From positions 1-50,526 of the forward strand of contig PDHQ01000253.1 of the NCBI GenBank assembly GCA_003339415.1: a stretch of DNA of 50,526 nucleotides, given 5' to 3'. Source of the DNA: Ophiocordyceps camponoti-saundersi (nom. inval.). Lineage: Eukaryota; Ascomycota; Sordariomycetes; Hypocreales; Ophiocordycipitaceae. How positions within the stretch are numbered: the first letter of the stretch is position 1; every line of letters begins with the position of its first letter. A program made the position numbers and the translations under genes. The notes beneath the pieces were generated by a model. It ran no database searches and was not told the origin of the DNA. It was given only the letters and a program-made list of their open reading frames with translations. Below, in pieces: positions 1-50,526 of the stretch.

Positions 1-2460
1 CCTTATATTAACGATATAAAACCCTATTTAAATTTTTTAGCATTTTTATACTTTATCGTATAATATCGTATAACTTTATATATTTAGCGTATTATATTTT
101 TATAATCTTATTAATATACGCTATAACTTATACTTACGTAGATAAAAAAAAACTATATATAAGCTACCCCTCTATCCTTTTACCTTTTTATCCTTTTACT
201 TTAATATATATACCTTAATAGTAGCTATCTATTTCTACCCGCTATAACTTAAATTACCTACGTTATTTCTAACTATATTACCCTTATCTTATTATAATAC
301 CTCTCGATATACCTATTAGTTGTTTACCTTCTCCCCTCTCCGTATTACTTACCGACTTAATCGACCTTACTTCTTAGAGCGAGTCGCCGTTTCCGGTAAA
401 CGTGATCGACTTAATAAGTACCGATTCTCTCTCGTAACCTCTATCTACCTTAGCGAAGCGACGCGAAAATTATATTATATAATAGGCTATCTCCTCCGCT
501 ATTATTATAGCTATTAATAACGCTATATTATCCTTTACTTAAAGAAGCGGACGCGTTTATACCGGTCTTCTTACCTCCGCTATTAAAAATATATTATCCC
601 GCTTTAGTTACTTTTATTCTAGCTATTAGCGTTATCTATTATAATAATACTAAATAGACCCTACCTCCCTTACCCTCCTATGTCCGGTATTATTATATCT
701 TTTCTTAGTATTTTACGATATTTAGAATTAATAGATTAAGGATATAGTTATAAATCTATATAGTAAGTATTATCTAAGATATATATTTTAGCTTAAAATT
801 TATAATTATTTTCTATAAACCTTTATTAGTATATATAAGCTTATATATAAATATATCTAAACTATCTTTATCGAACTAAATATATATACCTTATTTAGTA
901 GGAGCTATTCTCGTCTTAATATAAGGCCCTCCGTAAGATTATCTATAATCTATGCCCTAGTCCTAACTATTCCGATATACGGCGTTTTATCCTTTATACC
1001 TAGGATATAAACTATAAATTCCGCCTAACTTTCTATCCTCTAATTATTAAAACCTTTAACGTTAGTTAACTTCCTTATATTTTTCTCTAAGTATAAGATA
1101 AAGTCTAGCTAGTCCCTTAATATAAAGTATTCGTAACTAATATTATTAATATAATACTCTTATATCCTTATATAGCCTTCTTTACCGATAATATCGAATA
1201 TTACGCTATATGCTATTGTTAGTATTATAAGCTATAGTGGTTTTTTAAATCTTTTAGCCTATATAGTAGGAATACCGATACCGGTTCCTATAACTTATTA
1301 TAAGTCTTTATATTAACTATTTAAACTTCCGCCCTCGTTATCTTCTATACGCTTTTTATCTTACGTTATTATCCTTATCCTAAATATTAGCAGCTAGTAA
1401 CTACTTATAAATTTATCCTTATTCTTCTAGTTTACGAACTTTTCTTTCCCCTATACCCTAATACTTAATATATCTAGTATACGTTTTTAGTTATAACGTC
1501 CTCGATCTAATTATATATATAATATTAGTTATATACGCTATTACTTATAAAATATTAGCACTACTCCTATAATATACGATAACTTACTTATTATCTTTAC
1601 TCTATAAGATATATGCTAATATATTTTTTCGTTTATTACTTCGTTACTAGAACTATTTAATAAAGATATAGAACTTATATAAGATATACCCCTATATATA
1701 GTTTTATAAATTTAAAGGGTCCTCTCTCTTAACTATATCTTATCTTACTAGAAATCAGGTTACTACCTATATATTATATTACTTACCTTATTCCTCTAAT
1801 TTTATACGTAATCTAATATAAAACTTTATTATAGATAAAATAATTTATTATTACTTCTAATTCCTAACCCCGATTTATATTATATTCTACTATTACTACT
1901 TTATCTATTATTTTATTTTTCCCGCTTAGGTTAACTATTCTATATAAATATATTTAGGCTTTTTAAGAATAAATCTACGTTATTTAATATATCTTACTTT
2001 TATTATTTTACTTTAAAGTCGTTCCCTTATCGATAAATTAATATTATATATATAAACTTAGTATACTACGCTACTTATATATTACCTACGCGTATCGTGC
2101 CTATCCTTCCCTTTTCTTATCCTTATACTAATCTTCCTCTACGTTTAACTATATATCTATTAAAATATATATACTACTTTTATATATATAATTTATTTCT
2201 ATTTATTTAAGTTCTTTTTATTAATCCCGAAATACTTTCGCGGTATTAATAAATACCCGCTTAACCTTATATAATAATTCTTTACGTAATAATCGAAATA
2301 GCCTTAGGTAAGTCGCCGGTAACTTTTATATATACGTATCGTACAGGTTTATACGTATCGTGCTAGTCGCTTATATAGAATAAACTATTTTATCTAGAAC
2401 TAATTTACTATTAAGTAAGTAAGTTAGTTACTATCTTACTCGTACTACTAGTTAGTAAGA
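1..2460. other. No recognisable gene; degenerate AT-rich DNA
   Basis: I see no frame with coding character, no splice signals I trust, and no match to the repeat families found elsewhere in the window. A TTG-started 65-codon frame at 320-517 lies in slightly GC-richer sequence but has no recognisable motif. Weakly open stretches between 900 and 1,700 have only TAA/TAG stops and could be a very old coding relic, but this cannot be told from chance in DNA with so few TGA triplets. Confidence 0.6.
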
Positions 2461-2466
2461 ATAATA

Positions 2467-3640
2467 TCGGCCTTTATATCTTATAACTTATAACTATTCT
2501 ATTTTATAATTTTACGGATATATTTTTAATATAGTTAGTTCGTTACTCTCTTACCTATTATATATATATATCTCTCGGTATCTATACTTATATATATATA
2601 TATACGGGTCGTCCTATCTAATAAGCTATTTCGTAGATTTAACGGAGCTATCTCTAGGGAAGTCGATTCGTTACTATCCTTTCGGCCTTACCGGTCTCTT
2701 AGTATCGTATTTACGGGTCGTTTATATCTAATAAATTATAACTATAAGCTATTTTATAATTTAACGGATCTATCTTTAACGAAGTCAGTTCGTTACCGTC
2801 CTCTTATCGTACTATCGTATATATATATATATATAGTATAGGTTTATAGTTATCTATATATACTTATATTTACGGGTCGTCCTATAAATAAGCTAGGGTT
2901 AAATTTAACGGAACTTTCTTTAAGTATATATATAGATTTATCGCTATCTTATCGGCCTTAACGGTCCCTAAGAATCGTATAGGTTGTTTATATTAAATAA
3001 CTTATAACTATAAGCTATTTTATTACTTAACGGATCTATCTTTAACAAGTTAAGTTCGTTACTATCTACTTATTATATAGGTCTCTCGGTATCTATCTAT
3101 ATATACTCGTATTTATAGGTCGTCCTATTTAATAAGCTATCTTCTAAATTTAATAGGACTTTCTTTAGGCAAGTGGATTTATTACTCCCCTATTAGTCGT
3201 ACCGGCCTGTCGGTGTCGTACGGGTTGTTTATCTCTAGTAAGTCGTGACTACGAGCTATTTTCTAAACTTTACGGGTCTATCTTTAACGGGCTAGGTTCT
3301 TTACTATCCTATATTATATATATATAAGTCTTATAGTATTATATTATTATATATATATATATATAGGTTATCCTATATAATAAGCTATATTATAATTTTT
3401 TTCGGATCTATCTTCGATAAAGTGGTTTCGTTATTATCCTATCGGCCGTACCGGTCTATAGGTATTCTACGGTCGTTTATTTCCTCTAATTAGCTATTTT
3501 ACGGACTTTACGGATCCGTTTTCTAGGAAGTGGCCTTAATATTATTATACCGTTATATAGGTTCTGCGGGTCTTTCGTATCGTATAGGCTATTTATATAT
3601 TACTAGTTAATTTAAATAATTTAACCGATTTTTTAGGTTT
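2467..3640. repeat. Degenerate ~250-bp two-part satellite
   Basis: Two related half-units alternate. The A half begins with a GGGTCGTCCTAT-like motif (2606, 2874, 3117, 3366) and the B half with a GGGTCGTTTAT-like motif (2715, 2981, 3222, 3471). A-to-B spacing is steady at about 105-109 bases and the whole period is about 241-268 bases. Both halves contain AATAAGCTATTT-like, TTTAACGGATCTATCTTTA-like and TTCGTTACTATCC-like blocks. A partial earlier B half starts near 2467 and the last half-unit fades near 3600. TA microsatellite expansions in the B-to-A spacer explain most of the length variation. It has no coding potential. It is a RIP-degraded tandem satellite with higher-order structure. 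Confidence 0.8.
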
Positions 3641-4689
3641 ATATCTTATAACTAGGTATATATACGGATAGGACGGGGTTAATATATATATTATTAAGCT
3701 ATTTATCCTAGGAATATTCCTTTATATATATATTTAAACCTATATATATATATCCTTTTACTTTTATAATTTAGCGGCTAACGATAGTCGTAGGTCCCTT
3801 TAATATATAAGGTTAGTCGCTATTAGCGTATATAAAATATAGATAACTACGTAAGCTATCTGCTATTTAACTTATTTTTTTATAGTATTTTTAAGACTCG
3901 CTCCTACAAAGTATATATAAATATTCCTTATAAAATATTTATTTTAGTAATTTTTACGCTTCTCTCTATACTCTTAGCTCCGCATTTTTATCTTTTACGT
4001 AACCGTTCCTATCCTCGTTAAATTACTATTTATATCTTTATTAAGGTACTTTACGTATAATAGTTAATCTATTTTATAATAATATTTCTATATCCTATTT
4101 TATATAACTTATTATCTTTATAATTTACCGTCTTTCTCTTCTTTCTATTTATTTATAAATTATATATAATTAGTTTTTTCCCCTTTAACCCTAATACCTA
4201 GTATTTATATTTATTATACCCTAATATCTTATAGCTTTTTATAATCTTAACGCTATTTTATATATATATTCTATTTCTATTATTATCCTCCTAATTACTT
4301 ATATATTATATTTCTATTTTCTATATATATTTAAGATTCCGCAGATTCTTACTCTTCCCTTTTATTATACTTTATCCGCTCGTAAATATATCCCTATTAT
4401 CTATTTCCTTTTTAATAAATAATAGTTTACTAATTCCTCGGATTATAATTTATACCTAATATCGTTAGATTATATACTACTATCTAGAGGTGCTAACTTA
4501 ACGTACTAGTAGGATTTCTTTATATCCGAAAGTTTCCGTACTTTAACGAAATTTCTATAAGGGTATTATATTTTCTAGTTTATTTTTTTATTCTACTAAT
4601 CTCTTCTCTATATCCGCTTTATTACTATCTACTATAGTTAAGAAGAGAAAAACTAATTTTATTCCCTCTTAGTATTTATTAAATAACGA
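3641..4689. other. AT-rich spacer, nothing recognised
   Basis: Pyrimidine-rich AT DNA between the satellite and the first family A copy. No frame, repeat family or RNA gene could be supported. Confidence 0.55.
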
Positions 4690-5250
4690 GGGAGGGTTAG
4701 TATTACCCTAAGCATACTTACTAGATACCTATTACGTCTAACTTCGTAGCCTCGTAGGTGACTATAGTTTTTAAATACTATAAGTTGTCTCTAGCTATAC
4801 GGGTATAAGCTATATAGTATTTCTCTATAAGGAAAGTAATAGGAAGTTATTTTCCTATAAAAAGATAAAGTAAACTATAAAAAGAAAGGTAAAAACTACT
4901 TAATCGATAAATTAGGGTTTCGAAATATATATTTAAGCTAGTAATTTATTATATTAAGGTATAAGATTTAAAATAAAGCTATAATTTCGTTAAGTATACT
5001 TTTTACTATAAGTACTCTCTAGTCTCTAAGACTTAATTTATAATATATAACTTTTAAAGTAGGTATAAACGTAACGTTAAGGGCTAATTCTATATAATTC
5101 CTTTATTTTTAAAGGAAACTAATCTGCGCTATATACTTTATAATAGCCTTCTCCTATCTTAAGCACCCCTTATATCCTTATCCCCTAAGGCTCTTAGTAG
5201 AAGAGATAGGCTTTATAGTTATTTAATTAAACTATACGAAGGTTTTTTAT
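4690..5250 (+). mobile_element. Family A TIR element, degraded copy
   Basis: It is collinear with the better copies at 19,027 and 25,072. The shared order is a TACCCTAAGC-like block just inside the left end, a TATAGTA-TTCTCTATA block, a purine-rich GATAA-GA block, an AGTAATTTATAGTA-like block, a TTTTTACTATAAGT block, an AAGACTTAA block, GGGCTAATT, and a right-hand ATTTAATTAAAC block. Neither terminal TTTAGCGG repeat is clearly kept, so the limits are approximate. No transposase frame is present, as in all copies. Confidence 0.65.
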
Positions 5251-5282
5251 ATATCCTTTATAATACTTATTCTAATATTCTT

Positions 5283-5490
5283 TTACGATATTAAATATAC
5301 AGCTTTTTAGATAGCTACGAAGATAAGCTTAAGAGCTAATTACTTGCTAGATTTCGTAATAACCGCTATCTTATCTTAATCGCCCCTCTTAACTCTATTC
5401 CTCGGAAGCTTTTTTAGGACAGGAAGTTTCCGAGAACTATTTAATTAAAACCTTTCTTAGCCCCTAACCGTATTTCTTTTACTCTAGCGC
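5283..5490 (+). mobile_element. Partial right half of a family A element
   Basis: It matches the right part of family A, from the block before GGGCTAATTACTT through TCTTAATCGCC and TATTTAATTAAAACC. It lies directly after the degraded copy at 4,690-5,250 in the same orientation, so it is either a second truncated insertion or a local duplication. Confidence 0.5.
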
Positions 5491-5897
5491 TTATATTTTT
5501 TTCTTATACCTCTATTATCCTTAAATATCTATCGTAGACTTACTATATCGTGCCTTACTTATTACTTATTAGAGAGTATAGGAAAAAAAAGTAATTACGA
5601 GTTTAATATTATAGATTTATTTATTAGATTCCTAGTATAGTAATATCTCTCCCTTACCGAACTCTAAATATTACCTTTAGAATTCTATTTTCTTATAATA
5701 GTATCTAAGTAATATATATAATTTATATTTTTTTTAAACCCCCTTTATTTATTTTATTTTTATATTACTTATATTAAATTATATTTATATAGTACCTCTT
5801 TATTCCCTTTTTCTGCCTATTTTACTCTTCCTATATTTCCTTCTAGTATTATATCTCTCCTTTTATATTTCTAATATTAAAAGGTAAAGAAAAAAAA
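5491..5897. other. Spacer upstream of the BTB pseudogene
   Basis: No gene seen. It is pyrimidine-rich just before the inferred start at 5898, which suits a fungal promoter region, but no individual site can be supported after RIP. Confidence 0.4.
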
Positions 5898-6724
5898 ATA
5901 TCCCTTAGACCGTTACCTCGATACTCCTCCCCGTCTCTATCGGATAAAAATACCTATAACGTATTACGAAAAATAAAGTACCGATATATATTCTTTAACC
6001 CTAAATATTCTAATCTTACTATTCTTTATTACGAGCGTATCTTCCGGGTTTATCGCGTTATATTATTTAATAACCTAATATTTCCTCGCGATCTTTATAA
6101 CGAGGTATTTTTTCTTATTAATATTTTTATATCTTTTTTCTTTTAAACTTTTAATATATATATAATATAATAACTAACTTTATATACTATAAGGATCCGC
6201 TATATTACCCGGATAATACTATTAACTTATTAGAAAAGTAACTTTTAATTTTTTAATACCTCTTATAGGCTACTTATATAGATTAATATAGTAAAGAAGA
6301 TTACGAAACCTACTACCTTTCGCTAGCTAGTCGTAACTTATTATTCGATTCCGAAGAAGATAACGTTATTCCTTACGCTAGCGATACCGAGCTATATAAT
6401 ATATTCCTTTATCTTCGCGTTTACGAGCTAGCTCTTAAGACTAGGTCCTCTCGTATCTAGCTTTTAGCTATTAAGTATACTTACTAATAGATAATAGAGT
6501 ACTTTTACGGTATAAATTCTTATATTATTTTATAGCTTTTTATTTAAGTATAGACTAAATAGTTACGAGGAGAGTCTCGACTTCGTAATAAAATATCTAA
6601 GGCTATTACTTTTATACTATCTAGGAAGAAAAAAATACCCGACTTATATAAATCGTTTATACTTAAGTATCTTAAATTAATACTCTCGCTTTTAGAGTAT
6701 ATACTTAAGTTTAAGAGAGGGTAA
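5898..6724 (+). pseudogene. BTB/POZ-domain protein pseudogene, copy 1
   Basis: This is a fossil of a protein of about 245 residues with a BTB/POZ fold, a protein-protein interaction domain that often links substrates to cullin-3 ligases. Exon 1 (5898-6104, 69 codons, no stops) has ATA in place of the expected ATG and contains the family signature SNLTI, then IFRVYRVILFN, where Tyr and Asn sit at positions expected to be His and Cys/Asn in BTB domains. The intron runs about 6105-6193 (GT start, TAACTAAC branch, AG end). Exon 2 (6194-6724) continues in one frame with YLRVYELALKT, the usual vYxLA-K helix. It has eleven premature stops, all TAA or TAG. Its paralogue lies 2 kb downstream. The fold assignment is from motif recognition only; the partners are unknown. 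Confidence 0.75.
6105..6193 (+). other. Intron relic in BTB copy 1
   Basis: It has a GT donor after GAG, a TAACTAAC branch-like motif near the 3' end, and a TATAAG acceptor. The position matches the intron of the paralogue at 8091-8194, between the conserved BTB start (RVYRVIL) and the rest of the domain, which supports a shared origin before mutation. Confidence 0.6.
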
Positions 6725-7871
6725 CTTTCTTTATAGTTTCTTTTATATAATAATCTTTATAGTTATTTATTATATATTATATATATTATATCTTATAATA
6801 AACCTATATAAAGAAAAATAGTTAATTATTATTAGTTTACTTTTAAGTTATAATTACCGTTTAGATATTATTATAGCGGTTATTAATATATCTATATCCG
6901 ATACTCGTAAATATATATATTATTTTAGCCTTAGTAATTTGCACTTTAAACTCTAAAATATATAGCCCGCGTAAGCAAGATAATATTAAGAAAGTAGCAC
7001 TATTAGCTATATTATTATACTCGTTATATACGTTAATAGTTTAAATCGGCCGTTCTAGTTTATCTAACTAATTTTATTAGTTAATATCGCTCGGTTAAAT
7101 AGGGCTAAACTATTATATATTATAAAAGCTTATTACTCGCCGTTCGATATTATCTACGCGTTATCGAAAGGGGGATAAGGGATAGCGCTAATACTCGCAT
7201 ATATATAATAACTAGCGCTATATAATTACGTAAACTATAATTATATAATATCTTATTACGTTAATTTAAGATATCTTTATCGTATAATATTTAGGAATCT
7301 TATCGTAAAGAACCTTAATAGTAACTGCTAAGGAAGGTAACCGCTTCTCTACTAGGATTTTAGTTTTTACTATACCTTCTCGGGGCCTCTCCTATCTCTA
7401 CTAGCACGTTTCTTTATATATTTTACTAGGACTTCGCCTACGAGAGTTTTTCTCCTTTTCTTTCTTTCTTATTAGCTTAGAGTCTTTATTTATAGTACTA
7501 AATACTAATACTATCGTTTACTTAACGTATTTCTAAGCTATAATAATAAATAACCTAGCGGTACCTATTCTATATTAATTCCCTCTTATATTAATAGCAC
7601 TACGTACTCCTTATAAAACTCTATAACTTACGATAATATTATTTTATTAAGTTATTAAAATATATTAAAATCTACCTATATTTTTTCACTTTTTATTAAT
7701 ACTTCCCTCTAATATATTATATATATATTATATATATATTAATATACTATTATATAGTATATCTATATCCTTCTTCCTTTCTATTCTATATTATTATTTA
7801 CTTTTCTTAGTTTCTCGTTTTATTACTCTCCTATTTTAATTTTCTTATAACTAAAAATAAATAAAAAAAAA
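6725..7871. other. Spacer between the two BTB pseudogenes
   Basis: It contains TA-rich microsatellite-like patches near 6770-6800 and 7710-7755 and some short GC-richer stretches. No coding frame or known repeat family was recognised. It may include the decayed 3' flank of copy 1 and the promoter of copy 2. Confidence 0.45.
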
Positions 7872-8710
7872 ATACCTACTATATAGCCTATACTATCGTC
7901 GAGGTTTCTATTCCCCCTAATTCCGAATAAATAGAATAACGATCGTTATAAACGTTTACTAAGAAACTAATATATCCCCCTTTAATCTAAATATTCCGAT
8001 CTCGCTATTATTTATCGTAATCGAATATTTAGAGTTTATCGCGTTATTTTATATAATAGGCTAGCTTTCTTCCGCGCTGCTTATAATAAGGTACTATTAA
8101 TATAATACTATTATTCTTATAATTCCTTTCCCGTTATATCTTCCTATATATATATATATATATTATTTAGAAAACTAATACTATATTCTATAAGAATACG
8201 TTAACTAACCTTATAATTACTCTTAACTTATTAGAAGAGTAACCCTCTATTTTTTCCTACTTCCTCTAGGCTATTTACACCACTTCTTATAGTATAAACG
8301 ATTATAAAACCTATTACCTTTCTCTAGCTAGCCGTAACCTATCTTTTACCTCTAAAAGAGGTAGCGTTATAGTTAACGATAACTATTATAAACTACCTAA
8401 TATTTTATTTTATCTTCGTATTTACGAGTTAGCCTTAAAAACTAACGCTAGGCCTATATAAACTTACGCTAGGGAGCAAATCTGCTATTATCTATATCGT
8501 TATCTTAATAGTAAGGATCCGTATTTTATCTTATAGCTTTTTACTAAGGTATAAACTAAATAGCTTAAAGGAAAATCTAGACTTTGCGATAAAATAGCTT
8601 AGTATATAGCTTACGGTTTATCTATAATGCTTAAGATACCTAAGGTATTTACGTCTTTTATCCTTAAGTATCCCGGATTTAGATTATCGGTTATAAAGTA
8701 TATATATTAG
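7872..8710 (+). pseudogene. BTB/POZ-domain protein pseudogene, copy 2
   Basis: It is a paralogue of the gene at 5898-6724 with the same exon plan. Exon 1 is 7872-8090 (73 codons, ATA at the start position) and exon 2 is 8195-8710 (172 codons). Exon 1 holds SDLAI, IFRVYRVILYN, and FFRAAYNK, which fits the BTB pattern (F-VHR-L, then pFFRAA) better than copy 1. Exon 2 holds YYLSLASRNL, YLRIYELALKT and FTKVQTKQLKGKSRL, shared with copy 1. In-frame stops are TAA or TAG only; one CAA, one TGC codon and one ATG survive. Divergence between the copies exceeds RIP changes, so the duplication is old. Function is inferred from the domain alone. Confidence 0.78.
8091..8194 (+). other. Intron relic in BTB copy 2
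   Basis: GT donor directly after AATAAG, an AAACTAATAC branch-like motif, and a CTATAAG acceptor. It occupies the same place in the reading frame as the intron in copy 1. Confidence 0.6.
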
Positions 8711-8972
8711 TATTAAGTACTAAACGTATTTTAAATATTTATTTTTAATCTAATTATTTATATTATTCTTTTTAATATAATCTTTATCTTTTTAAATATA
8801 ATAAGTTTACCTAAGCTAAAATTATATTAATTATATATCGTAATTATAGTTTACTTAAAGGTTTCTATTAATCTACGCTACGAAATATATAGTATTATAA
8901 TATTAGATAGATTTAACGTATATTTAAGCTGCTTACGGACTTCGCTAATAAAATAATTAGAAGTAAAGGTAG
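8711..8972. other. Spacer before a family A copy
   Basis: AT-rich DNA downstream of the second BTB pseudogene, ending at the family A terminal repeat. Nothing else is seen. Confidence 0.4.
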
Positions 8973-9295
8973 TTTAGCGGGGAAAGAAGGATACCCTAAG
9001 TAAGCGTAGTAGATACTTAAGGGGCGTAACTTCTTAGGTAACTAAAGTCTTTAACTAATATAAGGGGGGATCTTTAGCTATAGGGGGAAGAGCTAGATAA
9101 TAATTCTTTATAGGGAGAATAATAAGGAGTCGGTTTTCTATATAGAGATAAGAGAAGAAAGAGAAAAGAAGTTAAGAACTATTTAATTAAGTGCTAAGAA
9201 CTTAAACTACTAGGGCCTCTAAAAATCTCTTTTAGATACTTAAGAGTCTGTAAATCTTAAGCTAGGTCTTAGTAATAACTTATAGTAAAAAAAAA
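8973..9295 (+). mobile_element. Family A TIR element, 3' truncated
   Basis: It starts with a clear TTTAGCGG terminal motif preceded by GGTAG, exactly as in the copy at 25,072, then the TACCCTAAG, GCGTAGTAGATAC, TAACTAATATAAGG and CTATAGGGGG blocks. Similarity is strong to about 9205, then patchy to the AACTTATAGTAAAA block near 9290, with the right third missing. There is no right terminal repeat. Confidence 0.75.
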
Positions 9296-10129
9296 AGACT
9301 CTTATTTATAATTATAACTTTACTTTACGTCTAATATTTCCCTATAAGAAATTACTTATTTAAATACCTTCTATAATAATATTTTACTCTAATAAAATAG
9401 CACTTATAATTCCCTCTTATTATTATTATCTTCGTGGAAAACCGGTTTCTTATCCTTTCCTACGTATAAAATTACTATATAACTTATACTCTTATATCTT
9501 AATATCTCTTCTTTTACTATTCGAATACTTTAATAATATAGGGACTTACGCCCCTTATAGTTACGCTATAGTTACTAACCTTTTTATCTCCTTATATAGT
9601 AATTTTTAGATACTTATAGATACGCCTAAAGAGAATAAGTTTAGATAAAGATAAGAAATAATCGGGAACTAAGTTATATAAGATACGCACGTATTAGTTT
9701 TTAAGCTTACTCGATTTCTAAATACTCTTATATATAAGGGTTATAAAGGCGGTTATATTATAATAGCCGCTATTGCTAAAATATTAAATATATTATTATA
9801 TTTCTTCTTATTACTAAGGAAAATAAAATATACTTATATTTAAATTACTACTATAATATAGTCCGTAATATCTTCCTCCCCTCCTTCTTTAATACTAGCG
9901 TTATCTTTCTTAGCGAAAAGGTTCGGTATATCTTTTGCAATTCTTAGCGTAACCTCTTCGTATATATAGTTTTCTAACTTTTCGCTTACCCCCCCTTCCT
10001 ATCTCTTAGACTTTAGGAATACTACTATTATATTTTTTACCTCTGCCTCTTTTTATATTAAACCCCTAAATTTCCTCTAATTATATATCGATATCTTTAT
10101 ATTATTCTAAATATAGTTTACGTATAACC
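9296..10129. other. No gene recognised
   Basis: AT-rich sequence that becomes somewhat more GC-rich from about 9,890 onward. It may hold the decayed 5' part of the coding relic that follows, but no continuous frame could be followed. Confidence 0.4.
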
Positions 10130-10589
10130 CTCCCGAAACGCCTCGTATTAATATATATTCGTAGAACGGGAATAGTATATATTTTTTATAAGTAGTAACT
10201 ATTATTATCTATATTTATATATAGCCGAAGTATATCCGAGGGTTACGTTTCCTAAATATTATAACGATAAGTGCCTTAGCGTACTCTAGGCGGCGGGACT
10301 CGATAAGCTATTTAATAAAATACCCTTATAAGTATACTATCTCTATTAGTATATACGTTATCCGAGGATAAGTTAAGCAAACGGCTATTCTTTTATACGC
10401 GTCCGTGCTAAGAAACTAGGCGTAGAAGAAATCTACGGGCGTAGTACTTTATATATTCTTTTTAATCGTTATATTAGTATCCTCTAGCGTCTTTATACGG
10501 AACGCGATTTTTATATATATCGGGATATCTATATACCCGATATTTACGCCGCCTTTTACCTAAAATTTAAGGTATACGTAGAACTTTAA
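10130..10589 (+). pseudogene. Decayed coding region, unknown protein
   Basis: One frame can be followed from about 10,130 to TAA at 10,587-10,589. It is interrupted only by TAA/TAG, so it is consistent with a RIP-killed exon. Readable stretches include AEVYPRVTFPKYYNDKCL, then RVRAKKLGVEEIYGRSTLY, and finally PDIYAAFYLKFKVYVEL. The composition is soluble and mixed, with no membrane segment. Residues encoded by CAN, TGN or NCA-type codons are altered, which hides catalytic His, Cys, Trp and Gln. I do not recognise the family. The GTATACTAATAAATATATAAAG-like DNA after the stop could be the start of an intron, so the gene may continue. Confidence 0.4.
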
Positions 10590-11424
10590 CCTAATTAATT
10601 AATATACTAATAAATATATAAAGTAAAACTTACCTTAAAGTATATCGTTATTTTCTCTACTAGTATATCGGTGCGATACTTCTACGTAAGACTCGATAAT
10701 ATATTTATTTCGCCTTTTTCTACCTTCCGATATACGATATCCGCTATATTCGTAAAGTTCTTCGCCTTACGCTATTAATCGTTAATATTAGGCTCGTTTA
10801 TACTATAAATAGTAATAGGTATTTTTAAGTATTACCTCTCCTATAACTTATTAGTTAAGTCTTAAAAAGGGAAATTATAACGGATATTTCTTATTTCGAT
10901 ACCTATTCTCTTAAGGTTTATCTCCTACTAGTTTAGATATTCCTCTTATCGTATTATATATTTACTACTCGGCGCCGTAAACGTTACTTACGTATATAAC
11001 CTAGTTTTCCGTATATAGGCTAAGAGGATATACTCTTTATAATACTTAACTAAGGAAGAAATTTTTTTATATTATCTTTCGGTGCTAAGCTTTCTACCTT
11101 ACTTATATATATATAATTATATAATATATTATATAATCGCTATTAATTAACTAATTTAGTAGCTAGTTTTATATATATATAATAGCCGTGCGGTTTTTAT
11201 ATATATATATATAATTATTATTATATATCTATATAGCTAATATCTACTTTACTCCCTCTTTTAATATATATTTTTATCGCCTTATAGATAGGTTTATCCC
11301 TATAAGGTATAACCTCTATTATCTTTCGATTTACGTAAAGATAGCGTAAGTATTATAGAATTATAAAGTATAGCTATAAAATAACTTATCTAGAATATAA
11401 CGAATATATTTACGAAGTACCGAA
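10590..11424. other. Possible continuation of the decayed gene; otherwise nothing
   Basis: Sequence with moderate GC to about 11,000, then TA-rich microsatellite-like patches near 11,105-11,240. No frame was convincing. Confidence 0.35.
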
Positions 11425-11640
11425 ATAACTAATAGTAAGTATATCCTATATTACCTATCTTAGTTATATAAGTATAACTCTTATACTTTAGCTATAGATA
11501 GATAGCTTAGAACCTTTATTTCTATATAATTAACTAAGCTTTACTACTTATATCTAGGTCCCCTTATATTTTCCTTAATTTCTAGCGTTTTAAAGCTAAC
11601 TTTTAGAATTAGGTAACGTAGCTATTTATCTATTATAGAG
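11425..11640 (+). repeat. Repeat D, copy 1
   Basis: About 215 bases that match 24,200-24,415 in the same orientation. Shared blocks are CTTAGTTATATAAGTAT-like, TATATAATTAACTA, GCTTTACTACTTATAT and GTAGCTATTTATCTA (near 11,620 and 24,375). It has no coding potential or terminal repeats. It may be part of a larger element whose ends have decayed. Confidence 0.6.
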
Positions 11641-13204
11641 TAATAGATACTCCGCTAACGAAGCGTCTAATACTTCTACGAAGTATCCTTTGCGGGGTAA
11701 TAGATATTCTATCTAAGGGACTCCCGGAACTTTTATAAAGTATTAGCTACGGGATAATAAATATCCCGGCCACGAGATACCGAGTACCTAACCTCGACGC
11801 CCCTCCCCGGCATACTAGAGATCTCCTCTACTATAACGTGTTAAAATATTACTACTATAACCTTACTACTTAGTAACCTAGAATATTAGTCTATAATAAA
11901 GGTATAAGCGATATACTAAAGCGGAGGACTATAGATAGCGCAGGTAATACTAGGGATTTCGGTAATTATAGTAGTATAAGAAAAGATTATAGGAAAATAT
12001 ATATTACGAGACCTTTCCTTTTAGATAAGTAAGAAAATACGCTTTTTACTTAACGGCCTCCGTTACTATCTTCTAAGCTACTTTTTTAGTAGTATCTTCT
12101 ATAAACTTTTTCGTCCTATCGTCCCTAGCTATAGCTTATAAGGTAGTAGATTTACTGCCGGAATATCTATACTATCTTTGCTTTCTTTTTTTCTAGCTTT
12201 ACGTAGAAATTTAATAGCTTTTTATATTTTAAGCTATCTTACGATACCTTATAGCCTTATCTGCCCTTATAGCCTTATACTATTATATAGCTTACCCGAG
12301 TTATAAGGACTCTTTATATAAGATCCTCCTAATCTTATAACTCCCCTCTTTACTTTTTATATTCCTTATTTATTACTTTATATATACGTTTAAATAGGTA
12401 TTTATATAATAATATTAGTAGGGTTATAAAAAGGCATCGCGAAATATACTCTTTTTAGGACCCCCTAATATTCGAGTATTAATAAGCCCGTCTAACCTTA
12501 TATAATAAGCCTCGGTATTTTAATCTAATTAGGTATAGCGTCTCCTTACTACCTTAATAATATAAAAGTCCCCCCCCCGTAACTTTAGTATACCTAGTAA
12601 CGACGAGTTAAGCGTAGATAGCTGCCGTAAGTACCTCTTAGGACGGAAAGCTAAGTATAATATCTCTTACTAAGCTACTTATTATATCCTTAATTATTTC
12701 TTAAACCGCTTCCGCGACTACTTTCTATACTATCTCTTTAGTAGTCCCCCTTATAGAGTTTTCGGCTACGTCGTCCCTTACGGTCTATTATTAGAGTTAC
12801 TAGCGATATTACGTATCGCGTTTTCTCCCCTTTTTCGCACCTTTACGCGCTACGGATATCGTAAGAATATTACGCACTAATTTTCCCCTTACTTTCCGGC
12901 GCCTATATCGCCTTCGATACTATATACTATTATATCTTTAAGAATATAGCGGCGGGCTGGCGGTAGATAATAACGATAGTATTCTAACTTATATAACGCT
13001 ACCCTATCTATATTATATCGTCCGTTTTATCTTATATTCTTATTAACTCGGTCCTCTCCTTATCGGAAGCTTATTTCCTTTTAATTTTATTAAGAAATAT
13101 AATATATTTAGTTACGATATTTAAGCCCCGACTTTATAGCAGAGAGGATTGCTACCTTAACTTACGATAGGTTTTAGTCGTATTAAATAATCCTATTATT
13201 AGAT
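11641..13204. other. No gene assigned; short hairpin at 11,670
   Basis: A perfect 7-bp stem with a 3-base loop (ATACTTC TAC GAAGTAT) lies at 11,670-11,686, followed by GC-rich sequence to 11,820. The stretch 12,750-13,050 is GC-richer and open over long distances in several frames on both strands, with few stops, so it may be a coding relic, but neither strand could be preferred. A C9 tract lies at 12,570-12,578. Confidence 0.35.
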
Positions 13205-16000
13205 ATAAGGACCTTTATAGTAGTAGCAGCGCCTTATCTAGCGTATTAGCTAAGTATATAGGATATAATAGTCTTATTATAAAGAAGAGAGGCTATTCCG
13301 TTTTTTTTTAACCTAGCTTATTGTTCCTAGAGCAGTAAGAGCCTAATATTATACTATCGTTAAGTATAATAACCTTTACGCCTAGCGGTACTAGCTTACC
13401 TATTATAATAGCCGAGTATATATAAAGCGATAGTCCTATTAGAAAAACGTATTAGAAAGATAATAGGCAGCTTAAGTATTCTAAGCTAGTTTATTATTAA
13501 GATCCCCGCCTTATCTTATATAATTAATTTATCTTTTTCTTTTCTAGATATATCCGATAATCGTCTATTAAGATAAATATCGTACTTTATTACCCCTAGA
13601 TATATTTAAAATAAGGAAAGCTTTTATATTTTTAACTAAAGGCGAGGTTAACTCTTAACTAAGTATTATAAATATAGATCTTAGCGCTAAAGATATCCGT
13701 ATAATAACGATTCTTATTATTTAATAAAAGGTTAGCTTATTTCTTTATATTAGGCTAATTATCGAAAACTAATATAAACGGGGTTAGCTCTCTCGACTAA
13801 TTATCCTAGTCTAAGTATCGATTAATCTTATCCTAGTTAAGCTAGTTAGTATAGTTTATATAATAATAATATTTTATAATTAAGTTACTTAGAATCTAAT
13901 TTAAAATAAACTACTCTAATCTCTAACTAATTACTTACTTAATCCTTAGATATATCCGATAATTATCTATTAAGATAAATATTATACTTTATTACCTATA
14001 TATATATTTAAAATAAAAAAAGCTTATACGATTTTAACTAAAGGCGAGGTTAATTCTTAACTAAGTATTATAGATATTAATCTTAGCGCTAAAAATATCT
14101 ATATAATAACGATCCTTATTATTTAATAAAAGGTTAGCTTATTTCTTTATATTAGGCTAATTATCGAAAACTAATATAAATAAAGTTAGCTTTATAAACT
14201 AATTATTCTAGTCTAAATATCGATTAATTTTATCTAAGTTTAGCTAGTTAGTATAGTCTATAAGGTAATAGCTTTAGGCTTCTAAGCTAACTTCTAAACT
14301 ATATAAGGTAAAGGATTAATTATATTATACGCGATAGAAGCGTATTATAGCTATTATAGCTAATAAGTAAAGTTATTAATTAGGCGTTATAAGCTTTCGA
14401 CCTCTAATAGATTATACGGGGTATTAACTATTACGCTAAAATTTTATATATTACGAAGGGTACTCGTATTTCGGTTTATTTAGCTATATATATAACTTAT
14501 TATTTCTAATATACCCCCTTAGTTACGAGGAAAGGGATTTCTTTTCTAGATATATCCGATAATCGTCCGTTAAGATAAATATCGTGCTCCGTTACCCCTA
14601 AATATATTTAAAATAATAAGAGCTTATATAAGTAATAGTCCTATTAGAAAGATAAGAGGCAGCTCGAGTATTCTAAGCTAGTTTATTATTTAAGATCCCC
14701 GCTTTATATTATATAATTAATTTATATTCGATTTTATCTAAGTTTATAAGTATTATAAGAGCCTGAAAACTAACTAAGATACCGTTTAATATCTTTACTA
14801 GAGTATTAAGCTAGATAATATATATTAGGCCTTATATATCTTCTTTACTAAGTTAAGGTTCCTAATTATAGTAAGAGGATTTAAGTCCGGTTAAAGGCGA
14901 TAGAATAAGCGTAGGCTACGGCTTTTCTTATCGTTTTTCCGACTTTATAATAGAAAGCTTTACCGCCTTATTTTACTATAAGTTAAAGTTATAATATATT
15001 ATCCCGTAGTTAAATATAAGGACCTTTACGATTTTAGGTAGCGCTTTCGATATCGTATTAGCTAAGTATATTAAGGGCGATTATCCTATCGGAAAGATAA
15101 GAGATAGGTCTAGCTCGCTAAGCTTTTCTATAATTTCTAAGGTAGCGGGAGTCCCTAGTCTTATTTAATTAAAGGAAATACTATTTCGTCCTCGCTAAAG
15201 TTTATTAGGATTATTAAAACCTTAAAATTACCCGATACCTTATTTAGTGCCTTAGCTAAAATATTAAGCTATATAATATATATATATAGTAGGTATAATA
15301 TCTTCTTCGTTCTATTAGTAATCCTAGGTCTAATTAGCAATCCGTAGTCTAAGGAGTTAACCCCGCCTAATAGCGATAGAATAAGGATAAGCCGCGTTTC
15401 TTCTATATTATATAACTTAAAGTTTATATAAGGGACCTTAATATCGAATAGGCTTATTACCTCTAAGTTACCTTAAGTTTATTAGGTTACTAATAGTTAT
15501 TAACTAAACTTATAAGAAAAGCTAGTAAAATTCTAATAATATAAGCTAAGAGAATCCGAGATAAGGTAGGCTAATAAAATTCTAATAAGGTAGCTAGATA
15601 GAATTTAGGACTAGGAATGCTAATATAATTCTAATAAAATATCTTAAGCCCTATTTATCGTATCCTTACTAATATCGCTTTAAGCTCGTTATTTATCGGA
15701 TTCTTAACGGGAAGTATCTAATACTTAACGGGAAGAAGGGGAAAAGGTAAAACTATCCGAATCGGAGCTTAAGAACCGCTATACCTCCGCTAGAGATATT
15801 TAAGCCCTAACTTAATAGCAAAGAGGATTACCTAATCATCTTATAAGTTTAAGTTAGTAAGCTTAGAGTCGTTAAACGTAATAACCTCTATAACTAGCGG
15901 CAGCGCCTTAATTAGTATATTAGCCGAGTACGTAAAGGGTAATAATCCTATTAGAAAGATAAGAGGCAGCTTGAGGATTCTAAGCTACTTTATCGTTCCT
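13205..16000. repeat. Repeat E2: dispersed ~100-bp motif, five copies
   Basis: A motif of the form ACCTTTAC, GCGCCTTA, TATTAGC-GAGTATAT, AGTCCTATTAGAAAGATAAG, AGGCAGCT recurs at about 13,205-13,300, 13,371-13,500, 14,625-14,700, 15,012-15,115 and 15,880-16,000, always in plus orientation. Spacing is irregular because repeat E1 sits between copies. Both strands give long frames across it with RIP-type stops only (for example VLAEYVKGNNPIRKIRGS on plus), so a decayed internally repetitive protein gene is possible. I could not fix the strand or the family. Confidence 0.55.
13545..14262 (+). repeat. Repeat E1: 316-bp direct duplication
   Basis: Two near-identical blocks of about 316 bases, 13,545-13,860 and 13,946-14,262, each start with TAGATATATCCGATAAT and end near GCTAGTTAGTATAGT. 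A third, truncated copy (about 68 bases) begins at 14,546. Differences are mostly at expected RIP positions or small. The duplication is among the least diverged in the window, hence relatively recent. There is no open frame and there are no terminal inverted repeats. Confidence 0.8.
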
Positions 16001-18900
16001 AGAGTAGTAGTAAGAGTCCCCCGGTATTATATAATCGAAGGCTCCTTATATATCCGATAAGGATAAACCGAGCTACGTTAATATAAGCGGTTAACTTATC
16101 ACGCCGCTTATTATAAAGTAACCTAACCTTATAATACTATAGCTAATATAAAGCCCTAGATATAGTAAATTTAGTCGAGGTATTAAGAATAATATTCGAG
16201 TAGCTTAGGTCTCCCTTCTAATCGGAAAGGCAATATATACCTAGGTAATAATAGTAACGTATACTAGGTATCGCTTCCGATAATAATCTAATATTATAGA
16301 CGTTAGAATCTATAAGTAATATAGACTATTTTAAGCTTCTAGTCCCTCCCTAGTTTAAATATATTAAGCTATATTTTAGTTCCCTAGTTTATAGCTTGCG
16401 ATAAGCTAAGTATATATTAGGAGCGTAAATTATACGAAACCGTTACGCTAAAAGTAGCTAATTAATATTTTTATGCTAAAAGTCGTAGTTATCTACGAAC
16501 TAGTCTCCCGAAGATATTTTATTTTTTCCTTATTTATACTAAGCTATAATAATAAATCGAGGGATACGCTATTTAGGCGTTATTTAAAGGATTATTTATC
16601 GAGAGAGTAATCTATCAGCTTCGTACGCTCGAGATTAGTATCGTTATAAGGCTTAAGAGTTTCGTACGTAGCGGAATTCGTAAGCGTAGCTAAAGGTATA
16701 GGAGAGAGAAAGTGCGAGGAAGGTAGCCGGGCGGTAATATAAGGCTACGAGGTATTATAAGATACCTTAATAGTTAGGATTCTACTAAAGAATAATAAAC
16801 GTATATTCGAGCTTCGTATATTATCTAGCTCGATCTATTTATTTATAAGAGTTTCGGCTAGCGCTTTAAAATATTTACTAATATATAATATCGAGTAGAT
16901 TAAGTCCTAAGTAGAAAGGAAGCCTAAGATAAGTAGCTTAATTTCGTATAGGAGGGAACTAAAAGTAAATATAAATATATGCCTTTTAGATACCTAATTA
17001 GATAGGTAGATAGAGCTAATAGGTATTAATAATAAGAATATTAATAAGAAGAAGGCTATCCTATAGCGTTAAATATACCTTTTCGTATATTCGAGAGTAT
17101 ACTAAAGAAAACTATCCGTAATATAGATTATATCCGTATCTTATATAGGACTTTAATATAAATAAACCGGGTATAGGTAGTATAAGCCCCGAATACCGGT
17201 CTTTGCTATTATTTATCGATTATAATTTAGTGAAAAGGAATATCCGGTGTATGCTTTCTAGTCCGTTTGCAAACGTAGAATTTCGAGGAAAATAAAATAT
17301 ATCTTAAGTAAAAAAAAAAGGATACTGAAAATAAGTAAATAGACGTCGTAAGGGGGGGGGGGGGGGGTTAAAAGGAAATATAACTAAACGCTATATTAAC
17401 TAACTATTTCGGTAGGAGGAACTAAAGCTAAATAGCAAATAATTTAATAATAAAATAGTATCTTCGTGCCTTAGAATACTCTATTCTATATTATAAAATA
17501 TATACTAGATAGGACCCCTTATAGTTCGGAGGGTTAACGTAATAAAACCTTACTTTATCGGTAAAAAGACGTGCTAAGATAGATATTTCGTATTTCGTAT
17601 ATATTCTTAAATATTATAGGCTCCTTTTCTATAGCTTAGTATTAGGTAAAAGAAAGAAGGTATTTTTTGCCTATTTAAAGGTATATAGATAAAAGCGCCT
17701 TCGTATATTCGTAAATATCTACGAGAGACGTTATATAAATCCTCCTAAAGCTATAGAGAATAATTAATTTAATATATATAAATTTATATAAAAGAGTAAC
17801 GGTCCCCGCCTTAGAATATAATATAAAGAGAGCTATTTCGTATACTTACTTTAAGTATCTCTTTTAATACCTTAATAGGGTGCCGAAGGACGATTTTATA
17901 TATATTTCTATCTCGTGCAGAAGCGAGCCTTTTCTGCCCCTTTAAAGCGTCTTAAAGGTAGCTATTTAGTGCGACCGAGTACGCGAAAATACTGCTATTC
18001 TGCATATTTAAACGTATGCGAAAATAAAATAGCGTTTTCGTATATCTAAATATACCCTAAGAGAGCCTTTCTATATATTTAAAGGCGTGCGGGATAGAGT
18101 ATTTCCGCGGCCTTAGGGGTAGCCTTCTATACTTTTATAGCTTCTAGAAGATAGCGCTTAAAGCTATATAGTAGAGAGCTATTTCGTGCGTTTTAGTTTT
18201 AAATTTATATTTCTATTAGATTAGGGTGCTAAAGGGAGTAAATTCCTACGTTTAAAGGTATATAGAAAAGGTATTTCGTTTATATATATATATATAGATA
18301 AGGCCTACTAAAAGAGCCTTTCCGTTCTATCTTAGGAATATAGAATAGAGAATTTCTATAGCGTTAAGTAAGCCGATTCGTCCTTCTTAATATATACGGG
18401 AGAGTCTTTTTCGTCTCGATAAAGGCATAGTAAAAAGGGCCGGTTTTTTTAGTTTTTTTTTTATATTTAGTAAAAATTAGGAGAGACCCGCCTACGCCTT
18501 CTAAAAGTATATAAAAGCAAAAAAATATACTAAGAAATACGTATTAATAAGAACCCTTTCGTGCTCCTAAAGGTATATATATATATATATATATATAGAA
18601 GGGAGAGTATTCCGTCTTCTTTCGCGTAGCGCCTTATATAAACCCTTCTAGCCTAAGTATATATAAGGGAGAGTTTTACTTTACTTTATATATTTTCTAA
18701 ATAGGGCTACTTAGGTTAGGATAATATCGAAAGAAATTTATCTCTTAAGCCTTTCCTACCCTTTTTAAGAAATATCTATATTTTTATAGCAGGTATCTAA
18801 GTTTATTAGATTTTCCTTCGTTATGCTTAGTAAAGATATATCGAAGTAGCTTCTAGGTATATATAACGCCCTATCACGGAATATAGCATTTTTTATAACC
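16001..18900. other. No gene; degenerate minisatellite-like tract 17.55-18.7 kb
   Basis: From about 17,550 to 18,700 a loose pattern recurs many times: GAGAGCTATTTCGTGC-like text followed by TTTAAAGGTATATAG-like text. Examples lie near 17,835, 17,945, 18,060, 18,175 and 18,250. Unit length is not constant, so the tandem origin is a suggestion. A G16 tract lies at 17,352-17,367. The 16,000-17,300 part is GC-richer without a frame I can assign. Confidence 0.35.
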
Positions 18901-18904
18901 GCTA

Positions 18905-19020
18905 GTATAAATTAGTATAACCCCTTCCTTTTTATAAATAGATTATTATTCCTAGGTTAAATTTAGCATAACCGTTTTGCTACTTTAAAGCTTAATCTTA
19001 TCTTTCTATAGCCTCTATCT
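18905..19020 (+). repeat. Repeat G, copy 1
   Basis: About 115 bases resembling 43,368-43,470 in the same orientation, centred on a GATTATTATTCCTAGGTTAAAT-like block and a CTACTTTAAAGCTTAATCTTATC-like block. It directly abuts the left end of the family A element at 19,027. Probably part of an older repeat into which family A inserted. Confidence 0.45.
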
Positions 19021-19026
19021 ACCTAT

Positions 19027-19642
19027 TTTAGCGGGGGGGGGGATATTCTAAGCGAGCGTAGTAAATACCTAAGGGGCGTAACTTCTTAAATAATAGGGGT
19101 CTTTAACTAATATAAGGGGATATCTAGCTATAGGGGGGGCGGGCTAGATAGTAATTCTCTATCGGGAAAAAAAATAGGAAGTCGGTTTTATATATAAAAA
19201 TAAGAGAAGAGGGAAAAAAAAGGATAAATACTATTCGATTAAGTGCTAAAAACTTTAAAATAGGTATTTAAATTAGTAATTTATAGTAAAAAAAATATAA
19301 GGTTTAAAATAAAGTTATAATTCTATTTAGTAGAGTTTTTACTATAAGTCCTCTCTAAGACTTAACTTATAATCTACGACTTTTAGGATAGCTATAAAGA
19401 TAAGGTTAAGGGCTAATTTTTATTTAATTTCTTCCTCTCTTAAGGGTAACTTATTTACGCTATATATATAGTAATAGCCTCTATTCTATCTTAACCGCCT
19501 TCTATATCCTAATCCTTAGAAGCTTTTAGGAAAAAGAAAGGGCTTATAGACTATTTAATTAAACTCTATTTACGTCTATAATAGTTCCTTAGCTAAGGCT
19601 TACGCGTATTTCTCCTTTAGCATTTCTGCTACCGCCGCTAAA
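19027..19642 (+). mobile_element. Family A TIR element, complete copy (616 bp)
   Basis: It is bounded by TTTAGCGG (19,027-19,034) and CCGCCGCTAAA (ending 19,642), which are inverted repeats of about 8-9 bases. TA lies next to each end, which suits a TA target duplication as made by Tc1/mariner-type transposases. The length of about 616 bp and the absence of any transposase frame make it a MITE-like non-autonomous element. A G10 tract directly follows the left terminal repeat. Its internal blocks match the other copies throughout. The superfamily is inferred only from the likely TA target. Confidence 0.82.
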
Positions 19643-22267
19643 GTATAATTTTTAAAGTAAAGCTATACTATTAGTTAGTAGAGTTTTTACTATAGGTCTT
19701 CTATAAGCTTTACCTCCCGATATGCGACTATTATAATAGCTACGAAGTGAATCTTAAAAGTTAAATACTTACTTTATTCCTTCCTCTATAATATAGCAAA
19801 ACTATTTTATATTATATACTTACTACGCTACCTTATAGCCGTTATCTTAGTATTATCGCCGTTATAGCCTTAGTCTGCACTAGCTACTTTAAGATAAAAA
19901 AAATAAAAGTAATAAACTATTTAATCGTTAACCTCTAAAGCTTATAGAAGCATTTTATTCTTATTCGTATCGTTATTCCTATATATATCTATACCCGTAT
20001 AAAGTAAGTAAACGACTACCCCTATAGTTAATAGGGCCTTATAAACTAGTATATAAATTATACTCCTAATACTATTTATTTTCGAATTATATAAGGGCGT
20101 ATCTTTATATAATTTAAATATAGGTAATCGAGGCTATCGCTAACCTTCTCTAGTTACGAGACCCTTATATAATATATTAATCTAATATATAGTACCAGTA
20201 TTACGTCGAGACTTACGGAGAGCTTTATTTAAGAATATTTAATATTTCTAAGATATCTAGACGCGCTATTTAGACCGGGAATATCGTAAATAAAGGGTCT
20301 CTCTCTAAGTATTTAAATTTACACGATATACGTTTAAAGAAAAAAATCCTATTTATAGAATTATAGCTTTACTCCGAACTTAGCATATTTATAATATAAA
20401 TTACTAATTTTAACTTTAATTTTAAGATTTAAAGAGTCTTTTTAAATAGCCTTTTCTATTTTTCCCTTTATCTTACTATTTTTCGTATATAAAATATAAT
20501 AAAAGTAGCTTCCTATCCCGATCTATATAGATAATTATTATCTGCTTTATATCCCTTCTATTATTACGTTTAGTAGTATTAGCCGCTCTTTATAGTAATA
20601 CGGTTAGATTATTATTATATCTATACGTTATATATAAGTATTATCCCTAATTATACTATATATAGAATATAATAAAGATTAAAAAGCTAGGAGACTTATA
20701 TCTATATTATATACTTACACTCGCTTCTAGTAATAATTTAATAATATTAATATATATATATATATATACTTATATTATAACTAGGCTTATATATTAGAAA
20801 AGGAATATAATATTAATTATTATATAAAAAGTTTAGGGTACCTTATTTAGTTCTAGATTTAGCCTATTACTAGATAAATAATATATTAAATACGCTATCT
20901 ATTAATATAAGTCTCTCCCTATAGATCTTTTATATTTAGGACTCTTAGAAGAAAAAAAAAATAATATAAAGCTTCTCTTTAGGACGCTAAGAGACGGGCA
21001 CTCGCTAGGCGTGCACGTAACGTTACCCTCTAAGCTAGAATTACGACTCCGATACGGATAATTATAAGTTAAATTATGCGTAATAACGGATATTTCTATA
21101 TACTCCTAGTATAAAGTTGCGGTTCCCCTAACGCTATACCTTATAAGTAATACCCGCGTTAATAAACTCTAGCTTACCCTTTCGATTATTACGTTTCTCT
21201 CGAAGGGTTTTAATATAGGGCCTACGGGTTATATATCTAAGCTAGCTAAGCCCGTTATTATATATTCTAGCGCGCTACTAAAACGGCCGGTTTATCTACT
21301 TAATTAGCTATTACTATTCCGGATAACGATAACCCGCGGAAGAAAAGGAGGTTATTAAGCTAAAGGATAGCCCTAAGGTTAAAGATAAGTATAGCGGCCT
21401 CTTATCGCCTCCGTATCTTTATTATATTATAACCTAGCCTGCGAGAATACCTTATCCTTATAAACTTACTCCTACCTAGTAGCGTTAGGTAGACGCCGAG
21501 AGGGAGCGTTATTAACGGAGTTATAACTAGACTTTTTAGATAGTATAAAATCGTCTATATCTAGTAAATCTAGAAGAATAACGCTTATGCAAATAATAAT
21601 ATTAGAATATAAGTAAAAATAAGATATATAAAGTAAAGTAGGATATATATAACTAGTAATAAGCTAAGTAGCCTTACCTTAAAGCCTAAGTTCGTTTTAT
21701 AATTCCTTAAGTAATTATTCTTAAATAGGTTTTATAAACCTATCCTAAGTATAGCTAAAGTTTAGATCCGAGCGATCTTAATATATATCTTTTAAATCTC
21801 CCGTTAAAGATAATACTAATAAATATTAATATATTATAGCTTAGTTAATAGCTTTAACGTATCTTCTATTAGTAAGCGTATTATTTATTTATTATTATAA
21901 AAAAAAAAAAACTTAAGACGGATCTTTATATAACTTAACCGAAAAAGAAATAAGCGATAGGAAGCCTAAGTATTATAACTTAACTAAGGAGGATTAAGAG
22001 GATAGGGAGGTCTAAGTTTAATTACTTTACTAGGGATAATATAGACGTTTAGGTTTTTCTACTTTAGCTCGCGCGGTTACGGGCTAGATAGTAATTCTCT
22101 ATATAGAAAATAATAGTATTTCTCTCTCCTATAAGATAATAGCGTTAAGAGTAAATATAAATTATATATTATTTAATAAATCCGTAAAAATAAAAAAAAA
22201 TACGAAAATATATCCCCGAAATTATAATTTATCTTATAAAAATAAAGATAGTCCTAAGGAAGTAGCA
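19643..22267. other. No gene assigned; possible coding relic 20.99-21.64 kb
   Basis: The stretch 20,990-21,640 is GC-richer and gives a plus-strand frame with RIP-type stops only over its second half (readable: LGRRREGALLTEL, then SSISSKSRRITLMQ). It might be an exon relic, without a family. The flanks are AT-rich. At 21,960-22,080 there is an AGGTCTAAGTTTA-like and CTAGATAGTAATTC-like 3' block also seen in the family C array (near 39,880 and 42,150). Confidence 0.35.
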
Positions 22268-22758
22268 GCGTAGTAATTCTTTATAGGGGGAGTAATAGGA
22301 AGTCGGTTATCTATATAAAGATAAGAGGAGAAAAAAAAAGATAAGAATTATTTAATCGAATACTAAAGATTTTAAGATAAGTATTAAAATTAGTACTTTA
22401 TAGTATAAAAGTGTAAGATTTAAAAGGAAGTTATAATTCCGTTTAGTAAAGTTTTTACTATAAGTTCTCTCTAAGACCCGACTTATAATATATAACTTTT
22501 AAGATAGTAGTAAAGATAAGGTTTAGGGCTAATTACTTACTTAATTCCTTCCTCTTTCGAGGGAAACTATTCTATACTATATACCTAGTTATAGCCTCTT
22601 TTCTATTCTAAACACCTTTTACGCCTAATCCTTAAAAGCTCTTAGGGGAAGATAAGGGTAAAGGGAAAATTTAACTAAACCTTATATAAGCTACTAATAG
22701 TTCCCTAGCTAAGGCTAATACGTGTTTATCTTCGGGCGTGTCCGTTACCGCCGCTAAA
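22268..22758 (+). mobile_element. Family A TIR element lacking its left end
   Basis: It is collinear with family A from the TAGTAATTCTTTATAGGG block to the right end CCGCCGCTAAA at 22,758, followed by CTACC, the mirror of the GGTAG found before the left end of other copies. That places the last element base at C 22,759, followed by TA. The left 120 bases are replaced by unrelated sequence carrying a family C type 3' block. Confidence 0.78.
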
Positions 22759-22979
22759 CTACCTATATACGTAACCCTTCTTATTTTCCTCGCCCTTCTT
22801 AATTACTACGAATCGCTATAACCTACCCTACACTACTTAGAATATCTTTTTTTTTTCCCTTTTTTTTCCTATACGCTATAAGTCTCTCTTTTACTCCCTT
22901 AAAACTTATTCTATAATATAATTAAATAAGAAGAGCTGTTTTTCTTTATCTTATAACCTTTTATATTTAAAGGGAACTA

Positions 22980-24130
22980 TCGTAAATTACTATAAAGTTA
23001 TAAATATTTACGATTATCCCCTTTTCTTTCTTACTATACGTAGCTCTTATTTAGCCACGCCTAGCACCCTTACGCGCGGCATATTTACGAGCCTTAGTAT
23101 ACTCTCGATTATTCTCTTTTATTATTTTATCCGCCTCTGCCCGTATTTTTTCTTTATTTATTTGCTGCGGATAGTTAATAACTTAATATAAGGCGCTAGT
23201 ATACGTTATTAGATCGCCCTTAAAAGATACGAAATAACCGGAAAGGCTTTCCGCGAAAAATCTCTATCCCGTATTATAGGATTTTCCTCGTATAAAATAA
23301 TTATTATATTTCCCGCTAAATTAGTCTTTATACTAGAAATAAAGCTCGAAGAAGAGCTTATTTTTCGATATATTAGTATACTCGTTATAGGTATACTTAG
23401 GTCGGGGTGCGCGGCTTATAAGAATTATCGCCTTAAATAGATATTCCTAACGTAAGAAGCGAGCGATAATAGACTTTATAAGCTTATTCGCTTCTTTCGG
23501 TATAAAGATCGTAACGTTACGGGTAGTACCTTATATAATCTTATATTCCTTAGCTTACTTTTTATTAGCCTTAATAGTCTTATTTTACTTATTTAAACTT
23601 ACTATAATTACGAGCGCCTTTATTACTATTTTTAAGGCTTCGGAAGCCGTTCCTAATATAACCTAGTAACGGGGGCTGAACTCTTTATTAGAAATTATAA
23701 CTTCCCTAAAGGGCTCTCTTAGAATATTATTAGATAATAATATATTTTTCTTTCCCGATAATTAGAAATAACTATAAAAGATAAGCGTGCGGTAACGAGA
23801 AATTTTTTAATAAAAAAAAATAACGGTATAGATAAAGTTAATAATAGAGGGTTTTCCTACGCGGGCAGAATTTTTTATTTCTATTTATTTATACGCGCCG
23901 ATTTACCGATTTATAACGCTCTTATTCCTTTTCTAACCTCTAAAGTTACGATTCTTTTCTTCTAAACGCTTTCCCTATATTTTTCTACGGTTTCCTATTT
24001 ACGCTAAAAGATTCTATATAATAACTTTTTAAATTACTTACTTAGAATATACTTTAGTACCTCCTTACGTATAACCTCTACCGATTAATTATTTTACGAG
24101 ATTACCGCACTTATTACTAATAGTTTAGCT
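22980..24130 (-). pseudogene. Family F decayed gene, copy 1
   Basis: On the minus strand a single frame can be followed through most of the region, with RIP-type stops. Toward its C-terminal end it reads GYFVSFKGDLITYTSALY, then INKEKIRAEADKII. The paralogue at 27,520-28,690 has the corresponding GYFVSFYSNLIIYSGALY and TNKERIRRAKADEIEEYN. The gene product would be about 350-380 residues with a very basic, Glu/Lys/Arg-rich C-terminal helix. The two copies agree in protein more than in synonymous positions, which argues for real coding history. I do not recognise the family; a DNA- or RNA-binding role is only suggested by the charge. Confidence 0.6.
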
Positions 24131-24199
24131 AATAGGATAACCGGATTACTAGCAAATAGTACCTAAGTATTTATATACTTAATAGCGGGGATAGGTTAT

Positions 24200-24415
24200 A
24201 TAACTTATATTAGTTATATACGGGTAATACTTATATATTAGACTTAGATAGGAGGCCTAGAGCCTTCTTAAACTTTATATAATTAACTAGCTTTACTACT
24301 TATATATAGGTTTCCTTTATTTTGCTTATTTTAATAACTAGGTACTTAAGGTTATCTCTAATAGTTAGGTAGCATAGCTATTTATCTAGTAACCGAGATA
24401 GGGGGGCTATAGCCT
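24200..24415 (+). repeat. Repeat D, copy 2
   Basis: Same orientation and block order as 11,425-11,640. It lies just upstream of the minus-strand family F copy 1 (that is, at its promoter side), whereas copy 1 of repeat D has no family F neighbour. Confidence 0.6.
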
Positions 24416-24584
24416 CGTAGTGCTAACTTACTCCTCTCGATAATATTTATTCTTACGATATCTGCCTACCGCCTACTACCGTTACTATTAACGATAGCGA
24501 TAACGATACCTCTCTGCTATTACTAGCGCTACTACTACTACTATTACCGATAACTAAACTAGCTAAAGAGTTTACGGGTTATAG

Positions 24585-24940
24585 TAGAGGTTATTTTTCC
24601 TTTCTTATAAATAATTACTAGGGTAGCCGTAGGCCCTTCGATATATAAATAAAGTTAGTCGCCCTAAGCGTATCCGGGCCTAGCTAGGTTAGCTACCTAC
24701 TTAAGATACGGATCCCTTCCTCTTCTCCTTATCTTCCTAAATTACCTAGGATTACTAATAATTATTAGTAATTATTTATTTCTCTCTTTTCCTTTTTATA
24801 CGCCGGGTTTATTCTTTTACCCTGTTAAAACTGCTTATAGCGCGTGATTAAATAAGAATAGCCGTTTTTATTTTTCTCACGGCTTTGCTATAGCGCGATA
24901 TATCGTTTTACCTTCCTTCTATCCTTGCTAATATTATCCC
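24585..24940 (+). mobile_element. Module M: family B right part plus extension
   Basis: The first 250 bases match the right half of the family B element next to it (compare 25,850-26,098): GGTAGCCGTAGGCCCTT, GCGTATCCGGGCCTAGCTAGG, AAATTACCTAGGATTACT, then a GTTAAAAC-type end near 24,836. The extension to 24,940 has a TAAATAAGAATAGC-like and TTACCTTCCTTCT-like block. The whole module recurs at 40,090-40,440 and 42,362-42,705, with a weaker copy at 22,790-22,985. Confidence 0.6.
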
Positions 24941-24947
24941 GAAAACC

Positions 24948-26098
24948 TTTTAGCGGGAGTAACGGGCACCCCTGCCTATATATATAGCCCTCGTAGAGAA
25001 GACGGTTTTAAGGACGTAGAACTAATAAGTCTATACGGGTCGGCCGGGCCAGGCCAGGGCCGTATAGGTAGTTTAGCGGGGGAAGAAGGATATCCTAAGC
25101 AAGCGTAGCAGATACCTAAAGGGCGTAATTTCTTAGGTAACTAATATCCTTAACTAATATAAGGGGGGATCTCTAGCTATAGGGGGGGGGGGGGGGGGGG
25201 GGGGCCCGGACTATATTATTCCTTAAGGGAAAATAATAAAGAGTCGGTTTTCTATATAGAGATAAGAGAAGAAAGAGAAAGGAAAATAAGAATTATTTAA
25301 TTAAGTGCTAAGAACTTTAGAAAAGGTATTTAAATTAGTAATTTATAGTATAAAGGTATAGAGTTTAAAATAAAGTTATAATTCTATTTAGTAAAGTTTT
25401 TGCCTTAAGTCCTCTCTAAGACTCGACTTACGATATACGACTTTTATAATAGCTATAAAGATAAGGTTAGGGGCTAATTACTTGCTTAATTCGTCCTCTT
25501 TCGAGGGAAAACTAACCTATACTATATACCCGGTAATAGCCCTTATCTTAACTTAACCACTCTTATATTCTAACCCTCGATAACTCTTAGGGGAAGAGAA
25601 GCGGTTAAGGGACTATTTAATTAAACCCTATATAAGCCCCTAATAGCTCCTTAGCTAAGGTAAGCGCTTATTTTTCTTTAGGCGTGCTTATTACCGCCGC
25701 TAAAGTAAGTTAGGGTTATAGGCGTTAAAAGGGTTATTTAAACTAACCTGCCTAATCTAACGGATCTAATTAATTAGTATCGCTAGGCTAGAGGGGGCTA
25801 AAGGATCTAGGGGTCCTAGGAAGGGTTATTTTATACGTATAAGAAGCTTCCTTTTTCCCTCTCCTAGGAAGAAGGACTAAGGTAGCCGTAAGCCCTTTAA
25901 TATAAAGTTAGTCGCCGTGAGCGTATTCGGACCTAGCTAGGTAGGGCTACCTGCTACGGATCCCTTCCTTAGCCCTGTAAAATCTACGCCCCCTAAATTA
26001 CTAGGAATTACTTAGAATTACCCCTTTTTCCCTTCTTTTTCCCTTTTTCTTCTTTTTTTTCTTCTACCGCGGCGTATACCTATTTATCCCCGTTAAAA
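24948..26098 (+). mobile_element. Family B TIR element, split by family A
   Basis: The left end TTTTAGCGGGAGT (24,948) and right end ATCCCCGTTAAAA (ending 26,098) form imperfect inverted repeats of about 12-13 bases. With the 633-bp family A insertion removed the element is about 516 bp. The left part carries CGGGCACCCCTGCCTATAT and GAAGACGGTTTTAAGG blocks, also present at 37,101 and, inverted, at 47,480-47,571. The reverse copy at 46,524-47,571 is collinear over the full length. There is no transposase frame, so it is a non-autonomous element. Its core terminal motif TTTAGCGG is the same as family A, suggesting that one transposase moved both. Confidence 0.82.
25072..25704 (+). mobile_element. 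Family A TIR element inserted in family B (633 bp)
   Basis: It runs from TTTAGCGG (25,072-25,079) to CCGCCGCTAAA (ending 25,704), with TA on both sides. Comparison with the family B copy at 46.5-47.6 kb gives the empty site: CCGTATA-GTAAGTTAGGG is continuous there, but here it is split into CCGTATAGGTAG and GTAAGTTAGGG around the insert. This fixes the boundaries and the TA-type target. A G23 tract at 25,182-25,204 follows the CTATAGG block. No coding frame. Confidence 0.88.
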
Positions 26099-27519
26099 CC
26101 CCTTTTCTTACGGTAGTTCCTATAGCTTCGATATATCCGTTAAAACGGGTTAGACTAATTAATTAGAAAAAGGGACGGGAAGGAGACTAAGCTAGCGTAG
26201 TCCTCTTCCTCGGTTACGGATATAGATATTAGTCTCTAATATACGGATTCCTCCGTTCCTTCTCTTTAGATAATTTACGGTAAAAACTCTAATATATAAA
26301 ATCTTAGTATTATTAAATAGTCTCCTCTCTTCGTTTCTTTATTTCTTCCGTCTTCGTGCTTAATAGTAACTTCTTATACCGCTATATAAAGAAGATTACT
26401 ATCTACCTTAGCCCTTAACTACCCCCTAAACCCCCTCCCCTTAATTATTTTACTACCTTAAGTAGTATTACCCTCTTTCTATAGTAGCGCTATCCCTAAA
26501 TATATATATTATATATAAGGTTTATCGCAAATTAGGATATATAGGTAATAGGGTATATATCTATTAGAATATATATATCGCTAGCTACTTAGGAATATAA
26601 TACGCGTTAAATACGCGTAGCACGCGTTATAGAGATAACTATCTCTATATAAATAAAGTAAGTTAAGGATACGTATAAAAAGGAGTCGAACTTAAGATAA
26701 TACCGATCCGAGATTAGTATAATATTAATATAATATACGAAGTTAATATAGGAGGAGGATAGGGAGGTAGTTAGTAGGAGGAGGAACGTATATATAATAT
26801 ACTTACTTTTCTATACTTTTTAAGAGAGAGATAAGTTATAAGTAAAGTTATTATTTAATCTTTTATAACTCTATTAGCCGGAGCATATTATATAGTAGAC
26901 GTAATATTCCTATACGCTATATAATCCGGATAAGTTACCTAAACCCTATTATTTAGGTTAATATAGTATATATATTCTAGGTTTAATCTATTAGTATCTT
27001 TACTACGAGAAGTCTATAATATAACTTTAGCTACCTATTTAGCTTAGGAAGGATACCTAACCGATAATATCTATATATATTTATTAAATAGCTACCGGAC
27101 CTAGTTTAGGTGCTTATAATAATAATATATATATATATATATAGATTTTATATCTTATAGTTAGAGGGAGTAGATAGGGTATTAGGGGCTTAGGGTTAGG
27201 GATAACTAACGCATAATAACGCTTCTTACGGAACCCTCCTTAAAGCTATATATAGACTTCGATACGTTAATATATATTATTACTAGTTACGGCGTAAAGT
27301 ATAAGATTAACGCCTATAACTTTGCTAAATTCCTCCTACCCGTAATCCCGCTAATAGCTTTACGAAGGCCCTGCCCCCTAAGGCTTTTCTTCTTTTTCGA
27401 TAACTAGTTAGGGTCTTTCCCTTACCTTATTAAATTACTCTCTCTTTCTTCTTTTCCTTTTCTTTATCCTTTTCTTTTTTTCGTTATTTCCTACTATATT
27501 TACGTACGTTTATATATTA
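26099..27519. other. No gene recognised between family B and family F copy 2
   Basis: It contains pyrimidine-rich tracts (26,230-26,470, 27,400-27,490), a TA-rich patch near 27,120-27,145 and no frame I can support. A short CGATATATCCGTTAAAACGGG stretch near 26,132-26,151 holds a small inverted repeat (CCGTTAAAACGG). The last 150 bases would be the 3' flank of the minus-strand family F gene. Confidence 0.45.
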
Positions 27520-28690
27520 TTTTAAAAAAGAACTATTATTAATTACTATAAAGTTATAGATATTTCCTCCTTTCTTCTTCCTTATAGTAGCCTTTTCCTA
27601 GCTACGCTCGGCGCGTTTACGCTCGGTATACTTACCCTCTACCTACTAATACTTAATACGCTTACGATTATACTCCTCTATTTCGTCGGCTTTAGCCCGC
27701 CGTATCCTTTCTTTATTAGTTTGCTACGGGTAATCTACTACTTAATAAAGCGCCCCGCTATATATTATTAAGTTACTATAAAAGGATACGAAATAGCCGG
27801 AGGGACTCTTAGTAATAAGTCGCTACCTAATATAGCACGATTTCCCCCTTGCTTAGTAATTATTATACCTCCCCCTAAACTAGTTTTTATAACGGAAATA
27901 AATCTCGAAATAGAGGTTTTACTTCAACGAATCGGCGTACTTATTATAAGGGTACTTAGGTTAGGGAGCGCGGCTTATAAGGATTATCGCTTTAAATAAA
28001 TTATCTTAATAGAGGAAGCAGGTAATAATAAACTTAATCGGCCTATCTAGCTTTTTCGGTATATATACGGTAACGTTACGAGCGGCGCCTTACGTAACCC
28101 GATATTCCTCGTACTCTTTTTTCTTAATATTAACTATTTTACTTTATTCTATCTATTACTTACCGAAATCGCGAGGGCTTTTATCGCGGTCTTTAACGTC
28201 TCCGATAACGTTCTAAACGTAACCTTATAGCGATAACGGAACTCCTTATTTATAATAATAACTTTACTAAAGGGCTCGCTAGGAATATTATTTAATATAA
28301 ATATCCTCTTTTCGTAAAAATAATAAAACGACTCTTAAGGCGCGCGTTAAAACGAGATTTCTAATAAATTTACCGTTATAATATAAGGTTAATAATAGGA
28401 GGTTTTCCTACGGGCGTATAAATTTTTATTTATATTTATATATACGCACCGATTTACTAACTTATAGTATACTTATCCTTTTTCTAACGCTTTAAAGTTA
28501 CGATTCTTTCCTTATAGATACTTTTCTTATAGTTTTTCCTATAGTTTCTATTTACGCTAAAAGATTTTATATAATAACCCTCTAGCTTACTTACTTCGAA
28601 TATACTTCGGTACTTACTTACGTGCGCTCTAAATCGACTAATTAGCTTATAGTATTACCGCACCTAATACCGATAGCTTACCTTAGGCTA
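27520..28690 (-). pseudogene. Family F decayed gene, copy 2
   Basis: It is a paralogue of 22,980-24,130 in the same orientation, 4.5 kb away. A minus-strand frame reads FRAHVSKYRSIFEVSKLEG near the N-terminal end, then FSVNRNYRKNYKKSIYKER, NVTVYIPKKLDRPIKFI, ISRAPQPKYPYNKYADS, TKSPSGYFVSFYSNLIIY, and a basic end with KADEIEEYNRKRIKY and YTERKRAERS. Stops in frame are TAA/TAG. More CpG and fewer lesions remain here than in copy 1. The family is unknown; length about 380 residues. Its conserved Pro/Gly-containing middle and charged tail do not match any domain I can name. Confidence 0.62.
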
Positions 28691-28699
28691 CTTAGCCTA

Positions 28700-29050
28700 C
28701 GATATATAAGGGTATGCGAGGTTTAGTAGGGCTCGTTACGTAATACGCTCTATATAATTAATACCCCCCCTTTAGGCCCGCTTAGCTAAGCGGAAAATAG
28801 TTATCCTATACTATAAGGCGCGGAAAATAATAAAATAGTAAAAAATAGCGTTTTCTTAGCTTTTCTTAACGAGGCCGGCAGAGGGCTTAAATCGCTTAGA
28901 AATATAATAAAAACACGATCCGAGAGATTAAATTAGCTCCTAGAAGCAGTTCTTCCGTTCCGGATCGGTTAATTTATCTAGGAAATAGCAGAAAATAGTA
29001 GAAATAGGCCTCTTTAAGCCGTCTTAAGGGGCGTCGAAAGGGCTAATCTA
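28700..29050. other. Spacer between family F copy 2 and the 29-kb gene
   Basis: GC-richer than most of the window and with more surviving TpG/CpA. Nothing coding is seen. It probably includes the far upstream region of the gene starting at 29,204. Confidence 0.4.
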
Positions 29051-29058
29051 AGCCGTTT

Positions 29059-29104
29059 AGAGGTGTTAATTTAAGCCTATATAAAGGGCTTAAGAGGTGT
29101 TAAT
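29059..29104 (+). promoter_or_regulatory. TATA-like box inside paired repeats
   Basis: A TATATAAA motif (29,078-29,085) lies about 120 bases before an intact ATG at 29,204. It is framed by an inverted repeat TTAAGCC (29,071-29,077) and GGCTTAA (29,087-29,093), and outside that by a 12-base direct repeat AGAGGTGTTAAT at 29,059-29,070 and 29,093-29,104. The symmetry around a TATA-like core at promoter distance suggests a core promoter with paired factor sites. This is an inference from layout. Confidence 0.45.
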
Positions 29105-29203
29105 CGATAGAGAATATCTCGTTATAAGGGGCTAAAGATAGGCCTTAAGCCTTACGCTAATCTATATAGAGAGGCGTTATTATTCGCATCGCTTAGTAAG
29201 GAA

Positions 29204-31336
29204 ATGCCGCCTAAGTTATGCGAGTTAATATATCTAATAGTAAGGGGTTTAGAGGCGCTTACTATTAATATTTTTAGGGCTAGAATAGCCTCTTCCTAGT
29301 ATATTAAAAGGCGCATATCGCGGGACCGGCGGCGGCACGAAGCCGGGCTAGCGGTAAGGTTAATAATCGCAAGCCTTTATATTAAGGCTCTAATCGCGAT
29401 ATACCTTATCCGTTCCCTCTTAATCGGTAGCTGCCTAGGCCGCGCGACGCTTATCGTATATATCCCTTAAGATCCCCCTTTTAGGTATAGGATCCTCCGG
29501 CAAAAAAGATCTTATACCGTATTATTTATTAGGTCGCTATTTCGATCGATCGTGTTATTTAATATTGCTGCCTTTAGTGTTAGGTGGTATAAGGGTATCG
29601 CGGGCTTCGCTATCGGGCGCCCTAGGCTTATTTAATAGCTTACGAGGGCTGCCTTTCGTGTTCTCGGCCCTAAAAGGCAGGATCGTAATCTTTAGGTTAG
29701 AAAGATATAATATATATACGAATTTAATATGCTAAAGACGCTAGAGAGGCTTTATTAGGCTATCTTTAGCTATCTCGGCTATGCTAATCTAATAGATCGT
29801 AAAATTACGCTTCTTAACGCGGTTAAGGATTTATTTATATCTTATATCGATATCCCTCGTACGTGTGGCCTCTTTATATTTATTAAGGGCTATCGCCTTA
29901 GCGTTAAGGCTATCGATAAATATAATTATCGGTATAAACTCTCGAAACCCTAGGTTTTTAAGAATCTCGCAGACCCGAGTAAGGCTTATCCCTATAAGCG
30001 TTAAATTAATAAATTCGGTATTAGTTAACGATAATATTATAAGCGTCTGCTATTTAGATTTCTAGTATATAAGGCCTATGCCGATAAAAGCGATATATCC
30101 GGTAGTTAAGTATATTATATATAAATTATCTATAAAAAACACGTTAGCGAAGATATGAGGCTTTAGATCTCGAGGTCCGTAAGCACCTCTAAGCGTAAGG
30201 CCTAGGCTCTTCGTGCTATTAAGGTATTATATTAAATTATTCTATACGAGAAGGTATAAGGTTATCGGATTAAGGTTACCTTCGCGTAATTTGCTATTTA
30301 TAAAGGCTAAATTAGGGCTCGTGCTATTAAAGAGGTAATTTACCCGGCCACGGCGTTTATACGGCGTTTATAATACCTTCGCTAAATAATTTAAGTATTT
30401 TATTAGTATATTTCTCTTAACGTACGCTAATTCTTTACGTAGCACGATTCCTACGGAATTATAGGCTTAAAAAGGTAATAGGTTCGCCTAAATCCCGCAA
30501 ATCCTATAATTCCTATAAGATACCCTTACCTTTATTTATAAGGGCTATTCTAAGCGCTATAATTATAATATCGTTAATATAAAGGAGTATAGTAAAGCCC
30601 TTTTCGTATATATATATCCGAAACTCAGATATAAGCTATTACTATTTACGGCGTTTAAGAGCCTTACTCGCGTGCGTGAACTATATTGCGGGAGATAACT
30701 TAAGGCTATATAGGGCTCTTTTAAGCTTATATACTCGATCCGTTCTATTTTCGAATATATATAGCTAGTTAACGAAAAACTCCTCTTAGCACGGGGCGTT
30801 TACGAACGCGTTAATTATATTAAATTGCCGCCACTTAAGATCTCGTAAGGCTACTATTAATAGAAAGACTCGAACCGAAGAGAAATATGCTATAGAGGCG
30901 TAGAGGTCTTCGATAGAGTGCGAGGTCTCTTCTTTATCCCCTCGTACGCACTATCGTGCCTTCGCAATTATAAGCTTATCTTAAGGTATCTTTATCGTAA
31001 AAACCTATTTGCTTAGAAAGACCTACTTGCCGATAAGTCGATTAATAAGATCCTACGTTTAACGATTATATAGAGCCTTAATCTTAAGATTTATCGGCGG
31101 GCGCTATAGGGAGAGGTAATCAGGTCGCTTTCGCACGTCATATTAGCCTTTAGGCGTTAATAGTATTATAACGTTAAATACGGCGCTAATTAGCAGGACG
31201 AAGTTAGGTATCTCTGCCTCTTTTTTATCGATATTTTTAAAGACGGCGTTAGTAGCGGTATTCGCTTTAGCTGCCGTCGCTTATTAGGTCTTTCGATTAG
31301 TTATAAGGATCGTAGCCTTATTCCTCGGCTAAGCTT
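29204..31336 (+). pseudogene. Partly degraded gene of unknown function
   Basis: It starts at an intact ATG (MPPKLCELIYLIVRGLEAL-type N-terminus with ATA for some Met/Ile), unusual in this window. The first stretch, to about 29,470, has a single in-frame TAG before a TAA. A second frame from about 29,640 to 31,336 holds most of the product, including LKTLERLY, LNAVKDLFISYIDIPRTCG, FIKGYRLSVKAIDKYNYRY, and SHVILAFRR near the end; one or two introns or indels must join the parts. Stops are overwhelmingly TAA/TAG. The protein would be roughly 650-700 residues, basic, soluble. I considered transposase and Starship captain (DUF3435) but found no catalytic signature. The 3' end is lost in the G-tract and assembly gap. 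Confidence 0.5.
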
Positions 31337-31338
31337 GC

Positions 31339-31434
31339 GGGGGGGGGGGGGGGGGGGTCGGCCCCCTGCCGACTCCGCGCGAAGCNNNNNNNNNNGTGTG
31401 CGGGAAGGTGCTGTGCGGTGCTGGGGGGGGTGGT

Positions 31435-31465
<31 letters not shown>
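31339..31465. other. Assembly gap between long G-tracts
   Basis: A G19 tract (31,339-31,357), a GC-rich stretch, ten N (31,386-31,395), a TpG-rich segment (31,396-31,434) and a G31 tract (31,435-31,465). The segment right of the N carries several TpG in 40 bases, unlike anything within 15 kb on either side. This looks like a poorly resolved or misjoined contig junction, so sequence order across it is not certain. Confidence 0.85.
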
Positions 31466-31960
31466 CTTCTTTATCCGCTAAATCGTTAAGTTAAGCCCTA
31501 TAAGGCGTTATTCGGGCGTAAGGAATCGTGTTATATTTAGAGGCGTTATAAGCTTTTTAGCTTAAGATAGGCTTGCGGTTTTATTATATAAATTAGGTAT
31601 ATTATTCGCCTCAGCGTCTCTAGCAGGCTTATCTAAGCCCTAATAGCCGGGACGATCGTGATTTCCGTTATTATTAATTTCGTTAGGCCCTAATTTAAAG
31701 AATTTATCCTCGTTAAGTTAATCTTCCTAATAATCTTCGATCTCGGGCTCGGCGACGTATTTAACGGTTTAATTAAGTATTAGATTAGCTATATTATAAA
31801 ACTTAACGTCTTTAGCCCTAATAATCTTATCTTCGTTATATAGATAAATCTTATAGATATAGCTGTAAAGCCTTTCTATGCCGATAAGGCGGTCTTTTTT
31901 AGCTTTAGGGGCTATTTTAGCGCTCTAAATCCGGTATTAAGGATAGATAATAACGTATAC
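31466..31960 (+). pseudogene. Decayed coding fragment after the gap
   Basis: From about 31,658 to 31,905 one plus frame has RIP-type stops only and reads, for example, IFDLGLGDVFNGLIKY, then KLNVFSPNNLIFVI and VKPFYADKAVFF. It may be the 3' part of the gene at 29,204 or a different gene, because the gap breaks continuity. The family is not recognised. Confidence 0.3.
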
Positions 31961-32466
31961 TTTATATCCCCACGATTTAAAATATTTAATATTAAATATT
32001 TATATAAAGCGCGGTTCGCGGCTATTACTATATCGATAGGGCTTTAATTCTTCGGGTTAGCTAACGATAGAAATATATATATATATTTATCTAGCTTAAT
32101 ACTTACCCTTCTTCCTATATTTCTTTTCTATTATAATATATACTTAAGGCTTTATTACGTAAAGTTATATCCTCTTAGTACTCTAATCTTCCGCCCCCTC
32201 TATGCTTCCTCCTCCTTTTTTATTTTATCGCTTCTTCTCTCCTTCCTCTCTCTCTCTCTCCTCCCTCTTTTATATATATAGATACGTATATATAAGCGCA
32301 CGTATATATATTAATACTTATTACGTTTTTTTTTTTTTTCCTCTTCCGTTACCTTACCCTTTATTACCTTCGTTATAGGTAATAAACTAGGTAATATTTT
32401 CTTTTCCTACCTTTTTAGTATCCTCTCTCTATCTTCTCCCTTATTACTAACGCCTCTATATAATAA
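31961..32466. other. Spacer with CT microsatellite
   Basis: AT-rich, then a pyrimidine tract with CT repeats near 32,240-32,265 and a short TA/CG patch. No gene. It may act as the promoter side of the following frame, since pyrimidine tracts are common there in fungi. Confidence 0.4.
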
Positions 32467-32800
32467 ACCCGTAGCACCGTATATTACCTTTATCGCGATA
32501 TCCGCGACGGCGTTAGATAAGGCCGCTACCTAAGGAGGTAAGCTTAGCCTTACCCTTACTATTACCCTTAACTCCTATACCGTAGCTAATATCGCGCTAT
32601 CGAAGTAGACGGGCCGACCTTACGTAAGGCGCCTTACTATAAATACGTACTCTCCTTCCTATATCTTAATAGGTAGCTTACCTCTAATAGCTATCGTAAA
32701 CTTATACTATATACTTTTTACTAGCGGCCCCTATTAGTTCCTAAATATAAACCGGTATTTATTCCTCTTTTAACTTACTATAATTTACCTCCTAATATTT
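32467..32800 (+). pseudogene. Decayed coding fragment, unknown
   Basis: A plus frame of about 110 codons has only four stops, all TAA/TAG. It reads FIAISATALDKAAT, then a glycine, KLSLTLTITLNSYTVANIAL, TGRPYVRRL and ILIGSLPLIAIVNLYYILF. The Ser/Thr/Ala-rich first half and hydrophobic second half could be a signal or membrane-anchored protein, but many Ile codons here may once have been Met and Tyr may once have been His or Cys. No family assigned. Confidence 0.33.
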
Positions 32801-33079
32801 TTTTAGTTTTTTAAGGATATACCTATCTATAAACGCGCGGTTAGGTTCTAATAGCTTTCTCTCTATACCGATACGCTTTCTCTTAACGAATAGCTCTAAC
32901 TTATATATATTAGGGGCTTTTTTACTAGCTATTTTAAAGTTAGGGATACCTATTTATAACTTCTTAGTTTTCCTATTACTTATTATATTATATATTTATA
33001 AATTTATTTTCTAAATATATTACCGTTATCTTTAATATTTATCTTTTTCCTTTCTTCTTCCTTCCTCCCTTACGCTAAT

Positions 33080-33855
33080 TACTATTATTATTATTATTAT
33101 TATCGTATAGCTATTAAGGTAAGCTTAGCCTAAACTTAAATCGAAGTTTACGATATATTATACTAACTTCGAGTTAAGTTTATCTCTATACTTATATAGC
33201 GCTTAGCTCCCTATCCGACTACGCGTAAGACTATTTTACCTTCTAAACGCGCTATAGCTAAGGAGAACCTCGTCGCTAAAAGCGATAATAGTAATAACGA
33301 TAATAACGAGGATAAGATAAATCTTATTACTCCTCCTAAACCTTATTATATTGCTAAGAGTCGTGCGGGTAAGTAATAACTTTATTCTAAGTTCGTGTTA
33401 ATTTTAACTCGCTTACTAATATATTATATCTTATAATAGCTGCGGTTACTTTTAGGGCTACCTCCTCTCCTCCCGCGTCGCGTAAGAAGATAAGCTCGCG
33501 TCCCGCTAAGGCGATTAAAATTACCCCTAAGCGCTCCTATTATATTAACGTGCTTAGGTCGGATAGTAATACGCCCGCTAAGCCGAAGCGCGGGTACGAA
33601 TATAGTAACTTATATTAGCCGGTTCCTTACTATTAGTACGTAGGACGGCTAATATAGTAGCCGCTAACTAGGTCCTTAGCTTAACTACCTCTTATATTTT
33701 AAGTATATTAAATTTAGGACTAATTTTCTAACCTCTAATTATAACCCTTAACGCTTATCTTTATAAGCCGCTACTAATACTATATAGGGATTTATATATT
33801 AGTAGCTCCGTTATATACTTATTATATATAAGCTTAATTAAAAAGAAAAAAATAG
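33080..33855 (+). pseudogene. Decayed gene with two introns, unknown
   Basis: Exon parts are joined by two introns with near-perfect fungal signals: about 33,119-33,176 (GTAAGC, TACTAAC, AG) and 33,369-33,439 (GTAAGT, CTTACTAAT, TAG). The middle exon reads KTILPSKRAIAKENLVAKS followed by an Asn/Asp-rich run (SDNSNNDNNEDKIN) and ends KSRAG. The next exon reads SSPPASRKKISSRPAKAIK, then RSDSNTPAKPKRGYEYSN and many Leu/Pro/Gln-site stops. It is a low-complexity, charged, probably disordered protein, perhaps nuclear. An ATT microsatellite at 33,083-33,104 lies in or before the first exon. The function is unknown. Confidence 0.5.
33369..33439 (+). other. 71-bp intron relic with intact signals
   Basis: GTAAGT donor, CTTACTAAT branch motif at 33,412-33,420, TAG acceptor. 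All three signals lack CpA/TpG and so are immune to RIP, which explains their survival. It separates the Asn/Asp-rich exon from the Ser/Pro-rich exon. Confidence 0.65.
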
Positions 33856-33862
33856 TTATAAT

Positions 33863-33902
<40 letters not shown>

Positions 33903-34667
33903 CCGTAATCTATACGGAAATATATTATATTCTTATTATATTATTATCTTATATATATAGTTTTATTATTATTATTAACTTTACGAATTAATAAAAGGAA
34001 GAGAGTATTATAATTATTTTATATTTCTCCTTTTCTTTCTTTATATAATATATCCTCTTTTCTTTTAGTTTCCTTTTACCCTATCTAAGTTTTAAAAAAA
34101 AAATTATAAAACTTACTATTATTACTTATTTTATTCTCTTTAGCTAATCTAAAAATAATATTACTAGCCTTAGGTATATAATCCTTTATTTTGCCTTTTA
34201 TAACTAACTATTTCGATATTTATTATTAATATATTTATCTTATTATAATATTCCTTTTTTTTTAGCGAATAGACCCTTTTCCTAATACTCTATAGCTTAA
34301 CGAAATCGCACTACTCCTCTTCTCCCTTATACCTATTACCCTCCTGTCTTCTTATTACTCTCCTTAACCTCTCGCTCTTTTACTACTCTCCTCGTTATCT
34401 ATCTCGCTCTCTATTACTACTTTTTCCTACCTCTTAATACTTTACTCGCGCTCTCGCCTACGTAAAACTACTATCTCGCGGTTTATTCTTAACTCCCCTA
34501 ACTCCTTATTCTCTTATCTATTCCTCGCTTAGTCGCCGATAGTAATTATATAAGTAAACGGTATTTTTCTCTATCTCTCTCTTTCTCCTACTCTCTCTTT
34601 TCCTCTCTCTCTCTCTCTCTCTCCCTCTTCTTACTTTTCGCCGTCGTATATATATATATATATATAC

Positions 34668-34701
<34 letters not shown>

Positions 34702-35450
34702 GCTTTTCCTACTATACTGATATATCTTCCTTATAAGTTACTCCTCGCTACTATCCCCTCTTAACGATAAATACGTAATATTATAATTTTACTTTTCGCT
34801 ACTTTTAGTACTATATTCCTTTTTTATTACGATATCTATAGTGAGGTTTAGTTAGGCTTTTACTTACGGAGGTAAGTTTCGTAGCTTTCTAAATTTCGTA
34901 TTCGACCCCTTACGCCGTAGTTAATTACGCGCTATATTTACGATAAATAGGCGCGGTAGGAAAGGATAGGCCTACGCCGCCTACGCCTTAGTTAACGCTA
35001 TATATTAACTATATTTCTTTCTTTGCGAATAACCTTAAGTTATCTTTATCTTAAAATTATAAGGGGTTCCCGGTATATATATATTATAATATAAAGAAAT
35101 TATATTATAAAGTAGTAAATAATATATCTTACCTTTCCTACTTATCTTAATTAACCTTATTATATATTATAGTTCGCCTCGCCTAATTTTCGACGCCGTG
35201 CCTAACGGTACTAATAGCTTTATTTATAATAAAATCTCTTAGATAGTAAGAAACTTAATTATACCTACCTTAAGGGATATTTTACGCGCTACCTCCTTAT
35301 ACTAGAAAGATACTATATCGATAATAAGAAAGAAGTAGAACCCCTCCTATCTTATACTTAGCTTTATATATAGGTCTAAGTCTTATAACCTAACTTAGGA
35401 GGACTCGGAAAATATAAACGTCTAAGTTTAAAAGTAAAAGTATCTCGTTT
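33856..35450. other. Microsatellites and spacer
   Basis: TA microsatellites at about 33,865-33,898 and 34,648-34,700, the latter broken by CG steps, and a CT microsatellite at about 34,590-34,625. A plus frame at 34,830-35,060 (reading RSFLNFVFDPLRR and TINRRGRKG) resembles the frame at 32,467 only weakly in layout. I do not call it a gene. Confidence 0.4.
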
Positions 35451-37100
35451 TTCCGTAAATTAATTATAGTAATATTAAAAAAAAAAAAAAAAAACCCGGC
35501 TTATAGCCTAATCCTTTAAGCGTTATCGTTATCTATATAGGCTATGCCTAAAACTAAGCTAGCTTAGTTAATACCTTCTTTTAATATCCCGTAACCGCTA
35601 TCCTCTTCCTTTTTCTTTCTTTTTTCCTCGGCTACGGATACGGATACTAATCTCTAGCGTACGGGTTAGTCCGTTCCTTTACTTTTATCGTTTTCGGCGT
35701 TTTCTTCCTTCTTCTCTTTTCCCCTAGCAGTAAAGGTTTTCTACGAGGCTAGCCTTGCTACGGACCCTCTAAGTTCCTACTATTTTTTATAGAAGCCTTC
35801 CTTAGGCCTGCTTTCCCTGCTATTTTCCTCTTTTTTCGTATTATACTTTCTTCTACTTACTATTTTTAAGAACCCCTTTTCGACTAGGTTATTACGGTTA
35901 TAATAGCTACCGTTATAACGACTATAATAATATCGAAGAAAAAAAAATAACTAAAAGATATATAAAAGGACGGCGGCGGCTACGGTAGCCTTCTATAGTT
36001 ACGTTATATAGTATATGTTTTTATTTCCTTTTTTACCTAATTACCTTTTTTTTTTTTTTTTTTTTTTTTATTTTTTCGGTTCCCTTTTTTCGTTTCCTTT
36101 CTTTTCTAAGTCTTCTCTACTTTTATACGTAGTCTCTTTCTACTATACTTGCCTAAAGTCTTCCTTTCCTTATTATTCTCTCGATCCTAACTCCCCTACG
36201 ACCTTTACGGTTAAGGGATTAATTACTCTTTCGATCGTTTCTAAGCTAGGTTCCCGGGAGAAAAACTAAAGTCGCTATCGGATTTCGTAGCCTCCGCGCT
36301 TAGTTTAGATACTTAAACTTACGCGGGACCTTCTATAGCCGGCAGCGAAAAGAAAAAAAAAAAACTCCTTTAATACTATAGAGTATTAATCAGGCTCGTA
36401 TTCTATAGACCTTAGGAAGACTATGATAGTATAATACCTATTAACTAAAGCTAAACGACGCGAACGACTAGCTAGAGAGGTATACCCCCTTTTGCCTTTT
36501 CCTAGCTTCGAAGCGAGATAGCTTAAAAGCTACGACGCGATATTTTTTCGGTCTCTTTTCCGCTTTACTAAAGGAAATATAATATTTACTTTTCGAAGAT
36601 TTACGACTTAGTAGTTAGCTTTTAGCCTATAATATTCTCTTTAAGAAAGCATACTTATTCGCTATCTTTCTTCTCGAAGACGAAGAGATAGGCCGCTAAA
36701 AGGTTACCGCCTAGTTATTTCTTAAAGCTCCCTTTCCTTATCGACTTCGTTTTCCGGTCGTCCTAACCTCTTAAGTTATTTCCGTCCTCTTTTTTCCTTC
36801 GTTTTTATATTCTTTTACTTATACGTTTCTTTCGGCTTTATTAGATCGAATTATCTAGCTAGGTACCTTTAAACCTCTAAGGAAAATACCTTTTCGTTTA
36901 AGATAATATTTATACTTTTTAGAATACTTAATTAAATAGTCTCTATAGCTTTAGATAATAGGTTAGGGTATATAGTAATATTTTTCTTTTCCTCTTTCCC
37001 TTCCTCTTTCCCCTTCCTCTCGCCCTCCTTCTCCCTTATTTGCCCCCGTATTTCTCCTTACGAAGCACGCCCTCCTTATCGCTTCCGCTATATATAGTCG

Positions 37101-37195
37101 TTTAGCGGGAGAGACGGGCACTCCTATATATAAGAGCCTTAGCATAGAAGACGGTCTTAGGGAAGCGCGATCGTCGGATCTGTTAGGCCGTATAT
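37101..37195 (+). mobile_element. Family B left-end fragment
   Basis: It starts with TTTAGCGGGAGAGACGGGCA and continues through CTCCTATATATA and GAAGACGGTCTTAGGG to GTTAGGCCGTATA, matching the first 100 bases of the family B element at 24,948. The rest of the element is absent, so this is a solo end. Confidence 0.75.
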
Positions 37196-37834
37196 AGTGG
37201 TGGGGTTTAAAAGGCCGATTTAAGCTATTCTAGTCGATTCCGATAGATCTTATTAGTTTATATTACTTAGATAAAGGGGGGGGGGGGTAAAGGAATTACA
37301 GGTCCTATAAAAGTTCGTTTTTATATATAGAAGAAGTATTATTTTTTTCTTCTTTAGTAATAACGACTAAGGTAGCTATAAGCTATCTTAACTTATAATA
37401 ATATATTTTATTATTTATAACTATAGTTTATTTTTAGCTACGTTCCTTTATTTTCCCTTCTTCTTAAGTTTCCTATTTTTCCTATTATTATATCTTATTA
37501 TATCTTATCGTAATATATAAACGCCTTTATACTTAAAAAAAAAAAGGGATATAAACGCCTTTCTTCGTTTTTATTTCGTTAGCGTCCCTTTACTATTTTT
37601 ATTACCACGTAGCCTATTATCTCTACTAACTTTCTACTTATTAGTTTAAGTATATTACTATATATTCACGTCCCCGTTTCTCTAGATATAAAACCCCTTT
37701 ATTCCCTTATATATATATACTCTCTCTCTAATATACGTATATACGAAATTTACGGTTAAAATAGATCCTATTATCTCTTTGTCTCTATATAAGTAACGTA
37801 AGATAAATAAAGAAATAAAATACCTACGTTAAAT

Positions 37835-38155
37835 ATATCCGATAATCTTAAAGAATATAAAAATACTTACCTTATTTAGGCCGCGAACCTACGTAATCTA
37901 TTTACTTAAGTATTCTATACTATTATAGTAGAAATCTAAGATATTTATCTCTAACTCCGGGCGGTTAACTAGTATATTAGTTATAAGATACCTTTACTTT
38001 ACCTTATTAAATAACGATTAGTGCTAAATACTAACGATAAAATAATAAAGCTAGAAGACCGTTTTACGGTAGTTAAGAATTACCCGCAGCCCCTAAATAG
38101 ACCTAAGGCTATACCCCGATATATCTATACGGAGGAGGAGTTAGAGACTAGATAG
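37835..38155 (+). pseudogene. Family C small gene, copy 1
   Basis: A frame of about 107 codons runs from ATA (decayed ATG, 37,835) to TAG (38,153-38,155). It reads SDNLKEYKNTYLI, then LVLNTNDKIIKLEDRFTVV, then RPKAIPRYIYTEEELETR. In-frame stops are TAA/TAG at probable Gln sites. It shares the NDKII-L-D block and the acidic EEEL end with copies 2-4 but is the most divergent. The protein would be small, helical, soluble, with an acidic tail. No family recognised. Confidence 0.55.
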
Positions 38156-39426
38156 ATTTAAGTCTTTTAACTTAATTTAAAAGGATTAGGGGGGGGGGGT
38201 AGTCACGTTATAGTTCTCTATATATAGAGAGAAAGTATATCGATTTTCCGCAAACTAATAGTAGTAATTAGAGGAAAAATAGAAAAAAAAAAAAGCTAGC
38301 CGTAATAGCTTAATTCCCCTAAGCGTTATAGTTATTTATACTAGCTTTAGCTTCTACTTTTACGAATAAAGAAGATATTAAAGGGATATTGCTTATTTAT
38401 TTCTTTATACTTCCTTTTCTCTCTTAACTTTATTTTCCCGCGATATTTTCCTTCCCGGTCGTTTCTAGCTTCTCCTTTCTCCTTTACTTTACCTTTCTCT
38501 ATCCGCTTAATTCTTTCGGCTTCCTTAATATAACTAGCCTAGCTAAATATAAAAAAAAAAAGAAAAAAAAAAAACACGGAGCTTTTAATCGAGAGCGCAC
38601 GGTAAGGACCTTATAAAGACTATAGTAGCATAAGCCTTATTAACTAAATACGAAGGATATAATTTACTAGTTTAAGCTAGTATATCTAAGTAAAGATAGC
38701 TTTAAAGCTATAATATAGTATTCTTTTTATCTCTTTCCGCTTTATCGAAAGAAATATAATATTTATTTTTCGAAAACCTATAATTCGGTAGTCGGCTTTT
38801 AGCTTACGATATTCTCTTAATAAGGCATAGTTCTTCTCTATTATTCTCCTAAAAGATAAATAAAGAAGATACCGATAGCGTACTACCTAGCTATATTCCC
38901 CCTTTTCTCCCTATTCGTATTCTTTATCTAGTTATCTTCTTTTTTTTAGTAGCTTTAGACGATATATTATAGCGTATAGCGTTCTTCTTCTTCCTTTCTT
39001 CCCCGCCTTTTTACTTTCCTTTTCTTCCCTTTTCTTATTATTAGATCTTATTAGATCTTATCGGATCTTATCTTTCTTATCGTAGTATATAGACGCCTTT
39101 TATAGTTATCCTTTATTAATACTAATCTTATCTATTTCTTTATTAATATAGCGATTTATAGCTTTATAATACCCCTATCTCTTAGAAAGGGGCAAATAAA
39201 CGCCTTTTTTAAACGGTTCGTTTTACCGGTATCTTTCTTCGTTTTCGTAATAACGCCGCTAATTTACTTATTTAAGTAACTTACGATATATTTACGTCTT
39301 AGTTTATATATATATAAACCCCCTTATCCCCCTTTCTCTTATATATACTTATAAGTTTAATTCTTAAGTTTAATTCTTAAGAGCTATCTTATATTACGAC
39401 TATTATTTAATTATAAAAAATAAGAA

Positions 39427-39810
39427 AATATTAAGAATAATATAGCTTCTTAAATCCTTAACGCTTTAAGATAAATCGCGGAGAACTTTACCGCTAGGAG
39501 CGGAGCTTATAGTAACCCTTTTACTAACGTCGCCTCCTATATGCGATAGCTTATATAAGTGCTTATTAATTTCGTTACGGAAATCCGATCCTTTACGAAT
39601 TAGCTTCGCTCCTTCGATAAGCGCCTTAGTTATATAATATCCTAACCTAACCTCGTTAAATAACTATTAATATTAACTAGTAACGATAAAATAATAGGGC
39701 TTAAGGATAATCTTATAGTAGCTAACGGTTTACCGCCCCGCGAATAAAGATATACGGATATATCTATATACGATATTAACGAGGAGGAGCTAGATAAAGG
39801 GGAGATCTAA
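39427..39810 (+). pseudogene. Family C small gene, copy 2
   Basis: One frame of about 127 codons runs to TAA at 39,808-39,810. It reads ILNALR, then IAENFTARSGAYSNPFTNV, FDKRLSYIIS, LLILTSNDKIIGLKDNLIV, ANGLPPRE, and NEEELDKGEI. Stops inside are TAA/TAG only, mostly where copies 3 and 4 also have them, at presumed Gln codons. The repeated Leu/Ile spacing suggests amphipathic helices, possibly a coiled coil. The start codon cannot be fixed because ATG is destroyed in this DNA. Unknown function; the gene is conserved with each repeat unit, so it is probably the unit's own product. Confidence 0.6.
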
Positions 39811-40089
39811 ATCTTATAATTACCGGGGGAATAGGTAGGTTTAAGTATAATAGCTTAATCGTAGAGGATTAGGGGATATAAAGGTTTAAGTCTTTTTACT
39901 TTCGGGGCGAGGAGGAGGGTAAGCTAAATAGTAATCCTCTATATAGAAAAGAATAAGATATTAGTTTACTTTATAATTATAGCGGTAATAAAGAACGATA
40001 ATTACGAATAATTCGATAAATCTCTCGGTACCTTAGAATAGATACTCTATTCGGTAATTTATTATAGTAAAGTATAGATAGTTTTAAGG

Positions 40090-40440
40090 AATAACGACTA
40101 AGGTAGCCGTAAGCCTTTTAAAATATAAAAGTAGTCGCTATAAGCGTATCTTTATATAGCTAGTTAGGCTACCTATTTACGTAGCCCTTATTCTTTTCCT
40201 TCCCTTTAGAATTGCTACGAATTACGAGGATTACCTTATATTACTTAGTATTACTCGTTTTTTTCCTCTACTTTTTCGATTCGCTATAAGTGTCTTTTTC
40301 CCACGTTATAGTTACTTTCCTAGGTATAATCGAATAAGAAGAGCTATTTTTTTCTTCTTACGGCTTTTTTACTCCGCGATAATTAGTTTTACCTCTCTCC
40401 TACCCTTACTACTGCTCTCTCTTACGCGCCTTTCTTTATA
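40090..40440 (+). repeat. Module M copy in the family C array
   Basis: It matches 24,585-24,940 and 42,362-42,705 block for block (CTAAGGTAGCCGTAAGCC, GTCGCTATAAGCGTATC, TAGCTAGTTAGGCTACCT, AATTGCTACGAATTAC, GAATAAGAAGAGCTATTTTT). It sits between the end of one C unit and the next. It may be a separate small element trapped in the array, or the array's own segment from which family B took its right half. Confidence 0.6.
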
Positions 40441-41640
40441 AGAGCACCTCCTTATTTAATATGTCCGTTAAAGGTAAATAACGATAACGCCGAAGTTATA
40501 CTACTTAGCTATCTTTTTCTTTTTCTTTTTCTGCTTTTCGTAATTAGATATAGATATTTACGTAGAAGTATTAGTAACCTATAGCGAAGGAAAAAAAAAG
40601 GCATTTAATAGGGGATACGCGGTAAGGACCCTATAAAGATTACTATAACGTAAGTCTTATTTAACGAAGGCGAAGAACGCGATCTACTAGCTTAGGCTAG
40701 GTAGGTCCGGGAGGAGACGGTCCTAAAGTTATAGCACGTTATTATCTTAGTCTCTTTTCCGCTCTTCCGAAGTAAATATTAGATTTAGTTATCGAAGACC
40801 TGCGATTCAGCAGTTAGTATCCGACTTATAACGTTCTTTTAAGAAGGTATATTTCTTCTTTATTACTCTCCTTAATTACGAATAAGGAAGACGCCTAAAG
40901 CGTAGTTCCTAGCCGTTTTCTTCTCTTTCTGCTTATTCTTTTTTCTTTAACTAGCTGTCTTCTTCTTATCGTGCCTATTCGTTTCTTTATATTTTCTCTT
41001 CCCTCTTAACTTTATCCCCCCCGTTATCTTATCCTTCCCGCTCGTTTTTATCTTCTTCTTTCCCTTTAAACCTTAGAGAAGTACGCCTCTTCGTTTAAGA
41101 TAATACTCTTTCTTCTTAAGTATTTAATTAGATATAGACTTAGCCGCTCTAGACGATAGATTATAGCGTATAGCGTCCTTCTTCTTCTTTTCTTCCCTAC
41201 TTTCTTACTTTCCTCTTTTTCCCTTTTCTTATTATTAGATCTTATTAGATCTTATCAGATCTTATCTTTCTTATCGTAATATATAAACGCTTTTTATAAT
41301 TATCTTTTATCGATACTAATCTTATCTAATTCTCTATTAATATAGCGATTTATAGCCTTATAATATACCTATCTTTTAGAAAAGGGTAAATAAACGCCTC
41401 TCTTAGACGGTTCGTTTTACTAGTATTTTTCTTCGTTTTTATAATAATACCGCTAATTTACTCGTTTAAGTAACTTACGATATATTCACGTCCTAGTTTA
41501 TCTAGATATAAACCCCCCTCCTCGCCCCCTTTCTCTTATATAAACTTATAAGTTTAATTCTTAAGTTCTATTCTTAAGTTCTATTCTTAAGAGCTATCTT
41601 ACGCCGCTACCGTTATTTAATTATAAAAAAATAAGAAAAT

Positions 41641-42084
41641 ATTGAGAATAATATATTTTCTTAAATCCTAAACGCTCTTAGATATATCGCGGATAACTTA
41701 GCCGCTAGGAACGAAGCCTATAATAACTCTCTTACTAACGTCGCCGACTATATACGATAGCTTATATAGGCGCTTCTTAATATTATTACGGAATTCCGAT
41801 CTACTACGAATTAGCGTCGCTTCCTCGATAAGCGCCTTAGTTATATAATATCCTAACCTAACCTTATTAAATAACTATTAATACTAACTAGTAACGATAA
41901 AATAATAAAGCTTAAGGATAATCTTATAATAGCTAATAGTTTACCGCCCCGTAAACGAGAACGTATAGATATATTTATAGATAATCTTATAATAGCTAAC
42001 GGTCTAACGCCCCGCAAATAAGGACGTATAGATATATTTATATATAACTTTAATAAGGAGGAGCTAGACGAAGGGGAGATCTAA
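41641..42084 (+). pseudogene. Family C small gene, copy 3, with internal duplication
   Basis: Same frame as copy 2: NALRYIADNLAARNEAYNNS, then LTNVADYIR, FRSTTN, RRFLDKRLSYIIS, LLILTSNDKIIKLKDNLI, PPRKRERIDIFID, ending EEELDEGEI with TAA at 42,082-42,084. A 63-bp (21-codon) in-frame direct duplication begins at 41,917 and 41,980 and is absent from the other copies. In-frame duplication suggests that it arose while the gene was still coding. Stops are TAA/TAG only. Confidence 0.62.
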
Positions 42085-42361
42085 ATCTTATAATTACTAG
42101 GGGAATAAGCAGGTCTAAGTATAATAGCTTAATCGTAAAGGATTAGGGGATATAGAGGTCTAAGTCTTTTTATTTTCAGGGCGAGGAGGAGGGTAAGCTA
42201 GATAGTAATCCTCTATATAGAAAAGAATAAGATATTAGTTTACTATATAATTATAGCGGTGATAAAAAATAATAATTACGAATAATTCGATAAATCTCTC
42301 GGTACCTTAGAACGGATACTCTATTCGGTAATTTATTATAGTAAAGTATAGATAGTCTTAA

Positions 42362-42705
42362 GGAATAATAACTAAGGTAGCTATAAGCTTTTTAAAATAT
42401 AAAGGTAGTCGCTATAAGCGTATCCTTATATAGCTAGTTAGGCTACCTAGCTATATAGCCTTTATTCTTTTCCTTCCTTTTAGAATTGCTACGAATTATA
42501 AGGATTACCTTATATTACTTAGAATTCCTTATTATTTTCTCTTTACTTTCGATACGCACTAAGTATCTTTTCCCCTATTCGAACTCTTTTCCTTAACGTA
42601 ATCGAAAGAGAAGAGCCTCTCTTCTTTTACTCGAGGTTTTTTTACTACGTAATACTTCGTTTTACTTCTATTCTACCCTCGCCGCTACTCTCCCTAACGT
42701 ACCTT
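42362..42705 (+). repeat. Module M copy in the family C array
   Basis: Same blocks and position relative to the C unit as at 40,090-40,440. A further partial copy occurs at about 43,480-43,740, so the array includes at least one incomplete extra unit between 42.7 and 44.0 kb. Confidence 0.58.
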
Positions 42706-43367
42706 CTTTTACGGTAGCCCCTACTTCTTTAACATATCTATAAAGAATTAATAAAGAAGACGCCGAAGTTATAGTTCCCGGCCGTCTTTTCTTCTTCTGC
42801 CGTTTATTTTCTTTACCTAGCTATCTTCTTCTTTTCCCCTCTTCCCTCTTAACTTTATCTTCCTTATAATAACCTTCTCTTTCCTAATTGCGATAATATC
42901 TAATTTTACTTACGCCTGCTACTATTACCTTTATCTACGACTACCTAACGCTGCGATAACGCCGCCGGCAATAACGATTACTTACGAGCCCGACTACCGA
43001 CGCCGCTACTCTTATAGGCCTTTTACCTCTTCTACCTTAAGATAGCCTTCTTCTTTTTTAATTTTTCTCTAGCTTTAAGCGTATGCTTAGCCTGCCGGTT
43101 TTCCTTCTTCTCCTACGTCTTATATACCCTATATAGCCTTTATCTATCTTTTCGGCTCTATTAATAGCTAATAATAGCACGATACTAGTTTTCTACTACC
43201 CGCGAGGGTTTTCTGCCGGTTAAATTATACCTTAATAAGGCTTTTAGAGACGGAGGGTTAATACCCCTTTATCTACGTTATTAGTAATAGACTTAGTAAG
43301 TAGGTATAAAAAGCACGCTAGGCTTAGCTAGGGCTATAAGTTAGCACGAACAGGAGCCCCCCCCCCC

Positions 43368-43470
43368 CCTTCTTATACGGATTATTATCCTTAGGTTAAA
43401 TTAAGCTCGACTATTTTACTATTTTAATATACTATCTTTTTTTTCTATTACTTAGCTATATAATACTTTT
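43368..43470 (+). repeat. Repeat G, copy 2
   Basis: It resembles 18,905-19,020 in the same orientation. It follows a C13 tract (43,357-43,369). At 19,027 the equivalent position is followed by a family A element, absent here. Confidence 0.42.
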
Positions 43471-44503
43471 TCTTTTCCTACTATTATAAATTACTATAAA
43501 TTATACGGATTACCTTATATTACTTAGAATTACTTATATTTTCTATTTCTATATCGAGGCGCTATTATTATCCTTTCCTATATTAAAATTATTTTCCTAG
43601 GTATTATTAAAAAAGAAAAGCCGCTCCTTTTTTACTTACGGTTTTTTTATAACGTAATAATTCGTTTTACCTCTTTTCGGCTTTTACTAGTATACTCCCT
43701 AACGCACTTTTCTTTACGGTAGCCCTACTCCTTCGATATATTCGTTAAAGATAAATAAAGAAGATGCCGAAATTATATTACTCGGCTATCTTTTTCTTTT
43801 CTGCCTGTTCGTTTCTTTATACTTCCTCTTCCCTCTTAACCTCGTCTTCCCCGAGATCTTATCTTTCCTATTCGTTTCTATCTTCTTCTCTCCCTTTACT
43901 TTTACTTTTTCTATCCGCTTATTCCTTTCGGCTTCCTTAGATTAATCTATCCGGCCGGATATCTTCGGACTTATAAGGAGTCCGCCTTTCCGTCTAAGAT
44001 AATACTTTTTCCTTCTTAAGTATTTAATTAATTATAAAGATAGCGGCTATAAAATATAAGTAATAGCGTATAGCGTCCTTCTTTTTCTTTTCTTTCCCTA
44101 CCCTTTACTTCTCTTTTTTTTTTTCTAATTATTAGATTTTATAGTATCTTATCTTATTTTATCGTAAAATATAAACGCCTTTTATAGTTATCTTTAATCG
44201 ATACTAATCTTATCGTTTTCTCTATTTAGATTTATAGCCTTATAAGGCTATAATACCCCTATCTCTTAGAAAAGGGTAAATAGACGCCTCTTTTAGACGG
44301 TTCGTTTTACCGATATTTTTCTTCGTTTTTATAATAACGCTACTAATTTACTTATTTAAGTAACTTACGATATATTCACATTCTAGTTTATCTAGATATA
44401 AACCCCCCTCCTTACCCCTTTTCTCTTATATAAACTTATAAGTTTAATTCTTAAGAGCTATCTTACGCCGCTACCGTTATTTAATTATAAAAAATAAGAA
44501 AAT

Positions 44504-44884
44504 ATCGAGAATAATATATCTTCTAAAATCCTAAACGCTTTTAAATAGATCGCGGATAACTTAGCCGCTAGGAACGAAGCTTATAATAACTCTCTTACTA
44601 ATATTACCTATTAGATATAATTACTTATATAAGCGTTTCTTAATATCGTTACGGAATTCTAATTTATTACGAATTAGCTTCGCTCCCTTTATAAGCGCCT
44701 TAGTTATATAATATCTTAACTTAACCTTATCGAATAACTATTAATACTAACTAGTAACGATAAAATAATAAGGCTTAAGGATAAACTTATAGTAGCTAAT
44801 AGTTTGCCGCCCCGCGAATAAGGATATACGGATATATCTATATACGACTTTAATAAGGAGGAGCTAGACGAAAGGGAGATCTAA
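44504..44884 (+). pseudogene. Family C small gene, copy 4
   Basis: It is collinear with copies 2 and 3: IENNISSKILNAFK, then IADNLAARNEAYNNSL, and an acidic EEELDE-EI end with TAA at 44,882-44,884. It has one or two extra lesions around the middle (TAA/TAG). The upstream 500 bases also match those of copies 2 and 3, including the TATAAACCCCC-like and CTTAAGAGCTATCTTA blocks, which probably formed the promoter and 5' leader. Confidence 0.58.
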
Positions 44885-44953
44885 ATCCTATAACTACTAG
44901 GGGGGGGGATAAGTAGGTTTAAAGCTTATAACTAGATTATAGAGGATTAAAAA

Positions 44954-45471
44954 GGGGGGGGGGGGGGGGAGATAGTAATTCTTTATAAGGGGGGGGTTAA
45001 TAGAGAGTTAGTTTTCTATATAAAGATAAGATAAGAGGCAAAAGGAAAAATAGGAACTATTTAACTAGTTATCGAGATTCTTAAGATAAGAATTTAAATT
45101 AGTAATTTATAGTATAAAAGTATAAAGTTCGAAATAAAGTTATAATTCTATTTAGTAAAGTTTTTATTATAAGTTTTCTCTAAGACTTAACTTACGATAT
45201 ACGACTTTTATAATAGCTATTAAGATAAGGTTAGAGGCTAATTACTTACTTAATTTTTTTCTTCTTTTAAGGGAAACTAATCTATATTATATACCTAATA
45301 ATAGCCCTTATCTTATTTTAATCGCCTTTTATATCCTAATCCTTAGGAGCTCTTAAGAGAAGGAAGGGGCTAAGATATTATCTAATTAAACCTAGTATAA
45401 AACCTTAATAGCTTCCTAGCTAAGGTACGCGTATATTTTTTTCCCCGGGCGTATCCCTTACCGCCGCTAAA
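44954..45471 (+). mobile_element. Family A TIR element joined to a G-tract
   Basis: It begins in a G16 tract (44,954-44,969) that replaces the left terminal repeat and first 120 bases. From the TAGTAATTCTTTATA block onward it is collinear with other copies and ends CCGCCGCTAAA at 45,471, followed by CTAC. It lies directly at the end of the last family C unit. Confidence 0.75.
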
Positions 45472-46254
45472 CTACGCCGATATTCGGTACTAATACTAAG
45501 GTAATATAAAGGAACTATTTAATATCTATATTAAAGGGCGGATTACGTAGGATATATATAATATTATTAATTATCTTTCCTATACTTTATAGCTAGTAAA
45601 GAGGCCGCTAAATAGCTTATAGTAATCTTTACTAAGCTCTCGCTTAATTATCTAAGCTATATTAGTTAACTAATAACTCTTAAAGTAACTTTTTATTCTA
45701 AGAAGTAGCTACTTTTTATTATAAGCTTTAATTTATTTATAGCTAAAAAAGTTTATACGCTTCTTTAAGCTTAGTTACCCGCGTCTGCGTCCGATAAGTA
45801 TCGGCCTCTAGAGGGATATTCTTAGATATCTTCGATAATTAAACTTAGGTATATAAGGCTTACCGCGAATAATAGTACAGGCTTAGCGCTTATTAGGTTC
45901 CCGTTTTGCTCTATTCTTTTTAAGAAGCTTAGAGATAGGCACTTAACTACTATAGCTTATTATTTACCTTTTTTAAGCGAACTCGCTACTAACTTTTACT
46001 AATTGCTTCTTCCTTTCTACTTCCTATTTACGTTACTTTATCTCTTAAATATAAGTAATAAACTCTCTATTATTCTTAGTAAGGAACCTCTTAAGCTATT
46101 CCTTATTCTTCGCCTAGCGTTAGCTTTTAAGTAATATCTCCTTTTTAATCGAGTCGGGTATAAAATCCCCGTCCTTCGAATTATTATTATTAAAATTACT
46201 AAAGCTTATAAAAGTTAGTCCTTATACGTTAATACCTTTAGTTATCTTTTATAT
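45472..46254. other. No gene assigned between two family A copies
   Basis: AT-rich with moderate GC near 45,770-45,900. Plus-strand stretches open over 40-60 codons are present but share nothing with the decayed genes elsewhere. Confidence 0.4.
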
Positions 46255-46523
46255 ATTTAGTATTAATTAAGTACTTAACCTTTTAAAACGAGTATTTAAA
46301 TTATAAGCTTACTATAAAAGTATAAGGATTATAGTAAAGCTATAATTCTATTTAATAGAGTTTTTACTAGAAGTCCTCTATAAGACTTAACTTATAATAT
46401 ACGACCTTAAGAATAGCTTAGAAGATAAGCTTAAGGGCTAATTCTTACTTTATTCCTCTATCTTTTAAGGGAAACTAAACTATATTATATACTTTATAAT
46501 AACCCTTATACTATCTTAGGCGA

Positions 46524-47571
46524 TTTTTACGGGAATAAATAGATATACCTATATACCGTAGCTAAGGAAAAAGAAGAAGAGAAAGGGAAAAGGGTGCAGA
46601 AAAAGGGGCAGTTCTAAGTTATTCCTAGTAATTTAAAAAGCGTGGATTTTATAGGGCTAAGAAAAGAAGGGGTCCGTAGCAGGTAGCCTTACCTAGTTTT
46701 GCGGGGGGGGGGGGGGGGGGGGATACCCTAAGCGAGCGTAGTAGATACCTAAGGGGGCGTAACTTCCTAAGTAACCGGGGTCTTTAACTAATATAAGGGG
46801 GGGTCTCTAGCTATAGGGGGAAAAACTAAATAGTAATTCCTTATAAGGAGAAAGACTAGAAGTTAGTTTCTTATATAGAGATAAGAGAAGAGGGAGAAAA
46901 AAAGGCAAGAATTATTTAATTAAATTATAAAGACTTTAAAATAAGTATTTAAATTAGTAATTTATAGTATAAAAGTGTAAGGTTTAAAGTAAAGTTATAA
47001 TTCCGTTTAGTAGAGTTTTTACTATAAGTCCTTTTTAAGACTTAACTTACGATATATAGTTTTTATAATAGCTGTAAAGATAAGGTTAGGGGCTAATTAC
47101 TTACTTGATTCCTCCCTCTTTCGAGGGAAACTAACTTATGCTATATACCTATTAATAACCCCTACTTCGTCTTAACCACCTTTTATATCCTAATCTATAT
47201 AAGCTCTTAGAAGAAGAAACGTGTTAAGGGACTATTTAACTAAACCCTGCTCGGAATCACTATATTTATCGAGGCTGCCTTCGCCATATAATAGGTAGGA
47301 AATTAACCCCTTCTTATACGTATAAATCTAATCTTCCTAGGATCCGTAAGTCCTTTAACCCCTTTTTAGCTAAGTAATACTAATTAATTAAATTCGTTAA
47401 ATTAGGTAAGCTAGTTTAAATAACCCTTTTAACGCCTATAACCCTAACTTACTTATACGGTTTATAGGGCCTAGTAGACCTGTATAGACCTAATAGCCCT
47501 GCTACCTTAAGACCGTCTTCTTTATAAGGGATATATATTTATAGGCAGGGGTGCCTATTACTCCCGCTAAA
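46524..47571 (-). mobile_element. Family B TIR element, reverse, split by family A
   Basis: The ends are TTTTTACGGG (46,524) and CCCGCTAAA (ending 47,571), the inverted repeats of family B. Its reverse complement is collinear with 24,948-26,098: the AGGCAGGGGTGCC and GACCGTCTTC blocks lie near the right end and GGTAGCAGG-type and TTCTTCTTTTTCC-type blocks near the left. With the inner family A copy removed it is about 495 bp. It interrupts an older family A copy and is itself interrupted by a younger one. Confidence 0.82.
46697..47248 (+). mobile_element. Family A TIR element inside family B, right-truncated
   Basis: The left end TTTTGCGG runs into a G20 tract (46,703-46,722), then the TACCCTAAGCGAGCGTAG block and the full family A order to ACTATTTAACTAAACCCTG. 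The last 80-90 bases and right terminal repeat are missing; family B type sequence is recovered at about 47,310. It is the youngest layer of this nest. Confidence 0.78.
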
Positions 47572-47713
47572 TAACTTTTATAATCCTAATCCTTAAGAGC
47601 TCCTAGGATAAAGAAAAAGATAGAGAACTATTTAATTAAATCTTATATAATAGTAGTATTATATTCTAATTTTACGTTTATTTCCTCTAGGTATATCTAT
47701 TACCGCTATTAAC

Positions 47714-48040
47714 GTATCCTAACACCTAATATATAGTAAGTAGATAACGTGCGCGTACCGCGTAAGTATAACTAAGTCTCTTACTATTACTTAGTAACTC
47801 GGGTATAGCTTAGATAAAATACTTCGCCGCCCTAGGAAAAAAGGAAAATCCGGACTTAGCTAGGCATAAATTAAAATAATATATAAAAAAAAATATATAT
47901 ACCTTTCTTTTTTTCTTTCTTTCCTTTCCTATATACTACCCTTCTTAATAGTAATAATTTAATATCTCTCCGCGTTCTCGTATATTATTATCTTACTAGC
48001 TTTTTTATATTAATATATTACTCTTATTCTTACTATATTA
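47714..48040. other. Spacer before the gag relic
   Basis: AT-rich, no family recognised. If the gag relic belongs to an LTR retrotransposon, its 5' LTR and leader should lie here, but no matching LTR is visible in the window and RIP has erased any primer-binding site (whose TGG core would become TAA or TAG). Confidence 0.4.
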
Positions 48041-49760
48041 TTATATTAGACGCGCTCGCGACGCTTATATTATTAAACCGCGCCGATAGTAAGTAAACTA
48101 CGTAGGATAATAGTAATAATAAGGACGCCGCCTTATTAGTTAATCTCTAGTGCCTATATACGCCCTAGCTTAATAACTTAATAAATAATAGCTTAGATTA
48201 TATTCGGGGTCGCTACGCGGCGTAAGATATACTTTTACGGATAGCACTTATTTACCGCCTACGCTCGCCTTTAGCTAGCTATCCGTAACTTATAGGTAAT
48301 AAGTCGAGATAATATTACTCTTACCGAGTCTCCCTAATAAGAAGGTCTTTTACCGCTAAGATTATAAAAATATACCTTAACCTTAAGAAGTCCTACGCTA
48401 AGTTTCTATAGTTTAAGATTAAGAGGAGGATATAGATAAAGATAAGCCTCTTAAGCTTATAGTATATAATATAACCGGTAATATATCTTAATTATAGGAA
48501 ACGCCTAAAAACGCGTTTTCCGGGTTTTTTAATTAATTTAGTATTTAAGAATAGGATATAAGTTATCCTAGCGCTAACCCCTTAGATTTACTAGTTAAAG
48601 AGGCGGAATTAGCCTCCTATATACCTATAACCCCTAACTTTTTAGATCTTATAGGGAATTTAGCTATTCTATTTAGCTAAGCCTTAGTAGATAAGCTTTA
48701 TTTAAACTATTTGCCGGAGCCCGCTCTTATATATAAAAGATTATCCCTTCGATTAAGGTTTACGAGGCTCCTCCTCCTCGTATAACTCCTAGCGCGACCC
48801 TAACTCCTAGGACGATCCTATACGAAGCGAAGGAAACTCCGGATCCCTCTATAGCTCTTGTAATTATCCTAAAGAGCCCGGCCTTCGTCCTTCCTCCTAT
48901 ATAACTAATTTATAATAATCCGATCACCCCTAAGAAAGTAATTACGTTTAGTAAAGGTTAGCGAAAGGACTAGTGTTACTTAGGCCGACCGTATAATATC
49001 CTATATAATAAAGCTAAGCTTTTTATATTATACTGCCGAAAGATTAGCATTACTAAGGATTAATACTACGCTATCTTTCTAGATATTCTTATAAGTCCCG
49101 CGTAATTATACTACCTTTACTATATAGGACCTGAGAAGAGGTAGGATAAGATCTAAAAGATACTCGATTCGCACTTTAATATAGCTACGAATTACACGTA
49201 GTATTAAGTTAACTAGACCGGTACGACGTTCCCTTTTATACGAAGGAAGTTCCCGGATAAGACGATACTAGAAGTCTTCGAGGAACTAATTAAGAAAATA
49301 TAACTCGTATAACGCGTACTTAGCGAAGGGGAAACTTAGCTATACGCTACGATAACTAAGGCCTGCCGTAGCGTGCCGGAACTTAAGCTAGTATTTCTCT
49401 TTACGAAGCCCTCGTACGAAGAGTTTTTCTTTATTCTTCGTATATTACTTTAGATCGCTCTTAACCGTAGGAAACTAACAGATTAATTCTTCGTTAATTA
49501 ACGCTACCGTACGAATTCTTTATATTCGAATTCTCCCTAGCTATAGTTTCGTACGGGCAAATTTAAGTAGGTTCGGTAGGAAGACCGACGCCTATTACCC
49601 CGTACGAAGAAACGTTACTTTATTTATAAGAAGATAAGGTTACTAGTTAATAAACTATAAGTAGGGAGACTTCGACCGCGCGAGAAAGGCATACCCTCGC
49701 AGACGCTTATTATACGGAATACTAAGGATAACTCTAGGATAGTAGGGGCAGATTTACGTC
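48040..49760 (+). pseudogene. gag: Ty1/copia-type retrotransposon gag, decayed
   Basis: The structural polyprotein of an LTR retrotransposon, which forms the particle and binds RNA. A long plus frame with TAA/TAG stops reads YEAPPPRITPSATLTPRTIL, then NKAKLFILYCRKISITKD, LDSHFNIATNYT, FPDKTILEVFEELIKKI, and ITKACRSVPELKLVFLFTKP, the usual order of the fungal copia Gag domain. At 49,613-49,660 the zinc knuckle is visible: RYFIYKK, then (after a one-base deletion) GY-LINYK, that is C-x2-C, GCWS and a His after RIP. TAC/TAT stand for Cys and TAG for Trp. A DRARKAY-type basic segment and YYTEY follow. No protease, integrase or reverse transcriptase is seen, because the tandem array takes over at 49,885. 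Confidence 0.85.
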
Positions 49761-49835
49761 TAGACTATAAGTCTAGGACTAGAAAATTAGTTTTTATAAC
49801 ATAATATACAAATTATCTTATCGACTAAGCATATT

Positions 49836-50246
49836 TTGTTACCTCTTCTTATCTCCTATATTATATATAACAACCTACGTGACTGCCCTCCTTATCCCCT
49901 AAGGGACAAACCCGTTAACTGCTCTTCTTATCCCCTAAGGGACAAACCTGTTAACTGCTCTTCTTGTCCCCTAGGGGACAAACCCGTTAACTGCTCTTCT
50001 TGTCCCCTAGGGGACAAACCCGTTAACTGCTCTTCTTATCCCCTAGGGGATAAACCCGTTAACTGCTCTTCTTATCCCCTAGGGGACAAACCCGTTAACT
50101 GCTCTTCTTATCCCCTAGGGGACAAACCCGTTAACTGCTCTTCTTATCCCCTAAGGGACAAACTTATTAACTGCTCTTCTTGTCCCCTAAGGGATAAACC
50201 CGTTAACTGCTCTTCTTATCCCTTAGTCTTGTCCCCTAAGGGATAA
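49836..50246 (+). CDS. Open frame across the minisatellite, 136 codons
   Basis: The only sizeable intact frame in the window. It begins at TTG (no ATG), follows the gag relic, and encodes about ten copies of a 12-residue unit of the type YPLRDKPVNCSS, with Y/C and R/G exchanges. It closes where a 13-bp insertion shifts the frame at about 50,220. The unit has one Cys and two Ser per repeat. Openness may be a simple result of a 36-bp unit (divisible by three) without a stop, so expression is doubtful. It could also be a residual part of a Gag C-terminus expanded by slippage. Confidence 0.25.
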   Translation: MLPLLISYIIYNNLRDCPPYPLRDKPVNCSSYPLRDKPVNCSSCPLGDKPVNCSSCPLGDKPVNCSSYPLGDKPVNCSSYPLGDKPVNCSSYPLGDKPVNCSSYPLRDKLINCSSCPLRDKPVNCSSYPLVLSPKG

Positions 50247-50526
50247 ACCCGTTAACTGCTCTTCTTATCCCCTAAGGGACAAACCCGTTAACTGCTCTTC
50301 TTGTCCCCTAAGGGATAAACTTGTTGACTGCTCTTCTTGTCCCCTAAGGGACAAACCCGTTAACTGCTCTTCTTATCCCTTAGTCTCTTCTTATCCCCTA
50401 GGGGATAAACCCGTTAACTGCTCTTCTTATCCCCTAAGGGATAAACCCGTTAACTGCTCTTCTTGTCCCCTAGGGGACAAACCCGTTAACTGCTCTTCTT
50501 ATCCCTTAGTCTTGTCCCCTAAGGGA
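49885..50526. repeat. 36-bp minisatellite with an 18-bp palindrome per unit
   Basis: About 17 units, marked by CCCGTTAACTGCTCTTCTT at 49,911, 49,947, 49,983, 50,019, 50,055, 50,091, 50,127, 50,163, 50,199, then 50,248, 50,284, 50,320, 50,356, 50,410, 50,446 and 50,482. Spacing is exactly 36 except for two jumps (49 and 54) where a TCCCTTAGTCT segment is added, a third beginning near 50,506. The unit core TTGTCCCCTAGGGGACAA is a perfect 18-bp palindrome; GTTAAC is another. Variants are TTG/TTA and ACAA/ATAA, which are RIP-type changes, plus CTAGG/CTAAG, which is not. The array continues beyond the window. Confidence 0.95.

Follow-up and report, generated by a model that had tools for sequence, protein, structure and literature searches.

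In foxtail strains of Pyricularia oryzae, subtelomeric arrays with truncated copies have been described after telomere failure, and the 4-kb repeat in these strains is bordered by interstitial telomere tracts (PMC8381367). HeT-A and TART of Drosophila attach to chromosome ends head-to-tail with the constant end toward the centromere (PMC5537684), and the terminons, or Athena elements, of bdelloid rotifers attach to exposed ends by a constant end and are 5'-truncated by telomeric repeats (PMC6431247). MoTeR (PMC7367193) and FoTeR (PMC12857005) are fungal telomeric retrotransposons that encode a reverse transcriptase and carry telomere repeats at the 3' border. Here we describe a 36-bp minisatellite array at a contig end of Ophiocordyceps camponoti-saundersi, which we are inclined to regard as the leading edge of a subtelomeric unit that re-caps eroded chromosome ends, always from TAGTAGGGG.

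The window analysed here is the whole of contig C170 (50,526 nucleotides) from a 45.7-Mb assembly of one strain with 733 contigs and few telomeres. From its left end, the unit consists of a 142-bp boundary beginning with TAGTAGGGG, the array, and collinear DNA that reaches about 20 kb in the longest copy. As in P. oryzae foxtail strains, variously truncated subtelomeric repeats lie near chromosome ends and a link to telomere failure suggests itself, whereas the joints in this fungus lack telomere tracts and the unit has a nine-base start, a folding boundary, a minisatellite and a longer collinear sequence (PMC8381367). The one-orientation, head-to-tail chain with its constant end toward the centromere resembles HeT-A and TART, in contrast with which there is no oligo-A at the joint, no RVT_1 was found behind the array, and the fungus has TTAGGG telomeres (PMC5537684). 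Large size, head-to-tail order and a folded constant end adjoining telomere-like sequence are shared with terminons, as would be the attachment to exposed ends, but no hammerhead ribozyme, RVT_1 or telomere-repeat stretch at the joint was seen here (PMC6431247). Likewise, a position at fungal chromosome ends, internal tandem repeats, truncated copies and internal relics are shared with MoTeR and FoTeR, as is RIP with FoTeR, while no RVT_1 was found in the present unit and its joint is without telomere repeats (PMC7367193, PMC12857005). The unit has the constant end, variable sites and single orientation of telomere-attached retroelements, and it shows neither an RVT_1 match nor a joint of telomere repeats or oligo-A. 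The putative re-capping joints appear to differ from those of the compared cases, where telomere repeats or a retrotransposon mark the site of joining. Among titles and abstract openings, mostly outside subscription journals, no constant telomere-repeat-free joint with a minisatellite was found.

The 36-bp tandem array that the initial annotation had placed at the window end is real and runs on the forward strand from 49882 to 50526, stopping where the contig stops at an assembly break. It contains 17 units beginning with ACTGC; two of them deviate in length (49 and 54 bp), and the window end truncates a third irregular unit. The 16-mer CTGCTCTTCTTRTCCC of the array gave 667 + 678 = 1345 exact matches in the genome, whereas its reversed control gave none, so the array is non-random, and the unit proves to be dispersed, as the annotation had suggested checking. 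Its further statement that every unit holds a perfect palindrome did not survive, since TTGTCCCCTAGGGGACAA occurs only three times in the array; the RIP-changed form TTATCCCCTAGGGGATAA occurs twice and the asymmetric core CCCCTAAGGG ten times. GTTAAC, also ascribed to each unit, has 14 occurrences in the array and 15 in the remaining window. These 0.65 kb are the first part of an array that continues for at least 3 kb in C22 and C6, where spacers of about 215 bp separate successive blocks of the 36-bp unit. At C22:408.6-411.5 kb (about 3580-6500 of L039), spacers and blocks form a higher-order repeat with RIP damage far above that of the preceding pure array. Two or three array units showed strong predicted single-strand folding (z of about -7), and hairpins or cruciforms are possible based on this model. 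A coding repeat was considered and rejected: although a frame stays open in places (NCSSCPLRDKPV), it is thrown out of register by the 49-bp units, and the ORFs in L062, which comprises the boundary and arrays of C567, stop within the array. No homologue appeared among 7995 candidates scored.

Directly before the array lies a non-repetitive sequence of 142 bp (49740-49881, plus strand), the constant left boundary of the putative capping unit, which had at least 40 matches of 85-100% identity among the best 40 of 45 candidates. We read the junctions of 17 of these at least 40 copies. In the window, the last flank base is A (49739) and TAGTAGGGG begins at 49740; in 17/17 junctions the same first base follows the flank A, and the start is TAGTAGGGG except for one TAATAGGGG with a single G-to-A change. 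All 17 joints carry these nine constant bases, which are telomere-like at most, without any further telomere repeat or oligo-A. For 12 junctions, an intact relative of the flank displays the state before joining, and in each of them A is present at the site in at least one relative. The next base in the intact target is T in 10 of the 12 and C in C65; for C30, the relatives are divided between C and T. ATA is found in the intact target at 8/12 junctions, for which the chance probability was 1e-7 to 3e-7 given that ATA makes up 6.6-7.2% of positions.

Read from the other strand, the left end of the unit terminates in CCCCTACTA. The minus-strand RNA of the boundary was predicted to fold better (z of -2.95 and -2.86 in two copies) than the plus strand (-0.88 in one copy), with GGGCAG pairing with CUGCCC in a closed stem and CUACUA free at the 3' end. 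A double change occurred in 1 of 47 pairs, the copies being too alike for covariation to be judged. Searching L062 against Rfam up to E 10 on both strands yielded no hammerhead ribozyme; the models that did match were those of microRNAs and other small RNAs, each under its gathering score, and the window itself gave no Rfam match at gathering score and no tRNAs.

The DNA to which the boundary is joined in the window (1-49739, plus strand) is RIP-mutated subtelomeric sequence with its telomere side to the right, and C65 matches both ends of its 1.3-40.27 kb interval with equal spacing. Its last part, at about 48400-49739 (plus strand, left edge approximate), is an RIP-mutated gag sequence which we take to be Copia-like from its reading frame and which ends about 450 bp short of the intact telomere site; a protein search with this flank gave no match among 1453 candidates. 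An LTR-like repeat lies upstream of it at 46721-47245 (plus strand) and is one of at least eight related stretches of about 530 bp, roughly 70-84% alike, the others being at 4745-5233, 8970-9203, 19024-19642, 22271-22760, 25062-25704, 44972-45473 and 46263-46518; relatives also occur within the body of the unit and next to the fossil telomere described below. The window also holds a block at 38946-44949 that is present two to three times with 80-85% likeness, and a scaffold gap of 10 N at 31386-31395 with a 43-base G-rich run adjoining at 31423-31465.

Three contigs, C343, C623 and C696, cross the Copia-like flank, continue 450 bp past the window junction and then enter TTAGGG repeats at the identical base. 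Since the same sequence stands beside a telomere on all three, the flank is subtelomeric; these were also the only terminal TTAGGG runs in our pattern searches. The annotation's suggestion to look for copies beside gag genes and telomeres was thereby borne out, with gag-like sequence adjoining and these telomeres near. Distances from joint to telomere site are 839 bp in C603, 648 in C22, 557 in C427, 452 in the window, 316 in C567 and 226 in C640. In addition, six contigs have in common an internal (TTAGGG)4-5 tract, which adjoins a GC-rich border and points outward in the five that could be oriented. The tracts lie inside AT-rich DNA (L078-L083, from C97, C30, C32, C214, C228 and C246), and each is probably a fossil chromosome end. 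The C6 joint lies about 187 bp short of such a tract, a conserved (TTAGGG)5, so that 7/17 joints lie within 1 kb of a present or former telomere site.

When the flanks of the 17 joints were placed, 13 proved to come from elsewhere in the same repeat family, joined head-to-tail in 13/13 cases (two-sided p 2e-4) and at 13 different points; the other four (L065, L066, L068 and L071) found no placement. The flanks of the window, C22, C427, C567, C603 and C640 end within the Copia-like sequence at the window end, that of C6 beside the fossil telomere, those of C65 and C462 at positions corresponding to 40270 and 2823 of the window, those of C265, C30 and C577 within the unit body, and that of another C567 joint within the array of another copy. 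In C30, the boundary at 1685-1834 has body as its flank, which ends at about 9.48 kb, exactly where the next boundary starts; a further boundary sits on that strand at 14829-14978. The joints at C30:14978 and C214:11170 fit the head-to-tail rule, judged by coordinates only. The annotation's idea of a recombination hot spot is in keeping with these results, because the unit marks a site of repeated rearrangement.

To see what had become of the sequence beyond each joint, we used the 835 bp that directly precede the telomere as query and, among the best 40 of 81 candidates, obtained eight matches of at least 84%. Three were full length, and the other five ran from base 1 to their own junction and stopped; within these candidates, no telomere-side remainder resumed behind a junction. 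Considering that nested insertion predicts resuming pieces, truncation is favoured, while remainders could have been missed because the assembly is fragmented into 733 contigs and part of the candidates were scored. Copy number also falls outward. The window interval at 1.3-3.3 kb occurs on 31 contigs, the window among them (34/34 candidates scored), those at 32.5-34 kb and 39-40.5 kb on at least ten and at least six contigs excluding the window (best 38 of 324 candidates, many of them weak at 70-75%), and the last 835 bp at least eight times at its start and at least three times at its telomere end (best 40 of 81 candidates). Assembly gaps and partial candidate scoring could mimic part of this fall.

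Behind the array, the unit continues as a long body. With the 550 bp behind the C22 array as query, at least 40 near-complete copies were recovered among the best 40 of 88 candidates, and C22, C726 and C176 are collinear there and 90-92% alike for at least 11.6 kb. A further C176 stretch is matched up to its end at base 10001 by at least 24 other contigs (best 26 of 1164 candidates); about 25 kb separate this base from the boundary and about 20 kb from the array, and no right end of the unit was seen down to it. No RVT_1 match fell within the part of the unit that follows the array in C176 (10001-35388), C22 (407876-423400) and C726 (104663-121932), in a genome-wide search of which the best 150 of 182 candidates were matches, most with several in-frame stops as RIP-broken copies. 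A weak RVT_1 match in C265 (24010-24471), whose copy is about 10 kb longer than the others by coordinates, is probably a later insertion. As such, the unit appears unlike an autonomous telomeric retrotransposon, and any reverse transcriptase would have to act in trans. Pfam found no family in the frames of the unit with stops read as X, an uninformative result in that the Copia-like control gave only two matches, both with E above 0.1. The contigs with the body tail and those with the window interval at 1.3-3.3 kb do not overlap, and the open flanks of C31 and C471 were not joined through two slices of C32. One continuous unit of body and window is therefore no more than putative, and this counts against the re-capping explanation.

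Re-capping has two main rivals, nested transposition and pure recombination. A large transposon of a conventional kind, such as a Helitron-like one, might have its left end at TAGTAGGGG, insert between A and T with a preference for subtelomeric repeats and carry the array internally, so that head-to-tail order would reflect nested insertion. The fixed end in at least 40 copies and the C567 copy inserted into the array of another agree with such an element, as does the site itself, with A before the unit in 12/12 (in at least one relative) and T after it in 10/12 comparable targets, the left side alone being visible. Canonical Helitrons begin with 5' TC, end with a 3' hairpin plus CTRR and insert between A and T without target duplication. 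However, the left end here begins with TA, and its other strand ends with CCCCTACTA, so this end has the Helitron form in neither orientation. Also against a transposon are the same orientation in 13/13 placements, the lack of an interrupted target seen to resume behind the unit, the drop in copy number toward the telomere and the missing right end down to C176:10001, and we consider this explanation rather improbable. Less probable again is pure recombination, in which ends whose telomere has failed undergo break-induced replication with one another, a course proposed for Pyricularia, and the constant start is an interstitial telomere remnant (TAG-TAGGGG) at the unit border. The start is indeed telomere-like, the conserved interstitial (TTAGGG)4-5 tracts of six contigs, outward in the five orientable ones, accord with such a history, and so do the foxtail arrays bordered by interstitial telomeres (PMC8381367). 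But healing by telomerase should leave TTAGGG in variable number and phase, whereas 17/17 joints have the same nine bases and no further repeat. Assembly artefacts from collapsed repeats are very improbable, since 17 different flanks meet the same base and both boundary and flank carry copy-specific transitions, even though several arrays lie at contig ends and the window was scaffolded with 10 N.

Mutation patterns around the joints were then compared. Before its last 0.8 kb, the window is depleted of CpA and TpG, with observed/expected values of 0.01-0.21 per 2.5-kb block, the pattern left by RIP, while the array has values of 0.86 for TG and 0.23 for CA. In 383 units from 16 arrays, the TpG of TTGTCC has become TA in 279 and the CpA of GACAAA in 238, as has the TpG of ACTGCT in 51, and differences between units are mostly C/T or G/A. 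The array had been described as spared by RIP, which was not borne out: it is partly mutated, strongly so in C22 and C6, but far less than its surroundings. At ACAA/ATAA sites, CA is kept in 19/38 cases in the window array versus 10/2277 in the remaining window. Context matters as well, because GCAG/GTAG sites outside the array keep CA in 87/485 cases against the 10/2277 of ACAA/ATAA, and the TpG kept in nearly every array unit sits in this GCAG context, which is RIP-resistant elsewhere in the window too. Over window positions 1-49738, CA/(CA+TA) was highest with G in front, at 40% for GCAC, 18% for GCAG, 8% for GCAA and 7% for GCAT, and did not exceed 5% when the preceding base was A, C or T. 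The earlier suggestion that the unit is too short for duplication sensing may hold but is not a full account: part of the TpG retention is a matter of GCAG context, although the ACAA sites of the array are truly under-mutated.

In C462, the array on the boundary side keeps CA at 55/99 ACAA sites, versus 0/69 in the far array of that copy and 3/74 in the body. The boundary-adjacent array has far less RIP than the older flank before it and, in C22 and C462, than the far array and body behind it, so that a stretch with its start precisely at the joint carries fewer mutations than the DNA on both sides. Such a stretch might be the DNA most recently added to each joint. Alternatively, pure short repeats could just evade RIP, in which case the weak mutation of boundary and array would reflect their nature as short repeats and not a recent origin; this possibility counts against re-capping. 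A gradient of RIP within arrays was significant in C22, C427, C30 and C31 and not in the other 10 of 14. Transversions were 0/19,992 pairwise sites in the boundary (17 copies, 136 pairwise comparisons), 24/70,490 in the Copia-like flank and 186/255,756 in 19 bodies, or 2405/283,838 when L054, left out because its row runs into an unrelated insertion, is included. Transversions were therefore discarded as a clock: they are nearly absent from boundary, flank and body alike and indicate no age difference, and the parts differ in RIP instead. In L054 (C214), AGTCAGT/ACTGACT-rich sequence at about 1-711 interrupts the body, matches no other compared locus and looks like a recent insertion hardly touched by RIP.

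Taken all together, the constant boundary, the single orientation, the proximity to telomeres, the missing remainder and the outward fall in copy number argue for re-capping, and the ATA site bias, the better fold of the minus strand and the low RIP beside the boundary lend it further support. That eroded chromosome ends were re-capped is, by a modest margin of belief, the probable course of events. A telomere would be lost, and erosion would remove anything from a few hundred bases up to tens of kilobases before the end was capped anew. The capping could start with the eroded 3' end, in most cases A or ATA, acting as primer on the terminus of a minus-strand transcript (...CUGCCCCUACUA). The boundary element would fold this transcript, which would end in CCCCUACUA, and attachment would proceed much as in HeT-A or terminons; although we prefer RNA priming as the mechanism of the fixed start, we hold it to be less likely than not. 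The new end, carrying an array common to other ends, might then invade one of them and have the rest copied by break-induced replication, for which the array would be a homology reservoir. This step is conceivable, and somewhat closer to even chances than RNA priming. The full combination, a chromosome-end repair in two steps and started by RNA, in which a folded non-coding 142-bp RNA end is used in trans by a reverse transcriptase, perhaps telomerase, to cap A or ATA ends and the palindromic array then serves as homology for break-induced copying of the subtelomere, is speculative and improbable as a whole.

If re-capping is true, chromosome ends in this fungus would be repaired in an unusual way, with at least 13 truncation points in one genome closed by the same nine bases, boundary and minisatellite. 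The history of chromosome-end loss would thereby be readable in the sequence, and RNA-primed capping beyond the known retroelements would become testable. It would also show that RIP-mutated DNA is still usable as material for end repair.
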